From Candidatus Brocadiaceae bacterium S225 (lineage in GTDB: Bacteria > Planctomycetota > Brocadiia > Brocadiales > Scalinduaceae): a stretch of DNA of 64,000 nt. The notes under the pieces are model-generated. The model saw nothing but the letters and a program-made list of their open reading frames with translations. It did no database searches and was not told where the DNA came from. The position numbers and the translations under genes are program-made. How positions within the stretch are numbered: the stretch's first letter is position 1; each line of letters opens with the position of its first letter. The stretch is taken from the NCBI GenBank assembly GCA_007859995.1, contig SMSL01000004.1, positions 124,001 to 188,000 on the forward strand. Direction: 5' to 3'. Below are positions 1 to 64,000 of the stretch, piece by piece.

Positions 1-139
1 ACCTCAGTTGCCCGAATACTTCATCTCGTGTTCTGTCATGGACGTGTTTGTAAACTATAGTACCTGCAATACCAAGGGGTACGAGAGACATCAATAAAAA
101 CAGACAAAATAGTTTAAAACCAACCTTTGTGTACCTCAT
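1..139 (-). CDS. N-terminus of a membrane sensor protein (partial)
   Basis: The frame opens with an ATG preceded by a GAGGTG ribosome site and runs off the window edge after 46 codons. The visible residues are a short basic head (MRYTKVGFK), one hydrophobic segment of about 20 residues, and then a polar stretch (KHVHDRTRDEVFGQ). That is the usual start of a periplasmic-sensing histidine kinase or chemoreceptor. It lies 58 bp downstream of the DUF3365 gene on the same strand, and DUF3365 proteins commonly pair with HAMP-type sensors. The sensor identity is inferred from this start and context only. Confidence 0.6.
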   Translation of the reverse strand, partial: MRYTKVGFKLFCLFLLMSLVPLGIAGTIVYKHVHDRTRDEVFGQLR

Positions 140-197
140 TTTACACCTCGATCTAACCAATAAGTCACACAAACATCAAGATTAACGGTTGATATAA

Positions 198-833
198 TCA
201 AAGATGAAAGTTTATTTCAAGTGGCACCATAATGCTTATTCCGCCACGAACGTCTCCTTCTTTATACCCAAATGCCTGATCATATGGATATTTTCTCTCC
301 AGAAATTTTCTTATTTCAGGTCGTGTTTTATCTTTTGAGGTATGACATTTCAAACACGCCTTTTCAACATAAATTGGTTTCATGTATCTATAGATTTTCC
401 TGCCATCTATCTCCAGGATCTCGCCAAACCCTGTACCTTTTGGATATTTTGACAGCTCGAATTTATTTAATATTTTCTTTTCCCACTCATCGGGTTTATT
501 ATTAAGATTCCTGAGATTAAGGCTCGTCTGCTTTAGTTTATATCCGGTCATCAAACTGAAATCATTGGCGATTTCCGAACCAACCAGGGCAGGTACAAAG
601 CCTTTGAAGTAGTAGTTTCCCGTTACCGGGTCTATATTTATAAGGTCCTGGTTCTTTGCTATAACACTTCTCGTGGCAACTAACATGTTAATTGTTGAAT
701 CTGCCAATTTTTGCAAGCATTTCATCTGATTATTTTCTATGTCTTGGGAATAGGCATGTTTATTACTAATAATGGATATTGAAATTACAAGTACAAGCAT
801 TGATAACGATGATTTAATCAACTTGGAACACAT
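198..833 (-). CDS. DUF3365 (Tll0287-like) haem-c sensor protein
   Basis: Exported protein of 211 residues with an N-terminal hydrophobic signal segment (about residues 11-22). A single c-type haem motif, CLKCH (C160, C163, H164), is followed by a GGISIMVPL end typical of the DUF3365/Tll0287 fold. Such domains bind one haem outside the cytoplasm and usually act as redox or gas sensors. The ATG chosen lies 8 bp after GGAGG; an upstream in-frame TTG would place that ribosome site inside the gene. It sits between a truncated receiver gene and the start of a probable sensor kinase, so a signalling role is likely. The domain call is by motif and C-terminal pattern; the ligand is unknown. Confidence 0.8.
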   Translation of the reverse strand: MCSKLIKSSLSMLVLVISISIISNKHAYSQDIENNQMKCLQKLADSTINMLVATRSVIAKNQDLINIDPVTGNYYFKGFVPALVGSEIANDFSLMTGYKLKQTSLNLRNLNNKPDEWEKKILNKFELSKYPKGTGFGEILEIDGRKIYRYMKPIYVEKACLKCHTSKDKTRPEIRKFLERKYPYDQAFGYKEGDVRGGISIMVPLEINFHL

Positions 834-883
834 AATGTTTACCTCCAATAATAATTGTTTCTAAGAGCCTCTTGCTTTTTACC

Positions 884-1387
884 TTACTTCCAATTGCCAT
901 CTGAATCTCGTATCCTTTTGCAGGAAGGGCAGACCGGAAGTAAGCCGGACAATGATGTAATCTTTGGAAGGGCGCCTTGTAGCTCTTCAATGAACCGCTT
1001 TCTCTCCTTTTCCATCCTATGCTTGTACATGGCAATTTCAATTGATATTTTCAAGTCTTCATTTACAAAAGGCTTGACGATGTATCCGAACGGTTCAGTT
1101 ATGCTAGCCCGTTCCAGAATTTTATCGTCGGTATAAGCTGTTAGATAGATAACTGGAATATTAAAACGGGAACGGATTTCATTAGCGGCTCCTATACCGT
1201 CCATTTCGCCTTCCAGCACAATATCCATCAATACTAAATCCGGCTTATCTTTCTCCGCATTTTGAACCGCCTCCTCTCCTGAAGATGACATGGAGGTTAC
1301 CTCATATTTCATGCTTTGTAATACCATCCTGATTTCTTCCGCAATCATCCATTCATCTTCCACAATCATTATTCTTGTTTTTGTCAT
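884..1387 (-). CDS. Response regulator (receiver) with truncated Cys-rich tail
   Basis: CheY-like receiver of 167 residues: acidic pair E10/D11, phospho-acceptor D55 (LMDIVLEG), T83 and K105 (YIVKPF). A helical linker leads to a short C-terminal module containing CPSCKRIRD. The paralogue on the other side of the Amt-kinase gene carries the full module with a second CPVC pair; here the frame stops at GNWK, just before that half. No other frame downstream restores it, and the next gene's ribosome site follows at once. There is no DNA-binding domain, so output is probably protein-protein. A GGAGGAGGAG ribosome site supports the start. It lies 152 bp downstream of the Amt-kinase on the same strand, which makes it a likely partner. 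Confidence 0.85.
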   Translation of the reverse strand: MTKTRIMIVEDEWMIAEEIRMVLQSMKYEVTSMSSSGEEAVQNAEKDKPDLVLMDIVLEGEMDGIGAANEIRSRFNIPVIYLTAYTDDKILERASITEPFGYIVKPFVNEDLKISIEIAMYKHRMEKERKRFIEELQGALPKITSLSGLLPVCPSCKRIRDSDGNWK

Positions 1388-1539
1388 CGTCGTCTCCTCC
1401 TCCTGTCAAAAATTCACAATTTCCCCAATCGGGCATTTTAAAAGTATTATAATCTTTTTATTTATTTTAAATAAATCCTAATTCATATACTTCATAATGA
1501 TTTCCGGTATTTTGCGTGAGACTATAACTAACAAGGGAG

Positions 1540-3552
1540 TTATATATTCCGGGCATTAACTCTATCCTTGTATTCTTTCTCTTTAAAAATTATCTGGAAT
1601 TCTGTTCCGTTTTTCCTGTTTATAGTAACTGTGCCATGTAGCGAACGTTCTGTTAAATTGGTTATCATTCGCAAACCTAAAGATTCAGCCTTTTTAATAT
1701 CAAGGCTATCAGGAAGCCCAACTCCGTTATCACTGACTATCAATTCTTTCTTGCCATTATCAAGTAAACGAAGAGATATCCTGATCTCGCCGTCTTTGTC
1801 AGGTCTGAATGCATATTTCAGGCAATTTGTGACCAGTTCATTGATGATTAATCCGGTGGGTATGGCGGTATCAATTCCCAGAGAAATATTTTCAATATCC
1901 ATCTTCAACGAAATCCTGGAAGTACTCACTTTGTAGGAGACGAACAGGTCGTTTACCAGATTTTTGATATAGTCATTGAAATCAACATTAGCAAAATCTT
2001 TTGACCGGTAAAGTTTTTCGTGAATAAGCGCCATTACCTTAATTCTGTTCTGGCTTTCTTGCGCCATCTCTATAGCGTGTTTATCCTTACTGGATCTGGA
2101 TTGAAGACTGAGCAGACTGGAAATGACTTGTAAATTATTTTTTACCCGATGATGAATTTCGCGTAGAAGCAGCTCTTTCTCCCGAAGAGAAGATTCTGTC
2201 TTCGCTGCCTCCTTCTGCAGGGCATCCATCACCCAATTGTAACGTTCAGCTATTTGTCCGACTTCTGTGAACGGTTCTACCGGTACGCGGAGACTCATAT
2301 CTCCTGTCCTGGCCTGATTATTCATAGTACTGAACATGTCATGAAGTTCTGTCGTCGCTCCATGTTCTGAGACATTAAGGCCAATGTATTCGTCATCCAG
2401 AGAGACTCGCAAAGGGAAGAACCGGTTTATTAATAGAAAAAGTCCATAAGAGGTACCAAATGCCCACAAAAAACATACACCGATACCTGATGCTTGAACC
2501 AAGAGTTGTTCACCACGGTTTAGACCGGTATGCAGGATCTCTTCTTTGCCAAAAATCGCGACTGCAAGCGTACCCCATACACCAGCACCCAGGTGGACGG
2601 GAACAGCGCCCACTGCGTCATCAATATGTAGATAATCAAGAAGATATTCTACTCCTAACATCACAGCTCCTCCAATTCCGCCGATGACCAGTGCTGAAAC
2701 AGTGTTGACAGCATGTGCTGAAGCAGTAATCGCTACAAGGCCGGCAAGTGATCCAAATATTACCAGTTCAGCATCCGCCCGTTTTCGAATTATCCATCCT
2801 ATAGTAAGTGTTACCATGGTACCTGAGGCGCCAGCCAGAAATGTATTTGTAATAATAGCGGCAACCTGATCATTCATGGCAAAGGTACTGCCGCCATTGA
2901 ACCCGAACCAACCGATCCAAAGAAGCAATACTCCCAGTACCGATAAGGGAAGATTACTGCCATGGATCTTCATGTGTACTCCATCCGGAAGAAAGCGACC
3001 TGTACGGGGGCCGATAACCAGCAATGCTGCCAGTGAAACCCAACCACCAACACTATGTACCACAGTAGCGCCCGCGAAATCTACAAAACCTGCTTTCCCT
3101 AACCAGCCATAGAGTGTTCCTGATTGTATTCCTCCCCAAACCCAATGCCCAAAGACAGGGTATATCAGACCGGCAAGTATAATTGATATGATAATATAGC
3201 TACTGAACCGCAATCTTTCTGCAGTCGCTCCTGAAACAATAGTCACAGAAGTAGCACAGAACATGATCTCGAAAAGAAAGAATGAATTTATCTCTGATCC
3301 TTTATCAAGAGATAAAATGAAATCAGTTGATCCCACCAATCCGCTACTGGTTGTCCCAAACATCAGAGCAAAGCCAAAAGACCAGAATAAAATTGTTGTG
3401 ATTCCAAAGTCGGTAATATTCTTAATAGCGACGTTGATGCTGTTCTTTGATCGTGTCAGACCTGATTCCAGGCATGTAAATCCTGCCTGCATGAGAAAAA
3501 CCAGACTAGCGCATATTAAAACCCAGAAAATATCGGTTAATGATGTATCCAT
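1540..3552 (-). CDS. Ammonium transporter fused to a sensor histidine kinase (Amt-HK)
   Basis: A 670-residue fusion. Residues 1-385 form an 11-helix Amt domain with the family signature DFAGATVVHS: D158, the pore histidines H166 and H320, a candidate Phe-gate residue F98, and the SEHGATTELHD tail. Residues 400-450 look like a HAMP-type linker. Residues 455-660 form a HisKA_2-type kinase: HHRVKNNLQ (H467/H468), N-box NELVTNC (N571) and G-box DNGVGLP. A similar Amt-kinase fusion (Ks-Amt5) is known from the anammox bacterium Kuenenia and acts as an ammonium sensor. The start follows AGGAGTG; a 20-residue upstream extension has no such site. Receiver genes lie on both sides of it. The twin histidines are kept, so transport is not excluded, but sensing is the likelier role. 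Confidence 0.95.
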   Translation of the reverse strand: MDTSLTDIFWVLICASLVFLMQAGFTCLESGLTRSKNSINVAIKNITDFGITTILFWSFGFALMFGTTSSGLVGSTDFILSLDKGSEINSFFLFEIMFCATSVTIVSGATAERLRFSSYIIISIILAGLIYPVFGHWVWGGIQSGTLYGWLGKAGFVDFAGATVVHSVGGWVSLAALLVIGPRTGRFLPDGVHMKIHGSNLPLSVLGVLLLWIGWFGFNGGSTFAMNDQVAAIITNTFLAGASGTMVTLTIGWIIRKRADAELVIFGSLAGLVAITASAHAVNTVSALVIGGIGGAVMLGVEYLLDYLHIDDAVGAVPVHLGAGVWGTLAVAIFGKEEILHTGLNRGEQLLVQASGIGVCFLWAFGTSYGLFLLINRFFPLRVSLDDEYIGLNVSEHGATTELHDMFSTMNNQARTGDMSLRVPVEPFTEVGQIAERYNWVMDALQKEAAKTESSLREKELLLREIHHRVKNNLQVISSLLSLQSRSSKDKHAIEMAQESQNRIKVMALIHEKLYRSKDFANVDFNDYIKNLVNDLFVSYKVSTSRISLKMDIENISLGIDTAIPTGLIINELVTNCLKYAFRPDKDGEIRISLRLLDNGKKELIVSDNGVGLPDSLDIKKAESLGLRMITNLTERSLHGTVTINRKNGTEFQIIFKEKEYKDRVNARNI

Positions 3553-3629
3553 AATCACTCCTATATTGTTCTTGAAAGTTATTTCAGCATTTATATTGAC
3601 ACATTGTCTCAAGTTGCCAGAAAATCCTC

Positions 3630-4217
3630 TTATGTATTATGGTTTTTTTTACAAACAGGACAAACCATATGTTTGAATTCCACATCAAAATGTTCATGAA
3701 TAAAATCTTCAATCAGTTTCCAATCACCCCCTTCATCTTGTATTTTTTTACAAGAAGAGCAAATGTGAAGAGGTCCAGCCAGTGCGTTGGCCTTCGCCAG
3801 CGCATTACTGAGATCCTGGATATGTTTTCTTCTTTTTCCTTCGGCTTTGTGTTTATAAAGAGCCAGTTCAATAGCAATTTTCAAGTCCTCACTTGTAAAA
3901 GGTTTGACGATATATCCAAACGGTTCTATTACTTTTATTCGCTCCAGAATCTTATCATCAGCATAAGCTGTTAGAAATATAAAAGGAATATCGAAGCATG
4001 AATAGATCTGTTTTGCCACTTCAATCCCATCCATTTCACCTTCTAAAACAATATCCATCAATACCAAATCCGGTTTATCCTCTTCCGCCTTTTGAATCGC
4101 TTCATTTCCGCTAGACGCCATGGAAGAGACAACATATCCAAGATCCTGTAATTTATTTTGTGTATCCTCGGCGAGGATCCACTCGTCTTCCACAATCATA
4201 ATCTTTGCATTTGTCAT
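3630..4217 (-). CDS. Response regulator with complete C-terminal CxxC module
   Basis: Receiver domain with E10/D11, D55 and the YIVKPF lysine, then a helical linker and a C-terminal module with two Cys pairs (CSSCKK and CPVCKK) about 35 residues apart, which could bind metal. It is a close paralogue of the receiver gene downstream of the Amt-kinase, and the three genes run in one direction with 78 and 152 bp gaps. The start used matches the paralogue (MTNAKIMIVEDEW against MTKTRIMIVEDEW) and follows AAGGA. Two upstream ATGs are possible, one overlapping the previous stop as ATGA. No DNA-binding domain is present. Phosphotransfer from the Amt-kinase is inferred from position. Confidence 0.88.
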   Translation of the reverse strand: MTNAKIMIVEDEWILAEDTQNKLQDLGYVVSSMASSGNEAIQKAEEDKPDLVLMDIVLEGEMDGIEVAKQIYSCFDIPFIFLTAYADDKILERIKVIEPFGYIVKPFTSEDLKIAIELALYKHKAEGKRRKHIQDLSNALAKANALAGPLHICSSCKKIQDEGGDWKLIEDFIHEHFDVEFKHMVCPVCKKNHNT

Positions 4218-4240
4218 TCTCATAGATCCTTTTTTGAATT

Positions 4241-4498
4241 TCATTTCCCCGTAGACTTTAATTTTTCTATCTCTTGTTGTAACCTTTTTAATTCCATCTC
4301 CAACATGTCTTTATGAGAAAGCTCCTGGTTGGCAACTTTAATAAACATCCTCCTGGCGCCCTCATGTTTAGTGAACTTTGCAAGATCCTGGTAGAATTTG
4401 TATGTAGCCTCCTCCTTGGGTATTATAACTATCAAAACTTCTATTACCTTTTCCAACTCTTTAATTCGTTCTCCTAAATCTTTAATCTGTTTCTCCAT
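4241..4498 (-). CDS. Small rubrerythrin/ferritin-like helical protein
   Basis: An 85-residue, all-helical protein: a coiled-coil-like N-terminus (KDLGERIKELEKVIEVL), then EEATYKFYQDLAKFT and ANQELSHKDMLEMEL. The glutamate pair at 29/30 and the E59-x2-H62 motif match one half of a ferritin-like di-iron site (E...ExxH). A full ferritin fold needs two such halves, so this would have to dimerise. The ATG chosen has a GGAG site about 9 bases upstream; a 30-residue extension would overlap the DUF2231 gene. It sits directly before a receiver gene, with an ATGA overlap if that gene uses its first ATG. Iron binding is inferred from motif only. Confidence 0.7.
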   Translation of the reverse strand: MEKQIKDLGERIKELEKVIEVLIVIIPKEEATYKFYQDLAKFTKHEGARRMFIKVANQELSHKDMLEMELKRLQQEIEKLKSTGK

Positions 4499-4544
4499 AA
4501 ACCCTTCTCCTTTGTTTTCGGGTATAAAAAACATGGCAATTTCT

Positions 4545-5060
4545 TTATCGAGGCAATCCGTAAACGAGCTTGCCTCCCAGATGCCCAAGATAGATGATAA
4601 GTGGTATAGTAGAAATATTCAAAATAATGAAAAGTATATTATATATACCGGTATAATTCAGCATGTCCGGACTAAACCAGTACCAGATAACACAGATTGC
4701 TCCGACGGCACTTAAAATCAGGCTGAAACGAATTTTGTTAATAAAAATATGGGTTTTTGCCCCTCGATATTTATTTTTCCACTCAAGTATTCCGGTAAAA
4801 TGTGAAATCGGTGTAAAAAAAGCAGCGATTATCATAAGGTAAAAATAGGTATTACGAAATGAATCCCGATCGAAAATCAAGGCAAGGAAAAGAAAGATAA
4901 TTGCAACAGGGTAGAGGGCTGTTGGAAAATGAACGGCTATTGCATGAAATGGAATTTCAAATAATTTGATTTTCAGTTTTGTTTTTTCAGGAAATATTTT
5001 TTTCAGAATTTCCACTAGACTTGTTCTCATGGTCAATTTCATAAATAAACCTGCTTTCAT
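4545..5060 (-). CDS. DUF2231-like integral membrane protein
   Basis: A 171-residue protein with about four transmembrane helices. The first begins at IPFHAIAVHFPTALYP, the conserved histidine-rich start of DUF2231 proteins, and the end has the family-like GHLGGKLVYG. The function of the family is not established; histidines near the membrane face (HAIAVH, ISHF) suggest cofactor or metal binding. Three methionines (codons 1, 7 and 11) could start it; codon 7 has an AGCAGG site at good spacing. It is first in a run of minus-strand genes leading into the small ferritin-like gene and the Amt-kinase cluster. Confidence 0.75.
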   Translation of the reverse strand: MKAGLFMKLTMRTSLVEILKKIFPEKTKLKIKLFEIPFHAIAVHFPTALYPVAIIFLFLALIFDRDSFRNTYFYLMIIAAFFTPISHFTGILEWKNKYRGAKTHIFINKIRFSLILSAVGAICVIWYWFSPDMLNYTGIYNILFIILNISTIPLIIYLGHLGGKLVYGLPR

Positions 5061-5113
5061 TCTCTCATTGATCCTGTTATTTTGTCTGCAATAGTGGTCT
5101 CAGGAACGTTAAT

Positions 5114-6496
5114 TCAGTCTGATTTGTCGTCTCTTTCTGCTTCTGTAATTCCCTGAACTCCAACTATTGGCTGCGATCCATCTGCTATTCGTGTGATCTT
5201 AAATCTCTTAATTTTCAGGAAATAATCCATTATGTAATTGGCTTCAAATGGTTCCGGAGGGGAGTCCCCTTGTAAACAGACAACTTGTCCATAACTCAGC
5301 CCGGAAATATCTTCTATCTGTAAGGCCAAACCTTTACAGGAATAATCACAAATGGTCTTTATTGTAATAGCTTTCTTACTCTCTTCCGGACATAAGCTTA
5401 CTGACGGTTGGCCCCACTTCCAGGGTTGTCTTGGGAATTTACGCAGGTCAATTGCATTCACAAAACTATCCTTCGGTTGGTAAAGCACCCCATGCACCTG
5501 CTTAAACCACCAGGAATGCAAATCAAATATCTCTTTAATTATACGACCGCGATCCGCATTTCGGGTTTCCGCGTGAAACAGATCTATATTTGATGTAATC
5601 CACATTTTCAGGAAATGGTCTTTGAGTATATCAAAAGTCATTACATCCAGTTGCTTCTGGAATTTAAACACCGGCATGTTATCACCGATACACCGATTTG
5701 ATACGTTTTGTTCCGGGCTTCTGCCAAAGGTATAGGGTTGAAAATGAACAGTGTTGTCTACTAACATTAACCAGCAGTTTGGAGTATGCGTATAAAACCT
5801 GACGGTCGATCCAACATTTGGAAAGATGCGAAGCCTGTTACACGCATGGACAAAATCACTATAAACCCGCTGATGGAAGAATGGATCAGATGGTTTTATT
5901 TTTGATCTATCAGTATTAACGATCTTTGTCACCTCAGAAGCCGTGCTCTCAAGTAATGTTCTAAAGACCGCCGCAGGTTGAAGTGCGTCAAGCAAAAGTA
6001 TTCTGACATCCAGGCCGCATGTTATCTTTTCATCAAGTGAGGAGAGCAAATCATCCAATTGAACAATCTCAGAGTGTGCAATGCCAAGTAGCCATAACCT
6101 TCTTTCAGCATTTTTTACAGCATTATATAGATCATTTTTTGTATCCTTGCGTGAATAATATATATCGGTAAGTCCGCAAACTGCGGCTCCACAAATGATC
6201 TGATTGGACGAGCATAAAGTCTTTTCTATGAGGGTTCTGTTATCATTGATAAGCTTGTGTGTGGGGGAAAGGGTTTCTGTAAAAATATTCTTCATGTGCC
6301 CGAATATTTCCCACCAGAAAAACGCGTACTCTATGATATGAATGCACAAAACGGCACAAAGGACAAGGAGAAGATGTTTGATTATTTCAGGTACGTTGTG
6401 CCAGTAACGAGGTAACAGAATGTAAAGCGCAACCACGGCAAGAAAAAAGAAGCACGCAGTCAGCATCCGTGCAAAAGGCCTTCGCTCTTCGCTCAT
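5114..6496 (-). CDS. Membrane-anchored protein with C-terminal PilZ (c-di-GMP-binding) domain
   Basis: A 460-residue protein. Two N-terminal transmembrane helices (about 11-30 and 41-62) are followed by a cytoplasmic region of about 230 residues with alternating strands and helices (GLTDIYYSRKDTKNDLY, then RRLWLLGIAHSEIV, then LDVRILLLDA). That region resembles DUF5919/phospholipase-D-like modules but lacks an HKD motif. The C-terminus carries the two PilZ signatures in the right order: RKFPR (352-356, RxxxR) and DYSCKG (384-389, DxSxxG), so c-di-GMP binding is likely. It follows the Hcp-like gene by 101 bp on the same strand. A diguanylate cyclase is encoded at 54.3-55.3 kb. The central domain's job is unknown. 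Confidence 0.75.
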   Translation of the reverse strand: MSEERRPFARMLTACFFFLAVVALYILLPRYWHNVPEIIKHLLLVLCAVLCIHIIEYAFFWWEIFGHMKNIFTETLSPTHKLINDNRTLIEKTLCSSNQIICGAAVCGLTDIYYSRKDTKNDLYNAVKNAERRLWLLGIAHSEIVQLDDLLSSLDEKITCGLDVRILLLDALQPAAVFRTLLESTASEVTKIVNTDRSKIKPSDPFFHQRVYSDFVHACNRLRIFPNVGSTVRFYTHTPNCWLMLVDNTVHFQPYTFGRSPEQNVSNRCIGDNMPVFKFQKQLDVMTFDILKDHFLKMWITSNIDLFHAETRNADRGRIIKEIFDLHSWWFKQVHGVLYQPKDSFVNAIDLRKFPRQPWKWGQPSVSLCPEESKKAITIKTICDYSCKGLALQIEDISGLSYGQVVCLQGDSPPEPFEANYIMDYFLKIKRFKITRIADGSQPIVGVQGITEAERDDKSD

Positions 6497-6597
6497 CGAT
6501 CGTCACCTCCCACTTGAAAAAGGTTTTGTGTCTCTATTATAATCTTCTTTGTCTTTAAAAAACAGTTTTTATTACGTTTTTTCAAGGCTGGTTTGAA

Positions 6598-7791
6598 TTA
6601 ATTACCAGAAAGCATAGCTTTAATGTCTTCTGAGACTTCACCGATAGGTTTTACATTAAATTTTTCAACCAGAACTTTTGCCATATCAGGTGTCAAGAAC
6701 CCGGGTAATGTTGGTCCCCGTCTTAAGTTCTTCACACCTGAATGAAACAATGCCAGTAATATCGCTATTGCCTTTTGCTCATACCATGCAATATCAAAAG
6801 AAAGCGGCAATTCGTTAATATCAGTAATATCAAAGGCTTCAGCAAGCTTCTGTGCAATTATCACCAGAGAGTAAGAATCATTACACTGTCCCGCATCAAG
6901 CACTCTTGGAATTCCATCAATATCACCTGAATCCAGTTTGTTGTAACGATACTTCGCGCACCCAGAGGTTAAAATAATAGTGTCTTTCGGTAAGGCTTTG
7001 GCGACCTCTGTATAGTATTCTCTCGATTTGTGCCTGCCGTCACAACCGGACATTACAATAAAGCGTTTAATCTTTCCTGTTTTTACCGCTTCAACTATTT
7101 TATTTTTCAGGGCTAAAACCTGATGGTGTGCGAAGCCACCAACGATTTCACCTTTTTCCAGTTCCACAGGAGGGGGGCATTTCCCTGTCCTTTTCAAGAC
7201 TTCCATCAACTCATTTATTGATAAGTCTTGAGTAGTTGCGGCTAATCCTTCCATTAGAAAGTCATATATTTCCTGCTCTTCATACCCTAATATTGCAGCA
7301 TGATCAGCGTAAGCGGAAATACCCTTGCATCCATAAATGATAAATGCTTTTAAAGAGCGAATGTCTTCATCTAAATACGACAAAAAACCGACTTCTTTAG
7401 CTTTTTCATGAAAGTCGTCGACGTTTTCAGGATACCATAAAGCACAATCCGGAATATTTTCAAAAAATTCCTTTTGAATAGAGACAGATAATAATCGCTC
7501 TTTTAACCTTTTTTTAATATCCAGACCTTCTTTTATTAATGAGATGATTCTTTCATCATCGAAATTAGCATTTGTGATTGTAGCAAAAAGAGATTTGGCA
7601 ATAAACAAACCAATATTATTATCAATACGTTCAAACCTGTTTACTTCAAGCCCATAGATGGATATTCCCTTGAGAACATAAATCAATAAATCTTGAAGAT
7701 TAGCGGTGGTTTCGCTTTTACCACATACACCTCTTACCGTACATCCTGAATTATTCGCGGTTTCCTGGCACTGAAAACAAAACATGCTCAT
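6598..7791 (-). CDS. Hydroxylamine-reductase-like hybrid-cluster protein lacking the central domain
   Basis: This 397-residue protein aligns to Hcp at both ends. The N-terminal cluster motif C5-x2-C8-x8-C17-x5-C23 is intact and is followed by the helical domain 1 (to about residue 204). The C-terminal domain keeps four hybrid-cluster ligands: C250 (SGCDGR), C278 (SGCAKY), C303 (GQCND) and E338 (WYEQKA). Full Hcp is about 550 residues. The missing stretch is the central domain that supplies the His, Glu and Cys ligands (GHDL, SEMLPAH and TTNC motifs in the family). The join is in frame near residues 204-212. It is 23 bp behind a histidine kinase gene, with a receiver gene above that. Activity on hydroxylamine or NO cannot be assumed. 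Confidence 0.9.
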   Translation of the reverse strand: MSMFCFQCQETANNSGCTVRGVCGKSETTANLQDLLIYVLKGISIYGLEVNRFERIDNNIGLFIAKSLFATITNANFDDERIISLIKEGLDIKKRLKERLLSVSIQKEFFENIPDCALWYPENVDDFHEKAKEVGFLSYLDEDIRSLKAFIIYGCKGISAYADHAAILGYEEQEIYDFLMEGLAATTQDLSINELMEVLKRTGKCPPPVELEKGEIVGGFAHHQVLALKNKIVEAVKTGKIKRFIVMSGCDGRHKSREYYTEVAKALPKDTIILTSGCAKYRYNKLDSGDIDGIPRVLDAGQCNDSYSLVIIAQKLAEAFDITDINELPLSFDIAWYEQKAIAILLALFHSGVKNLRRGPTLPGFLTPDMAKVLVEKFNVKPIGEVSEDIKAMLSGN

Positions 7792-7814
7792 TGACTTTAT
7801 CCTTCCATACTGTT

Positions 7815-10580
7815 TTACAAAGGTAATGTAAATGAAAAGGTGCTTCCCTTTCCCGGCTCACTTTCTACCCATATCCTGCCACCATAATGTTTTACTATCT
7901 CTTTGCAGATGGGCAACCCAAGACCCGTCCCTTTCTGTTTTCCTTTAGTAGATGTGCCAGATTGTTTGAATCTATCAAATATCTTCTCATGATCAACTTC
8001 AGGTATACCACCGCCTGTATCTATTACACTTATAACTATATCGTGATTTATCTTCCTTGCCCTGCATGTTACGAATCCATTCTGTGTGAACTTCATTGCA
8101 TTTGAAATCAGGTTAATAACAACTTGCTCAAGCCTGTTCTTGTCACCCACAATCTCAGGCAAATCATCCTCGACATCACTTATTAGCTTAACACCGTACT
8201 CTACAAAAGAACCACTTGTAAGAGCTATTGCTCGTTTAATAATATCAGCTATGGAAATGTGTTCCGTCTTCCACTCAGTTTCTCCGCTTTCGATCTTCTC
8301 GATGTCAAGGAGGTCGTTTATAAGATCTGTCAACCTTCTACCCTCTAATATTATGATATCAAGGTCACTTTGCACTTTACTTATTGACTTTGCAACCTTG
8401 CTATCATCAGTTCTAACATTAGGAAAAATGAAATCTCGAAGTCTGCTGTTTATAACAGTTGCAAAGCCCAAAACCGCTGCCAGAGGTGTCCTTAATTCGT
8501 GTGATGCTAAGGATAAGAATTCCGTCTTCCGCTGATCGCTTTCTTGAAGTTTCTTATTTGCTTCTCTTAATGCAAGTGTTCTCGACTCCACTTTTTGCTC
8601 CAGTGCCTGGCTGTATTCCTCTAATTTATTTGACTTTTCTGACAATTGCTGTTTTGCATTCACTTCAAAGGTCCTATCCCTGATGATTCCCGTAAAATTA
8701 TATCGATTGTTTCCGGTATTCTGGAATGATAAAGACAATTCTATAGGGACTTCAACCCCTTCTTTTGTCTTTCCAAAAACTTCTATTGATCTGCCAATCA
8801 TTCTGGCTTGACCGGTTTGTAAAAACCGCTGTAATCCTTCCTCATGCTTTTTTTTGTATTTTTCAGGAATAATGATTGTTATTGATTTTCCCATGATTTC
8901 ACTCTTTGAATATCCGAAGATCTTTTCTGCGGAGTGATTCCAGACTCTAACACTGCCATCTTCATCAATACAGACTATAGCGTCATGAGCAGTTTCTATC
9001 AAATTCTCCGAAAACATCTCCGATCTTTTCATCTTTTCATCAACTTTTTTCTTCTCTGTTATATTTTTCTGTTGTCTAATGGCACCTTGAAATACACTTT
9101 CCTCATTAAGAAGAGGGTATATAAGCAGAAGGATTGTTTCTCCCGTAATCGGATCATCATATTCATCATATTCAGGTTTTAAACTTCCGGCACATTTTAC
9201 GAGTGAACATTTATGCAAGGCTGTGTCTGAGCAGCGAAATATCTCAGAGCATTTTTTCCCATATAGTTGTTTTTCGTCTATGTTAAAAACATCATAAAAT
9301 GCTTTATTTGCCCTGACAATTTTATAATTCTTGTCATGGATTGTAATAATATCAGGAATTGCATCAAAGATTATTGTCCACTCTTCACTACTCCTCTTTA
9401 TCTTAAATAAAAGCAAATCGTCACTCTTAATGGAACGGATGTCATAAGAGCTTGCTTGCCTGTGTTTATGCAACTCTGAATTAATTAGTTCTCCCAGTTT
9501 TTTTAAATCGTCCAGACTTCTATAATCCATTACCGGCTTCTCTACATCACGTTTTGAAATATTTCTGGTTACTTCTGAAGTTTTCGTTATAGAGTTTGTA
9601 ACTCTTGTAGAAACAAAAACGGCAACTAACACGATAACAATAATACTGGTTGCTCCAATAATGATAACGAAGTTTCTCAAATATATGATCGAAGCAAAGG
9701 CCTCAGAAACATGCTTGCTTGCCACTATAACCCAATCCATCACTTCAAAATATTTAGAGACACCAAGTACCGGGACATCTTTATAGTCAAGGTATATAGC
9801 AGCCATACCACTTCTATTATCAAATGTTGCTCGAACTCCCTCTGTATCAACAACCTGATTATACAAGGCATCATCTGCGAACCTTGATTCAGTAATCATT
9901 ACTTTATTATTATTTACAATATACATCTCTCCTGTCTCTCCCCATCCATCAGGCTGAGTTACTTGCCATGATTTTCCTTTAATTCCACGATGGATAACTC
10001 TACTGAGGCAATCACCATTATATCTATTAACGATTATGCCAATAGAGACTTGTCCACCTTTTATAAAAAGGACACTACTTACATCAAAGTAGGCATTCTG
10101 TTTATAATCTGGATGAGAATGTATATCAGATATATAAGAACCTCTTTTCAATGTTTCTGAGAAATATGTTTCACCTGAAACATCCCGACCTACCTGGCCG
10201 GCATCTGTTGAACTGATTACCTTACCGTTAAGGTCAGTGACAAACACCTCAAGGATATCAGAGTCAAGGGGTTTTTTGCTTGTAACAAGATGATTATTTA
10301 AAACGTTAGTATAATACTCTCTCATGTTATCCTTTCGGGCAATTTCTTCAGTACAGTTTTTAATGAATCCATCAGAACTAAAGTCGGCGGTACGTCCCTG
10401 TTTTCCTGATAAGAAAATTTCGATGTTATTCTGCAGCTCAAAAACCGCAATTTCTAATTGATCAAAAATGTTTTTTCTTACCACTTTGCTAGTGTGTAAA
10501 TAACAAAATACTGTTGTGACAGTAGCAATGAAAATGGATGGGAATAAGAACCAGAACAATATCTTGTTTTTTATAAACAT
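7815..10580 (-). CDS. Cache-PAS-PAS sensor histidine kinase
   Basis: A 921-residue membrane kinase. TM1 (about 7-27) and TM2 (about 305-325) bracket a Cache-type extracytoplasmic sensor. A HAMP-like linker, two PAS domains (about 405-515 and 525-645) and a coiled coil lead to HisKA with SHELRTP (H694) and HATPase_c with NLISNAMKFTQNG, DTGGGIP and GTGLGLP. The second PAS looks FixL-like (IPEKYKKKHEEGL), but the residue expected to be the haem histidine is arginine, so haem binding is doubtful. The first PAS contains several cysteines (FRCSDTALHKCSLVKC) that could hold a cofactor. It lies 60 bp behind a single-domain receiver and 23 bp ahead of the Hcp-like gene, so the three are probably one operon. 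Confidence 0.93.
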   Translation of the reverse strand: MFIKNKILFWFLFPSIFIATVTTVFCYLHTSKVVRKNIFDQLEIAVFELQNNIEIFLSGKQGRTADFSSDGFIKNCTEEIARKDNMREYYTNVLNNHLVTSKKPLDSDILEVFVTDLNGKVISSTDAGQVGRDVSGETYFSETLKRGSYISDIHSHPDYKQNAYFDVSSVLFIKGGQVSIGIIVNRYNGDCLSRVIHRGIKGKSWQVTQPDGWGETGEMYIVNNNKVMITESRFADDALYNQVVDTEGVRATFDNRSGMAAIYLDYKDVPVLGVSKYFEVMDWVIVASKHVSEAFASIIYLRNFVIIIGATSIIVIVLVAVFVSTRVTNSITKTSEVTRNISKRDVEKPVMDYRSLDDLKKLGELINSELHKHRQASSYDIRSIKSDDLLLFKIKRSSEEWTIIFDAIPDIITIHDKNYKIVRANKAFYDVFNIDEKQLYGKKCSEIFRCSDTALHKCSLVKCAGSLKPEYDEYDDPITGETILLLIYPLLNEESVFQGAIRQQKNITEKKKVDEKMKRSEMFSENLIETAHDAIVCIDEDGSVRVWNHSAEKIFGYSKSEIMGKSITIIIPEKYKKKHEEGLQRFLQTGQARMIGRSIEVFGKTKEGVEVPIELSLSFQNTGNNRYNFTGIIRDRTFEVNAKQQLSEKSNKLEEYSQALEQKVESRTLALREANKKLQESDQRKTEFLSLASHELRTPLAAVLGFATVINSRLRDFIFPNVRTDDSKVAKSISKVQSDLDIIILEGRRLTDLINDLLDIEKIESGETEWKTEHISIADIIKRAIALTSGSFVEYGVKLISDVEDDLPEIVGDKNRLEQVVINLISNAMKFTQNGFVTCRARKINHDIVISVIDTGGGIPEVDHEKIFDRFKQSGTSTKGKQKGTGLGLPICKEIVKHYGGRIWVESEPGKGSTFSFTLPL

Positions 10581-10640
10581 AATAGATACTTTCAGATATC
10601 AAAAATGTGCTGAAAAATTAATTGTACAACTAAGTAGTCC

Positions 10641-11006
10641 TTATCCAATTTTAGCAGTAATTTCATCTAGTAATTTTTCTTTTGTGACTGTTTTGTCAAG
10701 AAATGTAAGATTCGGTTCTACATCCATTAAGCTTTTATAACTATGTTTGGACTGGCTACTAATTATAATAACCGGAATATCTTCACACCCAGGCATACTC
10801 TTTAAGTATAGGAGAAACGTATCACCGGTCACCATATCCATTACTATGTCGAGAATAATCAAATCAGGTTTTTCTTTCTCTAATTCCAGCAACGCCTCAT
10901 CTCCATCATAGGCATGTATGAGCTTATAATCAGTGTCTTCCAGTAATTCAGTATAAAGATCATGAAAAACTTGATCGTCTTCCACTATCATTATGGTTTT
11001 ATTCAA
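10641..11006 (-). CDS. Single-domain response regulator
   Basis: A 121-residue stand-alone receiver: E9/D10/D11 acidic pocket, phospho-acceptor D53 (LIILDIVMD), S83/S84 switch position and K105 (FLDKTVTK). There is no output domain, so it works as a phosphotransfer or protein-docking module. It is the first gene of the receiver-kinase-Hcp operon. An AAGGAGGAAT ribosome site precedes the start. About 440 bp upstream, past a gene-free leader, is a cluster of three palindromes next to the end of a sigma-54 activator gene, which may control this operon. Confidence 0.92.
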   Translation of the reverse strand: MNKTIMIVEDDQVFHDLYTELLEDTDYKLIHAYDGDEALLELEKEKPDLIILDIVMDMVTGDTFLLYLKSMPGCEDIPVIIISSQSKHSYKSLMDVEPNLTFLDKTVTKEKLLDEITAKIG

Positions 11007-11443
11007 TTTTCATTCCTCCTTAAATAATTTAAAGTATTTGTAACAAATATACATTTTGCATTAATCTCTTTTGCCTTGAGTAAGAACAGGATTTAATATA
11101 CACAAAAAACATACCTTAAATTGGTATTTCTCTATATCTAAATATAACTGTCAACGAAATTGATCATTGCAAAATGAAATCTATTGTTAGATCAGCTTGT
11201 GTCATGAGGGGAATAATGAATTTGTTGAATAACATGTAGAAACCACGTGTTTCTTAAGTCTTTATATTTGATGGGTTAAAAGATTACGTGATTTTTTTAT
11301 GACATGTAATAAGGCAGGAAAAAATGAAGTTAATAACTTCATTAAAAAAGCAAAATCCGGTATTTTAAGTACTTAATAACGTTGAGTCGTCTTTGCGGGG
11401 CTTTGCTTGTATATTGAAATAATGAGTCGGCAATTCATAAAAG
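11007..11443 (-). other. Gene-free leader upstream of the receiver-kinase-Hcp operon
   Basis: This 437 bp AT-rich stretch has no coding frame that can be supported on either strand. I looked for a sigma-54 -24/-12 element reading toward the receiver gene and found GG and GC pairs only at wrong spacing. A G-rich patch (TTTGCGGGGCTTTGC) lies next to the palindrome cluster. Confidence 0.5.
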
Positions 11444-11494
11444 TGTCGCATGCGACAGTTGTGTCGATATCGACACGTGTGAGATATGCGACAC
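11444..11494. promoter_or_regulatory. Three tandem palindromes, candidate regulator-binding sites
   Basis: A perfect 14-bp palindrome TGTCGCATGCGACA (11444-11457), a perfect 16-bp palindrome GTGTCGATATCGACAC (11461-11476) and an imperfect third copy GTGTGAGATATGCGACAC (11477-11494) lie head to tail, 12 bp beyond the stop of the sigma-54 activator gene. All share TGTCG/CGACA-type half-sites. They have no loop, so they are not terminators. The pattern fits an upstream enhancer bound by a Fis-type activator, possibly the neighbouring one; that link is inference. Confidence 0.6.
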
Positions 11495-11506
11495 AGATTG
11501 AGGCGC

Positions 11507-13462
11507 TTATTGTGGCCTCTCCTCCTCCTCAGTTATATCAAGCTGTTTCATCTTTTTGTAGATTGTTGCCCTGTGTATGCCAAGTAAACGTGAAGCTTTT
11601 GCCTTATTCCAGCCAGTTTTTTCCAAAGCTTGAAGGATTTGAAGTCGATCAGTTATTTCATCTGTTCCTTTACGCAGTTTCTTATCAAATTTAATATTTT
11701 CAAATTCGTATGGTAGATTATTTACAGTAATCATATTTTCGTTACTGGTTGTAAAAGCATATTCCATAGTATTGTAGAGTTCCCTTATGTTACCCGGCCA
11801 TTTGTAGTCCATAAATATCTTTAAAACATTTGGACATACAGATTTAATTTGTTTGTTTAATCTCACATTGAGTTTTTCTATAAAATGCTCTACTAAAAGT
11901 GGAATGTCTTCACGTCTATTCCTGAGAGGAGGGATAGCTATCTCCACTACTTTTAATCTATGATACAAGTCTTCTCTGAATTTCCCTTCATGAACCCTTC
12001 TTCGAAGGTTCTGGTTCGTAGCTGTAATTATCCTGACATTTGCTTTGATGGTTTTTGAGTCTCCAACACGTTCAAATACCTTTTCCTCAAGTATCCTTAA
12101 CAGGCGTAATTGCATCGTATCTGATATATCTCCTATTTCATCCAGGAAGATTGTCCCACCTTCAGCCTTTTGAAACCTTCCTACTCTATCACTTATGGCA
12201 CCCGTAAAAGCTCCCTTAACGTGTCCAAACAATTCACTCTCCAGTATACTGTCAGACAAAGAGGAACAACTTATCACAACATAAGGGATGTTTGCACTTT
12301 TTTTCCCATAGTCATGCAACGCTTCAGCTACCAACCTCTTTCCTGTACCACTTTCACCCGTAATCAACACTGTAGTAGGTTTGTCTGATAGAATTTCAAT
12401 CATAGAGAATACCTTCTGTATAGTAACACTTTTTCCTATGATATTATGTAAACGTCGAGGCTCATGTAACTCACCCTCAAGGGATGCAAGTCTGGTTTCA
12501 TCTCTTAAGACTATGACACAACCATTAAATTGTTCCTGATTGTCACAAATCGGGTATGATGTTATGCTGACTAATGTTTTACGTTTGTCATTTTTGAAGC
12601 ATTCAAAACGGCGTCTTTCAGCAGGAAGTTTTTTCTTCGCTGTTTCAAAAATATCTTCAAGGCATACTCCGCTACATCCTTTTATGAATGACTGAAACTT
12701 TTTACCTCTTGCACTTTCAATATCAGGGAAGCCGCAAATTTCTCTTGCCAGGTCATTGAATTCAAGTATCCTCAGTTCACTATCTACTATAATAATACCA
12801 TCTTTAACACTCTTAAAAATTGCCTGAAGATTTCTTTTATGCTCCCAGCTCTTCAAAAGTACTCTATTGAATTTCTCATCAATATTTATCTGTTCGGTGA
12901 TATCTTCCATGCACAATAAAATCAATTTACTTTCTTCTCTGCCATTAATTATGTGTTGCGCATTAAGTAGAAACACTTTTTTCCCAAGGGATTCAAAATC
13001 ATGCACAATCATATAATCAACTATTTTGCCTTTATCTGGCAGATTTTCTTCTAAAAGCTGCCTCAATCTTGGAATATTCCACTCGCGATTTCCAAGTTCA
13101 TAAATTAATTTACCTAGAGTATCTTGAGGAGAAACAACGAACGTCTTATAAAATGGCTTGTTTGCAGTAATTACACATAATCTGGAATCCAACACGATAA
13201 GCGGTTTACGTGCTGTTTCAATAATATATTCAGCATATTCACGTGCCGCAAGTAAGGACAAGTCTTCTCGTTCTTTCTGGGTCCTACGGAGTTCATCATT
13301 CTGTTTTTCAAGCTCAATCTGTTTTATCTGAAGCTTATTTGCCAGTTTGCGAACTTCATCATCTGACAGTTTCTCTATTGGTATTAATACCGGCTTATGC
13401 TTTGCCTCTGTTTTTTGCCTCAGTTCAGCAGATTTCTTATCTTTGATATGGCTTGTCTTCAT
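11507..13462 (-). CDS. PAS-containing sigma-54-dependent transcriptional activator
   Basis: A 651-residue enhancer-binding protein. A basic N-terminus and coiled coil (about 35-70) lead to PAS domains at about 73-190 and 210-325, the second with cysteines (GCSGVCLED). The AAA+ domain has Walker A GESGTGK (369-375), the sigma-54 contact loop GAFTGA (417-422) and Walker B FLDEIGD (439-445). The C-terminus is a Fis-type helix-turn-helix (KAKASRLLGIHRATIYKKM). There is no receiver domain, so the signal is probably sensed by the PAS domains. It ends 12 bp before the palindrome cluster upstream of the receiver-kinase-Hcp operon. I did not find a convincing sigma-54 promoter there, so its target is open. 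Confidence 0.94.
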   Translation of the reverse strand: MKTSHIKDKKSAELRQKTEAKHKPVLIPIEKLSDDEVRKLANKLQIKQIELEKQNDELRRTQKEREDLSLLAAREYAEYIIETARKPLIVLDSRLCVITANKPFYKTFVVSPQDTLGKLIYELGNREWNIPRLRQLLEENLPDKGKIVDYMIVHDFESLGKKVFLLNAQHIINGREESKLILLCMEDITEQINIDEKFNRVLLKSWEHKRNLQAIFKSVKDGIIIVDSELRILEFNDLAREICGFPDIESARGKKFQSFIKGCSGVCLEDIFETAKKKLPAERRRFECFKNDKRKTLVSITSYPICDNQEQFNGCVIVLRDETRLASLEGELHEPRRLHNIIGKSVTIQKVFSMIEILSDKPTTVLITGESGTGKRLVAEALHDYGKKSANIPYVVISCSSLSDSILESELFGHVKGAFTGAISDRVGRFQKAEGGTIFLDEIGDISDTMQLRLLRILEEKVFERVGDSKTIKANVRIITATNQNLRRRVHEGKFREDLYHRLKVVEIAIPPLRNRREDIPLLVEHFIEKLNVRLNKQIKSVCPNVLKIFMDYKWPGNIRELYNTMEYAFTTSNENMITVNNLPYEFENIKFDKKLRKGTDEITDRLQILQALEKTGWNKAKASRLLGIHRATIYKKMKQLDITEEEERPQ

Positions 13463-13678
13463 ACTTAAATTCGACCTGTTAGTAACCTATTCTACTGTTA
13501 AGATTCCCTGCACCCTCTTCTGTTTGTATAATATTGAACTATTCGTTTCATCCTGACATTTTTTTATGCTTCTGTCAAATTAAGAAATCCCAGTTATTTT
13601 ATTAATGCAAGGGTTTAATAATTAATATGTAAACAAACAACGGTGAAAAACAATTAAATCTATATGTATAGGAAGAAA

Positions 13679-15355
13679 CTAGGGTTTCTCTTCTTTTGCA
13701 AGACGCAGGTTGGTTTTCAGTGTTTTCGTGTCGGGGTGATCATTGCCCAGCCTCACCTGAATAACAGATAATGCCTTCTCAAGGTGTTCGATTGCCTTGT
13801 CGTATTCTCCTTTTGCATTCAAGGCTGCTCCAAGGTTATTCCTATAAGTAGCAACATTTGAATGTTTTTCGCCAAAGGTCTTTATATCTGACATTAACGC
13901 CTTTTCAAGATATTCAATTGCCTTGTCGTACTCTCCCTTAGCGTTCCAGGCTACTCCAAGATTGTTCCTGTATGCAGCGATATTCGGATGATCTTCACCG
14001 AAGTTATTTAGATCAGATTCAAGTGCCTTCTCATAATATTCAATTGCCTTGTCGTACTTACCTTTTGCCCGCCAGGCATCTCCCAGGTTGTTCCAGCGGG
14101 TAGCAACTTTTGGATGGTTTGCGCCGAAGTTATTTAAGTCAGATTTCAGCGCCATCTCATAGTACTCAATTGCCTTGTCATATTTACCTTTTGTTTTCCA
14201 TGTTGCTCCCAGGTTGTTTCGATAAGTAGCGACATTCGGATGATCTTCACCAAAGTTCTCTAAATCAGATTGCAACGCCTTCTCAAAGTATTCAATCGCC
14301 TTGTCGTAATTTCCCTTTCCGTTCCACGCGGCACCCAGGTTATTTCGGTAAGTAGAGGCATTCGGATGGTCAGTAATCAGAGGGCCAATCAATTCTACAA
14401 ACCATTTCTGTTTTCTCGCCTCTTTCCACATGTCGTAAGGCAGTATTTCATCATTACGTATAAGCCTCCATGCCTTTTCCCTTTCGACGTCATTGGCGTA
14501 CCCTTCCAGATTGATTCTCGCCTGCTGTTCATCACCCTTCAGCCAGTACCATAATGCAAGCAGCTCTTTATCTGCACTTTTGGCATCAACGTAATTAAAA
14601 ACCTCATTTGCCTCTGCTTCATTCTTTAAATAGAGCAGGTTGTTTGCTAAACTTAACATTGCGGAATCACTGTTTTTCCCCTTCGCGTATTTTTTAGATA
14701 ACTTGATCGCCTTGTCATATTTGCCCAGTTGATATGCGATCCTTGACGCCAGAGCATACGCTTTACCTTTATTAAATGTGTTTAGGTGTCTTTCGATTTC
14801 ATAGAGCACCGGTTTTGCCTCTTTATAAACCTGTTTTAGCGCCATAGTATCACCTCGTGACAGGTAAAAGCCGGACCATGCAACATGCATTTTAAGCCAA
14901 TACCTCCTGGGGTCGTCTTTGTCCATTCTGATGATGGCCTCATCATAATATGAAATAGCATCCGCATAATCTCCCAGAGAATGTTGGAGGCTGCCCATGT
15001 TCAGCAGGGTAATAAAATCATCAGATGCTCCATCGCTATAGCGTAGAGATTCCTGAAAAGCATAGATCGCTTTGGTGTATTCTCCCATTAATGTGAAAAT
15101 GCATCCCTTTTCATTGTACCCCCAGCTATAAGTCACATTCATGCTGCAGTTGTTAATATATTCATCAATTAACTCCATGGCTTTTTTCAGCTTGCCTTGA
15201 GCTTTAAGTGATACAATTACTGACTCTCTGGTTTTCCCTGCAGCTGAGACCTTTTGTTCAAATATCAGGTTTAATAGAAAGAAGCCGGAGACTATCAATA
15301 CACAAAAGATAATCCGGTTTAAATTTTTCCGTATTGAGTGGAACTCTGTTTTCAT
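13679..15355 (-). CDS. Exported or membrane-anchored TPR protein
   Basis: A 558-residue protein with an N-terminal hydrophobic segment (IIFCVLIVSGFFLLNLIF) and an AAG end typical of a signal peptide or anchor. Degenerate TPRs follow, then five near-identical 42-residue repeats (core YRNNLGAAWNAKGEYDKAIEY...LEKAL) of the kinesin-light-chain-like TPR type. TPRs form scaffolds that bind other proteins; no catalytic domain is seen. The start used is the methionine just before the hydrophobic segment; an upstream ATG would add 20 polar residues. The ribosome site is weak for both. It stands alone between gene-free stretches, so the context gives no partner. Confidence 0.85.
   Translation of the reverse strand: MKTEFHSIRKNLNRIIFCVLIVSGFFLLNLIFEQKVSAAGKTRESVIVSLKAQGKLKKAMELIDEYINNCSMNVTYSWGYNEKGCIFTLMGEYTKAIYAFQESLRYSDGASDDFITLLNMGSLQHSLGDYADAISYYDEAIIRMDKDDPRRYWLKMHVAWSGFYLSRGDTMALKQVYKEAKPVLYEIERHLNTFNKGKAYALASRIAYQLGKYDKAIKLSKKYAKGKNSDSAMLSLANNLLYLKNEAEANEVFNYVDAKSADKELLALWYWLKGDEQQARINLEGYANDVEREKAWRLIRNDEILPYDMWKEARKQKWFVELIGPLITDHPNASTYRNNLGAAWNGKGNYDKAIEYFEKALQSDLENFGEDHPNVATYRNNLGATWKTKGKYDKAIEYYEMALKSDLNNFGANHPKVATRWNNLGDAWRAKGKYDKAIEYYEKALESDLNNFGEDHPNIAAYRNNLGVAWNAKGEYDKAIEYLEKALMSDIKTFGEKHSNVATYRNNLGAALNAKGEYDKAIEHLEKALSVIQVRLGNDHPDTKTLKTNLRLAKEEKP
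13733..14362 (-). repeat. Five tandem 126-bp repeats inside the TPR gene
   Basis: Each unit codes one 42-residue TPR beginning N/K-(V/I/A)-A/S-T/A-Y/R-R/W-N-N-L-G and ending FG-x2-HP or a close variant. The first four units are the most alike and the last is the most divergent. The similarity holds at DNA level (repeated CCTTGTCGTA and CAGGTTGTT-type words), which points to recent unit duplication. Confidence 0.85.
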
Positions 15356-15841
15356 AATTACAACTTGCTTTTTATTGTATGGGTTAAAATTATATGGGAA
15401 AAACGACACATACATACTATGCTTGCCGCTAAATTATCGATCATGGAATTGGGGGCAGGGCTATAATGTTTCTTAATATTTATATCATCGGGAGCCTGAA
15501 TCTTTTCAAGCCGCCAATATTATGCTTCTCTACAGTGAAATTCAAGTTAATTTTGAACCTGCAAGTCTTGCCACAACCTTTTTCAGCATGTCAACAAGAT
15601 AAGCAAACGTGTGGTGCGAGGTATGGTGGATTAAACGCCTGTCCGCCAGTTTGTCAGGCGGGAAGTGAATCCACCTCTTTTTTATACAATAAAACGGAAA
15701 TCATCCCGATTTGTTTTCGCATTTGAAAAATAAAACCCTTAATTCAATGACATAACCATGCGAAGGAAGGAAGGGGCGGTGTTAAATATATAAGTTTTTT
15801 AAGCTTATTGATCAATTACGGTTTTTACATTCATATCTGTC
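15356..15841. other. Gene-free stretch with a hairpin repeat
   Basis: There is no supportable gene here. A short minus-strand frame near 15550-15625 (YLVDMLKKVVARLAG) reads like a coding fragment, but it has no start and I do not recognise it. The GGTGGATT hairpin repeat lies directly beside it. Confidence 0.4.
15625..15675. repeat. GGTGGATT hairpin repeat, copy 1
   Basis: Outer arms GGTGGATT and AATCCACC enclose a GC-rich inner hairpin (CGCCTG ... CAGGCG). Two more copies of the same outer arms lie at 16475 and 16535. The form is typical of REP-like or MITE-like non-coding repeats. Confidence 0.65.
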
Positions 15842-15869
15842 TTGACAAAGCTGTATATTATTATAGGAT
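15842..15869 (+). promoter_or_regulatory. Sigma-70-type promoter of the universal stress gene
   Basis: TTGACA, 16-bp spacer, TAGGAT, about 60 bp upstream of the start codon. The same -35 and a similar -10 recur upstream of other genes in the window. Confidence 0.6.
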
Positions 15870-15928
15870 AAGTGCGACATGGAACTGTAACGGGTAGAAC
15901 ATTGTGGGGGAGGGGGGAGTAAAAAATT

Positions 15929-16393
15929 ATGAAACATATTCTTGTGACAACAGATTTTTCTGAAGCGGCTGAGTCCGCATTTGATTATGCCAGGGAGCAA
16001 CTCGAACTTGTGGGAAAAGAGAACAGCAAGATTAGCCTGTTAAAAATAATTGATGTCGTCCCACCTGCAGGCATTAAGTTTGAGTATGGATTGGCGCTTC
16101 CTGACAAAAAAGGGATGATGGAGAAAGTATACAGACACGCTTCAGAACAAATTCAGGAAATAGCGAAAAAACAATTTGCCGGTTTTACTGTTGAAACGGT
16201 CGTTGTTAAACCGAAGAAAGCTGTTTATCAGGAAATTATAAATTTTGCGAAAGCTAATGATGTAAGTTTGATAGTGATGTCGACCCATGGGCGGACCGGA
16301 GTGAAGCACTTTCTATTAGGAAGTGTCGCTGAACGCGTAATACGCCGCTCTCCATGTCCCGTCATGATTGTCCCCGCAAACAAAAAAACGTAA
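15929..16393 (+). CDS. Universal stress protein (UspA family)
   Basis: A 154-residue single-domain Usp: an N-terminal MKHILVTTDFS strand-loop and a C-terminal ATP-binding signature (STHGRTGVKHFLLGSVAERV followed by CPVMIV), so it belongs to the nucleotide-binding subgroup. Length is normal for the family. A run of G-rich bases ending GGGGGGAGT gives the ribosome site, and a good promoter lies upstream. It is the only plus-strand gene in the first 31 kb and stands alone. GGTGGATT hairpin repeats lie on both sides. Confidence 0.93.
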   Translation: MKHILVTTDFSEAAESAFDYAREQLELVGKENSKISLLKIIDVVPPAGIKFEYGLALPDKKGMMEKVYRHASEQIQEIAKKQFAGFTVETVVVKPKKAVYQEIINFAKANDVSLIVMSTHGRTGVKHFLLGSVAERVIRRSPCPVMIVPANKKT

Positions 16394-16474
16394 TGGCGAA
16401 AAAGTATTGACATCTATATTCATATTAAAACGGTAACCTTCTGCTGCCGGTGACGACTCCTTACCCGGTTGTAA

Positions 16475-16502
16475 GGGTGGATTAAACGAAGCGAATCCAC
16501 CC
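16475..16502. repeat. GGTGGATT hairpin repeat, copy 2
   Basis: A perfect 9-bp stem GGGTGGATT / AATCCACCC with a 10-base loop (AAACGAAGCG), 80 bp after the universal stress gene. It may also serve as a transcription stop, but no T-tract follows. Confidence 0.65.
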
Positions 16503-16534
16503 TCATTTTACGGTATCAACACATGGGCATATTC

Positions 16535-16565
16535 GGTGGATTCGACCTAATGGCCTTAATCCACC
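16535..16565. repeat. GGTGGATT hairpin repeat, copy 3
   Basis: Arms GGTGGATT and AATCCACC with a 15-base loop, 32 bp beyond copy 2. The three copies share the arms but not the loops, as expected of a dispersed palindromic repeat. Confidence 0.6.
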
Positions 16566-16651
16566 CTGCCCAAATATCGCCAAGTCCACCCGTAGGGCGC
16601 TACTGCACCGCAAAATGGAGGAATCTTTTGCCAAAAGCAGAAATTACATAC

Positions 16652-16942
16652 TCAGATGCTTTCAATCCGGATGTTGTACTTATCATCTCTGGCCTCAATA
16701 CTTATTTTATACTTCATTCCAACTTCCAGAAATTCCTGGATACTCGTGGTTATTTCGTTGCCGCTTAAAAGTCTCTTATTCTCTGTATCAGCGACACGAT
16801 CGTCAACGTGGCTTGCGTCTGTAACATCATCATCATAAATGTGGCTTGGGTGGTCTTTTTTCTCTTTGTATAGTCCGCACTGTCTTAACGAGCTTGCATC
16901 CTCATGTGATCTGTACCAATACCCTTCATAAATAGTTTCCAT
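16652..16942 (-). CDS. Small hypothetical protein
   Basis: A 96-residue acidic and polar protein that I do not recognise. It has no signal peptide, membrane segment or known motif. The N-terminal half is rich in Tyr, His and Asp (GYWYRSHEDASS, HPSHIYDDDV); the C-terminal half (IQEFLEVGMKYKISIEARD) reads as a helix-strand unit. It is kept as real because a strong AAGGAGG site sits 6 bp before the ATG and a TATAAT lies about 50 bp upstream. It lies between hairpin repeats and a frameshifted remnant, so it may belong to the same acquired segment. Confidence 0.55.
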   Translation of the reverse strand: METIYEGYWYRSHEDASSLRQCGLYKEKKDHPSHIYDDDVTDASHVDDRVADTENKRLLSGNEITTSIQEFLEVGMKYKISIEARDDKYNIRIESI

Positions 16943-17203
16943 TATATCCTCCTTTTCGTTTATCGTTTTTAGCCTTACAACTAACGTTCATTATATTCTA
17001 TTAATGACAAAATGCAAGTGTGCCGGGGCAGGTTGGTGGGAAACGGAGCATACATCGTACCCTCTCTGGTTAAGATATCGACAGGCATCTTGAATATCAT
17101 TCGTAATAAGGGCATTTCTAGCAAATTTCATAACCGCCTGATTTAGTGTATCTTATGTTGTTATCACACAATCTTATTTGCGAGGACTTCATTTTAAATT
17201 TTG
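16943..17203. other. Gene-free stretch next to a gene remnant
   Basis: There is no gene with a ribosome site. A minus-strand frame of about 46 codons (MKFARNALITNDIQDACRYLNQRG) is open but has no supporting signal and is not recognised. It may be part of a decayed gene together with the frameshifted remnant beside it. Confidence 0.35.
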
Positions 17204-17510
17204 TTATTTATGCGCTGCGCGATCACGAGTAGCATCAATGAGGATAGCCGACCCCAGGATGTCATTGTCAGCAGAAACACCAGGGAATCGTCTCTTTGTT
17301 ACTCTATAGTATGGCGTTACGTCTCTGGGACTACTTCTTTCTGCGGGCATTGACACTTGAATTAATTCACGCGCATAGCCTTCAAATGGGGGGGCCTTGT
17401 AGTTCAGCTATGATTATACGGACATAGCATTCACAGGTATTATGATCAAATCCACTTATCGCTGTGATGAAACTTTTCTGACTCATCGACAGAAGTTCTT
17501 CTATTGTCAT
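17204..17510 (-). pseudogene. Frameshifted gene remnant (unrecognised)
   Basis: Two overlapping minus-strand frames join at a run of seven C residues (17388-17394 on this strand as G). The upstream part reads MTIEELLSMSQKSFITAISG and on to IIIAELQGPP. The downstream part reads FEGYARELIQVSMPAERSSP, then DVTPYYRVTKRRFPG, and ends near DATRDRAAHK. Removing one C makes a continuous frame of about 100 residues, which could extend a further 26 codons upstream without an ATG. The protein is not recognised. The cause may be a real homopolymer frameshift or a sequencing error. Confidence 0.5.
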
Positions 17511-17771
17511 TGAAATATACTCATATACGTTTTTGAGGTTAAGAGAAAGAGAAAAATAAAGTACACAATCAATATTTTTGAATTACGGCAAAACACCGTT
17601 TTATATGTTTACTTTCATGTCATAAATTGCAAGAACTGTCGCTCCGGGTTATCAACCTCATGTAACACAAAGGGAAAACTATCAACAATCCGTTTTTGAT
17701 GACGAAGCAGATTTCAGTTGGTACCCTCAATAGAAATCTGATAAATAGTTGCTGTTTCTATTTGTTACGTA
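17511..17771. other. Gene-free stretch between the remnant and the restriction island
   Basis: Only short minus-strand frames are seen (for example FPFVLHEVDNPERQFLQFM) without a start or ribosome site. They may be debris of a decayed gene at the island edge. Confidence 0.35.
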
Positions 17772-18455
17772 TTATATTGTCATCTTAACACCATTCTGTT
17801 TTAACCAATTTTCGTATTCCTTATAATTCGGCATTTTTTTATCTAATTCATTCCAAAATTCCGGAGAATGATTGGGGTATTTCAAATGCACCATTTCATG
17901 TGAGATGATGTAGTCGATTACAGGGATGGGTGCCATTGCGCATTTCCAGTGAAAATTAAGCCCGTGCTTTGGTGTCCACGATGCCCAGCGGTTTTGCAAT
18001 TCCATTACCTTTATGGAAGCAGGCTTCTGTTGAAACTTTTCTTCAATCAGTTTCAGTCGTTCCGCAATCTTCTTCAATGCTTTTTCTTTATAGAACAGTT
18101 TAAATATCTTTTTCGCTTTATCAAGTTCATTCCTGTCAATTGTAAGATAGCCCCTGCTTAATTTTAAAGGCACTTCCTGTTTGTCAACAATTGAAAGCCG
18201 GTAGTTGCGACCAAAATATAGAAAGGACTGACCGTTTACAAATTGACGGTTTACCTTCCCCTGATTGAGCTCCTGCCATTTAGCCAGTTTTGTAAATATC
18301 TGGTATTGTTTTGACCTGACTACTTTCTCAACTGTTTCATCACTTGATGAAACAGGCGCCAATACGCGAACAGAGCCGTCCCTTTCGATAAAAATACTAG
18401 CCGTTTTTCTGCGGTCGGTCTTTTCAATTTTTATCTCTACCCCTTCTATATTCAT
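17772..18455 (-). CDS. YgjP-like zinc metallopeptidase (DUF45/SprT-like)
   Basis: A 227-residue protein with the zinc motif HEMVH (186-190) and a third histidine at 196 (YPNHSPEFW), plus the WASW and LNFHWKCAMAP blocks of the YgjP/DUF45 family. Members are predicted metal-dependent peptidases and are often encoded beside type I restriction genes. The start overlaps the hsdR stop by 4 bp (ATGA), so it is translationally coupled and is the last gene of the island operon. A role in restriction is not established; association by operon position is clear. Confidence 0.9.
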   Translation of the reverse strand: MNIEGVEIKIEKTDRRKTASIFIERDGSVRVLAPVSSSDETVEKVVRSKQYQIFTKLAKWQELNQGKVNRQFVNGQSFLYFGRNYRLSIVDKQEVPLKLSRGYLTIDRNELDKAKKIFKLFYKEKALKKIAERLKLIEEKFQQKPASIKVMELQNRWASWTPKHGLNFHWKCAMAPIPVIDYIISHEMVHLKYPNHSPEFWNELDKKMPNYKEYENWLKQNGVKMTI

Positions 18456-21400
18456 TTTAAATCTGCTTCTCTATTTTTGGCCAGCTTCATTAATTCGGTT
18501 GTTAATTCACCCGCATTTTCCGAGATGCCGGAGATTCCGGAATAACGCAGTTCATCTTCAACCAGTCCCTCAACTCTTTTTCTTTCTGCACCTTTATCAC
18601 TCCAGAAGTTCCTGATCTCCGCTGTTTCTTGAAGGATAGGTATCAGAATATGGATAAGTTCTTTTGTTTTGTCTATTTCTGCTTCATTTTCATCTGCAAT
18701 ACTATTTTTCAGCAAATCAAAAAACGGTGCCTCAACGAAGGAAATCCCTTCGGTTTCTTCTTGTCTGCCTTCTGCTATCTCTTCCCGCAACTTGCCCAAT
18801 TCACCAACAATGGTTTCCCAATTTTCTTTATAAGAGCTTAAAATTGATTCTAAACGGTCTTTGAAACGGCTGTAAAGTGCAGGGTCATTTTCAAGGTTTA
18901 CCTTAATGTGCCAGCGAATGGCATGTTCCATTTCCGATGCTTTTGATTTTGGCGTTTTATTCAGGTAATCAACCTTTTTACCGAATTCATCCGAAAGGAT
19001 GGAAACCTGTTGCACTTTTGTGTCAATACCTATAGACAGCAAATGCTTATCAATGAGTTTGCGCACTTTGTCAGAAGCCCATTTCAGATCCATTGTTTCA
19101 TCTTTGTAGCGGTCTTTGATGCGCCAGATAATATACCCCAGACGCTTTGCAGGTATCCAGTATTCGGTTCCAGCCTGAACATTAAAAAGTAAATCCAGAC
19201 TATCGAAGAAACTCTTTGAATAGGTGAGTAATTCTGCTCTGAACTTTACGTTTTTCGCTGTCTCAATACAATCTTCAGCAAACTCAAATTCTTCTGTTTC
19301 ATCGATAAATTTCTGTTTCAGGAAATCATCAATCTCGTTCAGTTTGTTGTCCGTGAACAAATCTATCAACCGTTTATATCTGGCTTCAAGTATTGGAATC
19401 TCTTTATCAATATCGCGGAAAACCTTCTGAAAATCTTCAAGTTGTAATTTGTCCTTATCCGTATAGATGTTCAGGGCATCACTCAAATGTTTTGTAACGC
19501 CGAAATAGTCTACAATCAAACCATACTTTTTGCCGTGCTTTGTTCTGTTCACGCGGGTAATGGCTTGAAACAGATCGTGCTCCCGTAAACACTTGTCCAG
19601 ATACATAACCTGCTCCACCGGGGCGTCAAAACCGGTAAGCAGGCGGTCGCACACGCATATAATGCCAATGCCTGTTTCGGGCTTTTCCGGATTAAAATCG
19701 GCTTTAAAGTTTTCAATGGCATTCATCTCTTTGGCCTCTCTGCGAGCCTTGCTGATGTATCCGGGTTCATTATTCCCAAGGCTTGATACAATGGCAGACA
19801 CTTTCAAAAATTCCAGTTGCTGTAACTGTTCCACGTCAATCTCTTCTTCCGGTAATTGTTTTAATTCGGCAATTTTATTTTGAATAGCAATTTCCAACTC
19901 ATATTTGTAACGCACTGCCGCCACGATACTGGAAGCCACCACCTGTGCTTTAAAACCATTTACCAGGATATCTTTGTAATAATGGTCGATAATATTCTTG
20001 CTAATGGCGGCGATGCGCTCTTTCGACTCCAGATAGGCAATGAATGAACCGTATCGGCGCTGAATTTCTTCTTTCTCTGCCTGGGTGCGCGGTTCAAACA
20101 TATCTTCAAACTCGGTGTCAAAGGCTTCTTTATCGTCTAACCTGTCTTTTGATATCTTGCCGATGTATTTAATTTCGACGGTTGTCCGGTCTTTTACCGC
20201 TTTGTCAAATTTATAAAAATCAATAAAACCGCCAAATCGTTCATGGGTTTTTATTTCGTGCCGCTCGGTGAGCAGGGGCGTTCCGGTAAAACCAATGCGG
20301 GTTGCATTGGGGAAAGCAGAAAACAGGTTATCACCCATGTCGCCGCCCTGTGTGCGGTGAGCTTCATCTATCAGCAATAAGATACGGTCGCTGTTGTTTA
20401 TGGTGTCAAACTTTTCAAAGGTTGGAACGACGCCTGCTTCAATCAGCGACTGTGCGGAAACATTTTTCTCATCCAGAAATTTATGGATCATTACCATATT
20501 TACATCGCCGGTATCATCGCTCAATTGATTAAGTTTATTGCGCCGGTTGATGATACGCACCGGTTCTCCTGTCATGGCAGCGGTTTCGGATAGTTGGTCT
20601 TCCAGATCCATGCGGTCAACAATAAAAATAATTTTTAAATCCTTTAAATCATCCAATGAACGCAGTTTGCGAATAAGAAAAACCATGGTCAGGCTTTTGC
20701 CGCTGCCCTGGGTATGCCAGACCACGCCGCCTTTCTCCAAAGGCGAGTTTCCTTGCCGGTAATTCTTGATGATTTTGCCGACTGCCCGGTATTGATTGTA
20801 GCGGGCGACTATTTTTACCTCCACCCCTTTTTTGATTTCAATAAACAGGGTGAAGTGCTTGAGCAGGTCAATCAGAATTTCTTTGTTCAGCATGCCGTGA
20901 ATCAAAACCTCCTGACGCTCTTCGTTGGGCGGATATTCTACCGTGCGGTACTCTTCGGGAAAAATGTCCACCCAGTTGTTGTAAAAGTCAAATTCAGCAC
21001 TGATGGTTCCTACCCTTGCTTCGGTGCCGTGAGTGATGATGCTGAACATATTGTAGTGGAACAGCCGTTCTTCACCCTCCTTAAAACCGTAATCATCATC
21101 GCGGGTGTTGGCGTAGCGGGTTACCTGCAGATACGCTTCGCTTAACGGTTCGGCCACATCAAAATCTTTGGCTTCCACCACGCAAACCGGCATGCCGTTC
21201 AGAAAGAGCACAATGTCGGGAATTATTCCCTGGCGGCTGGCGCCCGGTGTAATCAAACGAAACTGGTTGATGGCAATAAAAGAATTATTGTCATAGTTTT
21301 TAAAATCAACCAGACGAACTGTTGGGTCTTGTTCGCCGGTAAGTTCGTTTCTGGCAACCGATGTGCCTTTGAGCAGTATCCGGTGAATTTCCTTATTTGC

Positions 21401-21667
21401 CTCATGCAGGCTCTTTCCGGGGAAGTTCTCTATTTCAAACAGGATTTCATCCAGTTGTCTGTCGGTCAGCCATTCCCTGCCGTCCGGGGTGGTGTTTATT
21501 TTTTTGATGGCTTTCTTAAATTCTTCGGGCAAAACCACCTGTTTAAAGTTTTCGCGCAGGCTTTTTGCCGGTTCCTGAGGAATGCCAATGCCCTGGTTGA
21601 TTACCTGCCAGTCCAGCAGACGCAGTTTTTCCAGAAACGGTTTTTCTACATTTTTATATTCTGCCAT
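18452..21667 (-). CDS. hsdR: Type I restriction enzyme R subunit
   Basis: A 1071-residue motor and nuclease subunit. The N-terminal PD-(D/E)xK nuclease shows PDIVLFLNG (D151) and VVEAKD (E165, K167). The SF2 translocase has TQGSGKS (Walker A, near 319-325), DEAH (434-437), and later GFTGTPL and QAITRVNR motifs. With HsdM and HsdS it would form the complex that cuts DNA lacking the cognate methylation. It starts 3 bp after rhuM and overlaps the YgjP-like gene. No break or missing motif is visible, so the gene looks functional. Confidence 0.96.
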   Translation of the reverse strand: MAEYKNVEKPFLEKLRLLDWQVINQGIGIPQEPAKSLRENFKQVVLPEEFKKAIKKINTTPDGREWLTDRQLDEILFEIENFPGKSLHEANKEIHRILLKGTSVARNELTGEQDPTVRLVDFKNYDNNSFIAINQFRLITPGASRQGIIPDIVLFLNGMPVCVVEAKDFDVAEPLSEAYLQVTRYANTRDDDYGFKEGEERLFHYNMFSIITHGTEARVGTISAEFDFYNNWVDIFPEEYRTVEYPPNEERQEVLIHGMLNKEILIDLLKHFTLFIEIKKGVEVKIVARYNQYRAVGKIIKNYRQGNSPLEKGGVVWHTQGSGKSLTMVFLIRKLRSLDDLKDLKIIFIVDRMDLEDQLSETAAMTGEPVRIINRRNKLNQLSDDTGDVNMVMIHKFLDEKNVSAQSLIEAGVVPTFEKFDTINNSDRILLLIDEAHRTQGGDMGDNLFSAFPNATRIGFTGTPLLTERHEIKTHERFGGFIDFYKFDKAVKDRTTVEIKYIGKISKDRLDDKEAFDTEFEDMFEPRTQAEKEEIQRRYGSFIAYLESKERIAAISKNIIDHYYKDILVNGFKAQVVASSIVAAVRYKYELEIAIQNKIAELKQLPEEEIDVEQLQQLEFLKVSAIVSSLGNNEPGYISKARREAKEMNAIENFKADFNPEKPETGIGIICVCDRLLTGFDAPVEQVMYLDKCLREHDLFQAITRVNRTKHGKKYGLIVDYFGVTKHLSDALNIYTDKDKLQLEDFQKVFRDIDKEIPILEARYKRLIDLFTDNKLNEIDDFLKQKFIDETEEFEFAEDCIETAKNVKFRAELLTYSKSFFDSLDLLFNVQAGTEYWIPAKRLGYIIWRIKDRYKDETMDLKWASDKVRKLIDKHLLSIGIDTKVQQVSILSDEFGKKVDYLNKTPKSKASEMEHAIRWHIKVNLENDPALYSRFKDRLESILSSYKENWETIVGELGKLREEIAEGRQEETEGISFVEAPFFDLLKNSIADENEAEIDKTKELIHILIPILQETAEIRNFWSDKGAERKRVEGLVEDELRYSGISGISENAGELTTELMKLAKNREADLK

Positions 21668-21670
21668 AAT

Positions 21671-22744
21671 TTACTCTTTTTTCTTTTTGGCCTTTGTATG
21701 GTTGATTCTAGATTCGGAAAGTTTTTTTACCACTTTGTCAAAATCACTTTCAACAACTTTGTTTTGGGCGGTACGAAACTTTTCAAACTCTTTTTCTGCC
21801 AATGTTAAAGCAATCTGATGAGATACTTTGCCTTGATGTTTTAAAATTGCTTCTTCATTAAATTGCAGGAACGCGTCTAATTTCGTAATCCAATCATTCA
21901 TATACATAATCACGCCTTTACGCGCCTGGTTTTCTGCATAATCAAGATACATGGTTACAATGCGGTTTAAACCTTCCAATTCTTTTTCATTCAGATAATT
22001 TTTTGCTATGCCAATATCCGTTTTCCGTATCCTTCCTTTTGGCGCGTTTTTCCAGGTGGTTAAACCCATGTTTTCTTTTTCGCTGCCAACTCGTGCCGCA
22101 ATTATTTCTGCTGCTGTTTGACCGGTTATTGCCCAATGCAATTTGTTTTGAACGGTGGCAAAAAAATCTTTTGTAGTTTGTGAATCCAGTTTATAATCGG
22201 CGCTGCATTGTGTGTATATGTCGGTAATTTTTTGATAGAAACGGCGTTCACTGCTCCGTATGTCTCTGATGCGGGCAAGCTGCTCTTCAAAATAATCCTT
22301 ACCAAAAATGTTGTGCGGATTTTTCAACCGTTCATCATCCATTGTAAAACCTTTGATGATGTACTCTTTTAATCTTTCCGTAGCCCAAATTCGAAAGGCT
22401 GTTGCCTGTGTGCTGTTTACTCTGTAACCAACTGAAATAATTGCATCTAAATTGTAGTATTTAACTTTTGTAACCTGCGTTTTTCCTTTGATAGCGCCGT
22501 GTTGAGTGGTATGTTCCAAAACGGAACTCACCAGTTCTTCTTTCAATTCACCTGATTCAAAAATATTTTTAAGATGCTTGGTAACGGCCGGGCGCTGCAC
22601 GCCAAAAAGTTCTGCAATTTTTTGCTGGGTAAGCCAGATGGTTTCGTTTTGCAAATAAATTTCCACTTTAACATTGCCGTTGGGCGTTGTGTAGAGCAAT
22701 ATTTCATTGAAACCCTGCGGTGTTATATCTGGTTCTTTAGTCAT
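21671..22744 (-). CDS. RhuM family protein
   Basis: A 357-residue protein of the virulence RhuM family. A winged-helix-like N-terminus (IWLTQQKIAELFGVQRPAVTKHL) is followed by the family core (YYNLDAIISVGYRVNSTQAT and FRIWATERLKEYIIKGF). RhuM genes are commonly embedded in type I restriction operons; their biochemical role is not known. It lies between the RAYT gene (32 bp) and hsdR (3 bp) on the same strand, so it is part of the island operon. Full length, with no damage visible. Confidence 0.92.
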   Translation of the reverse strand: MTKEPDITPQGFNEILLYTTPNGNVKVEIYLQNETIWLTQQKIAELFGVQRPAVTKHLKNIFESGELKEELVSSVLEHTTQHGAIKGKTQVTKVKYYNLDAIISVGYRVNSTQATAFRIWATERLKEYIIKGFTMDDERLKNPHNIFGKDYFEEQLARIRDIRSSERRFYQKITDIYTQCSADYKLDSQTTKDFFATVQNKLHWAITGQTAAEIIAARVGSEKENMGLTTWKNAPKGRIRKTDIGIAKNYLNEKELEGLNRIVTMYLDYAENQARKGVIMYMNDWITKLDAFLQFNEEAILKHQGKVSHQIALTLAEKEFEKFRTAQNKVVESDFDKVVKKLSESRINHTKAKKKKE

Positions 22745-22776
22745 ATATTTACCAGGTTAAAAGTGAAAAGTTTATA

Positions 22777-23337
22777 TTATTTCCTGTTTTCATCAATATC
22801 CCAATGTTGTGGATTGGTTACAATATAATTAACAATATTATTATATGATTTATCATTCCTGATGATGTGATCGTAAAAACGTGATTGCCAGCCAAATTCC
22901 AAATCATTATTTTTTGCATATTTGGTAATGCCGATTTTAAAACCACGGATAATTGACGCCAGATTTTTTGATTGTGGACCGAATTTATTTTTTGGTTTTG
23001 ATGGTGGTTGTTGTTGTAGAGACGCAAGATTTTGCGTCTCTACGTTATTGCGTCGATAATTGGTTTTATCAATTACAATTATTCCGTGAATATGATTGGG
23101 CATTACCACACACGCATCCAATATTACAAACGGAAAATGATTGGGGATTTCGGACCAATATTTTTCTGCCGCCATTCCCAATTGGGATAATTGCATTTCG
23201 TCATCGACAATATCGCCAAAATAATGTTCGCGGTTTTGGGTACAGATGGTGACAAAATACATAGCATCAGAACCATAATCCCAGTCTTTCAGTCGGGCTG
23301 ATTGGATACGATATCTGTTTTTATATCTTTCCGGCAT
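22777..23337 (-). CDS. REP-associated tyrosine transposase (RAYT, Y1 family)
   Basis: A 186-residue HUH single-strand transposase: MPNHIHGIIVID supplies H82 and H84, and Y155 in SRFYDHIIRN is the catalytic tyrosine. The conserved FGPQSKNLASIIRGFK block is present. A variable loop between them (about 97-112) is encoded by a 28-bp hairpin that matches hairpins in hsdS and hsdM. A 46-bp palindrome lies 27 bp before its start codon, as expected for a RAYT flanked by its own REP sequences. RAYTs cut and move such hairpins. It is inserted in the restriction operon between hsdS and rhuM and looks intact. Confidence 0.93.
   Translation of the reverse strand: MPERYKNRYRIQSARLKDWDYGSDAMYFVTICTQNREHYFGDIVDDEMQLSQLGMAAEKYWSEIPNHFPFVILDACVVMPNHIHGIIVIDKTNYRRNNVETQNLASLQQQPPSKPKNKFGPQSKNLASIIRGFKIGITKYAKNNDLEFGWQSRFYDHIIRNDKSYNNIVNYIVTNPQHWDIDENRK
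23016..23043. repeat. GAGACGC hairpin inside the RAYT gene
   Basis: A perfect 12-bp stem (GTAGAGACGCAA / TTGCGTCTCTAC) with a GATT loop, in frame within the transposase gene, encoding VETQNLAS. It matches hairpins at the end of hsdS and inside hsdM. Confidence 0.9.
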
Positions 23338-23352
23338 GGTATATATCTTATT

Positions 23353-24714
23353 TTATGATAATGGTGGAGACGGTAGAGACGCAAAATTTTGCGTCTCTAC
23401 CGTCTCCACATTCTTTTTCCCGCTCAACAAATCCGCCATTAAACCGGCTTTTATCTGCTGCAGTTTGTGCAGGTAGGTTTGTTCAGTTTGGATTTTGGTG
23501 TCAATTTGTTCAACATTGTTTGATATTTTATTTTGTTCTTTGTCAGAAATAATAGGTACAGGGATTTTACAAAAGTCTTTTGTTGTAAATGAAGCTTGAT
23601 TTACCGCTGGTTTTACAATTGCCTTAATCTCATTTTGCACAATATTTGAACTAAGTAAATAATAAAGAAATTTTGGTTTAACAATTTCCGATGCTTTTAT
23701 TCTAAAAAGGTTTGTAGTATAAATACATGGGCGAAAGTAACCTTCATAAATTGCAACTTTGCCAATTTGGTCTATGCTGTTTATAAAACAAAGCAGAATA
23801 TCTCCATTTTGAAGAACATAAGCACTGGTGTCAGCCCCCTGCGGGTCATTTTCATACCAATATCTAAGGCAAGAGAAGTCAATTTTATTCTCTTGAATGT
23901 TTCCTGAAATTAATACTGGTAATCCAATGTCTTGTTCTGAAAGCAACCTCGACAAACCACTTCTTAGTAGTCCAAAATAATTATCTAACCTCTCCACTTC
24001 CCACTCCTTCGGAATCCAGCCCAACTTGCTCTCTTTATACAATTCCGGAGCGTCTTCATATGTGGGGCGCAGTTTGCCCCGCCGTTCAGACGGGCAGGCA
24101 GTTGACACGTCAATGCCGCGGGTAAACAGATCGTGCAGCATCCCTTGCTTAATGGCTCTGTATTTGGCTATGGCGGCTTCTGTTTTTTCTATCACCGCGT
24201 CGGCAGTGGACAGAATGCGGGCGATTTTGCGTTGGGTTTCCTTTTGTTGCGGGTATGAAATTCCAATACTATTAATTGTTTTTACTGTTAATTGAGGTTG
24301 AGCACTACCAAAAGATATCCTTTCAATTTGTTCTTTAAGAAAAGAAGATTTCAGAAAATGATGGAGGTATTTATGGTCAATGTTATTATCCTGGTTTCTT
24401 AAAAGAACCATTCCTGAATTAATTCTAATGTGCTCGAAAGGTATCTTTTCATCATAAAAGGCAATATTGCCAACAGTTCCTCTTGTAGTTAAGACTATAT
24501 CAAGACGGTTGAGTTTACCAGTACCAAGTATTAAATCTCTTTCTTTAGAAATAAATTGACAGATATCGAACTTAAAACCATTATTTGTTACATTTTTTGC
24601 ATTTAGAAATAAGCAGAATCCTTTTTCTGAAAAATCTTTTTCTTTCGGATAATTAACACCTCTATCACCATCAATTACTTGAATATCTAAATCACTTAAT
24701 CGATTATTCTTCAT
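23353..24714 (-). CDS. hsdS: Type I restriction enzyme specificity subunit
   Basis: A 453-residue S subunit with two target-recognition domains. Each ends in a conserved helix: one with [20 protein letters not shown], the other with [18 protein letters not shown]. The central linker follows the family pattern ([12 protein letters not shown] ... [12 protein letters not shown] ... [13 protein letters not shown]) but carries about ten extra residues ([10 protein letters not shown]). The last 15-20 residues after LLSGKK are encoded by a 46-bp palindrome ([13 protein letters not shown]), not by normal hsdS sequence. It overlaps hsdM by 11 bp. It recognises the DNA target for both methylation and cleavage; the site cannot be read from sequence. 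Confidence 0.94.
23364..23409. repeat. 46-bp perfect palindrome ending hsdS
   Basis: Perfectly symmetric about 23386/23387: GTGGAGACGGTAGAGACGC followed by AAAA, then the reverse complement. The inner 30 bp is the same hairpin family as in the RAYT and hsdM genes. It codes the HsdS C-terminal tail and lies just upstream of the RAYT start. Confidence 0.93.
24079..24105. repeat. GC-rich insert in the hsdS linker
   Basis: A 27-bp segment rich in CCGCCG and GGGCAGGC words adds about nine residues to the HsdS central linker relative to the usual family pattern. It resembles the GC-rich hairpins at 15641 and 27499. The insertion is inferred from memory of the family linker. Confidence 0.35.
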
Positions 24715-27343
24715 AACCCAACTCCATTAAAAAACTGTTCAGCAATTGGGTTTCTTTGTTTCTTTCGCTCAAAATGCTGTTCAGGGTGGTGGTGTATTTC
24801 TCCCACAGGTTTTCAATGTTTTGAAGAAGGTGGCGACTGTGGGCCTGCAGGTAGCCGTTAATGGTCTGGTGCAGGGTGCGGTTCCAGCGGCTTAGTATCA
24901 GTTCTTTGGCTTCTTCTGGTGTTATCTTTAAGCGGGCTTCGTCCACCAGTTGCTGCTTGCGGTCTTTAATCTGCTTAATCACCTTTTTGCACTCCTTCAG
25001 TTCGCTTTCCAGCTCCGTGTGTCTGGCAAAGCGCTGTTCATCGGCGTCAATCTGTTCCTGCAACCGTTGAGACGCAAGATTTTGCGTCTTTACATTAGCG
25101 ACGCATTGCAGAGCCTCGCTACCGGTTTCCATATCTGCTTTTTTATAGGCGGCAATGCGTTTGTTCAGGTTTTTTACTTCTTTGACTACCTCCCGGTGTT
25201 CGCCTTTCAGCGCTTTCAGGGCGTCTTTATGCTCTTTCAGTTCGGTTTTGGGCCAGACGTCGTACTCTTCTTCGCTCCAGACACCTTCTTCCAGTTCGTT
25301 CACTTCGGCAAACAGGGCTTCCAGTTCTTCTTTGCGGCTCTGGTTTTCGCTCAGTTCTTTCAGCACTTCGGGAAACTGGCTTTGCAGAATTTCATCGTCG
25401 GGGATCAGTTCGGCATTCCAGCCGCTGGCAGCCACGCTCTTTAAATCGGTTTTCAGTTCATCCCAATATGCGGCTAAGGCGCCACGGCCCTGGTATTGGT
25501 CTAAAACCGCCCCGTTGTTGTTCTCGCCAAAAGGGAGCATATTCAGTGCAACGCTGAAACTATCCGAGAATCTGCCGTATAGTTCAAATACATTATTGGT
25601 TTCGGGCAGTTTTTCAAAATCGCTCACCACCTCATTCCACCATTTCTGCAGGCCTTTGCTGTAGTTTTCAAAGGTGGTGTTTACTTCCGGGCTTTCATCC
25701 AGCAATTTTTTAATCTCTTCTTTCTGGGTAACGGCGCCGGTAAACTTCAGGTAGTTTTTCTTCAGTTCAGTAAACAGTTTTTCCCGCAATCCGGGGTAGG
25801 AAGCAAAGGCAGGATTCAAGGCGTTCACTTCGCTTTCCGGGATACCTCCCTGCAGGTGAGCGTGCACATCGTGCGGTTCGGCGGGAGGGGCATTGTCCAC
25901 AAAACGGCGGATATTCAGGTTGTATTCTTCGTCCGCCAACTCGGCTTTGCTGACCAGTCGGCTGTATTTATAAATCTCTTTCTTGTGTTTGCAGGAATAA
26001 CTGATTTTCTCAATATCTTCAGGGCGCAGTCTGTTCTGGTTTTTGCCTTCTCTGTATTCGCGGTCGGCATTGATGAATAACACATGCTCGCGCAGGTGGG
26101 CGTCTTTTTTATTCACCACAATTACAGAAGCCGGAATACCGGTTCCGTAAAACAGACCCGGCGGCAAACCAATGACCGCTTCCAGGTAGCCTTTACCAGT
26201 GAGCCATTTTCTGAAATTGCGCTCTTCACCGCCACGGAACAGAACGCCGTGAGGCATCACCACCGCCATACGCCCGGCATTGTTTGTAGATGCCACCATG
26301 TGCTGCACAAACATAAAATCGGCCTTGCCCTTTACCGGCATCCAGTAATTGAAGCGTTCTTTGAACTTCATACCGTCTTTGCTGTAGTTTTGTGAAAATG
26401 GCGGATTGGCAATTACAATGTCAAAAGTTTTGAGTTCTCCCTGTTGTATGTGCAGGGGATTCATCAGGGTGTCGCCGTTTACAATATTGCTGTCAAAAAT
26501 ATTGTGAAACAGCATATTCATCTTGCTCAAACTCCACACAGTTCCGCTCTTTTCCTGTCCGTAAAGCGAGATGTTTCTTGCAGAACCGTAGCGGCTTTCC
26601 ACATAGTTTTTGCTTTCGATGAGCATACCGCCGCTGCCCACGGTGGGGTCATAAATTTCGGCATCTTCCTCCGGTTCCAGGATATTAACCAGCAATCGAA
26701 CGACTTCATTGGGTGTATAAAATTCACCGGCCTTTTTACCGGCGCTGTCGGCAAAATATTTTATCAGGTATTCATAGGCAGCCCCCATCAGGTCGGGGAA
26801 TTCCAGATTGTCATCCGTCAGGTTCTTTTTGTTAAATTCACGAATCAGTTCCCGTAAATCTTCATCGGTAATCTGTTTGTTGTTTTTGCCAATGCTGCGG
26901 TTAAAGTTGATCGATTTTAAAACACCTTCGAGTTTGTCAAGGTTGGCGTCTTCCAGAGCGGCAAGGGCTATATTCAGATGGTCGCCAATCTCTTCCTGCA
27001 GGTCCTTGATGTAGTTTATTGGCTTCCCCTCTTCGTCAACTTCCGGGTCGCCTTCAAACTTTTTCCAACGGGCAGTTAATGGTACAAAGAAATCATACTC
27101 CGGTGCGTTTTGCCTTTCCAGTTCACCATAAATTACTTCAGGTTCTTTAATATGCCGTTTCTCGACAAGGTTTCTTTCTCTCGTTTCACGGTGAATCTCA
27201 AACTGGTCGTTCACCCTTTTGAGAAACAACATCGCAATGATGTATTCTTTGTATTCAGAAGCATCCATGTTGCCGCGAAGGCTTTCGCAGGCTTCTTCAA
27301 GAAAGGTTTCTAAACGGGCAAGTGATAATTTTCGTATAGCCAT
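24704..27343 (-). CDS. hsdM: Type I restriction enzyme M subunit (N6-adenine methyltransferase)
   Basis: An 879-residue methyltransferase. Residues 1-140 form the helical HsdM N-terminus. The catalytic domain has the AdoMet motif DPTVGSGG (232-239) and NPPF (313-316). Residues beyond about 500 form a long charged, mostly helical and coiled-coil extension, so the protein is about 350 residues longer than a typical HsdM. Within it, residues in VKTQNLAS are encoded by a copy of the GAGACGC hairpin. It is the first gene of the island operon and overlaps hsdS. It methylates adenine in the target set by HsdS. Confidence 0.96.
25066..25093. repeat. GAGACGC hairpin inside hsdM
   Basis: Same hairpin family as at 23016, with one mismatch and one wobble pair in the 12-bp stem. 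It is in frame in the coiled-coil extension. The slight decay suggests it is older than the other two copies. Confidence 0.85.
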
Positions 27344-27498
27344 GAAATTTTTTATTTATAGACAAGTAAGAATATATTATTGATGGCAACTAGAATGTGG
27401 TAAAAGAGATCTGTAACTGCTTTTATTTCAGGGTATTATAAAAGAGCGGGGTTGTTTTGCAATATAAAAAGATTATTCACTGCTCCCAGTGCGCCATC

Positions 27499-27523
27499 CC
27501 TGCCCAAATGCCTGGCAGGCAGG
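27499..27523. repeat. CCTGCC/GGCAGG hairpin
   Basis: CCTGCC paired with GGCAGG in the 190-bp gap between hsdM and the M20 gene, in a locally GC-rich patch. It resembles the inner hairpin of the repeat at 15625. Confidence 0.45.
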
Positions 27524-27537
27524 AGTGATGATGCTTT

Positions 27538-28746
27538 TTAAAGCAGTGACCGTGTCACTGTACTCCAAAAAAGAAGATTTGTTTCTGTAGCCTTCATTGC
27601 CAGACCAACCAGTATTGTGATCCCCGCATCGAGAGATTTGTCACAGAAATCAAACCTGCCCGTGTGAAGCGGTGGAGATGATTCCCCCATTCCCAATCGA
27701 ATCAGAAGGCCCGGGATGAGTTGTGTATAATTACCAAAATCTTCTGACCCCATACTCTGTTGTTTAATATACGCTCGTTTTTCAGGAACCAACAGGTCTG
27801 TACATACCTTTTCAAATAAATGGTACAGATCGGGATTGTTATTAACGGGCGGGCCGTATTTAATGAAATCTATCGCTACTTGCACATTCTGTTGAATGCC
27901 GATTTCTTTCACTGTTTTATTAAACGTTTCAAGTGTTTTCCGGCGATTTGTTTCATTAAGGGATCTGATTGTTCCTTCGATAGATGCATGGTCCGGGATG
28001 GTATTTGGCTGTGTTCCGCCTTGTATTATTCCCACGCTCACGACGCATGGATCTTTGCCATTATCACCTTTATTCGTAAGAGCACTTATTTCTTGTACTA
28101 TGTGCGATGCACTTATGATAGGGTTGGTACTTTCATGTGGCCGTGCCCCATGACCGCCTTTGCCTTTTACGGTTATACTGAAGTAATCTATTGCAGCAGT
28201 TATATTACCGGGTTTCGAAGCAACTACACCTGATTCCAGATAAGGCCATGCGTGTAAGGCAAAAATTGCGGCAGGCAGGGGACTCCCCAGTGCACCGGCG
28301 TCTATCATGGCCTGTGCGCCTGTTCCGTTTTCTTCCCCGGGCTGAAAAATAACTCTTACAGTACCAGCTAACTGTTCTCGAAGTTTTACAAGTATACGGG
28401 CTGCTTCTAATAAACAGACGATATGCCCGTCATGTCCGCAACTGTGTGAAAGTCCTTTGTGCCTGGATGCATAGGGCTTTGAGGTTTCCTCTTCAATATT
28501 AAGCGCATCCATATCTGCACGTAAGGCGATAGTATTACCGTGGAGTCCGCCTTTTATGTTTGCAGCAACGCCTGTCCCGGCGATTCCTTCTTCGACGTCC
28601 AGTCCCATTTGTTGTAGTTCCTGAGCAATCAAACGTGAAGTTTTGTTTTCTTCAAACGAACGTTCCGGTATCTCATGGAACCGATGCCTTAGATCGATTG
28701 CTTTTTCAATTATTTTACGCACTTCATTGTGAATAGTGTCTCGCAT
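27538..28746 (-). CDS. M20D amidohydrolase (hippurate/IAA-amino-acid hydrolase type)
   Basis: A 402-residue dinuclear metal hydrolase. Metal-binding blocks are visible: RADMDALN, HSCGHDGH and the QPGEENGTGAQAM glutamates, then ALHAWPYLESG and the C-terminal MGSEDFGNY. These define the M20D group that removes acyl groups from amino acids. The substrate is not predictable. It begins with a basic amphipathic helix and no signal peptide, so it is cytoplasmic. It stands alone upstream of the restriction island. The C-terminal tail after GLAMKATE (TNLLFWSTVTRSLL) is unusually hydrophobic and may be a decayed end. Confidence 0.93.
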   Translation of the reverse strand: MRDTIHNEVRKIIEKAIDLRHRFHEIPERSFEENKTSRLIAQELQQMGLDVEEGIAGTGVAANIKGGLHGNTIALRADMDALNIEEETSKPYASRHKGLSHSCGHDGHIVCLLEAARILVKLREQLAGTVRVIFQPGEENGTGAQAMIDAGALGSPLPAAIFALHAWPYLESGVVASKPGNITAAIDYFSITVKGKGGHGARPHESTNPIISASHIVQEISALTNKGDNGKDPCVVSVGIIQGGTQPNTIPDHASIEGTIRSLNETNRRKTLETFNKTVKEIGIQQNVQVAIDFIKYGPPVNNNPDLYHLFEKVCTDLLVPEKRAYIKQQSMGSEDFGNYTQLIPGLLIRLGMGESSPPLHTGRFDFCDKSLDAGITILVGLAMKATETNLLFWSTVTRSLL

Positions 28747-28839
28747 TTTTTCAGTTTAAGTGTAGATTGTGGAGCTACTAAAATATAAGCAACAAATTAA
28801 GGAAAGACTATACATGATTTCTTCAGTAAGATGCACGGT

Positions 28840-30036
28840 TTATTTTGGTGTACTCAATCGTCGTTTGGTGAGATAGGTGATAATCATAATGTGCAGGAAG
28901 AGGATTCTGAACAGGTGTATTGTGCGGATGAATGGTAACAGGAGTTTCCAGTCCTTTATGTGATAGAGGGAGAGCAGGAGCTCTCTTGATTCTTTCAGTG
29001 CTGACTCTTTCACCAGCACATTAAATGAGTTCTTAAGGTGGGTGAAAATATTGCCATCCCTGACCAGGATCGCCATGAGACGTTCGCTTGCAGATTCAAG
29101 CCATTCAGGGCATTCAGTTAGTTGGTCGTAACATTTTTCGTAATACTTACTACTATCATCACTCAGGTTGTTTATTGGTTCCGGCAGCTCTGTTCCGAGA
29201 TTTCTCTTGATCTGCCAGCAGTGATATTTAAATAAAGATTCGATATCATTTTTCCTGACTCTGTGCAATATCTCCTCCCAGTCTATCCTTTCTTTATAAT
29301 ATCGGGAGGTCATTACAAAATCACATAAATCCTGAATACGGAAATTTACTAATTCCTGGTGCCGTATTACGTCGTGAACAAACTTATGGTATATTTGATC
29401 TGTCGGGCTGGGAATATGTGTTTTAAGACCATCCATCTCTACACACAACGTGTTTGACCAGAACGAATCCATATCAAAGAGGTCTATGTGTTTTTCAGGA
29501 ACCGGCAGATAGTGCATATCGATGGCGATATCCCTGCCTTCAAAATCTTCGCTGAGGTCGCGAGGGATTCTGCCTCCTATATAACTTAGCCCCGCAGTCT
29601 TCATACATTGTCTTGCGACAGGAAAATCTTCTTCCTTAACGAGAATATCCAGATCTTCCATTGATCTTAAATTCCAGTTTTCATAAATATTCTCACAAAA
29701 ATTTATTGCACCCTTTAGTATGATGGCTTTGATGCCGCATTGATTCAATGAGCGGATTATATCCTTTAGCACATGCCTGGTAACAACATTCCGCGCCACT
29801 CCCTTTTGATATATGATTGACATAATTCGGAGGGTTTCGGGTTTTAGTTTTTCTTCAAGTCCGAGATGTTTTATTTTATAAAACAAAAATGTCATTACAC
29901 GATGTTCTTGAGCGATATTTATAACATCATCCCATCCTGCTGATTCTAATTTATTCCATATCTCGTCAACACCTTCTCCTCCTTTCTTAAGGTCCAGAAG
30001 CCTGGCGATATATCTTTTAATAGTTGGTTCGTTCAT
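28840..30036 (-). CDS. Nucleotidyltransferase family protein (NTP_transf_5)
   Basis: A 398-residue member of the uncharacterised nucleotidyltransferase family. The core has IILKGAINFCENIYENWNL, then RSMEDLDILV with the metal-binding acidic pair, and a long C-terminal helical region (DQIYHKFVHDVIRHQ) characteristic of the family. The start used forms an ATGA overlap with the upstream kinase-like gene, showing coupling; a longer upstream start lacks support. Such genes are found with HprK-like and PqqD-like genes in peptide or polysaccharide modification loci. The substrate is unknown. Confidence 0.85.
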   Translation of the reverse strand: MNEPTIKRYIARLLDLKKGGEGVDEIWNKLESAGWDDVINIAQEHRVMTFLFYKIKHLGLEEKLKPETLRIMSIIYQKGVARNVVTRHVLKDIIRSLNQCGIKAIILKGAINFCENIYENWNLRSMEDLDILVKEEDFPVARQCMKTAGLSYIGGRIPRDLSEDFEGRDIAIDMHYLPVPEKHIDLFDMDSFWSNTLCVEMDGLKTHIPSPTDQIYHKFVHDVIRHQELVNFRIQDLCDFVMTSRYYKERIDWEEILHRVRKNDIESLFKYHCWQIKRNLGTELPEPINNLSDDSSKYYEKCYDQLTECPEWLESASERLMAILVRDGNIFTHLKNSFNVLVKESALKESRELLLSLYHIKDWKLLLPFIRTIHLFRILFLHIMIITYLTKRRLSTPK

Positions 30037-30911
30037 ATTTGAGACACCAGGCGAACGGCATCTGTAACGTTGTTTGTCTTTAATGAATAGCACTTACTAT
30101 TTCTGACCAGCCTTGCCAGTATAGTGACTCCATTCCGCTTGTAGTTGTGAATGTTAAACGACTGCTTCAATAGCTTGATACACATCTGTGATTTGCTGAC
30201 CGGCCTCAGTTCATTTTTGAAACGGCGGCTGTGTTTTAATTCGATTATGGTATGCGGTTTTGTATTTCTAACAGGTAATCTGTTCGTGGAATAAGGATTA
30301 TAGTATAAAATGTCTTCTGATTTACAATAGTATCCGTTTTTTTTATCTATTAAATGAGATTCAGCCATATTTTTGATTGATTTGTCTTTTATTAAAAAAC
30401 TTCGTGGGAAAGGAATAATCCCGGTTGTCTCCGGCTCTATTAAGACAATATCATCGGAAAGGCAACGATAGTGATTTCTGGTAAGATTTAACGTCAGGGT
30501 TGTCTTCCCCTGGCCATGGTTGGCTGGCAGAAGTATAATCTTTCCTTCCTTTATGACAGCACCTGCGTGTAATTGAAAGAACTCGTGTAGATGTGATAAT
30601 GCGTTGCATGTAATCATCCATTCGAGCGAGGAAAACATTTCTGATTTAATATTCGTTTGATATTTTTTTTTGCCGTTTACAAGGATCTCATAAAACGTAC
30701 CGGTAGCGTTATCGTTTCCCATCTTCAGTGAATAAAAAACATGAGCGGATCCTTGGCTCTCAGACCTGGAGTTTGGATAGAGATGAGAACATAGGTCTGC
30801 CAGTTTTTTGTTTCCTGTCTGTATAGTAAACCGATGTGATTGGAGCTTGTAATGTAATAGATACATAACAATCTGTATGCAATAAAAAGGCCTTATACCG
30901 GGATGGCACAA
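30033..30911 (-). CDS. HPr-kinase-related protein
   Basis: A 292-residue protein related to HPr kinase. The nucleotide-binding loop is NHGQGKTTLTLNL; LHAGAVI before it and LSDDIVLIEPET after it are typical of HprK-related kinases. True HPr kinase has other N-terminal features, so the target is probably not HPr. It starts 3 bp after the PqqD-like gene and overlaps the nucleotidyltransferase by 4 bp. The arrangement (PqqD-like, HprK-related, nucleotidyltransferase) resembles the family described in protein models as the HPr-rel-A system, whose function is not known. Confidence 0.82.
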   Translation of the reverse strand: MCHPGIRPFYCIQIVMYLLHYKLQSHRFTIQTGNKKLADLCSHLYPNSRSESQGSAHVFYSLKMGNDNATGTFYEILVNGKKKYQTNIKSEMFSSLEWMITCNALSHLHEFFQLHAGAVIKEGKIILLPANHGQGKTTLTLNLTRNHYRCLSDDIVLIEPETTGIIPFPRSFLIKDKSIKNMAESHLIDKKNGYYCKSEDILYYNPYSTNRLPVRNTKPHTIIELKHSRRFKNELRPVSKSQMCIKLLKQSFNIHNYKRNGVTILARLVRNSKCYSLKTNNVTDAVRLVSQI

Positions 30912-30914
30912 GGC

Positions 30915-31190
30915 TTATTGTGTTAAAAGCTTTTTTTTTGAGAAATCTTTGATGATTTTTATTATGTCTCTCAGGACCGGCTTACTTTCAGATTTGAAAC
31001 TTTTTTCTACAACGTTCACTATTTCCTTTACTGAATGCTTTCCATCACAACATATCCAGACAGTAGTTGCGGTGCTATTTAAGCTGTGTACATCGTCTTT
31101 CTCTGTATCATAAAGTATGCAGCCATCATCAAGCTCCTCAAGTTCAACGCATTCCTTCGTCACTGGTACAAAGTTTTCATTGATCTCCAT
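30915..31190 (-). CDS. PqqD-like peptide-binding protein
   Basis: A 91-residue small protein with the PqqD winged-helix pattern (DDGCILYDTEKDDVHSLNST, then ATTVWICCDGKHSVKEIV). PqqD-type proteins bind precursor peptides and deliver them to modifying enzymes. It lies 12 bp behind the cyclic-nucleotide-binding gene and 3 bp before the kinase-like gene. No precursor peptide was recognised nearby. Confidence 0.82.
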   Translation of the reverse strand: MEINENFVPVTKECVELEELDDGCILYDTEKDDVHSLNSTATTVWICCDGKHSVKEIVNVVEKSFKSESKPVLRDIIKIIKDFSKKKLLTQ

Positions 31191-31202
31191 TTTTGAGATA
31201 TA

Positions 31203-31610
31203 CTACTTTTCCTTATCCTGTTTAATGTGTTTGACGTAAAGATCTTCGATAAGGTCGTACGCATGTTCCAGTCTAAACATCAGTTTTTTTAGAATGCTCA
31301 ATGCCACTAAAGGTTTACCAGCCACTAACGTTTCCAGGATATCCTTTGTTATGATATTCAGTCGACAATCAGTTACTGTTTCAGCCGAAACAGTCCTTGG
31401 CTTGTTTGTAATAACTGACATTTCTCCGAAGAATTCTCCGAAGCCTAACTTAGCTAAAATCACATCTCCATGTGGAGTTTTCCTGCTCAGCTTAACTTCA
31501 CCTGAATTAATCAGGTACATTTCTTTACCTTCTTCACCTTCCTTAAATAATATAGTTCCTTTCGGAAATTCTTTTCCAACATCTTTGAACGCGGAACCAG
31601 CTAAACCCAT
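31203..31610 (-). CDS. Cyclic-nucleotide-binding domain protein
   Basis: A 135-residue protein consisting only of a CRP-type cNMP fold: FPKGTILFKEGEEGKEMYLI, then GEFFGEMSVITNKPRTVSA, which matches the phosphate-binding cassette (FGEM plus PRTVSA). The usual helix-turn-helix is absent; a helix (FRLEHAYDLIEDLYVKHIK) ends the protein. It would act as a ligand-sensing switch, not a DNA-binding factor. A GAGGGG site precedes the ATG and a good promoter lies 130 bp upstream. It heads the operon with the PqqD-, HprK- and nucleotidyltransferase-like genes. Confidence 0.88.
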   Translation of the reverse strand: MGLAGSAFKDVGKEFPKGTILFKEGEEGKEMYLINSGEVKLSRKTPHGDVILAKLGFGEFFGEMSVITNKPRTVSAETVTDCRLNIITKDILETLVAGKPLVALSILKKLMFRLEHAYDLIEDLYVKHIKQDKEK

Positions 31611-31739
31611 ATCAACCCCTCTATTTTAAATTCAATTATTCTAGCCTTACTATACTATCCCGGCTATTACGTTTTTATCATAAGTCTCCAACTGAAAAAA
31701 TACGCAACACCACTCGACTGACTTGGTTATAGTTCACCT

Positions 31740-31768
31740 AAAATACTTCCGAAAATTTGCAAAGTCAA
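31740..31768 (-). promoter_or_regulatory. Promoter of the cNMP-PqqD-HprK-like operon
   Basis: On the minus strand TTGACT, 17-bp spacer, TATTTT, about 130 bp upstream of the cNMP gene. Spacing is ideal; the -10 matches 4 of 6 positions. Confidence 0.5.
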
Positions 31769-31835
31769 GTTATAAGTATATAAATAAACAAAACCTGTAT
31801 CGGGACATTTTAAATAAAATATATGAAGTTTTTTC

Positions 31836-31863
31836 TTGACGAAAACAGAAAACATGGTAAAAA
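31836..31863 (+). promoter_or_regulatory. Promoter upstream of the omega-like gene
   Basis: TTGACG, 16-bp spacer, TAAAAA. It lies inside the longest possible reading frame, which argues for the later start codon at 31898. Confidence 0.45.
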
Positions 31864-31897
31864 TAATGGTTTTAATAATTTTCTACATTTCTACAAC

Positions 31898-32101
31898 ATG
31901 ACCGATAACTTAGATAAACCTACAGAGGACTATGGAACCTTCCACATGACAACCATCTTAATCAAGAGAGCGAGAGAATTGATGGATGGTGCACCGTCTC
32001 TTATTGGGTCGGATACGAGTGACCCAGTTCAAGCTGCATTCGAAGAATTTGCGAGGGGTAAGCTTAACATTACTGGGGATGTTGTAACAGAAGAAAAATA
32101 A
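31898..32101 (+). CDS. RNA polymerase omega-subunit-like protein
   Basis: A 67-residue protein with MTTILIKRARELMDGAPSLI and DPVQAAFEEFARGKLNI, which match the RpoZ pattern (a basic first helix with an R-A-R-E-L core and a second helix with an EE-x-GK end). RpoZ helps assemble RNA polymerase. An ATG 75 bp upstream in frame would add a polar N-terminus with no ribosome site and would place the promoter inside the gene, so the later ATG is preferred; neither has a clear ribosome site. It is 77 bp before the ABC transporter genes. The rpoZ identity is likely but rests on a short motif. Confidence 0.68.
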   Translation: MTDNLDKPTEDYGTFHMTTILIKRARELMDGAPSLIGSDTSDPVQAAFEEFARGKLNITGDVVTEEK

Positions 32102-32178
32102 GGGAACTTATTTGCTCATAGTTTTGTTGAGAACAAAAGCTTGTCAAATTTATCAGTAAAATCTGGAGACTCCCCATT

Positions 32179-33132
32179 ATGATTAAAGTCAAGAATTTAG
32201 TGAAGCGATATGTAAATGTCAACGCAGTGGACAATATTTCTTTCGATGTGGAAGAGAACGAAATAGTGGGTCTGCTTGGCCCAAATGGGGCAGGTAAAAC
32301 GACTACTATGCGAATATTAACCTGCTTTATGCCTGCGACTGCCGGTTCTGCAACTGTAGCCGGTTATGACGTATTTACCGATTCGCTAAACGTACGTCAG
32401 GAGATTGGATATCTGCCTGAGAATGTTCCTCTTTATCTGGACATGAGGGTGAAAGAGTATCTGATGTTTCGCTCAAAATTAAAAAATATACCCAGAAGAG
32501 AAAGAAGGAAAAAGATAGAGTATTGTCTCGAAATGACAGGAATAACAGATGTGCAAAATCAGATTATAGGCACATTGTCAAAAGGGTATAAGCAGAGAGT
32601 GGGCCTTGCGGATACGTTAGTGCATGATCCGAAAATTTTAATTCTCGACGAGCCTACCATTGGGCTTGATCCTAACCAGATCAGACAGATCAGGAGCGTT
32701 ATCAAGAGTCTGGGACAGAAGCATACAGTACTGCTGTCAACACATATTCTTCCAGAAGTTGAAATGGTCTGTGATAGGGTTATGATAATTGATAAGGGTA
32801 AGATAGTGGCAATGGACACACCTGCAAATCTCATGAGGCAGTTGAAAACAGGTTCAAACCTGGTTTTAGAGATAAGGGGTGATGGGGAAAAGATAAAGAG
32901 AAGCTTGTCCGGCATTGACACCGTCCAATCTGTATCCTATAGAAAAAAGGACGACGCAAATGAGTTTTATATCGATGGAAATGGTGAAAAAGATATAAGG
33001 GAAGATGTTTTTAATTGTATTGTAAAAGATAATTATATACTGCGAGAAATGAGACGGCAGACGATTACCTTAGAGGAAATTTTTCATCAGGTCACTACCA
33101 AGGAAACGGAGGAAGAAACAGCCAGTGCGTAA
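32179..33132 (+). CDS. ABC transporter ATPase (GldA-type)
   Basis: A 317-residue ABC ATPase: Walker A GPNGAGKTTT, Q-loop region LPENVPLY, signature LSKGYKQRVGLA, Walker B ILILDEPTIG and switch H in STHILPEVE. A C-terminal regulatory tail of about 90 residues follows, as in GldA/CcmA-type exporters. It overlaps the permease start by 8 bp. With the next two genes it forms an exporter-like complex resembling GldAFG. Planctomycetes often carry this set; no gliding role is implied. A GGAG site precedes the ATG. Confidence 0.94.
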   Translation: MIKVKNLVKRYVNVNAVDNISFDVEENEIVGLLGPNGAGKTTTMRILTCFMPATAGSATVAGYDVFTDSLNVRQEIGYLPENVPLYLDMRVKEYLMFRSKLKNIPRRERRKKIEYCLEMTGITDVQNQIIGTLSKGYKQRVGLADTLVHDPKILILDEPTIGLDPNQIRQIRSVIKSLGQKHTVLLSTHILPEVEMVCDRVMIIDKGKIVAMDTPANLMRQLKTGSNLVLEIRGDGEKIKRSLSGIDTVQSVSYRKKDDANEFYIDGNGEKDIREDVFNCIVKDNYILREMRRQTITLEEIFHQVTTKETEEETASA

Positions 33133-33835
33133 CGTAACTACTATATTTCAACGAGAAATTTTATCATACTTTTATTCACCTATTGCATACGTTGTAATTT
33201 CTGTATTCCTTATTGCATCCGGTTTCTTTTTTGCGGGCAATCTGCAGTTCTGGCAGGAAGCTTCTCTTAAGGGAAGCCTGGACTCAATTCAATTTTTCCT
33301 TCTGCTGCTTACACCCGTGATCACCATGAAGCTTTTTGCAGATGAATCAAAGTCCGGAACGATGGAGACACTCATGACTTCTCCGGTAACGGATTTTGAT
33401 GTAGTGTTTGGTAAATTCCTTGCAGCCTTAAGCCTGTATACTGTAATGATACTTCCGACATGGATATATGTATTGTTTCTGAGTATTTTCGGGAATCCGG
33501 ACTTCGGGCCAATTTTTTCCAGTTATATTGGACTACTGCTTATGGGTGGACTGTTTGTGTCTATCGGCTTGCTTGTGTCATCGTTAACTAAGAATCAAGT
33601 TGTTGCTGCCGTGATCGGAATAGTTGCATTAATAATACTATGGGTAGTTGGTTTTTTGAGTACTTACGGCGATGGTTGGTTTTACGAAACACTTAGGTAT
33701 ATTGGGACTTATGACCATTGGTCATCCTTTACAAAAGGCATTGTGGATACCAGGGATGTAATTTACTATCTGAGTTTTACGGCATTACTTTTGTTTATAA
33801 CAGTACGAAATGTTGAGAGTAGAAAATGGAGGTAG
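33125..33835 (+). CDS. ABC-2 type permease (GldF-like)
   Basis: A 236-residue permease with six hydrophobic segments (for example PIAYVVISVFLIASGFFFAG and VVAAVIGIVALIILWVVG), preceded by the ABC-2 hallmark of an N-terminal cytoplasmic helix (NVTTIFQREILSYFYSP). The conserved MKLFADESKSGTMETLMTSP loop follows the second segment. It is the membrane partner of the ATPase it overlaps, and it overlaps the GldG-like gene by 10 bp, so all three are co-translated. The transported substrate is unknown. Confidence 0.92.
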   Translation: MRNVTTIFQREILSYFYSPIAYVVISVFLIASGFFFAGNLQFWQEASLKGSLDSIQFFLLLLTPVITMKLFADESKSGTMETLMTSPVTDFDVVFGKFLAALSLYTVMILPTWIYVLFLSIFGNPDFGPIFSSYIGLLLMGGLFVSIGLLVSSLTKNQVVAAVIGIVALIILWVVGFLSTYGDGWFYETLRYIGTYDHWSSFTKGIVDTRDVIYYLSFTALLLFITVRNVESRKWR

Positions 33836-35412
33836 GAAAGTCATTGAATAATAAAGAGGTAATAACACCAGAGAATCCGCAAAATATAAAAAAGCAAAAA
33901 ACCCTGATCGGGGCTAATGTAATATTTATGATACTTATCGCTATAGCGATCTTTGTCTTTATCAGCTATATCAACGATAGGCATTATTACCGTATTGATT
34001 TTACTGCGACTGGGAAATACTCACTAACTGCTAAAACGAAGAAAATTCTGAAAAATCTTGATCAGCCTGTTTTTATTACCTCGCTTCTGGTAAAGAAACA
34101 GGATTACCGTTTTTACGGGCAGGTCATAGACATACTTGAAGAATATAAGTATCAATCAGACAAGGTAACGGTTACTCTCCTGGACCCGTTGACAGATCGC
34201 ACTAAAATAACTGAGCTGGCAGAGAGGCTCAAGATGGATCTTGAGCAATTGCAAATCAACTCTATAATCTTCACTTGTGGAGATAAAAGTAAGCATGTAC
34301 AGCAATCTGAGGTAATCGAAAGAGAATTTCCTTTCAAATTCAAGGGTGAAGAGATCTTTACGTCAGCAATTTTAAGTGTAACACGGGATAAACAGACAAC
34401 CGTTTATTTTACCAAGGGGCATGGAGAGAGAGATTACGCAGATTTTGAACGTGCAGGCTTAGGAAAATTGGCAAGCGCTATCAAGCGTGCGAATTACAAC
34501 GTTCTGCCACTTGATTTATTACAACAGAAGCGAGTTCCTGAAAATTGCGATATTCTCTTCATTGCAGGACCGACAAAAAGTTTCTCAACACAAGAAACAA
34601 ACTATATCCGCGACTATGTTGGAACTTCTGCAAGACTGATAAACGATAAAGGTGAGCTTAAAGACGGCAAGTTACTCGTAATGCTTGAGCCCGCCATAGG
34701 CGTCAATAAATCACCCGGTTTAAGTGCATTGCTGGGAGAATACGGTATAGTTGTCAGGGATGATGCCGTTGTATACAACAAAGTGAATATGCCGCTTTTC
34801 GGTATGCAGACGGTTGTTGAGGTGTATATAAGTGATAAGAAATACTTAGACCATGAGATAACGGCAGACATCAAAAAACTGACATCGGTTTTTTATGGAT
34901 CAAGCGTAATAAGCATTGCCCCTTTGAGCGACACAATGGCATTCGCTGCTAAAGGGATTATACAAGCTCCTGATCAAAGTTGGGGTGAAACTGAGATAGT
35001 TGGTAAAAAAAGACCGAAATATGATGAAGACTCAGATATTTGTTCTCCAATTATTTTAGCAGCGGCATCGGAGCTGAGAGAAGCGAAACCAGACCCTACC
35101 GCACCTCCACATGCTACACAGGCTTTTGCCGATATTGGTAAAAAGGGACCGCGTGTTGTTGTCTTCGGTGATACAGATTTTGCCGCAAACGCATTTTCTG
35201 ATAACCCGGGTAATCAGGATCTTGTCTTAAACGCTATAAGCTGGCTGGCACGGAGGGAAAAGGAGTTAGGGATATCCGCTAAGGCTCCTGACGTCAGGAG
35301 GGCGATTGTCAGACCAGGACAACTGGCTGCAATATTCTGGCTGTCTATTGCGGGGCTACCTTCTATCGGAATAATAATAGGCGGCTACGTCTGGTGGAGA
35401 AGAAGAAGATAA
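33826..35412 (+). CDS. GldG-like ABC accessory membrane protein
   Basis: A 528-residue protein with one N-terminal membrane anchor (about 27-47), a large extracytoplasmic region, and a C-terminal anchor (AIFWLSIAGLPSIGIIIGGY) ending in basic residues. The block HYYRIDFTATGKYSLTAKTKKIL is the start of the ABC_transp_aux (GldG) domain, and GHGERDYAD and VVVFGDTDFAAN are later family motifs. The ATG overlaps the permease end; a TTG five codons later has a better spaced AGGA site and may be the true start. It works with the permease and ATPase, probably as the exposed partner. Confidence 0.9.
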   Translation: MEVGKSLNNKEVITPENPQNIKKQKTLIGANVIFMILIAIAIFVFISYINDRHYYRIDFTATGKYSLTAKTKKILKNLDQPVFITSLLVKKQDYRFYGQVIDILEEYKYQSDKVTVTLLDPLTDRTKITELAERLKMDLEQLQINSIIFTCGDKSKHVQQSEVIEREFPFKFKGEEIFTSAILSVTRDKQTTVYFTKGHGERDYADFERAGLGKLASAIKRANYNVLPLDLLQQKRVPENCDILFIAGPTKSFSTQETNYIRDYVGTSARLINDKGELKDGKLLVMLEPAIGVNKSPGLSALLGEYGIVVRDDAVVYNKVNMPLFGMQTVVEVYISDKKYLDHEITADIKKLTSVFYGSSVISIAPLSDTMAFAAKGIIQAPDQSWGETEIVGKKRPKYDEDSDICSPIILAAASELREAKPDPTAPPHATQAFADIGKKGPRVVVFGDTDFAANAFSDNPGNQDLVLNAISWLARREKELGISAKAPDVRRAIVRPGQLAAIFWLSIAGLPSIGIIIGGYVWWRRRR

Positions 35413-35440
35413 TAATAATAAACGGAGACTTTAAACAACT

Positions 35441-37744
35441 ATGAAATTTAGAACTACAATAATACTTTTAATAATTGCAGGCATTGGTGCGGCATACATA
35501 TTTCTGTATGACAAAAAACAATACAGGACAGATGTATGGGTACAGAGGCAACAAATGGTATTGCCGGATTACAAACCAGGCCAGATTAATAAAATTGAAA
35601 TGAAAAAGGGGGATACAAATATCGTCCTTGAGAGTACCGGTAATGAAAACTGGAGGATGGTGGAGCCTCTGCAACTGAGAGCTGACAAGGCTGAGGTGGC
35701 AGAAATTCTCGCACAATTTGAGTTTCTGAGAAAAATCGGTGTTGTGAAAGAGAGTGAAACGGCAAACTTCAGCTTGAAAGAATACGGTCTTGAAACCCCG
35801 GGGCTTGTTGTTAGCCTCTGGCTTAAAAAGGGTTCAATGGTTGGTGGAACTGCCGGAGATATTACCAGGTATACTGTTAATATCGGGGACAGGCTGGCAG
35901 CCGGACAAGACACTGTATATATAACAGTGGGGGACGACAAGGATGTTTCTGTCGTTGGCGCTAAATTCCTGGAGAAAGTAAACAAAGGAATCAATGATTT
36001 AAGAAATAAATGGGCATTTGAGTATGATAAGCATTCTGTAGAAAGAGTGAGACTCGAGAGCGGTGAGAATGAACCCGTGGTGTGTTCTAAGGCGGAGCAA
36101 CTCTGGTGGATAACACAACCGCTTTCAGACCGTGCTGATACTGAAAGAATCCAGGATATTCTCAATGAATTAAAAAATCTGAAGATTGCAAAAGAAGATT
36201 TTGTGTCTGATAGTGAAGAAGATATTATTAACTACGGTCTGGATAAACCCGTATTTTCTATCAGTATAGGGACTACAGACAATGTGCAAACTCTCCATTT
36301 GGGTCACAGACTGGATGAAAAGGTTTACGCAAAGCTTGACGGTGAAAGTTCTATTTTTCTTGTACATGATATTATTCTTCGCGATTTAGATTTAGAACTG
36401 AACGATTTTCGAGACAAACAGCTATTGAGGTTTGATGCGATAGGTACTTATGGGATAGAAAAAATTGATATGAAAACACCGGACTCAAGCCTTGTTATGG
36501 AAAAGACAGTGCAATATGACTGGATGATTAAATCGCCAAAAGAGATTCTTGCTGATAGAGATACGGTAAGAGAATTCGTTGAAAAAATTAAGGATTTGCA
36601 AATACAGCAATACGTTGACGATAGTGGTGAAAACTTTGAGAAGTACGGATTGGCAGACTCGCCTATCGAAGTTTCAGTATTCAGAAGAATCGGCGAAGGT
36701 GAAACCGTGAAATTTTTTATAGGTAATGCAGACGAAAATGGTGGACTGTGCTACGTAAGACGAGACGGAGAAGACGCTGTATATACCGTTCCGACGGAAA
36801 ATTTTTATGAAATTGCCAAGGCTGGCTATCTCGCATTCAGAGATAAATTAGTAATGGAATTCCCCAAGGAAACAGCTCGAAAAATAGTCATAGAGCGGGA
36901 CGGTAAAACACTTATATGTGAGACGGCAGAAGATTCTACTATGCACAGACCGAAGTGGAATATGGTAAGTCCTGTTGCAATGGAAGCAGAATTGGACTCC
37001 ATTAATCAAGTGGTATGGAACCTATCGTTTTTGATGGCTGATAAGATAGTGACTCTTTCAGCGGAAAATCTGGATAATTATGGACTAGACAAGCCTCTGT
37101 TAAAAGCATCTGTAACATACGAAGCATCAGATATGGCTGCGCACAGTGCTGAAGTAATTAGTGAAAAGAGCGACTTGGTAAAGCCAAAGGAATTGAAAAC
37201 AAAAACGCTTCTGATAGGAAATAAAGTTGAACCGGAAAAAGATAAATCTAACTACTATGCTAAGGTGAATGATCAGGACATGGTTTTTCAGGTAGGGTGG
37301 ACTGATGTGAGGGATTACAGTATTGAGCTTGTTACAAGGGAACTGTTTAGTTTCGATTCCACAAATGCGAAGTCTATTAAAATAATACATCCTGAAAAGG
37401 AGCTGCTTTTTCAGAAAAATGAAGAACATATGTGGCAAATGATCAAACCGGAAGTCATGCTATTGAGTGGTAATCTGGCAGATCGAATAATTTCATCACT
37501 GAAGTTACTGAGGGGTGAGTCTATTGTCCAGTATTCAAACAAAGATTTATCTAAATATGGATTTGATAACCCGCAGTTCACAATTACCATTAATCTTGAC
37601 GAGGCAGACGTTTTATTTCTGGTTGGTAAAGAGGCAGGTAATGATTATTATGTTACCGGTTCAGAGACAAACTTTGTCTACCTGATGAATAAAAACAAGA
37701 TTGAAGAACTGGTAGAAGCATGCGTAGTAAGAGAAATTCAATAA
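35441..37744 (+). CDS. DUF4340 protein with repeated domains
   Basis: A 767-residue protein with one N-terminal membrane anchor or signal segment (TIILLIIAGIGAAYIFLY) and then repeated DUF4340 modules. Each module carries a Y-G-(L/F)-x2-P motif (YGLETPG, YGLDKPV, YGLADSP, YGLDKPL, YGFDNPQ) followed by a strand pair with FxIG- or LxLG-type turns; at least five copies are visible. DUF4340 genes commonly follow GldG-like genes, as here (28 bp gap), and the product probably sits on the outer face of the same complex. The biochemical function is not known. Confidence 0.87.
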   Translation: MKFRTTIILLIIAGIGAAYIFLYDKKQYRTDVWVQRQQMVLPDYKPGQINKIEMKKGDTNIVLESTGNENWRMVEPLQLRADKAEVAEILAQFEFLRKIGVVKESETANFSLKEYGLETPGLVVSLWLKKGSMVGGTAGDITRYTVNIGDRLAAGQDTVYITVGDDKDVSVVGAKFLEKVNKGINDLRNKWAFEYDKHSVERVRLESGENEPVVCSKAEQLWWITQPLSDRADTERIQDILNELKNLKIAKEDFVSDSEEDIINYGLDKPVFSISIGTTDNVQTLHLGHRLDEKVYAKLDGESSIFLVHDIILRDLDLELNDFRDKQLLRFDAIGTYGIEKIDMKTPDSSLVMEKTVQYDWMIKSPKEILADRDTVREFVEKIKDLQIQQYVDDSGENFEKYGLADSPIEVSVFRRIGEGETVKFFIGNADENGGLCYVRRDGEDAVYTVPTENFYEIAKAGYLAFRDKLVMEFPKETARKIVIERDGKTLICETAEDSTMHRPKWNMVSPVAMEAELDSINQVVWNLSFLMADKIVTLSAENLDNYGLDKPLLKASVTYEASDMAAHSAEVISEKSDLVKPKELKTKTLLIGNKVEPEKDKSNYYAKVNDQDMVFQVGWTDVRDYSIELVTRELFSFDSTNAKSIKIIHPEKELLFQKNEEHMWQMIKPEVMLLSGNLADRIISSLKLLRGESIVQYSNKDLSKYGFDNPQFTITINLDEADVLFLVGKEAGNDYYVTGSETNFVYLMNKNKIEELVEACVVREIQ

Positions 37745-37813
37745 CAAAAGTTCATAAGATTATCTAACTTTGACTTTTACTTCCGGTAAACATCTATCTG
37801 TAGTAGACTGAGT

Positions 37814-38806
37814 ATGGTATCAAAAGATATTAAAAATATAACGGACATTATCAAAGAAGAGAGTGGTGTTCTTTCTAACCTGAGCAATGAGATGGGGAAA
37901 GTAATTGTAGGACAAAAACATCTTATTGAAAGATTGCTGATTGGTATTCTGGCGAATGGCCATATCCTCCTGGAAGGTGTTCCCGGATTAGCAAAGACCC
38001 TATCTGTTATGACACTGGCAAAAGCAATTCAGGTGAAGTACCAGAGACTTCAATTCACACCTGATCTTCTGCCGGCAGATCTGATAGGCACCCTTATCTA
38101 CAATCCTCGTTCAGGTGAGTTTACCACAAAAAAAGGACCGATATTCTCAAATATTATACTTGCTGATGAAATTAACAGGGCACCTGCAAAGGTTCAGAGC
38201 GCTCTTTTAGAGGCTATGCAGGAGAAGCAGGTAACGATAGGCAGTGAGACATTTAAGCTCGAAGATCCTTTCCTGGTGCTTGCTACACAAAATCCAATTG
38301 AGCAGGAAGGTACTTATCCTTTGCCTGAAGCACAGGTTGATAGATTCATGTTAAAGCTTAATGTTGATTATCCCAGTAAAAGCGACGAACGTGAGATTTT
38401 AGACAGAATGGCATTGACAGATACCAGCATAAACGTGGATTCTGTATTAAAACCTGATGACATTAAGCGTTTACGTGTGGTGGTCGATCAGATTTACATT
38501 GATGATAAGATAAAGGACTATATAGTAGACTTGGTAATTGCTACCAGAGATCCTCAGAAATACGGCCTTAGTTTAGGTGAATTCATTGAATATGGTGCTT
38601 CGCCCAGGGCAACCATTTACCTGGCGATTGCGTCAAAGGCATACGCTTTTCTCAAAGGCAGGGGATATGTCACTCCACAAGATGTAAAATCAATAGGAAT
38701 GGATGTACTGCGACATAGAGTTATCATTACCTATGAAGCAGAAGCAGAAGAAATGACCGCAGAAAAAGTCATACAAAACATCTTTGATAATATAGAAGTA
38801 CCTTGA
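37814..38806 (+). CDS. MoxR-family AAA+ ATPase
   Basis: A 330-residue AAA_3 ATPase: Walker A GVPGLAKT, Walker B ILADEINRAPAKVQSALLEA, sensor ATQNPIEQEGTYPLPEAQVDR and arginine finger region SPRAT. MoxR proteins are chaperone-like and normally pair with DUF58 or VWA proteins encoded next to them. No such partner follows here; the neighbours are the DUF4340 gene (69 bp before) and a lipoprotein-like gene (60 bp after). Given gene order, a role in assembling the ABC-GldG-DUF4340 complex is a reasonable inference. Confidence 0.94.
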   Translation: MVSKDIKNITDIIKEESGVLSNLSNEMGKVIVGQKHLIERLLIGILANGHILLEGVPGLAKTLSVMTLAKAIQVKYQRLQFTPDLLPADLIGTLIYNPRSGEFTTKKGPIFSNIILADEINRAPAKVQSALLEAMQEKQVTIGSETFKLEDPFLVLATQNPIEQEGTYPLPEAQVDRFMLKLNVDYPSKSDEREILDRMALTDTSINVDSVLKPDDIKRLRVVVDQIYIDDKIKDYIVDLVIATRDPQKYGLSLGEFIEYGASPRATIYLAIASKAYAFLKGRGYVTPQDVKSIGMDVLRHRVIITYEAEAEEMTAEKVIQNIFDNIEVP

Positions 38807-38866
38807 TATCGTAGAACTTCAGCATCCATTTTACATTTCTCATCCATTAACATGGTGAATATCAGT

Positions 38867-39499
38867 ATGAAAAACATCTGGCTGGTACTCTTGTCGATTT
38901 TTACATTAGTAATTATACAAAACTGTACCACGACAGATAGGATTGCTACGGACAAAAAGGCAATTGCTGATGAAGAACTCTATAAGGAGGCTCAGGCTCT
39001 TAGAGCAATGCTAGGTAACGCGCCTGAGGACAAACCCATACCCGATATAAAAACAACGGCACAGCCGCTTGAGTTTGGTGTAAGCGTAAGTGAGGTACAG
39101 AAACAATTTCCTGCTCCAGACAAATTAGAATATGCTCCAATGGTAAACAACAAGGTTACCACGCTTTCCAGAAACGTTTCCGGCGGCCGTTTCACGTTCT
39201 TTTTTTATGAAGGTAAACTTTATAAAATTGTCGTACTCAATAGTTGGACCGACTATACTTTACAATTTGCTGAAGATGATATAAAGAAGACCAAGACAAT
39301 TTTTATCGAGGGAAATGGTGAACCGGATTTAACAGAAGAGGACGAAACACATAAGAAGATGGTGTGGCTAAAGGGAGATTTGGAAGTTAAACTCGAAGAG
39401 TTTAACTTGTTGTCACATAGGGGGATGAATAGGGTAATGTCTCTAATGTATACAGACAGAAAGATCAGTCTGCTTGCAAAAAAAGATGAATCTTTCTAA
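38867..39499 (+). CDS. Predicted lipoprotein or exported protein, unknown function
   Basis: A 210-residue protein with a short basic head, a hydrophobic stretch (NIWLVLLSIFTLVIIQ) and a cysteine (NCTTTDR) placed like a weak lipobox. The body has a strand-rich region (TLSRNVSGGRFTFFFYEGKLYKIVVL) followed by a Tyr/Trp-rich helix. I do not recognise the family. The second ATG is preferred because GGTGA lies 8 bp before it; the first ATG adds five residues. It closes the plus-strand run that starts with the omega-like gene. Confidence 0.7.
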   Translation: MKNIWLVLLSIFTLVIIQNCTTTDRIATDKKAIADEELYKEAQALRAMLGNAPEDKPIPDIKTTAQPLEFGVSVSEVQKQFPAPDKLEYAPMVNNKVTTLSRNVSGGRFTFFFYEGKLYKIVVLNSWTDYTLQFAEDDIKKTKTIFIEGNGEPDLTEEDETHKKMVWLKGDLEVKLEEFNLLSHRGMNRVMSLMYTDRKISLLAKKDESF

Positions 39500-39802
39500 T
39501 TGTTTAAAACAATACGAAAAGTAATTACGAAGAGAAGTTGAAAATTATCAGGTCTTCTATTCGCTTTAGCATCTATTCAGAAAATGGAAAAGAGCGTCAC
39601 CTTGAGATCGTTCTATATGTGCAATTTATAACGGTTTCTTGAATGTGTGCTTCTATTTTTAATGATTGTTTTGTCCTGAACATTTTGCTTAGGACAGGTG
39701 ACAGCCCTTCATGCTCCCCCTGAAACCGCAATTTAGATCTTTCTATCTGGTATATAATCAGGTTGGTATATAATCAGGACATAAATTCCCCAACGATACA
39801 CA
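39500..39802. other. Gene-free stretch with a short tandem repeat
   Basis: The gap between two convergent genes. The only structure noted is a doubled GGTATATAATCAGG separated by TT (39749-39778). No hairpin terminator was found on either strand. Confidence 0.45.
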
Positions 39803-40285
39803 CTACCACTTATTACCTGCATACCATTCTGACCATGGCTCCCACTCAACATATTTCCCACCGTCAGACAGCCAGAATTGCTCTCCTTCTCTCCATCGTG
39901 TGCTTGTTCCATAGTTTGTAGATTTTGTCTGAGTCTGTTTTACCTTTGCATAGAAATAACAGTCTACCTGGTGGAAATTGATATCCTTCTTGTCCTTCAC
40001 CTCTATAAGTTCGAGATCAGCCATGGTAACGCTATTTGCTGCTATCTTTGCTTCATCAACAACGACATCATATGTCGTTATCTCTTTAACCCTTACTACA
40101 GTGCCTCTAGGTTTTGGGTCAGGAATAACGATTGGATTTTGATATGGTTCAAATGGCTGATGATGGGTTTCTGATGGTTTTTTAATATAATCTACTGCTT
40201 GTACCTTATTAATTGTGCTATTTGTAAAGCTTAATACAACAATCGCAACCATAGAAATGATAAGTTTCCTATAAATATTTAACAT
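39803..40285 (-). CDS. Small exported protein, unknown function
   Basis: A 160-residue protein with a clear signal peptide (KLIISMVAIVVLSF, cleavage likely after VQA). The mature part is Pro-rich at first (PFEPYQNPIVIPDPKPRG) and ends in a Trp-rich tail (FWLSDGGKYVEWEPWSEW). No catalytic motif is seen and the family is not recognised. A GGAAGGTGG site precedes the ATG and a good promoter lies about 100 bp upstream. It is a single-gene unit between the ABC cluster and the lipid operon. Confidence 0.72.
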   Translation of the reverse strand: MLNIYRKLIISMVAIVVLSFTNSTINKVQAVDYIKKPSETHHQPFEPYQNPIVIPDPKPRGTVVRVKEITTYDVVVDEAKIAANSVTMADLELIEVKDKKDINFHQVDCYFYAKVKQTQTKSTNYGTSTRWREGEQFWLSDGGKYVEWEPWSEWYAGNKW

Positions 40286-40367
40286 CGTTCCACCTTCCTT
40301 TTTCTAAATACTTCTATAGTATCAATCGATATATAATACTATTCTAATAACTTTAATTACTGGTTAA

Positions 40368-40395
40368 ATTTTACCTTAAAAATATTATTTGTCAA
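40368..40395 (-). promoter_or_regulatory. Promoter of the small exported protein gene
   Basis: On the minus strand TTGACA, 16-bp spacer, TAAAAT, about 80 bp upstream of the ATG. The -35 is perfect and the -10 matches 5 of 6. Confidence 0.65.
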
Positions 40396-40498
40396 TACGC
40401 TGCCAATAAAGATCGTGATAACTGGAGATGGAGTCAAAGGAGTTAGATACTATGCTACACACGTCATATGTAAGCAGGGAGTTTATTCTTGAAGCCGT

Positions 40499-40550
40499 AA
40501 AAAAAAGCACAGAAAAATATTATGTTCTTGCCTGATATATTTTTCTGTGC
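40499..40550 (-). terminator. Intrinsic terminator of the ladderane-type operon
   Basis: A 14-bp perfect stem (GCACAGAAAAATAT and its complement) with a 16-base loop, followed on the minus strand by eight U residues. It starts 23 bp after the stop of the radical SAM gene, the last gene of the operon. Confidence 0.88.
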
Positions 40551-40572
40551 CTTCTAACTTTAATTAAATGAA

Positions 40573-42036
40573 TTAAACAGTTACGCCTTTTTCTGACGGA
40601 ACAGTAACGGCACTGCTCTTGTACCAGTCTTTGTAGTAATCCCCTGAATCGTATAGTAAACGAAGATTTTCCAGTACCTGCTCAAATACCTGTATCCAGT
40701 CAGAGCCAACCCTGAATCCAAACATGGCGTTACGTTTACCGTGTGCCGTACTGCCAATAGTTTGAAGTGATTTTCGGAATCGCATTCTCAGATTGTCTCC
40801 GGCGTACAGATGATCATACATATATTGCATGCCGTCTATGAACTCCTCAAGGTTCATATCCACAAGTCTGTGAACCACATGCGCAGTATCATAATATTTC
40901 CAGTCTTCAGGGTAGTTCTTTCTGAAAATCCTCTTTTCAGAATCAAGCCTGTCATAAAGCGCTGTCTTAGGAAACGGACAATTAATGCCAAATGTAAGAA
41001 CGTCAATATTGTTTTCCAGCACAAATTCTGTCATTCTTTTGAATGAATCTTTGTCATCACCATCTGCTCCCAACACTATAGAGCCCCAGACAACAAGGCC
41101 GTGATCGTGGATTTTTTGAACGCTGTCATAATAATTATCGGCACCAATTCTTAAATTAGTCGTTTTATTCATCTTCTCCAGAACTGCTTCATTTGTTGAC
41201 TCTATGCCGCAGAGAAATCCAAAATTTCCACTCTTTGCCATAAGATCAAGTACCTCTGCGTCCTTTGATATGTTGAGCGCAGTAAACCCAAGCCAGTCCT
41301 TTTTAATACCCCTATCTATCATGCCACGAAAGAGGGCCTTTGCCCTGTTGGCAGAGTTCTTGCTATGGCCGTAAAAATTGTCTTCGGCAAACATAAGCCC
41401 TTTATAGTCCGTAGCTTCCATTTCGTCCAGGACATCTTCATACGGTCTTTCCCGGTATTTTTTCCCCTGAAAGGTTGGTACGCTGCAGAAATCGCAGTAA
41501 TTTGGACAACCTTTTGTTGTAACAATAGATGAAAACTTGTAATCATATTTTTTCTTCAGAAGTTCCCTATCCGGAAATACATGCTTCATCTCTGACAGGC
41601 CAGGCAGACCGCCATTGTACTTTTTTTTGAGTTCGCCATTTTCAAAATCTTTAATGACTTGTGGCCAGAGAGTCTCTGCCTCTCCGATAAAAATAGCATC
41701 CACATATTTTGAGGCTTCCTCCGGCACTACCGAAGCGTGTATACCACCCATGATAACAGTCATACCCTTTTTTCTGCAGATCTCAGCTATTCGGTATGCT
41801 CTTGGCACTTGATAGGTAACAGAAGTGATACAAACCATATCCACAGGCTCAAATGTAATTTCTCCGTTATCATCAAGGGCCAGTTCCAGATTTTCATCGA
41901 TTACGTCAAACTCCCAGTCACCCGGCGTAAGGGCCGCGATGTATGCCAGATTTAAAGGCATTTGAACTATGACAGATATGCTCTCCTCGCCATGTCGTCC
42001 AGGGGGATGTGGATTGATAAGCATCATTTTCTTCAT
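40573..42036 (-). CDS. B12-binding radical SAM protein (ladderane-type operon)
   Basis: A 487-residue enzyme. The N-terminal B12-binding-like domain (about 1-150) contains NPHPPGRHG and INMxGG-like MGGIHASVVPEEA. The radical SAM domain has C177-x3-C181-x2-C184 (KGCPNYCDFC) and a GLMFAEDNF motif, and a helical C-terminal domain follows. The cluster would cleave SAM and start a radical reaction. Such genes recur in anammox clusters linked to ladderane lipids, where the step they catalyse is unproven. It is last in the six-gene operon, 17 bp after the CrtI-like gene, and is followed by a terminator. Confidence 0.92.
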   Translation of the reverse strand: MKKMMLINPHPPGRHGEESISVIVQMPLNLAYIAALTPGDWEFDVIDENLELALDDNGEITFEPVDMVCITSVTYQVPRAYRIAEICRKKGMTVIMGGIHASVVPEEASKYVDAIFIGEAETLWPQVIKDFENGELKKKYNGGLPGLSEMKHVFPDRELLKKKYDYKFSSIVTTKGCPNYCDFCSVPTFQGKKYRERPYEDVLDEMEATDYKGLMFAEDNFYGHSKNSANRAKALFRGMIDRGIKKDWLGFTALNISKDAEVLDLMAKSGNFGFLCGIESTNEAVLEKMNKTTNLRIGADNYYDSVQKIHDHGLVVWGSIVLGADGDDKDSFKRMTEFVLENNIDVLTFGINCPFPKTALYDRLDSEKRIFRKNYPEDWKYYDTAHVVHRLVDMNLEEFIDGMQYMYDHLYAGDNLRMRFRKSLQTIGSTAHGKRNAMFGFRVGSDWIQVFEQVLENLRLLYDSGDYYKDWYKSSAVTVPSEKGVTV

Positions 42037-42052
42037 TTTTTAATCCTCCTAA

Positions 42053-43486
42053 TTATTTATTTAAAATCATATTAGCAACTCTCCAACCAGAGGATACAAC
42101 AGCACATATCCCCGGCCCAGGATTTGTCCAGTGGCCGGCCAGGAAAAGATTTTTGAAGGGTGTTGTGTGCGGAAGTCTATTTGGTCCTGTCTGACCTACA
42201 GTAACAGCCCAACCATAAGCTGCTCCTTTTGAGTTCAGTGTGTAGCGATGCAGCGTCTTCGGTGTGGCGGCATCAATTACTTCAATATGGTTCTGAATAT
42301 CTGGTACAAGATTTTCCAGATAATTTATTGTATGTTCTTTCATTTTATTTTTATACACAGCCCAATCGTCTATGTCGTCGTAATCGTCTCTTGACGAGGC
42401 AACAACAGAAATTATTTGTTTGTTATCAGGTGCCAGGCTTGAATCAACTTCCGTGGGAACGGAAATATAAAACCAGTCACTGCCGGAAAAATTTAAGTTA
42501 TTTGATGTATGGTAAAAACCTCTTTTCAGACATTTTAAGTCTATTTTGTCATCAAGACCAAGGTATAGTAAAAAGAATGATACACTCTCCTTCATGTTCT
42601 CAACCTTGCTAAGAAATGAGTCATCAACGGTATTTTTGTCTATTAAACGGAAAAAAGTTTGTTTGGGATCAATGTTTGAAACAAAAGTATCAGCAGAGAT
42701 TTTCTCTCCTTTTTGCGTTGTAACTCCTTTTATAATACTATCCTCTGTTAGTACCTTCTCTGCGCTAGAAGATAGCATAATGTGTCCGCCATAGTCAATA
42801 AATTTTTGAGTGATTGTATCTGAGAAATTCTGGGTACCGCCGACCGGGAAATAAGCCCCATCTTTCAGATAATTTACCAGCATTTGACACATGCCAATAG
42901 CCGAAACTTCGTGAGGAGGTGAACCTATGTATCCCCACTGTGCAGAAAGTGTCATTTTAAGCTGCTCATCTGTAAAAAAATTATCCAGCATTTCCTTATA
43001 GGTAAGGTTCTGGTATTTGATGAGCATCTCATGTCTTTCAGTGCTGAATGTAGCCCGGTATAGTCTGGTAAACTCCTTAAAAAAAAGTGATAGTTGTTCC
43101 CTTTCTGAGGGAAAACGTTTCATTAACAGATCCACATAATCGTCGATCTCGGCGGGTACATCAATGGAAAATGAAGGGTAATGTATGCTGTCCATAGGGT
43201 CAAGTTGCTGAAAATTAATACTTATGTCGAGTTCTTTAAGGCACCTGCCAACAACACTCCATTTTCCACACCCACCGATATGATGAACTGCGGCATCAAA
43301 AATAAAGCCTTTTCTCTTGAAAGAGGTACAATAACCTCCGGGAATACTATGTCGTTCAATAATCAGTACTTTTTTCCCATGTTTTGCCAGAAAAGTTCCG
43401 CAGATTAGACCGGCAACTCCAGCTCCCAGTACAATTACATCATACTTAGATTTAAGTTCAGATTTGTTCAGAGAGAAATTACTCAT
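42053..43486 (-). CDS. CrtI-like (phytoene desaturase-type) FAD oxidoreductase
   Basis: A 477-residue FAD enzyme. The N-terminal dinucleotide fold is VIVLGAGVAGLICG (G21, G23, G26) followed by IIERHSIPGGYCTSF, and the C-terminal FAD contact is LFLAGHWTNPGPGICAVV. The substrate region is variable. In a lipid operon it would desaturate or isomerise an acyl chain; the substrate is not known. It follows the second ketosynthase by 19 bp and precedes the radical SAM gene by 17 bp. Confidence 0.93.
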   Translation of the reverse strand: MSNFSLNKSELKSKYDVIVLGAGVAGLICGTFLAKHGKKVLIIERHSIPGGYCTSFKRKGFIFDAAVHHIGGCGKWSVVGRCLKELDISINFQQLDPMDSIHYPSFSIDVPAEIDDYVDLLMKRFPSEREQLSLFFKEFTRLYRATFSTERHEMLIKYQNLTYKEMLDNFFTDEQLKMTLSAQWGYIGSPPHEVSAIGMCQMLVNYLKDGAYFPVGGTQNFSDTITQKFIDYGGHIMLSSSAEKVLTEDSIIKGVTTQKGEKISADTFVSNIDPKQTFFRLIDKNTVDDSFLSKVENMKESVSFFLLYLGLDDKIDLKCLKRGFYHTSNNLNFSGSDWFYISVPTEVDSSLAPDNKQIISVVASSRDDYDDIDDWAVYKNKMKEHTINYLENLVPDIQNHIEVIDAATPKTLHRYTLNSKGAAYGWAVTVGQTGPNRLPHTTPFKNLFLAGHWTNPGPGICAVVSSGWRVANMILNK

Positions 43487-43505
43487 GAAGACTGCCGCTA
43501 TGAAG

Positions 43506-44741
43506 TTATGAATACTTTGATATGATTACGGCTGAAATGTTGCCTGTATCGGAAAATGAGTTGATAAGGACATTGTTTACTTTTGATTCTCTGCTATTGT
43601 TAGGTACGCAATCCAGATTACACTCTTCATCTTTTTCCTGATAGTTTATTGTCGGAGGGATAATACCATTATTGATTGCCAATACGCCGGCAACACACTG
43701 TAACGACCCTGATGCGTCAAGGCATTCTCCTGTCATTGACTTTATTGCACTCACAGGTATCTTGTCAGCGTTATCACCAAAATAGTCTTTAATGATTCTA
43801 GCTTCCATTATGTCGCCGGTTATACTGGAATTTGCACATGCGGATATATAAGAAATATCTTCGGCATTAATCCCGGCATCTTTCATTGCGATAGAGATAC
43901 ATCTTGCGCCTTGGGTGGTGTCAATGTGGTCACGAGAAACCTTGTCAGGGTTAAACGTGCATCCGTATCCTTTTATCTCGGCATAGATTTTCGTGTTTCT
44001 TTCCAATGCGTCTTCGAGCCTTTCAATAACAAGTAATGCGGCAGCTTCGCCAATAACAAAGCCATTACGTCTTTTATCAAATGGTGCGGAAATTTCAATA
44101 TCACCATTACGGCTTCCTGACAATATTCCCGAGCGGTAAGCTCCCCAGAAAACATCGGGAGTTAAACCATGAACTCCGCCGGCTACCACCGCTTTTCCTC
44201 TGCCTAACCTTAGGAAATCAGAAGCGTAAATGATAGCGTCCAATCCACTGGCAGTACCTGTAGATATTGTAGAATTTAAGCCTGTCGCGTTACAAAAAAT
44301 AGATACCCTGCTTGCCGGCGCATTTAGGACAGTATTTGGAAATTCCATGGGATTTACGAAAGTTGGTCCTTCCTTTAATCCTTCCAAGTCGAATGAGCTG
44401 ATACTGTCAATACTGCCATACGTTGACCCGATTACTATTCCAAGTTCGTCGGCACCATAGGTTTCATGAGTGATATTAGCATCTTCCATGGCAAGCTTTG
44501 CCGCAGAGGATACCAATAATGATGTTCTATCTATGTGGCGGATACCTCTTTTCCCTAAGTATTCTTTTGCATCAAAATCTGTTATCTCACCCGCTTTTTT
44601 GCTGTTATATTTAGAGGCATCAAATAGCGTGATATCTTTTATTCCGGAAGCGCCATTTGTCAAGTTGGTCCAGAACTCATCCTTGTTCACACCGATTGAC
44701 GATAAGACACTTATCCCAGTTATAACCAGACGATTATTCAT
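43506..44741 (-). CDS. Ketosynthase homologue lacking catalytic residues (chain-length-factor-like)
   Basis: A 411-residue KAS II-fold protein close in length and layout to its neighbour. At the catalytic positions it has T163 (STGTASG) instead of Cys, C302 (SACANSS) instead of the first His, and E339 (SMTGECL) instead of the second His; K334 is kept. The neighbouring enzyme has the full Cys-His-His set at 163, 296 and 333. In type II polyketide and similar systems such inactive partners form heterodimers with an active ketosynthase and set chain length. A start at ATG with normal fold motifs (GIVIGSTYGS, GFVIGEAAALLV) argues against decay. The pairing is inferred. Confidence 0.9.
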   Translation of the reverse strand: MNNRLVITGISVLSSIGVNKDEFWTNLTNGASGIKDITLFDASKYNSKKAGEITDFDAKEYLGKRGIRHIDRTSLLVSSAAKLAMEDANITHETYGADELGIVIGSTYGSIDSISSFDLEGLKEGPTFVNPMEFPNTVLNAPASRVSIFCNATGLNSTISTGTASGLDAIIYASDFLRLGRGKAVVAGGVHGLTPDVFWGAYRSGILSGSRNGDIEISAPFDKRRNGFVIGEAAALLVIERLEDALERNTKIYAEIKGYGCTFNPDKVSRDHIDTTQGARCISIAMKDAGINAEDISYISACANSSITGDIMEARIIKDYFGDNADKIPVSAIKSMTGECLDASGSLQCVAGVLAINNGIIPPTINYQEKDEECNLDCVPNNSRESKVNNVLINSFSDTGNISAVIISKYS

Positions 44742-44835
44742 ATATACTATCTACCTCTATAGAAATTATTTTTAAAGCTGAGAAATGCTAGCGGTATTTC
44801 TCAGCCGGAATACCAAGGCATCATTATTTTAACTT

Positions 44836-46056
44836 TTAACCTGTAAACTTTTTCAGTATGAGGCTGCTATTGTTACCGCCAAAAGCATATGCATTATTCA
44901 TGGCAATATCAACCTGCATTTCACGTTTAACATTTGGAACAAAATCCAAATCACACTCAGGGTCTTTTGTTTCGTAGTTTATCGTTGGAGGTACAACACC
45001 CTCTTTAATAGCCAAAGCACACGCTATCGCCTCAATTGCGCTGGCAGCTCCCATTGTGTGGCCAAGCATTGATTTTATAGAGCTTATGGCCAGATTCTTT
45101 GCATGTTCACCAAAGACCTTCTTTATTGATATAGTTTCAGCTTTGTCATTGGCGACTGTTCCTGTACCATGCGCACTAATATACTGAACATCTTCGGGCC
45201 TGATTTTGGCATTTATCAAGGCCTTTTTCATTGCCGAAGTAACGCCATTTCCTTCCGGATGCGGAATTGTTATGTGATAACCGTCACAGCTCAGGCCGTA
45301 ACCCAGGATTTCTGCATAGATATTTGCGTTTCTGGCTAGTGCGCCTTTCAGGGATTCTAATACCAGCATCCCTGCACCTTCACCAACTAACAGGCCTTTT
45401 CTGTTTTTATCAAAAGGTTGACAAATGTCCGGTGCGATGGCATTTAATCTACTAAAACCAACAAAAGCAACTTTCGAAAACGGATCTGACCCGCCGGCAA
45501 GCATTATGTCTGCTCTTCCCAATTTTATCAGGTCGCATGCATAACCGATAGCATAGTTACCAGCGGCACAGGCAGTAGGTATTATTGTGCTTGGACCTTT
45601 AAAACCAAATTCAATAGATATATTAGACGGCATATTAACGCAAGGATGCATAAGAAACAAGTCAGGATCTACGCTATCTTCTCCATTTTCATGTCTTATA
45701 TGGTTTACCTTTTCCAGAATCTGAATTTCACCTGCAGTTGTTCCAATTGAAACACCAGCTCTTTCTGGATCTATATTATTTAAACCAATATTAGAGTCTT
45801 CGATAGCGAGTTTTGCAGCTGCTACGGCAAATTGTGAACCTTTGCCAATCTGACGACTAGAACCGTTTTTTGTATAATCATCATAATTGAAATCTTTAAC
45901 GGTACAGCCTCTATGTACTTTAAAAGGAGAAGTGTCAAATGATGTGACCTCAGACACGCCGGATGTGCCGGAAATTAACGCCTCCCAAAACAGATTTTTT
46001 TGGTTTCCTATAGGGGAAATTACACCCAGACCGGTAATTACAATTCTTTTATCCAT
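44836..46056 (-). CDS. Beta-ketoacyl-ACP synthase II-like (active form)
   Basis: A 406-residue condensing enzyme of the FabF family with an intact catalytic triad: C163 (PTACAAG), H296 (SAHGTGT) and H333 (MLGHTMG), plus K328. It condenses an acyl chain on Cys with malonyl-ACP, whose carrier is encoded upstream. It is 29 bp behind the FabZ-like gene; a 94-bp gap separates it from the second, inactive ketosynthase gene. No primary fatty-acid genes (fabD, fabG, fabH) are in the window, which suggests a specialised chain-building set. Confidence 0.93.
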
Positions 46057-46085
46057 GGTTGTTTACTTTACAAATACTAATACTT

Positions 46086-46535
46086 TTATCCTGTTAATGA
46101 ATCTTTGTTCGCAACGCCAAAGCTCAAAGTTGCTTTTGTTACAACTTTGTCTCCCACTTTGGCCACTCCCTTAACTATTGCCGCACTGGAAATGACCTTT
46201 TCTATATCAATTTCCAGAATTAGCTGGTCACCGGGAAAAACAGGTTTTGAAAAACGCACGTTTGCAGAAGCCAACAAAAAGACTTTATCTTTATGCTGTT
46301 CAGTGCTAAAGCTCTTTTTGAAGAGGATAATCGAGGCTTGCGCCAGAGCTTCTACAATGAGAACTCCAGGCATTATGGCAAAATCAGGGAAGTGTCCTGC
46401 GAAGAAAGGCTCATTACCAGAGATGTTTTTTAGACAAACAATTCTGCTCTCTTTTTGAAGCTCAATAACTTTATCAATAAATAAGAAAGGGTATTTTTGA
46501 GGAACCAGCTCTCTTACTTCCTCAAAGTTCAACAT
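46086..46535 (-). CDS. FabZ-like 3-hydroxyacyl-ACP dehydratase
   Basis: A 149-residue hotdog-fold dehydratase with catalytic H48 (AGHFPDFAIMPG) and E62 (LIVEALAQA). It removes water from 3-hydroxyacyl-ACP. It is second in the operon after ACP. An anammox-specific FabZ paired with an ACP is known from Kuenenia, consistent with a specialised role here. Length is normal and no residue is missing. Confidence 0.92.
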   Translation of the reverse strand: MLNFEEVRELVPQKYPFLFIDKVIELQKESRIVCLKNISGNEPFFAGHFPDFAIMPGVLIVEALAQASIILFKKSFSTEQHKDKVFLLASANVRFSKPVFPGDQLILEIDIEKVISSAAIVKGVAKVGDKVVTKATLSFGVANKDSLTG

Positions 46536-46633
46536 TAAAAAAACCTTTCGTTCTATGTAATAGTCACTGCATATCCACTTTTATCGTTTGTGTATAGGCA
46601 TATAGATGTTTAAGAAGCGTTACAAGCTTTTTA

Positions 46634-46888
46634 CTATTTTCCTTCAAGTGTAGACCTGGTCATTTCAATTGTTGCATTCAATGATGTAATGTCTACGAGT
46701 TTTTCTTCCGGAATTTGAACCTTGAATTTCTTTTCTATCAGGGCAAGGATTTCCAGTGCCAATAAGGAGTCAATCTCCAGATCTTTAAAAAAATCGGCAT
46801 CTCTTTTCTCCCATATTTCATTCTCATCCAGCTCGGTTACTTCAGCTACAATAGCAGTAATCTCTTTCTCTAAGTTCTCTACAGGCAA
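46634..46888 (-). CDS. Acyl carrier protein
   Basis: An 84-residue, acidic, helical protein with the phosphopantetheine serine S41 in LEIDSLLALEI. The first gene of the operon; a GGGAGG site precedes its ATG. It carries the growing chain for the ketosynthase, dehydratase and later enzymes. The serine context has an I before D-S-L rather than the common G-A-D, which suits a dedicated ACP. Confidence 0.93.
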   Translation of the reverse strand: MPVENLEKEITAIVAEVTELDENEIWEKRDADFFKDLEIDSLLALEILALIEKKFKVQIPEEKLVDITSLNATIEMTRSTLEGK

Positions 46889-47421
46889 TATCTTACCTCC
46901 CTAATAAACAATCAGAAATCTGACTATACACAAAACACCAATCAAAAAATTATCAATCGGGTATTATGAAGTTGCTTTCTGTAAAAATTATTGGTCTAAA
47001 AGTAATGATGGTAAATGTCTTCGATAAAATGAAAACTATCGAAAAGGGCAAAATAACAAACTTATATTGATATGTCAATAACAATCTTATGACAATTTGC
47101 GTTGTAAACTGGTATAGATGATTATCGTTCGCAATAACATATAATATAAGATATATGCATTCCAAACGGAAGGTATTTGAAACCAGAGTGCAAAGCGTTG
47201 CCAATGTGTGTTTTTTCAATGGATGCAGAGGCAAAAAGAGCGGTGGAATGAAGTTGCACATGACTGGCAATAATGTATAAGTCTCTAAAATCACAGGACT
47301 TTCTATAATAATTAGTACGCGTTTTTTATATAAATATACTTGACAACCATATTTTGTATGGATAGACTTTTCACTATCAGCCTAATACATACTACAAAAA
47401 TACAAATCAAAGAAGGTCAAA
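46889..47421. other. Divergent intergenic region between the lipid operon and parA
   Basis: A 533-bp AT-rich region between divergent genes that must hold both promoters. The parA-side promoter is listed separately. For the lipid operon I see a TATAGT about 50 bp upstream of the ACP ATG but no well-spaced -35. A long minus-strand open frame in the middle (hydrophobic, no ribosome site) is not accepted as a gene. Confidence 0.5.
47340..47368 (+). promoter_or_regulatory. Promoter of parA
   Basis: TTGACA, 17-bp spacer, TAGACT, about 55 bp upstream of the ATG. Perfect -35; the -10 matches 4 of 6. Confidence 0.6.
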
Positions 47422-48183
47422 ATGCGTAGTATTGCGTTCATAAATCAAAAAGGTGGGGTGGGAAAAACGACTTCGACTGCAAATGTTGGAGCATGCCTGG
47501 CTGCGCTTGGTAAAAAGGTACTTCTGATCGATCTCGATCCTCAAGCCAATTTGAGCATTCATTTCGGAATTAATGTCCAGGGAAAGGATTCATCTGTTTA
47601 TGAGCTTATGTGCGGTAAAAAAACTTTTTCTGAAGTATTAACAAAAACAGCCATTAGTGGTCTGGATATTATCCCTTCCGACATTGATCTTGCAAGTGCA
47701 GAGGTAGAACTTGTCAGCACGGTAGGGCGTGAAACGATAGTTAAGTTCTATATCGGAGAGATGTTAGACTCGTATGATTATGTTTTAATTGACTGTCCAC
47801 CGTCTTTAGGACTTCTAACCCTGAACGCACTTACCGTCGCTAACGAAATTTTTATTCCTTTGCAGACTGAGTTCTTTGCTTTGCAGGGTGTAAGTAAGCT
47901 GATACAAACTTTTGATGTTATTAAGAAACGACTGAACAGCAAGTTAGAGATTACAGGAATAATACCCTGTATGTATGATAGCAGGACCAAGTTGGGGCAG
48001 GCGGTACTTGACAAGATCAAAGAATATTTTGCAGATAAGGTATTTGCTACGACAATTAGAAAAAATATTAAACTTTCAGAATCAACAAGTCATGGTATGC
48101 CAATTACAACATATGCTCCGGACTCTAATGGCGCTCAGGATTACATGGCGTTAACTAAAGAAATAATTGCCCAGGAGAAATAG
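47422..48183 (+). CDS. parA: ParA/Soj-type partitioning ATPase
   Basis: A 253-residue Walker-type ATPase: deviant Walker A KGGVGKTT (K15), Walker A' LIDLDPQANLS and Walker B VLIDCPPSLGLLT. These are ParA/Soj features for chromosome or cargo positioning. No parB follows; the next gene encodes a membrane protein with a coiled coil. It may position something other than the chromosome, but a distant parB cannot be excluded. An AGAAGG site precedes the ATG. Confidence 0.93.
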   Translation: MRSIAFINQKGGVGKTTSTANVGACLAALGKKVLLIDLDPQANLSIHFGINVQGKDSSVYELMCGKKTFSEVLTKTAISGLDIIPSDIDLASAEVELVSTVGRETIVKFYIGEMLDSYDYVLIDCPPSLGLLTLNALTVANEIFIPLQTEFFALQGVSKLIQTFDVIKKRLNSKLEITGIIPCMYDSRTKLGQAVLDKIKEYFADKVFATTIRKNIKLSESTSHGMPITTYAPDSNGAQDYMALTKEIIAQEK

Positions 48184-48290
48184 TGTATCAAAGGGGTGAT
48201 GCAATTTTAAGCCGTAGATTAAACTAACCGTATTTGTTAATTTGTAGATTATAAAATTCTGGTGATATTTATTACTAAAAGGAAAGAGTT

Positions 48291-48848
48291 GTGCAAAAAA
48301 AAAGTGTACTTGGATCAGACCCATTTGAGTGGTTAAAGGGAAATAATAAAAAAGAAAACACTGTGGATCAGAAAAGCGATATTGCTGGTCAAAAGAAACA
48401 GATAGAAAATCCGTCTGATCCGATAATAGATAATAAAGAAACAGTTGTAAAGCACGAAGAAAAAGCATACAAACCTATTGATATATCAGATACGTCTAAA
48501 CCACAGGAGAACAAGATTTACGAGCCCGTTAAAGTGGCAGAGCCCTACAGTCGGCAGGAAGAAAAATCTTTTGCATCCAGCGACATATCAGAGGCAAATC
48601 AAAAGACTGTTTTGGGTGAGGATGTATATGCTCATCATGCTAAACCTCGTGAGACAACACAAAAAGATAGTCCCGCAACGGCATTTGTAATTGTATATAC
48701 CGTGTTATTGTTAATTCTAGGTTTCATTATCTATAAGGATCTGACAAAACAAATTAATAAATTGGAGACAAAGCTGGAAAGTGTAGAAAAACAGCTTGAT
48801 GCGGGTTTAATAAACTACGAGGATACAAAAGTAGATGATGTGTGGTGA
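48291..48848 (+). CDS. Single-pass membrane protein with coiled coil, unknown function
   Basis: A 185-residue protein that begins with GTG (ribosome site AAAGGAAAG). Residues 1-125 are a charged, disordered-looking cytoplasmic region with repeated Lys/Glu/Asp and KP motifs. Then comes one membrane helix (AFVIVYTVLLLILGFIIY) and a short coiled coil (LTKQINKLETKLESVEKQL). It follows parA by 107 bp on the same strand and may be its partner. The family is not recognised. Confidence 0.7.
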   Translation: MQKKSVLGSDPFEWLKGNNKKENTVDQKSDIAGQKKQIENPSDPIIDNKETVVKHEEKAYKPIDISDTSKPQENKIYEPVKVAEPYSRQEEKSFASSDISEANQKTVLGEDVYAHHAKPRETTQKDSPATAFVIVYTVLLLILGFIIYKDLTKQINKLETKLESVEKQLDAGLINYEDTKVDDVW

Positions 48849-49047
48849 TTCATAATAGTCTGTTCAGTTTTAAACTTCTTTTCACGTCCATTGTAGATGT
48901 TATCTGCTCAAGTGTAATTACTTCCCTGCCTATTGTATCCGTACGCAGGTTATCTTTAATTTTGTCAGAGAATAAACGAACAGGTTTCATCTATTTTGCG
49001 GGGAGGATTTTATTGAAACTTTGAAGGTAGTAATCGTTGGAAGATAC

Positions 49048-50073
49048 TCATTTATGAGGTTCAATGACCACTTTTATAGACTCTTTAGCTTCGGTAACCA
49101 GCTTAAAGCCCTGTACTGCTTCTGCCAGGCCTAAACGATGAGTAATCATCTCTCGCACAGGAACACGTTGAGAACTAATCAACTCAATTGCCACCTCTAT
49201 GTCAAGAGGGCTGGCGCCGTACGTCGGCAATAATGTTATACAGTTTTTCCAGAAATCATTAAGCGGTATGGAAAGACAAGTCTCCGGGCCGCCAGGCGCA
49301 AAGTACAGGATGGTACCACCTCGATCTACAGATTTTAGTGCTGTATCTAAAGCAGAGTCTGCTCCGGCTGTTACTATCACACGATCTGCAAGCCTGTTAC
49401 TGTTCAGTTTGAGAAGATGTGAAGGTAGATCGTCATGAGCAGAGACGACAGAATCCGCTCCAAATTTCCTTGCCATCTCCATACGATATTCACTTACATC
49501 AGTAGCAATTATTTTCCCGGCTCCCAGTGATCGAGCAAGTAAAATGTGCAAAAGTCCTGACATTCCACTGCCGATAACAACAACAGTTTGACCGGGTTCA
49601 ATACGAGCTACTCTCTGGCCGCGAACTACACAGGCCAATGGCTCAATGAACGTTCCATCTTCCAGTGACATATTATCAGGAAGTACAGAGACTCCTCTGT
49701 CTACATTGATCTCCGGTACTCGTACATATTCAGCAAAGCCTCCGGGATCAAAATTCGTGCTACGCAAGGTGTCGCATACAGTGTGGTTGCCATTTAAGCA
49801 ATAATGACATGTATTACAGGGAACATGGTGTGATACAAAGACCCTGTCTCCTATATTAAATTGTTTGACACCCTCTCCGATTTCAACAATCTCACCGGTT
49901 GCCTCGTGGCCTAGCACGAGTGGCGCTTTGTGGATACGATACCATTCCATTATGTCACTACCACAGATACCACAGGCCAGTGATTTCAATAATATCTCGC
50001 CCCGGCCAATCTGGGGTGTTGGCATCTCTTCTACTCTAATGTCACTGTTACTGTAATACATTGCTACACGCAT
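49048..50073 (-). CDS. Zinc-dependent alcohol dehydrogenase family protein
   Basis: A 341-residue MDR enzyme. The catalytic-zinc pattern is LACGICGSDIM and LGHEATGEI; the structural-zinc cysteines are CNTCHYCLNGNHTVC; the NAD(P) fold is VVVIGSGMSGLLHILLARSLG. A PLNDFWKNCITLLPTY block near the end fits the sorbitol/threonine dehydrogenase-like group. The substrate is not predictable. It is a single gene flanked by gene-free stretches and tRNA-Pro, with no pathway context. Confidence 0.92.
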   Translation of the reverse strand: MRVAMYYSNSDIRVEEMPTPQIGRGEILLKSLACGICGSDIMEWYRIHKAPLVLGHEATGEIVEIGEGVKQFNIGDRVFVSHHVPCNTCHYCLNGNHTVCDTLRSTNFDPGGFAEYVRVPEINVDRGVSVLPDNMSLEDGTFIEPLACVVRGQRVARIEPGQTVVVIGSGMSGLLHILLARSLGAGKIIATDVSEYRMEMARKFGADSVVSAHDDLPSHLLKLNSNRLADRVIVTAGADSALDTALKSVDRGGTILYFAPGGPETCLSIPLNDFWKNCITLLPTYGASPLDIEVAIELISSQRVPVREMITHRLGLAEAVQGFKLVTEAKESIKVVIEPHK

Positions 50074-50167
50074 ATTTATTTTAGGATATTTTGTTAGAAG
50101 GTGAAGATCCGATGTTTATGTATCTGCTCAAGTGTACTTTTTCTTTTTTTGCGTTCTAAGAAAAAAA

Positions 50168-50245
50168 TGGTCGGGGCGACTGGATTCGAACCAGCGACCT
50201 CCTGCTCCCAAGGCAGGCACTCTAGCCAAGCTGAGCCACGCCCCG
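50168..50245 (-). tRNA. tRNA-Pro (anticodon TGG)
   Basis: A cloverleaf with a 7-bp acceptor CGGGGCG/CGCCCCG, anticodon stem CCTGC/GCAGG, loop CTTGGGA (anticodon TGG), a T-loop TTCGAAT and an encoded CCA end. The arms pair without mismatch. Confidence 0.96.
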
Positions 50246-50254
50246 ACATTTTTT

Positions 50255-50425
50255 CTATTTTTTACAAATCTGTTTAACAAGTTCTTCCCTGATTTGACGT
50301 CCTTTACCAGATTTTAAAATTTTTTTCCTTGCCATAGCTTCACTTCTACTTGAGAATTCTTCAGTATGTATTAGTTTAAATGGAACACGACGGCGCGTAG
50401 ACTTCATTTGGTAGAGAGTAGTGAA
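50255..50425 (-). pseudogene. 5'-truncated GIY-YIG endonuclease remnant
   Basis: A minus-strand frame reads RRRVPFKLIHTEEFSSRSEA, then MARKKILKSGKGRQIREELV, and stops. That is the C-terminal half of a GIY-YIG domain (HTEEF, EA-M-x-RE/RK, LKSGKG). The GIY-YIG end is missing; a second frame just upstream (FSDEALIIHYSLPNEVYA) may be a shifted continuation. It lies 9 bp from the 5' end of tRNA-Pro, a common landing place for mobile DNA. Confidence 0.65.
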
Positions 50426-50523
50426 TTATAAGTGCCTCATCACTAAAGGAATGTTATAAAAAATATTATATTTGATTGGGAATGTCTCAGGATAGTCGAG
50501 TAATTTAAAGATGTCAACTTTAT

Positions 50524-50709
50524 TCACTGGTAGAAACTGTCGATAGATAGGTTGTCAGTGCTATCTTCTTCGTTAAAGTCTTTTTCTATCTCAGATTCTA
50601 TTTTTTTTCTCGGTTCTAATATAAGTTTTTTATACCTCTTTTTTAAGAAAGCCAATCTCTCTTCGATATTGTGATTCTTCTTTAAATGTACTTTTAATTT
50701 GATAGCCAC
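50524..50709 (-). CDS. Small basic protein, possibly ribosomal protein bS21
   Basis: A 61-residue protein starting with GTG. The basic N-terminus MAIKLKVHLKKNHNIEERLA and the following FLKKRYKKLILEPRKKIE resemble the bS21 pattern (IE-x-L-x-x-FKKK-x3-x-GIL-x-ELRKR), but the end is acidic (DFNEEDSTDN), unlike bS21. A strong AAGGAG site and a good promoter show it is a real, expressed gene. It stands between tRNA-Pro and an M20 peptidase. The bS21 identity is tentative; it could be another small nucleic-acid-binding protein. Confidence 0.6.
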   Translation of the reverse strand: MAIKLKVHLKKNHNIEERLAFLKKRYKKLILEPRKKIESEIEKDFNEEDSTDNLSIDSFYQ

Positions 50710-50820
50710 CTTTTACTCCTTTTTAAACGGCAAAAAGCAAATGGTAAACAATGAAGACTAAAAGGTTTTTATAATGCGAAATACTTAACTTGTGTATTCC
50801 ATTTCCGTTATTATTATGAA

Positions 50821-50848
50821 ATTATATATTTCAAAGAATCATAGTCAA
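50821..50848 (-). promoter_or_regulatory. Promoter of the small basic protein gene
   Basis: On the minus strand TTGACT, 16-bp spacer, TATAAT, about 110 bp upstream of the GTG. A near-consensus pair. Confidence 0.72.
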
Positions 50849-50892
50849 GTTGAATTTTACTTTTCTTTAAATATTTAGGGTTTGTGAGAAAA

Positions 50893-52062
50893 TTATTTTA
50901 GTATATCGAATATTACAAGACTCATTATTTTGCCAAAATCCAGCAACTCCTGAATCTCTATGGATTCATTTGCAATGTGCGACTGGTCTTCATCGCCAGG
51001 ACCAAATCCAACTGCCATAATACCTTTTTCTATTAGTTGCTTGGCTACCGTGACACCTGAGAATCCGATGGGTATTGGTTTCGTTCCGAGTATTGACTCA
51101 GTATGTTTTGAAATCAAGCTGATCAATGGGTTATCTGCCGGTATCAGGGTAGGAGGCAGATGTGTATCAATAGTAATATCAAATTTTGCAGTTGAATTGT
51201 GTTCTTTTATTGAGGCAATAATTTTATTAATGTTATTTAAACTTTCATTTTCCGTCTCCCCGGGTAAATAACGTATATCAAGTTTTACTTCGCATTTGGC
51301 AGGAACAATATTATGTGCTGCTCCACCAGAGATTGTGCCCAGGTTTAAGGTTGGAGGGGTAAACAGTTCGTGAGTTATACATTTGTGTTTTAATTTCTTT
51401 AATTGATTGAGCAACTCAATCATATTCCATATAGCGTTAATACCTTTTTCCGGTGTTGAACCGTGGGCCTGCTTACCATATGATGTAATGTTTAAGAACA
51501 AAGCTCCTTTTTCCCCAACGTCTATTATTTTCATATTGTTCGCAACATCCGGTATAATCGCGTAATCAGCGTATATACCACATTCGTCAAGCAGGTATTC
51601 CAGACCCAGGCGAGAACCTTTTTCTTCGTCAGCGGCACCAATTAATAGTAAACTGCCATTAAGTCTTGATTCATTGTCTTTTAAGAATTTAGCCAGGACC
51701 AACATGGATGCCATTTGTCCTTTATTATCGTTTGCTCCACGTCCGAAAATTCTGCCATTTTTTACTACTGACTTGAAAGGGTCTGTGTCCCATCCGTCAC
51801 CGGACGGAACTACATCCAGGTGACATGCAACAAGCAGTGTCGGGTTTCCTTTGCCAATATATCCAATTATGTTTGTTCTTCCGGTAACCTTTTCAAAAGT
51901 ATCATATCTGATGCCATGTGTACTGAAATACTTCTTAATAATATTTACAGCCAGGTATTCATTGCCGGGGGGATTTACTGTGTTGGCGCCAATCAGCTCG
52001 GCTGAAAGGCGTACAATCTCATCTTTCTGGTCTTGTATGTAATTAACGATGTGTTCTTTCAC
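50893..52062 (-). CDS. M20 family metallopeptidase (ArgE/DapE/CPG2 type)
   Basis: A 389-residue peptidase: metal blocks CHLDVVPSGDGWDTDPF, GRGANDNKGQMA and AADEEKGSRLGLEYLLD, then a dimerisation domain (GEKGALFLNI, KLDIRYLPG) and the final metal site DQSHIANESIE. It fits the ArgE/DapE/carboxypeptidase G2 group, which deacylates amino acids or cleaves dipeptides. It lacks a signal peptide. The exact substrate cannot be told. It is a single gene. Confidence 0.92.
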   Translation of the reverse strand: MKEHIVNYIQDQKDEIVRLSAELIGANTVNPPGNEYLAVNIIKKYFSTHGIRYDTFEKVTGRTNIIGYIGKGNPTLLVACHLDVVPSGDGWDTDPFKSVVKNGRIFGRGANDNKGQMASMLVLAKFLKDNESRLNGSLLLIGAADEEKGSRLGLEYLLDECGIYADYAIIPDVANNMKIIDVGEKGALFLNITSYGKQAHGSTPEKGINAIWNMIELLNQLKKLKHKCITHELFTPPTLNLGTISGGAAHNIVPAKCEVKLDIRYLPGETENESLNNINKIIASIKEHNSTAKFDITIDTHLPPTLIPADNPLISLISKHTESILGTKPIPIGFSGVTVAKQLIEKGIMAVGFGPGDEDQSHIANESIEIQELLDFGKIMSLVIFDILK

Positions 52063-52231
52063 TTTTCCTGCAAGTAAAATTATGGACGGTCAGAGCCTGC
52101 CAGTCTTAGTATACGCTGAACGTGTAGTGCTTTGGCGCCGATGGTAGTAGTATTTGAGTTGTGAGTAGTGATCATCAAATATTACAAAGATTAAGTGTGG
52201 AATACCGCGAAGAATATCTTATTGAGATACG

Positions 52232-52552
52232 CTATGCCTGAATCTCAGTTTGTTCATGGGTTGTTGTATTGTTGTTTACCTTCTCTTTCATTAATTTCCC
52301 CACCTTAAAAACAACAACATTTTTGGCAGGTACGAAGGCTTCCTCTCCTGTGCGAGGGTTTCTTGCTTTTCTTCCCGCTCTTTGCTTAACCTCAAAGACG
52401 CCGAAATCTCTCAATTCTATTCGATTGCCTTGTGATAACTCATGAACTATCCTATCGAGAAACATTTGAATCGTTTCTTTAACTAATAGTTGTGAGTTGT
52501 CGGTTTTTCGTACTATTTTTTCACATAGATCTCTCTTTGTCGTAGTTTGCAT
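52232..52552 (-). CDS. HU/IHF family DNA-binding protein
   Basis: A 106-residue protein of the HU/IHF fold: TKRDLCEKIVRKTDNSQ, the arm motif GRKARNPRTGEEAFVPA with the DNA-bending proline (RNPRTGE), and a short C-terminal tail (NNNTTTHEQTEIQA) past the usual end. The IHF-alpha-like N-terminus (ELRDFGVFEVKQRAGR) favours a sequence-tolerant HU or IHF role. An inverted repeat sits just upstream of its start. Confidence 0.93.
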   Translation of the reverse strand: MQTTTKRDLCEKIVRKTDNSQLLVKETIQMFLDRIVHELSQGNRIELRDFGVFEVKQRAGRKARNPRTGEEAFVPAKNVVVFKVGKLMKEKVNNNTTTHEQTEIQA

Positions 52553-52573
52553 TTCTTATGCCCCTTTCTCTTG

Positions 52574-52608
52574 CGAAAGCTATTTGCAGATTTCATAGAA
52601 AGCTTTCG
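52574..52608 (-). promoter_or_regulatory. Inverted repeat in the HU/IHF leader
   Basis: CGAAAGCT and AGCTTTCG separated by 19 bp, starting 22 bp before the HU/IHF start codon. It could be an operator or an mRNA hairpin; there is no direct support for either. Confidence 0.35.
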
Positions 52609-52693
52609 GGACATGCTATCAAGTCTAAATACTTATGTCAACAGGATTTTATGACTTTTATTAAAGTATCTTTTGTTTTAAAATATCTTTTGT

Positions 52694-52721
52694 TTGACAA
52701 ATATTTATCATTCTATAGAAT
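52694..52721 (+). promoter_or_regulatory. Promoter upstream of rpmH
   Basis: TTGACA, 16-bp spacer, TAGAAT, with a perfect -35. It is about 145 bp upstream of the L34 ATG; the same pair and spacing occur before the bifunctional nuclease gene. Confidence 0.65.
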
Positions 52722-52866
52722 ATGAATCTTGAAAATTTCTGGAAGTTATACAGGAATTAACCAATTGGTATTTGACTTGCGTGGTCAGATGACGTTATTT
52801 CATATTTAAGATAAAAACTTGCCAAAGCAACTGTAGAAAAACTGTTATACAACAAAGGACAAAATT

Positions 52867-52998
52867 ATGAAAATAAGAATCAGAAAGAGTTCTCTTAAGC
52901 GAGTAAGAATGTGTGGTTTTCGAAAAAGAATGAGTACGAAAGGTGGAAGGGCAATACTTAACAGAAGGAGAGCAAAGGGAAGAAAATTTAATACGTAG
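52867..52998 (+). CDS. rpmH: Ribosomal protein bL34
   Basis: A 43-residue basic protein: [20 protein letters not shown], then [20 protein letters not shown]. The conserved GFRxRMSTKxGR and NRRRAKGRK core is intact, though the N-terminus differs from the usual MKRTYQPS. An AAAGGAC site lies before the ATG. The usual partner rnpA does not follow; the next gene is cinA on the opposite strand, 14 bp away. It is divergent from the HU/IHF gene. Confidence 0.92.
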
Positions 52999-53012
52999 AG
53001 TGACTGCGTAGG

Positions 53013-54287
53013 TTAATATTTGCACCGTTTTGCTACTTTTCCTGATAAAGATAATCTTAGTGTATTCAGCGCCGCATTTGCGGCACGTTTTTTTATTTCT
53101 AACCTGGATCCGAAAAAGCGATACTCTTTACACTCCAAATCATCATTTATTGCAGTTGCAACGTAGACCAGACCAACAGGTCTTTTTTGATCAATACCTC
53201 CTTCAATACCAGTGGGTCCGGCTATTCCGGTAACCGCCAGGCCTATATCTGCCTGTATACGTTCTCTTGCACCATAAGCCATTGCTTTTGCAACCTCCGA
53301 ACTTATCACACCAAATTCTCTAATAAGTTTTCCTGAGACGTTGAGCAGATTCTCCTTTACCTTATTGCTATAAGAAACTATTCCTCCTAAAAAGAAAACG
53401 GAACTACCCTGGACGTTTGTCAACAAATTTGATACTAATCCTCCGGTACAAGACTCAGCAACGGCTAATGTTATAGCATTCTCTTTAAATATTTTAGAAA
53501 TGATATTTTCAAGTGATTCTTCGTGTCTGCTGAAAACGAATGCACCTAATTCTCTGCAAATTTCTTCTTCAATTTTATCAAGTATTGAGTCTGCGTTGAT
53601 CTTATCCGTATTGCATAATGTAGTGCGAATGGAAACTACGCCATTGCTTACAAGTGTACTGTAAGACAAGTATTTATCCGCTTTGATTATTCGTTGAATT
53701 TTTTCATCAAGTATAGATTCAGACATACCAAATGTGTTGATTACTCTTGTATATCGTTTCTTGCTTTCTCCTGATTCTCTAAGAATGTAAGGGATGACCC
53801 AATCCTCAAGCATTTGTACCATTTCCGTGTGTACACCAGGCAAGCAAATAATGTTAGCCTGAGAGGCGTTTATAAGAAAACCTTGAGCCGTTCCTGTTCT
53901 GTTGTGGATAACAGTACTGCCTTCCGGGACCCTTGCTTGCTTTAGACAATTAACGTACTTCTGGTCATGTATATTTCCTGTTAAGTTTTCAATGTGATTT
54001 ATTGATTCTTCGTCTGATACTAATGTGACATTACAGAAATCAGCAACAGTTTCCCTCGTGATATCATCCTTCGTTGGCCCCAATCCGCCTGTTATTATAA
54101 TTAAGTCTGCCCTCTCTAGTATCGATTTAAGTGAAAATTTTAATTCTTCAGAGTTGTCATTCGCAATAGTATGATTTACAACATTAAAGCCAAGTTCTGT
54201 AAGTTTAGATGCTACTAATGGCGCATTTAAATCTCTGACTTGTCCACACACAAGCTCTGAACCAACCGATATTAATTCTATCTTCAT
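53013..54287 (-). CDS. cinA: CinA family competence/damage-inducible protein
   Basis: A 424-residue two-domain protein. The N-terminal MoCF-like domain has IITGGLGPTKDDITRETVAD; the C-terminal amidase-like domain has AVAESCTGGLVSNLLTNVQG and AVTGIAGPTGIEGG. The C-terminal domain is an NMN deamidase in studied members; the N-terminal domain can hydrolyse ADP-ribose-type substrates. It ends convergent with rpmH and lies 44 bp downstream of the diguanylate cyclase gene. It is complete. Confidence 0.93.
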   Translation of the reverse strand: MKIELISVGSELVCGQVRDLNAPLVASKLTELGFNVVNHTIANDNSEELKFSLKSILERADLIIITGGLGPTKDDITRETVADFCNVTLVSDEESINHIENLTGNIHDQKYVNCLKQARVPEGSTVIHNRTGTAQGFLINASQANIICLPGVHTEMVQMLEDWVIPYILRESGESKKRYTRVINTFGMSESILDEKIQRIIKADKYLSYSTLVSNGVVSIRTTLCNTDKINADSILDKIEEEICRELGAFVFSRHEESLENIISKIFKENAITLAVAESCTGGLVSNLLTNVQGSSVFFLGGIVSYSNKVKENLLNVSGKLIREFGVISSEVAKAMAYGARERIQADIGLAVTGIAGPTGIEGGIDQKRPVGLVYVATAINDDLECKEYRFFGSRLEIKKRAANAALNTLRLSLSGKVAKRCKY

Positions 54288-54331
54288 CTTTAATATTTTT
54301 TTTATGATAATTATGTTTGTTAATGGGTTTA

Positions 54332-55294
54332 CTAGTTACCATCATATACATACAGAGTGTTTTTGCCCATCTTCTTTGCCTTATAGAGGGCTTCGTCTGC
54401 TCTCTTAATCAAGGAATCATGTGTTCGGGCATCATCAGGGTATCCCGCAAGCCCCGCACTTACGGTTACCGCTTCATTGTGAGAAAAACCTTTGAGCTTT
54501 GAAGTAGCAACACCCTTAACAATCCTATCGGCAAATACTCGGCCGTGTTCCCTGGCTGTTTGAGATAAAATTACGGCGAACTCATCGCCACCGTAACGTA
54601 CAGCAGAATCAGTTTTTCTTACGAGAGATTTCAATATTGATGCGATCTCTTTTAGTATGTTATCTCCACTCTGATGACCGTAATTATCATTGATTTTCTT
54701 AAAATCATCAATATCAATCATTATCAACGAAAAACTGAATTTATATCTGTCTGATCTCGAAATTTCAGCATCTAATAATTCATGAAAAAATTTATGGTTA
54801 TACAATCCGGTAAGTCCGTCCACTCTCGAAATGTGTTCAAAATACTCTCTTTCTGCGGCACGTTTTTCAAGTGTTCTTTTGTACAGCGATTTTTCAACTA
54901 TAATATTAAGGTATTCTAAATCCAGGGGCTTTGCCAGATAATCAGATGCACCATTTTTCATACATTCAACTGCAGTTTCTACTGATGGAAATCCAGTCAT
55001 AACAATTATATCAGTTTTGGGAGAGATTTCTTTTACCATTTTAACAAACTTGACCCCTGGAATCTTTGGCATATTCAGATCAGTAATTATTAAATCATAA
55101 ACTATATTTTTTATCTTTTCAATTGCCTGTTCCGAATCCGCACAACAGGTTACGTTATGTCCATGATCTTGTAGCTCACTTTCCATGAGTAATAAGATGC
55201 CCTCTTCATCGTCTACAACCATAATTTGAGCTTCTTCAGAATCAATTTTTTCAGTTAGCTGTTTTTCTTCCTGGTTTACCATATTGTTCTCCAA
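54332..55294 (-). CDS. Receiver-GGDEF diguanylate cyclase (PleD-like)
   Basis: A 320-residue protein: a receiver (D72 in LIITDLNMP, K122 in AKPL) joined to a GGDEF domain. The active-site loop is YGGDEFA (235-239) and an RxxD inhibitory site (RKTD, 226-229) lies five residues before it. It would make c-di-GMP when phosphorylated and be product-inhibited. The kinase partner is not identified. A PilZ protein at 5.1-6.5 kb is a possible receptor. It sits 44 bp before cinA and 27 bp after cobT on the same strand. Confidence 0.94.
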   Translation of the reverse strand: MENNMVNQEEKQLTEKIDSEEAQIMVVDDEEGILLLMESELQDHGHNVTCCADSEQAIEKIKNIVYDLIITDLNMPKIPGVKFVKMVKEISPKTDIIVMTGFPSVETAVECMKNGASDYLAKPLDLEYLNIIVEKSLYKRTLEKRAAEREYFEHISRVDGLTGLYNHKFFHELLDAEISRSDRYKFSFSLIMIDIDDFKKINDNYGHQSGDNILKEIASILKSLVRKTDSAVRYGGDEFAVILSQTAREHGRVFADRIVKGVATSKLKGFSHNEAVTVSAGLAGYPDDARTHDSLIKRADEALYKAKKMGKNTLYVYDGN

Positions 55295-55321
55295 TAGTTT
55301 ATTGACTTACTCTGTTCTGAT

Positions 55322-56395
55322 TCATTTCTCAACGCGTGGTGTAGAAACTCCGGCTTCTGAAAAAGTTGTCATTTGCGTAAAGGTTTTTACACCGGCTTCA
55401 ATCAGGCTCATTGCTAATACTGCTCCAGTACCTTCTCCAAGTCTTAGATCCAGATTTAGAATTGGGTTTTTTTGTAATTTTTCCAATGCAATTTTATGGC
55501 CGTTTTCTGTAGATGTATGTGCGGATATGAGATAATCATTGACCTTCGGTTCTATTGCACATGCAATTAACGCTGCGGCAGTAGAGATAAATCCATCAAT
55601 CAAAACTGGTGTCCTGTGCCTTGCTGCAGCAAGGCACAGGCCTGCAATACCGCCTATCTCAAATCCACCTACTTTTGAAAGAACGTCTATTGGATCTGAA
55701 GGGTCAGGCTTATTAACACTCAAAGCTGTTTTTATAACATTGGTTTTTCTTTCTACGCCTTTATCGTCTAAACCTGTTCCCCTCCCTGTTACTTTGCTTA
55801 AATCTGCTCCTGTTAAACATGCAATTATTGCGCTACTTGGCGTAGTATTCGCTATGCCCATGTCGCCGGTTGCCACAATATCTATACCGTTAAGGAGTTC
55901 CTCGTCAAAAGCTTCTATACCCGTTTCCAGAGATTTTATTGCCTGCTCTCTGGACATTGCCGGTCCACGTGCAATATTATCAGTCCCGTATCCCACTTTT
56001 TTTATCTTCAGACCATGAACAGGTTCAAAATCAGCCTTTACACCACAATCAACGACAACAACCCTTGCTCCTGCATGTCGTGCTAAAACGCTTATAGTTG
56101 CTCCACCGTCAAGGAAGTTTTTTACCATCTGCCTGGTTACCTCTTGTGGAAAAGCGCTTACGCCTTCACTGGAGACACCATGATCTCCAGCCATTGTAAA
56201 GACAACTTTGTGTCTTATCGTCGCATCAGATGACCCTTTTATCGAGGCGTAAATCGTTGCAAATTCTTCAAGTCGCCCAAGACTTCCAGTGGGTATGGCG
56301 AGTTTGTTAAATCTGTCTTTTATACTTCCATCTGAATCTATCGAGACTTTTTCAATGTTTTCAATTGTTTTACTGAAAAGCTTCATAGCTGCCAT
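55322..56395 (-). CDS. cobT: Nicotinate-nucleotide-dimethylbenzimidazole phosphoribosyltransferase
   Basis: A 357-residue CobT: IPTGSLGRLEEFATIYA, FTMAGDHGVSSEGVSAFP, LARHAGARVVVVDCGV, IATGDMGIANTTPSSA and the catalytic glutamate in RLGEGTGAVLAMS. It makes alpha-ribazole phosphate for the lower loop of B12. Cobalamin is needed by B12-type radical SAM proteins such as the one in the lipid operon. It is upstream of the diguanylate cyclase. I saw no cobalamin riboswitch in its leader. The start may be the first or fourth codon (M-A-A-M). Confidence 0.95.
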   Translation of the reverse strand: MAAMKLFSKTIENIEKVSIDSDGSIKDRFNKLAIPTGSLGRLEEFATIYASIKGSSDATIRHKVVFTMAGDHGVSSEGVSAFPQEVTRQMVKNFLDGGATISVLARHAGARVVVVDCGVKADFEPVHGLKIKKVGYGTDNIARGPAMSREQAIKSLETGIEAFDEELLNGIDIVATGDMGIANTTPSSAIIACLTGADLSKVTGRGTGLDDKGVERKTNVIKTALSVNKPDPSDPIDVLSKVGGFEIGGIAGLCLAAARHRTPVLIDGFISTAAALIACAIEPKVNDYLISAHTSTENGHKIALEKLQKNPILNLDLRLGEGTGAVLAMSLIEAGVKTFTQMTTFSEAGVSTPRVEK

Positions 56396-56755
56396 TTAAA
56401 ATCTGTGATAATATGAGAAATATTATTTAAGGATACAGTGATAATTTGTAATTTCAATATTCAAGCTGATACCGTTTTCTTCTGCCTGTTGTTGCTTCTT
56501 TAAGGATTTCCTGAAGATCGCTTAAATCCTTTCTGATTTTTATTAAGACCTTCTTTCTTCATTTCAAATTTTTATCGGTTTAGTGGAATAGATACTTGAC
56601 AATGCTATTATGGATAACGTTGAAATAATGGTAGTGCTCTTCATGGTTCAGCCTTTTAACGTTAATTTTCCAACATCTGAATTCTATATCTATCGATTAT
56701 CTTAATTTTTGATTATTTCGATGTTTTCTTGATTTGAAAATTTGAATTGTAGCTT
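56396..56755. other. Gene-free stretch between cobT and sppA
   Basis: A 360-bp AT-rich gap. A short minus-strand frame (LIKIRKDLSDLQEILKEATT, about 34 codons) is open but has no start or ribosome site. No cobalamin riboswitch pattern was seen. Confidence 0.4.
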
Positions 56756-57817
56756 TTAATTGAATGAGGGCCATTTGAAGAGATAATTTTGTTGGTATCC
56801 TGTCCATAAGTACATAAATCCCGGGAAATCATTATCTGCTGAGGCGTGTAAGCTAAACTTGATTGTTCGATTTCCAAATAAATTATCCATTGAGCCTTCA
56901 AAGATTTCTGCCAGATTAAACATTTTTTTATATTTTATAATTTTTGCTTCCTTTAAATCGGTTATATCTTTAGCCAGGGTGATTGCGTCATCTATATATC
57001 CTAATTGATCGACTAATCCATTATCCAATGCCTGTTTTCCAGTATATATTCTGCCATCTGCCAGCTTTTTAACATCTTCTATTTTCATATTTCGACCAAC
57101 TGCAATAATATTCACAAACCTTGTATACATTTCATCTACAATGTCATACAAGACCGTTCTCTCATCGTCAGACATCTTTTTAAGGGGCGAGCCAATACTC
57201 TTCATATCTCCTGACTTTATAGAATTATCTTCAATGCCGTATTTTTCTACTAGATTCGCAATATTGATAAGAGGCATGATTACTCCAATGCTTCCGGTAA
57301 TTGTAGTGGGATGAGAAATTATTTTGTCTGCAGCAGCCGAAATGTAATAAGCACCTGATGCCGCAACGTCTTGCATGCAGACGATTACTTTCTTATTTGT
57401 TTCTTCTTTAAATTCTAAGACCTTTTTATAAATAATATCGCTTGCTGTTATTCCTCCGCCAGGACTGTTGATTTCCAATATCACCGCCTTTACCTCATTA
57501 TCGGTCCGTGCTTGCTCAAGTTGCTGTTTCACACTGTCAACTATGCTTGATGTTTCCTGAAAAAGCTTCTTTGTAGATTGCCCTGTAATAACACCCTTTA
57601 TTGGAATTAGAAGTATTTTGTTGATACCACTTCCTCCTATTACCGTTTCAGTAAGTTTTTTGGTGCTTTCATCTTCAACTTGTGTTGTGAGAACACTTTT
57701 TACTACGAAGAGCCCCATCAACGAAATGAATAATACAACACAGCACATAAAAAAGAAGATTGCCAGTGAAGTTGAAATCCAGAAACCTACTCTGCTTTTT
57801 TTCTTATTGTCATCCAT
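56756..57817 (-). CDS. sppA: Signal peptide peptidase SppA
   Basis: A 353-residue single-unit SppA. One N-terminal membrane anchor (about 12-40) is followed by the serine-lysine peptidase core: INSPGGGITASDIIY, then AASGAYYISAAADKI with the serine, and KSGDMKSIGSPLKKM with the lysine. It degrades cleaved signal peptides or membrane-bound peptides. The ATG chosen (MDDNKKKSRVG) has AGGA at proper spacing; a 14-residue upstream start is possible. It follows ubiX by 96 bp. Confidence 0.92.
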   Translation of the reverse strand: MDDNKKKSRVGFWISTSLAIFFFMCCVVLFISLMGLFVVKSVLTTQVEDESTKKLTETVIGGSGINKILLIPIKGVITGQSTKKLFQETSSIVDSVKQQLEQARTDNEVKAVILEINSPGGGITASDIIYKKVLEFKEETNKKVIVCMQDVAASGAYYISAAADKIISHPTTITGSIGVIMPLINIANLVEKYGIEDNSIKSGDMKSIGSPLKKMSDDERTVLYDIVDEMYTRFVNIIAVGRNMKIEDVKKLADGRIYTGKQALDNGLVDQLGYIDDAITLAKDITDLKEAKIIKYKKMFNLAEIFEGSMDNLFGNRTIKFSLHASADNDFPGFMYLWTGYQQNYLFKWPSFN

Positions 57818-57913
57818 AATGCTATTCCTGACCTGGGTAATAATATGCGTGGCAGACATGCTTTGTCAGTCATGCACGAACGTGATACTAAGATGTTTCT
57901 CTGTTTGCGGATT

Positions 57914-58540
57914 CTATGAAGCCATTAATTCAGGACTCATGTGTCTCCAGTCGCCATAACTCTTTTTAGTATACGGTAGGTACTCTACCCCAATGTAGTC
58001 AAGAGCCTTCCCTACCATGAAATCTACCTGATCATCTATCGTTTTCGGATGGTGATAGTATCCTGGCATAGCAGGTAATATACAAGTTTGCGCTTTTGAT
58101 AATTTCAACATATTTTCGAGATGTATTGTTGTCAAAGGAGTCTCGCGAGGCATGACAACCAATTTCCTTCCCTCTTTTAACGTAACACTTGCAGCACGTT
58201 GAATAAGATTTGATGCAATGCCATTTGCTATTGAGCAAAGTGTGTTCATACTGCATGGTGCTATAATCATTGCTTTGGTCTTTAATGTGCCGCTTGATAT
58301 GGTTGCGGCAATATCTGATATGTGGTGATAAGTTATATCGTGATTTTCTCTATCAATAAATTTACTGATATTAAACCCATCCAGGCTTAAAGCAAGATTT
58401 AATTCACTTTCTATCACTTGTAAGGCAGCTTCTGACACACTTAAGTGAATAGAATATGATTTATCACTCAAAGCCTGTAATAGGCGTTGCCCATAAACTA
58501 CACCACTGGCTCCCGTAATGCCTACAATTATATTTTCCAT
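57914..58540 (-). CDS. UbiX-type flavin prenyltransferase
   Basis: A 208-residue flavoprotein: GITGASGVVYGQRLLQAL (FMN loop), IIAPCSMNTLCSIANG, then LVVMPRETPLTTIHLENM and AMPGYYHHPKTIDDQV. UbiX makes prenylated FMN for UbiD-type decarboxylases; no ubiD is in the window. It is the likely start of a unit with sppA. Confidence 0.93.
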   Translation of the reverse strand: MENIIVGITGASGVVYGQRLLQALSDKSYSIHLSVSEAALQVIESELNLALSLDGFNISKFIDRENHDITYHHISDIAATISSGTLKTKAMIIAPCSMNTLCSIANGIASNLIQRAASVTLKEGRKLVVMPRETPLTTIHLENMLKLSKAQTCILPAMPGYYHHPKTIDDQVDFMVGKALDYIGVEYLPYTKKSYGDWRHMSPELMAS

Positions 58541-58743
58541 TTAAATGCCACCCATATTAATACTTAAATCTAAAAAACCGCTTTTACAACTTTTTATGTA
58601 TATTATTAAGATATTATTACAAATTTTAACATGAATTTCTAATCAAATACTCTCTTTATTTATTTTAACAACTTTTGTGAGGGGCAAATCTGTTTAGGGT
58701 ATAATGTTTAACTCGTTTATATATCAGGATTTGCGATGGTAGA

Positions 58744-59445
58744 TTACGTATAGGCATTTTGGATTACCAGGATATCATAAATAGCATGTGTATACACCGC
58801 AATCCCTAAACCTCTGAAAATAAAGATAGCAGATAAGATAATTCCGGCAACCAGGCGGAACGAGAAGCGGCTTATTGAAAAACTATCGCCTGATGGTCCT
58901 ATGTGATGCATGATAGAAAAAATGAAAGCGCATATTAGTATACTGCAAAGAGAGCCAATAGCAGGATTGATTCTTAATGCTTTAACTATAATAAAGTAAA
59001 TGATGCTTAATAGCAGCATACGAAAGAGTATTTCTTCGTATATACCTGCTCCAAAAGAGATAATGATACCCTTTATGAAATTTTGTACGTATGAGTTAGT
59101 AATATCAAACGGCAAATATCCATGTACGAAAAACAGTATTACGTATCCAAGAGAAAAACCGTAAGCTGCACTTTCAAAAAGCATAGGAATAAAAATCCTA
59201 CAGCTTAAACGATTTTTTCTCTCAATATAAAATATTGAATAAAGGGAGATGATAATGATTAATGAATTGAATACCAGTGTCGCGCTATCGCCAAAAAACT
59301 CAAATGGTTTTTTTACGATAACGTCAGCAGTGTTTTTTGTTTCAGCGCCATAGAGTACTATGCCAATTTCATAAAAGACTAAAAGAGGCAAAATAAAAAG
59401 AAAGCTTTTCGGTAGATTCCTCGAACGTGTCAGATAATCATTCAT
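58744..59445 (-). CDS. CPBP family intramembrane metalloprotease
   Basis: A 233-residue membrane protein with about eight helices. The CPBP signature is present: EEILFRMLLLSI (EExxxR), a later FSIMHHIG with His, and HAIYDILVIQ. Members are Rce1-like membrane proteases. The start overlaps the uppP stop as ATGA, so a 12-residue longer version is not needed. It is coupled to uppP. Confidence 0.85.
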   Translation of the reverse strand: MNDYLTRSRNLPKSFLFILPLLVFYEIGIVLYGAETKNTADVIVKKPFEFFGDSATLVFNSLIIIISLYSIFYIERKNRLSCRIFIPMLFESAAYGFSLGYVILFFVHGYLPFDITNSYVQNFIKGIIISFGAGIYEEILFRMLLLSIIYFIIVKALRINPAIGSLCSILICAFIFSIMHHIGPSGDSFSISRFSFRLVAGIILSAIFIFRGLGIAVYTHAIYDILVIQNAYT

Positions 59446-60263
59446 ATGAAGTAAATGATTACAAACAACCCAACTGGCCAACAGTAATAAGAGAAAAAAT
59501 GCAGTTTGCCGTTATTGACTATTCTTATTAAGACGCGTAGTGAAATATAACCAGTTATCGCGGCGACAACACTTCCAATGATGAGAAAAGAAATTTCTCC
59601 ATTTTTGAGAGTAATGGCGTTTTTTGTCATCATTGCCATAGCTCCCAGAATCGCTGGTATTACCAGTAGAAAAGAGAATCTTGCGGCAGTTTTTCTGTCA
59701 ACGCCCCTGAATGTGGCCGTCGCGATTGTTGTGCCTGACCGTGATATACCGGGGGTAATTGCAAGTCCCTGTACAGTGCCAATTATCAAGGCATCAATAA
59801 TCCCTAAATTCTTTTTACTGCTTTTAGTCCTGAAATCATATTTGGTAAACCAGAGCATTGTTCCTGTTGTGATTAGCATATATCCGGCAATTCCCGGTTT
59901 ACTGAAAAGACTTTCAAATGCATTTCTAAAGGAAAATGCTATTATGACTGTAGGTATTGTGCCAATTACTATCAGGAGAAAGAGACGTGTATGAGGGTCG
60001 TTTTTAAAGATGTTAGTAATGCTTTCGCCAGAGAAGATCTTTTTACAGGACAGGCAAGCGTTTTTAAACATCATAAAAATGTCTTTATAGAAAACGCAAA
60101 ATATGGCCAAAAGCGTACTGAAATGTAATGCTATTTCCCAAATAACACCCTGGGTTTCTACATCTAAGAAACTCTTGAATATTACGAGATGACCAGAGCT
60201 ACTGATCGGTAAAAATTCTGTTAAGCCCTGTATCAGTCCCAGTATTATTGATTTTATTAACAT
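59442..60263 (-). CDS. uppP: Undecaprenyl-diphosphatase
   Basis: A 273-residue BacA-type membrane enzyme. The catalytic region 1 is LIQGLTEFLPISSSGHLVI and region 2 is GISRSGTTIATATFRG, with helices between and after. It recycles the lipid carrier undecaprenyl diphosphate for cell-wall and polysaccharide synthesis. Coupled to the CPBP gene that follows it. Confidence 0.95.
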   Translation of the reverse strand: MLIKSIILGLIQGLTEFLPISSSGHLVIFKSFLDVETQGVIWEIALHFSTLLAIFCVFYKDIFMMFKNACLSCKKIFSGESITNIFKNDPHTRLFLLIVIGTIPTVIIAFSFRNAFESLFSKPGIAGYMLITTGTMLWFTKYDFRTKSSKKNLGIIDALIIGTVQGLAITPGISRSGTTIATATFRGVDRKTAARFSFLLVIPAILGAMAMMTKNAITLKNGEISFLIIGSVVAAITGYISLRVLIRIVNNGKLHFFSYYCWPVGLFVIIYFI

Positions 60264-60479
60264 TTACTCAGGGTATTGATTGATATTGATCAAATGAGGC
60301 AGGTGAAACGTCTGAAAGTATAGCAATCACAGTATTTAGTGTCAACGGATTTTGTACGGAAAGTAGTAAAATCATTGCTATTCATAAGAAAATTATAGAT
60401 AGTGAACAGGGGGTAATTCCCTCACAAGTTTTAATTTGTTCAGCTAATTTGTTTAGCTTTTTCGTATTTTAAAATAATG

Positions 60480-60507
60480 TTGACAAAGATACCGTGTGTG
60501 TTAGAAT
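60480..60507 (+). promoter_or_regulatory. Promoter of the bifunctional nuclease gene
   Basis: TTGACA, 16-bp spacer, TAGAAT, 41 bp before the ATG. Its position rules out a start codon at 60494, which lies inside the spacer. Confidence 0.75.
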
Positions 60508-60547
60508 TTTCGAGGTATTATCAATATTTTTTGAGGAAAACACTGTG

Positions 60548-60955
60548 ATGGTTCACATGGAATTATCAAGGATAATGATATCTGAAACAAGCGACCATCA
60601 GATAATTGTTCTTAAAGAAAAAAGCGGCCAGAGAAGTTTTCCGATAGTTATAGGTTTGCACGAGGCATGGGCTATTGATAGAGCGGTAAAAGAGATACCA
60701 ACGCCAAGACCGCTTACACATGATTTGCTATCAAGCGTGATAGCGCAGTTAAGTGGCGGTGTTGAAAGAATTGAAATCAGTGATTTAAAGAATAATACGT
60801 TTTATGCAAAAATAATCATTAAGCAAAATGGTAGTGCTTTAGAGATAGACTCAAGACCAAGTGACGCAATTGCATTGGCTATGCAGAGCAACACACCAAT
60901 ATATGTAGCAAAGACAGTTCTCGAAGAAGTCTGCAAGTGGGACAATTTAGAATAA
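60548..60955 (+). CDS. Bifunctional nuclease (BFN/DUF151) family protein
   Basis: A 135-residue DUF151 protein: QIIVLKEKSGQRSFPIVIGL, EAWAIDRAVKEIPTPRPLTH and the C-terminal IDSRPSDAIALAMQSNTPIYV. Family members bind or cleave nucleic acid in plants; the bacterial role is not clear. The ATG is preceded by GAGG; an adjacent GTG is also possible. It is a single gene followed by tRNA-Ser. Confidence 0.88.
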   Translation: MVHMELSRIMISETSDHQIIVLKEKSGQRSFPIVIGLHEAWAIDRAVKEIPTPRPLTHDLLSSVIAQLSGGVERIEISDLKNNTFYAKIIIKQNGSALEIDSRPSDAIALAMQSNTPIYVAKTVLEEVCKWDNLE

Positions 60956-61036
60956 CTTAGAATACAAAAATTTTAAACTCGACCTTATCAAATTTTTCGG
61001 ATTTGAAAGGTTAGAATTGTTAAAAGCGGTTTTTCA

Positions 61037-61126
61037 GGAGGGATGGCCGAGTGGACGAAGGCGGCAGTCTTGAAAACTGCAGTCCTGGCAACGGGACCGT
61101 GGGTTCGAATCCTACTCCCTCCGCCA
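61037..61126 (+). tRNA. tRNA-Ser (anticodon TGA)
   Basis: A class II tRNA: acceptor GGAGGGA/TCCCTCC, anticodon loop CTTGAAA (TGA) on a GCAGT/ACTGC stem, long variable arm and encoded CCA. Confidence 0.96.
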
Positions 61127-61192
61127 AAACAAAAAGACGTACTTTCGCTCACAAAGTTATACAGGATCAAAGAAAATGTTTCTTCCGTCGTA

Positions 61193-61285
61193 GGAGAGGT
61201 GGCTGAGCGGCTTAAAGCGGTGGGTTGCTAACCCATTGTTCTGCTGATAGTGGAACCCCGGGTTCGAATCCCGGCCTCTCCGCCA
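61193..61285 (+). tRNA. tRNA-Ser (anticodon GCT)
   Basis: A class II tRNA: acceptor GGAGAGG/CCTCTCC, anticodon loop TTGCTAA (GCT), long variable arm, T-loop TTCGAAT and encoded CCA. It lies 66 bp after the first serine tRNA. Confidence 0.96.
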
Positions 61286-61375
61286 TTTGTTCATGACTTA
61301 GCAATCAACTCTTGATTACTTCAGCGTTCTGCATTCTGTGATGAATGCATTCTAAGCGGAAGGATACAGTGCCAT

Positions 61376-61593
61376 TCATTGGTCTGGCAGGAATGAATTC
61401 TCTAATTTTAGAACCACTTTTTCAGGGGAATTCCTGATGATAATCCTCCAGATTTTCCATCCGTACGTATTACACGGTGACACGGTATTATAGGCGATAC
61501 AGGATTTTTTCCGACCGCATTTCCCACTGCCCTGACTGCAGTTATATTGCCTATTCCGAATGGATTATGTCTGTCATCCGCTTTTATGACCAA
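61376..61593 (-). pseudogene. ogt: Remnant of O6-methylguanine-DNA methyltransferase
   Basis: The minus-strand frame reads ITAVRAVGNAVGKNPVSPII and PCHRVIRTDGKSGGLSSG, the C-terminal core of Ogt/MGMT including the active-site PCHRV cysteine. The N-terminal half is missing (the frame opens within the preceding peptidase gene), and the last residues shift frame: KKWF then stop, whereas the next frame reads EKVVLKLENSF, which matches the family end. It is therefore truncated and frameshifted. Confidence 0.8.
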
Positions 61594-62386
61594 AAGTCAG
61601 TTTGATTCCTTTTATAAATCCGATTATTACAGAAGTTATAAAGAGGATGGTTAACAGCATTGAAATGATATAAGTGACTATTTTCCAGGAGTTCTGTAAT
61701 GCTTGGTCCCACCATTTATAATCCAGAAGCGATATTCCAGATATCTCAAGAAAAAATAGAGTTGTTCCCAGGACAATAAAGCCCGGCACTATATATTTTA
61801 TATCGCTCTTGTGTGGCGCCATAGATACCGTGAAAATGATAGATGCAATAATGAATAAAATGGAGCTTATGCTTTGGAATCCACTTTTCCAGAATAAGTT
61901 AAGTGTCACCCATATCATATCCAGGAAATTTTTTGCGTAATCAAATACCAGCTTCATAGACAATGTCATTTCATTCGGTAAGGATTCACTTACTTGAATG
62001 GGATTTCCTAGGATAATAGATGTTACAATCAGGATAACAGCACAGCCGAAGATAGGGGAAGTTGTTATAAAAAAATCAAAAAGATACGGAACTTTTGGCC
62101 TGTCGTACTGTATACCGCTATTTTCAATTTTGAAAATATTAAGTTCTTTAATGGTAGTGCCGGTAACCAGACAGAGAAGGGCGTGACTTAATTCATGTAT
62201 TACCGCACCCGGGAAAAGAAACGATTTGACGATCTTTACGTTTAGATACTTCGACCACAGCTTTTCAATGCCGAAGCTAGTGAAAACAATCACAATGAGA
62301 CCAAAAGTAAAAGCCAGGTATACCGTTTCAGGACTCCTTGTCTGCCGTGGATAAAGTTTGTATAGTATGAAAAAAAGTAAAATCAT
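61574..62386 (-). CDS. M50-like membrane metalloprotease
   Basis: A 270-residue protein with about seven membrane segments and a HELSHA zinc motif (GAVIHELSHALLCL) in an early helix. This resembles the M50B/peptidase-like group; a second conserved aspartate of site-2 proteases is not obvious. Its end overlaps the ogt remnant by 20 bp, which suggests the remnant was cut by this junction. The substrate is unknown. Confidence 0.78.
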   Translation of the reverse strand: MILLFFILYKLYPRQTRSPETVYLAFTFGLIVIVFTSFGIEKLWSKYLNVKIVKSFLFPGAVIHELSHALLCLVTGTTIKELNIFKIENSGIQYDRPKVPYLFDFFITTSPIFGCAVILIVTSIILGNPIQVSESLPNEMTLSMKLVFDYAKNFLDMIWVTLNLFWKSGFQSISSILFIIASIIFTVSMAPHKSDIKYIVPGFIVLGTTLFFLEISGISLLDYKWWDQALQNSWKIVTYIISMLLTILFITSVIIGFIKGIKLTFGHKSG

Positions 62387-62608
62387 TTTCTTGTTTTTAC
62401 TTTTCAGGGTAATAGTGACTGACGGTTCTGCAGGTTAACAAACCTTTTATAAGTTGTCAATTATATAATGGCACTTCTTGATGGTTAAAAAATAAGGATT
62501 ATTAAGAGGCCTTTTAGGTTAAGTTTTATTTTGTATATTCAATAACTATAATGTATTCTTTTACACATATATCATCTCCTTGTAAACGGTTTGCATTTAC
62601 TTTAGGAG

Positions 62609-63457
62609 ATGATTATAATTACGATGATGTCAATAGAAACGGAAAACAATAATAATAAGCCAAGGGCCGTAATACTTCGCACGGCTGGAACTAATTGCGC
62701 TTACGAAACGCAGTATGCACTTGAAAAAGCAGGTGCTGATGTGGATCTAATGCATGTTAATCAATTGGTCAGGGGAAAAGGCTTATTGAAACCTTATCAT
62801 ATCTTTGTTTTACCTGGCGGGTTTACCTATGGGGATGACATTGCCGCAGGAAAGGTTCTGGCAAATCAGCTCAGGCAGCACATACTGGATGAACTTATGC
62901 GGTTTATTGACGATGGTAAACTGATAATTGGTATTTGTAATGGTTTTCAGGTTTTAATGAAAATGGGACTATTGCCGGATGTGAAGGGGACTCAGACATC
63001 TTTGCCCGGTGGTAAGCAGCGATTCACTTTGACTTATAATGACTCAAATAAATTTGAAGATAGATGGGTTTATTTGAAGTCAGCTTCAAATAAGTCTATT
63101 ATTGTTGATAATGACAGCGTCATGTATGTTCCAATCGCCCATGCTGAGGGGAAATTTGTTGCAGAGAACCGGGAAGATATAGAGAAACTTGATAAATCCG
63201 GGCAAATAGTATTTAAATATGTTGATAAAGATGGTAACATGGCTGCTTATCCGTGGAATCCAAACGGTTCTTCGGGGAATATTGCGGGGGTATGCGATTC
63301 GACGGGCAGGGTTCTCGGCATGATGCCGCATCCTGAGCGTCATATTGACCCGACTCAGCATCCCAGGTGGACCAGGGAAGGATTAAAAGCGGAAGGCGAT
63401 GGGATTGCCATATTTAGAAATGCCGTAAATTATATCAGCAGGACATTTAGTTCATGA
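62609..63457 (+). CDS. purQ: Phosphoribosylformylglycinamidine synthase, glutaminase subunit
   Basis: A 282-residue class I amidotransferase: RAVILRTAGTNCAYETQYAL, PGGFTYGDDIAAGKVLANQL, the nucleophile in IGICNGFQVLMKMG and the His-Glu pair in MPHPERH. It feeds ammonia to PurL in purine synthesis; PurL is not in the window. The start is uncertain: AGGAG abuts the first ATG, while ATGs six and seven codons in are 15-18 bp away. It precedes nuoE by 16 bp. Confidence 0.93.
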   Translation: MIIITMMSIETENNNNKPRAVILRTAGTNCAYETQYALEKAGADVDLMHVNQLVRGKGLLKPYHIFVLPGGFTYGDDIAAGKVLANQLRQHILDELMRFIDDGKLIIGICNGFQVLMKMGLLPDVKGTQTSLPGGKQRFTLTYNDSNKFEDRWVYLKSASNKSIIVDNDSVMYVPIAHAEGKFVAENREDIEKLDKSGQIVFKYVDKDGNMAAYPWNPNGSSGNIAGVCDSTGRVLGMMPHPERHIDPTQHPRWTREGLKAEGDGIAIFRNAVNYISRTFSS

Positions 63458-63473
63458 TATTGAAGGAGAAGAT

Positions 63474-63947
63474 GTGAAAGATAAAGCCATAGAGTTAGCG
63501 CCTGTGGACAAGATTGTTGCGGGATATAGCCATGACTATGATTCTAATTTGATAGCAATCTTGCAAGAATCGCAGGACGAATATGGATACTTACCCAAAT
63601 CTGTATTGAAGGAGATTTCAAGGTTAACGGATGTACCACTGACAAGAATCTTTGGAGTTGTCACGTTTTATTCACAATTTACTCTTATACCGCGTGGTAA
63701 GCATTCGATAAAGATTTGCAACGGTACTGCCTGTCATGTAAGGGGTGTGGATGAAGTCAAAGATAGAGTAAAGGAATATTTAAACGTGACCGAAGGACAG
63801 ACTACCGCAGATTATCAATTTACTTTAGAAACAGTTGCCTGCATTGGAACATGCTTCCTTGCACCGGTAATGATGGTAGATGACAGGTATTTTGGTAAGT
63901 TGACGACAGATACAGTGGCGGATATTGTAAAAGAGTATTCAAACTAA
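63474..63947 (+). CDS. nuoE: NADH-quinone oxidoreductase subunit E-like protein
   Basis: A 157-residue thioredoxin-fold [2Fe-2S] protein: CNGTACHVRG and CIGTCFLAPVMMVD provide the four cysteines. The helix-rich N-terminus (IAILQESQDEYGYLP) is typical. It starts with GTG after GGAGAAG. NuoE and HndA share this fold; the next frame looks like NuoF, so complex I or a related hydrogenase diaphorase is likely. Confidence 0.9.
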   Translation: MKDKAIELAPVDKIVAGYSHDYDSNLIAILQESQDEYGYLPKSVLKEISRLTDVPLTRIFGVVTFYSQFTLIPRGKHSIKICNGTACHVRGVDEVKDRVKEYLNVTEGQTTADYQFTLETVACIGTCFLAPVMMVDDRYFGKLTTDTVADIVKEYSN

Positions 63948-63963
63948 TACTTAGGGATAGAAA

Positions 63964-64000
63964 ATGCTAAAAAGATTAAAATCGCATGATGACCTTATTG
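63964..64000 (+). CDS. Start of a probable NuoF-like gene (partial)
   Basis: An ATG after TAGGGATAG opens 12 codons (MLKRLKSHDDLI) to the window edge, 16 bp after nuoE. The position is that of nuoF; the visible part is too short to confirm. Confidence 0.5.
   Translation, partial: MLKRLKSHDDLI

Follow-up and report, generated by a model that had tools for sequence, protein, structure and literature searches.

Placement of REPs in frame within the gene, between the HuH and Y motifs, has been published for TnpA-REP subclass 2.4 (Quentin et al. 2018, PMC6006769, main text), and GTAG REPs have been described inside unrelated ORFs (Di Nocera et al. 2013, PMC3733652). Since these papers already publish it in the passages cited here, the core idea, that a REP can sit in frame in a RAYT gene or in an unrelated ORF, is not new. 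The spread of REPs is described as poorly understood in the cited part of PMC8266576. Against this background, we analyzed a stretch of 64,000 nucleotides (here, the window) containing the following genes.

18452..21667, minus strand: hsdR, restriction subunit, 1071 aa (Pfam HSDR_N, E 9.4e-37; SWI2_SNF2, E 5.9e-67)
21671..22744, minus strand: RhuM-family gene, between the RAYT gene and hsdR (Pfam Virulence_RhuM, E 5.6e-109)
22777..23337, minus strand: RAYT / TnpA-REP gene, 186 aa (HUH motif MPNHIHG; WQ and YIxxNP motifs)
23353..24714, minus strand: hsdS, specificity subunit, 453 aa (Pfam Methylase_S, E 2.4e-26)
24704..27343, minus strand: hsdM, methyltransferase subunit, 879 aa (Pfam N6_Mtase, E 5.8e-100; HsdM_N, E 5.7e-22)

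With hsdM, hsdS and hsdR together, as identified by their Pfam matches, the window holds a type I restriction-modification operon, hsdM-hsdS-RAYT-rhuM-hsdR, with a RAYT gene that fits group 4 (TnpA-REP subclass 2.4) lodged inside it. The RAYT protein scored 60.4 bits against NCBIfam NF047646 (E 1.7e-16), under the 80-bit cut-off, and was matched to the TnpA-REP of PDB 4er8 with an E value of 3.3e-4; a Pfam scan at E 0.001 assigned it to no family. Its motifs MPNHIHG, GWQSRF and NYIVTNP agreed with those in the table of PMC6006769 (NH[IFV]H, WQ and YIxNNP), the last being one place off, and a REP was found in frame between HuH and Y, as in subclass 2.4. All this is consistent with subclass 2.4 (RAYT group 4); since NF047646 models RAYTs in general rather than subclass 2.4, the subclass assignment is a match of features and falls short of proof. 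RAYTs of this class frequently have a GTAG REP of their own in frame, placed in a flexible loop that separates the HUH and Y motifs. In the window RAYT, residues 94-123, which enclose the REP peptide, had pLDDT values under 50, and the peptide is predicted to lie in a loop of low model confidence.

The hairpins of the operon are as follows.

23016..23043, minus strand: REP in the RAYT linker, GTAG...CTAC double foot, 12-bp stem; encodes VETQNLASLQ, residues 99-108
23364..23409, no strand assigned: perfect 46-bp palindrome at the 3' end of hsdS, enclosing the REP at 23373-23400; 26 bp upstream of the RAYT start codon
25066..25093, minus strand: hsdM REP, 26 of 28 bases identical to the RAYT copy, feet decayed to GTAA/CAAC; encodes VKTQNLASQ
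25096..25121, minus strand: second imperfect hairpin adjoining the hsdM REP, 5 of 26 bases unlike the Brocadiales palindrome TAGAGACGCATTGCAATGCGTCTCTA

An earlier, sequence-only reading of this DNA had reported a single strong hairpin in the RAYT gene, at the end of hsdS and in hsdM, and nowhere else in the 64 kb, each copy keeping the frame of its host and encoding a similar peptide. This was borne out: the copies lie at 23016-23043, 23373-23400 and 25066-25093, their peptides (VKTQNLAS among them) are read in the host frames, and the exact GAGACGCAA is absent from the window outside the three hairpins. The RAYT, hsdS and hsdM REPs are one element. With one mismatch or fewer, GAGACGCAA matched the window 15 times against 10.4 matches expected from shuffles, and thus the lone 9-mer is not unusual; the paired arms are. 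DNA fold z-scores of the RAYT, hsdS and hsdM hairpins were -8.0, -13.1 and -3.0, respectively. In the RAYT gene, GTAGAGACGCAAAATCTTGCGTCTCTAC, with its 12-bp stem, agrees with the long canonical or double-foot REP of subclass 2.4. A GTAG foot on a short palindrome was found in the RAYT and hsdS copies and GTAA in the hsdM copy, the tag of the window REPs being GTAG and not CGTC.

The copies differ in what they supply to their hosts. When C-termini were compared, the hsdS palindrome, starting at residue ~436, was found to provide the last ~18 residues of HsdS; it is a C-terminal tail, and not an internal linker of the kind formerly proposed for these REPs. It is probably the upstream flanking REP of the window RAYT, downstream of which no flanking REP was seen. 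For its part, the hsdM REP lies beside the second, imperfect hairpin (25096-25121), and a pair of REPs may thus make up the hsdM insert. Among the loci searched at up to 3 mismatches, this second hairpin occurred in the window only; with a degenerate pattern, 17 further genomes of the order gave palindromes related to it, from which the plain sequence differs at ~5 of 26 bases, and its kinship with TAGAGACGCATTGCAATGCGTCTCTA is likely but not sure.

A search for AGAGACGCAANNTTTTGCGTCTCT at up to 3 mismatches in the organism's own assembly (28 contigs, 2.96 Mb, 79% complete, so that more copies may exist) returned three places only. All lie within 2.1 kb, and every copy found surrounds the window RAYT. 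The many copies per genome typical of the GTAG REP superfamily were thus not seen, with three in this 79%-complete assembly, and the REP is abundant in some relatives. The arrangement probably arose because the RAYT, once lodged in the hsd operon, seeded REPs locally, and selection kept the in-frame copies in tolerant loops and tails. The RAYT would have cleaved REP single strands and copied them close to its own gene. The hsdS copy would have arrived as the REP that flanks the RAYT on its upstream side, and the hsdM copy, perhaps as a REP pair, by taking the place of part of the helical C-terminal linker. Selection would have removed any copy that caused a frameshift or a stop, so that those remaining are in frame, in linkers and tails. 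The view that the REP family is mobilized by the local RAYT is supported in part, as regards the GTAG type of the REP, the adjoining RAYT with the same REP, the location of all assembly copies around it and the occurrence of homologous HsdM proteins that have or lack a REP in one and the same C-terminal linker, a comparison that the first reading had suggested; mobilization itself we infer.

The proposed tie between REP distribution and RAYT held in the own assembly, but elsewhere REP number is not bound to a RAYT close by. One genome (G258) gave 65 forward REP matches and another (G106) 13, neither with a RAYT match, and the idea that REP number tracks RAYT presence was rejected as a rule, both genomes being REP-rich without a close RAYT match. 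Two further genomes (G371 and G342) carry REP copies also away from the RAYT, and when two other REP types were mapped, just 9 of 30 genome places of the one and 3 of 46 of the other fell inside a RAYT place. In four loci (L210, L213, L223 and L227), a REP-bearing RAYT stands beside a REP-free hsdM.

Alternatively, the hsd-RAYT island may have come entire from a REP-rich donor by horizontal transfer, with its REPs already placed and the local RAYT inactive here, a reading that we regard as possible, if somewhat doubtful. The exact 28-mer is present in at least 117 stretches of genome contigs from many phyla, Bacteroidales being common, and the own assembly, 79% complete, yields no further copy. 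A genome of another family (G306) has an orthologous operon containing neither RAYT nor REP, and the island of a REP-rich donor would likewise yield three local copies. Transfer, however, merely shifts local seeding to the donor, and it leaves unexplained a gammaproteobacterial genome (G369, a Ca. Thiobius contig) whose only four REP copies found are distributed over the hsdM, hsdS, RAYT and hsdR genes of a single operon. This operon is an independent repeat of the window pattern.

A further possibility, which we consider somewhat unlikely, is that nothing sets these REPs apart from ordinary dispersed repeats and that the hsd genes act as tolerant sinks, the loops of HsdM and HsdR accepting any short open repeat. 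The hsdM REPs replace parts of a variable C-terminal linker, which also gathers other in-frame repeats, and ELTMDNxxWTIED and SQEGNIS repeats occupy the REP sites in HsdM and HsdR loops; insertion there thus does not require this RAYT. Three HsdM genes (L266, L269 and L270) have a REP, and the region fetched for each contains no RAYT ORF; GTAG and CGTC REPs are described in frame within many unrelated genes in the cited part of PMC3733652, both as tolerant sinks would predict. Against this, all copies found were confined to the RAYT operon in two genomes, and the REP of the RAYT matches that of the neighboring hsdM in two loci (L211 and L219). These belong to a second HsdM family, whose REP is of another type (VETHGRASLQ) and lies roughly as far from the C-terminus; the RAYT of the same operon bears that REP as well. 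Relatives in L135 and L151 have no REP. A clean 28-bp insertion into hsdM was rejected: compared with L151, ~18 bp had been swapped for ~30 bp in the REP-bearing L266 and L269, and the hsdM linker of the window falls 3 residues short of the G306 linker.

Hairpins inside the gene proved common among RAYTs. A palindrome with arms of at least 9 bp was located 8-45 residues past the HUH motif in 58 of 76 Brocadiales RAYT ORFs; anywhere in the ORF, such palindromes were found in 61 of the 76 versus 27 of 458 control ORFs. Raising the arm length to at least 12 bp left 40 of 76 versus 6 of 458. As the hairpin families had been picked by their left-arm core, the synonymous comparison (87 RAYT pairs below 80% identity) was redone on the right arm alone. 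Synonymous identity was 93% in this arm (292/314) versus 56% in the rest of the gene (4310/7738). On this sequence comparison, the internal hairpin is conserved as DNA more than the remainder of the gene, which suggests that turnover or constraint acts on the DNA itself. Across relatives, many different hairpins and two frames occupy the same RAYT loop.

The hairpin had been thought tolerable for being open in one particular frame. That only one frame is open was rejected: the hairpin can be read through in two of its three frames, VETQNxASL and RDAKxCVS, and each is in use, the hsdM and hsdR REPs of the Ca. Thiobius operon being read in the other open frame from that of the window copies. In non-RAYT ORFs of at least 250 aa, the VETQ frame was used 15 times versus 4 for the RDAK frame (p = 0.019), and in those of at least 300 aa, 12 versus 4 (p = 0.077). 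Among the loci examined, none encoded the same peptide without a hairpin in its DNA, the nearest case being the slightly decayed hairpin of L269 and L270. That VETQNxASL is a selected linker and the hairpin its by-product is very improbable: the 15-to-4 preference favors it, but the third bases of the hairpin are nearly frozen, and many hairpins in two frames serve the same RAYT loop, itself of low model confidence. Any benefit of the REP peptides to the restriction enzymes is hypothetical.

Of 96 cases of RAYTs of this kind, 17 directly adjoin type I restriction genes, both within Brocadiales and beyond, as counted from direct neighbors (phmmer from seeds) and from Pfam scans. Each element of the arrangement is precedented, but the recurring pairing of this transposase with restriction operons may be new; the words "restriction," "defense" and "hsd" have no match in the main text of PMC6006769. 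In its strongest form, which we hold to be unlikely, group-4 RAYTs would be regular accessory genes of type I restriction operons, located either between hsdS and hsdR or between hsdM and hsdS, their gene ends touching or overlapping; a REP master copy in their own frame would re-seed the operon genes, new loops and tails would evolve faster in HsdM, HsdS and HsdR, and the RAYT would be inherited together with the restriction system. If the linkage is true, a domesticated single-strand nuclease would be tied to a defense system, and the variation of restriction-enzyme loops would have a testable source. With only three or four copies found, all around one RAYT in neighbor genes, these operons offer a small, readable case of apparent local REP spread, and hsd operons with and without RAYT provide a natural comparison.

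Among known systems, as far as the cited passages describe them, REPINs and BIMEs (PMC3116915, PMC2817692) resemble the window in that the hsdM insert is perhaps a REP pair, although its two hairpins are unlike in sequence, lie 2 bp apart, and the second is only likely a REP. The Rickettsia palindromic elements of Ogata, Claverie and colleagues are, like the window REPs, palindromes in frame within protein genes; they are CGTC tagged, and CGTC repeats are described as having no transposase association (PMC3733652), whereas the window has a GTAG tag and a RAYT. The GTAG REP superfamily, as presented in the same paper, shares with the window the GTAG foot, the short palindrome, copies wholly within ORFs and a TAG foot that provides stop codons, slightly more than 10% of its members lying at coding-region ends. 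Its members are mostly intergenic and often abundant, whereas the three copies found in the window are all coding and surround one RAYT. Finally, relative to TnpA-REP subclass 2.4 as described in PMC6006769, the present case adds REPs situated in the hsd genes around the RAYT, together with the linkage to the operon.

The type I restriction operon of the window runs, on the minus strand, in the order hsdM, hsdS, RAYT (the TnpA-REP transposase gene), RhuM-family gene and hsdR, and carries three copies of the 28-bp REP hairpin:

18452-21667, minus strand, hsdR (Pfam)
21671-22744, minus strand, RhuM-family gene (Pfam)
22777-23337, minus strand, RAYT (NCBIfam, 60.4 bits, below the cut-off of 80; Pfam does not confirm it)
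23016-23043, REP in RAYT, in frame, GTAG and CTAC feet kept
23353-24714, minus strand, hsdS (Pfam)
23373-23400, REP at the hsdS end, in frame, within a perfect 46-bp palindrome (23364-23409), GTAG and CTAC feet kept
24704-27343, minus strand, hsdM (Pfam)
25066-25093, REP in hsdM, in frame, feet GTAA and CAAC
25096-25121, second, imperfect hairpin adjoining the hsdM REP

The sequence-only reading had placed the same hairpin in RAYT, at the end of hsdS and in hsdM with the host frame kept, and both positions and frames were borne out on checking. The hsdM and RAYT copies differed at 2 of 28 bases. With up to three mismatches allowed, a scan of the genome's own assembly (28 contigs, 2.96 Mb, 79% complete) returned these three places and no further one. 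For its part, the RAYT matched the solved TnpA-REP chain 4er8 with an E value of 3.3e-4. The C-terminal tail of HsdS is formed by the REP, versus a C terminus reading ...LLSGRVKVSESQMEGIKG in the HsdS relative of genome G306; the hsdS palindrome ends 26 bp before the RAYT start codon, where the upstream flanking REP of a RAYT would be expected. The second hsdM hairpin differed from the palindrome TAGAGACGCATTGCAATGCGTCTCTA at 5 of 26 bases as plain sequence, and a degenerate pattern with 2 mismatches found palindromes such as this one in 17 other genomes of the order, among 62 searched; from this relationship, the hsdM insert may be a decayed REP pair.

A small gene (17772-18455) directly follows hsdR in the window, and the gene after hsdR in L185, the G306 operon region, begins alike; a YgjP-like metallopeptidase follows hsdR in locus L223. 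RhuM-family genes directly adjoined RAYT genes in three loci (window 21671-22744, L204:9549-10046 and L229:7953-9005).

Comparison of HsdM proteins revealed forms with the REP (loci L266, L269, L270, L211 and L219) and without it (L135, L151 and G306). The G306 operon was 77% identical to that of the window in HsdR, and 83% and 64% identical in the first and second halves of HsdM, respectively; its hsdM held no REP, and no RAYT match was found in 16 kb. The two parts of this hsdM are separate ORFs, interrupted by a gene (L185:7167-8024) that we take, from its reading, to be transposase-like. The five REP-bearing loci represent a second, distant HsdM family with VETHGRASLQ-type REPs, that of L266 being a perfect 30-bp palindrome. 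In full-length members the REP lay about 125 to 133 residues from the C terminus, and the window protein was alike (residue 751 of 879); where L151 has about 18 bp, about 30 bp stand in their place. The RAYT of the operon bore the same REP as hsdM in L211 and L219. No RAYT ORF was found within the fetched regions of L266, L269 and L270, and in L210, L213, L223 and L227 the RAYT carried a VETHGRASLQ-type REP and hsdM did not, with another repeat (ELTMDNxxWTIED) at the HsdM REP place in L210, L223 and L227. Both sets of loci count against a tight link between RAYT and the hsdM REP. Short repeats (ELTMDNxxWTIED, SQEGNIS) were also seen in frame in the REP-taking loops of HsdM (L210, L223, L227, L204) and HsdR (L220).

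A pattern search of the Candidatus Thiobius genome (Gammaproteobacteria; G369, contig L091) with two mismatches found exactly four hairpins, clustered on one contig within a span of 3.9 kb: in hsdM, the hsdS tail (VETQNLASLQ), RAYT (VETQNIASPQ) and hsdR, those of HsdM and HsdR being read in the other open frame. The corresponding loops of Brocadiales relatives hold SQEGNIS-type repeats. This genome is an independent repeat of the window pattern. Counter-examples were G371, with 12 copies, two at RAYT, and G342, with four, two in the RAYT ORF.

At least 117 genome-contig stretches, spread over many phyla, contained the exact 28-mer. With up to one mismatch, the hairpin was present in 12 of 294 genomes of the phylum, all of the same order (taken to be Brocadiales) and including its own, with 1 to 65 matches per genome on the richer strand. 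Two of them, G258 (65 forward matches) and G106 (13), had no match to the window RAYT; REPs can thus persist, or be gained, with no close RAYT at hand. Two other REP types were sought by pattern in 62 genomes with one mismatch allowed. G303, G153, G308 and G319 each had just one copy, which lay inside a RAYT place, and G304 had two, both so placed; over all 62 genomes, the share inside a RAYT place was just 9 of 30 for one type and 3 of 46 for the other.

REPs within RAYT genes were common. Eighty Brocadiales regions, most picked from fuller window-RAYT matches and three for their HsdM, yielded together with the window 82 RAYT ORFs, of which 76 were kept (at least 120 aa and an HUH motif) and six dropped. 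Perfect palindromes with arms of at least 9 bp were present in 61 of the 76, versus 27 of 458 other ORFs of 150 to 300 aa (40 versus 6 for arms of at least 12 bp). In 58 of the 76 the palindrome lay 8 to 45 residues past the HUH motif, comprising 42 different strings, some being trimmed forms of others. Outside Brocadiales, 11 of 17 RAYT ORFs with the motif (20 regions, from genomes picked for holding this REP) had such a palindrome within 60 residues. The AlphaFold model of the window RAYT (five sequences; mean pLDDT 73.7) fell below 50 at residues 1-21 and 94-123, the latter segment including the REP peptide (99-108). Some RAYT linkers were lengthened by tandem REP-peptide copies (L037 and L122; VETQNRDVETQNRDVETQNIAS and the like).

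In 87 RAYT pairs with a common REP type and less than 80% protein identity (12 REP types, one yielding no pair), third bases at same-amino-acid codons agreed at 292 of 314 positions in the hairpin right arm versus 4310 of 7738 elsewhere in the gene. The right arm alone was scored because a left-arm core had served to choose the REP families, and, the arms being linked by palindromy, some circularity remains; type GACACGG was an exception (just 5 of 10). This agreement points to the RAYT-internal hairpin being renewed or constrained as DNA. Of 132 distinct hairpins in the loci of the exact 28-mer matches listed, those inside non-RAYT ORFs, no closer than 15 codons to either end, were counted by frame. 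The VETQ frame exceeded the RDAK frame by 20 to 6 in ORFs of at least 120 aa (p 0.009), 15 to 4 at 250 aa (p 0.019) and 12 to 4 at 300 aa (p 0.077); most hairpins in the loci examined, window left out, lay outside any ORF of at least 120 aa (94 of 142).

An hsd gene directly adjoined (within 400 bp) 17 of 96 RAYT ORFs picked by likeness to the window RAYT, itself in an hsd operon: 12 of 76 in Brocadiales, window included, and 5 of 20 elsewhere, in genomes chosen for this REP. The strand was the same in all 17, and in many the gene ends touched or overlapped; several RAYT-hsd cases look like one related cassette (G153, G304 twice and G308, with G303 close by). Among 150 RAYT-neighbour ORFs (window left out), HSDR_N was the commonest Pfam family (11), with Methylase_S at 7 and N6_Mtase at 4, and all three were absent from the 25 commonest families (lowest count two) among 150 control ORFs taken from these loci at a distance of more than 3 kb. 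In same-sized loci, an hsd gene was near 8 of 30 RAYTs, window among them, versus 0 of 30 DDE transposases (Fisher p 0.005). Across 62 genomes, the best 65 HSDR_N places (E no higher than 3.6e-27) included seven with a RAYT place no more than 41 bp upstream and on the same strand, against a rough chance expectation of 0.035, estimated from about 110 RAYTs and about 200,000 genes, both figures being approximate. Glycine-cleavage P-protein genes made up 10 of the 150 neighbour ORFs; six RAYT loci (L195, L197, L198, L199, L237 and L239), with three different internal REPs among them, shared a close P-protein homologue, the RAYT there probably lying between two P-protein subunit genes. Thus, the habit of sitting inside operons appears wider than restriction.

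We infer that the RAYT made the REP copies. A search of titles and abstract openings found no paper on linkage between RAYTs and type I restriction. Quentin et al. 2018 (PMC6006769) already describe such RAYTs with a REP of their own inside the gene; the interpretation first offered, RAYT-mobilised REPs landing in frame in restriction genes, was right in kind, with its core already published. Two things may be new: that in two unrelated genomes every copy found sits in a single hsd operon, and that group-4 RAYTs turn up repeatedly packed into type I operons.
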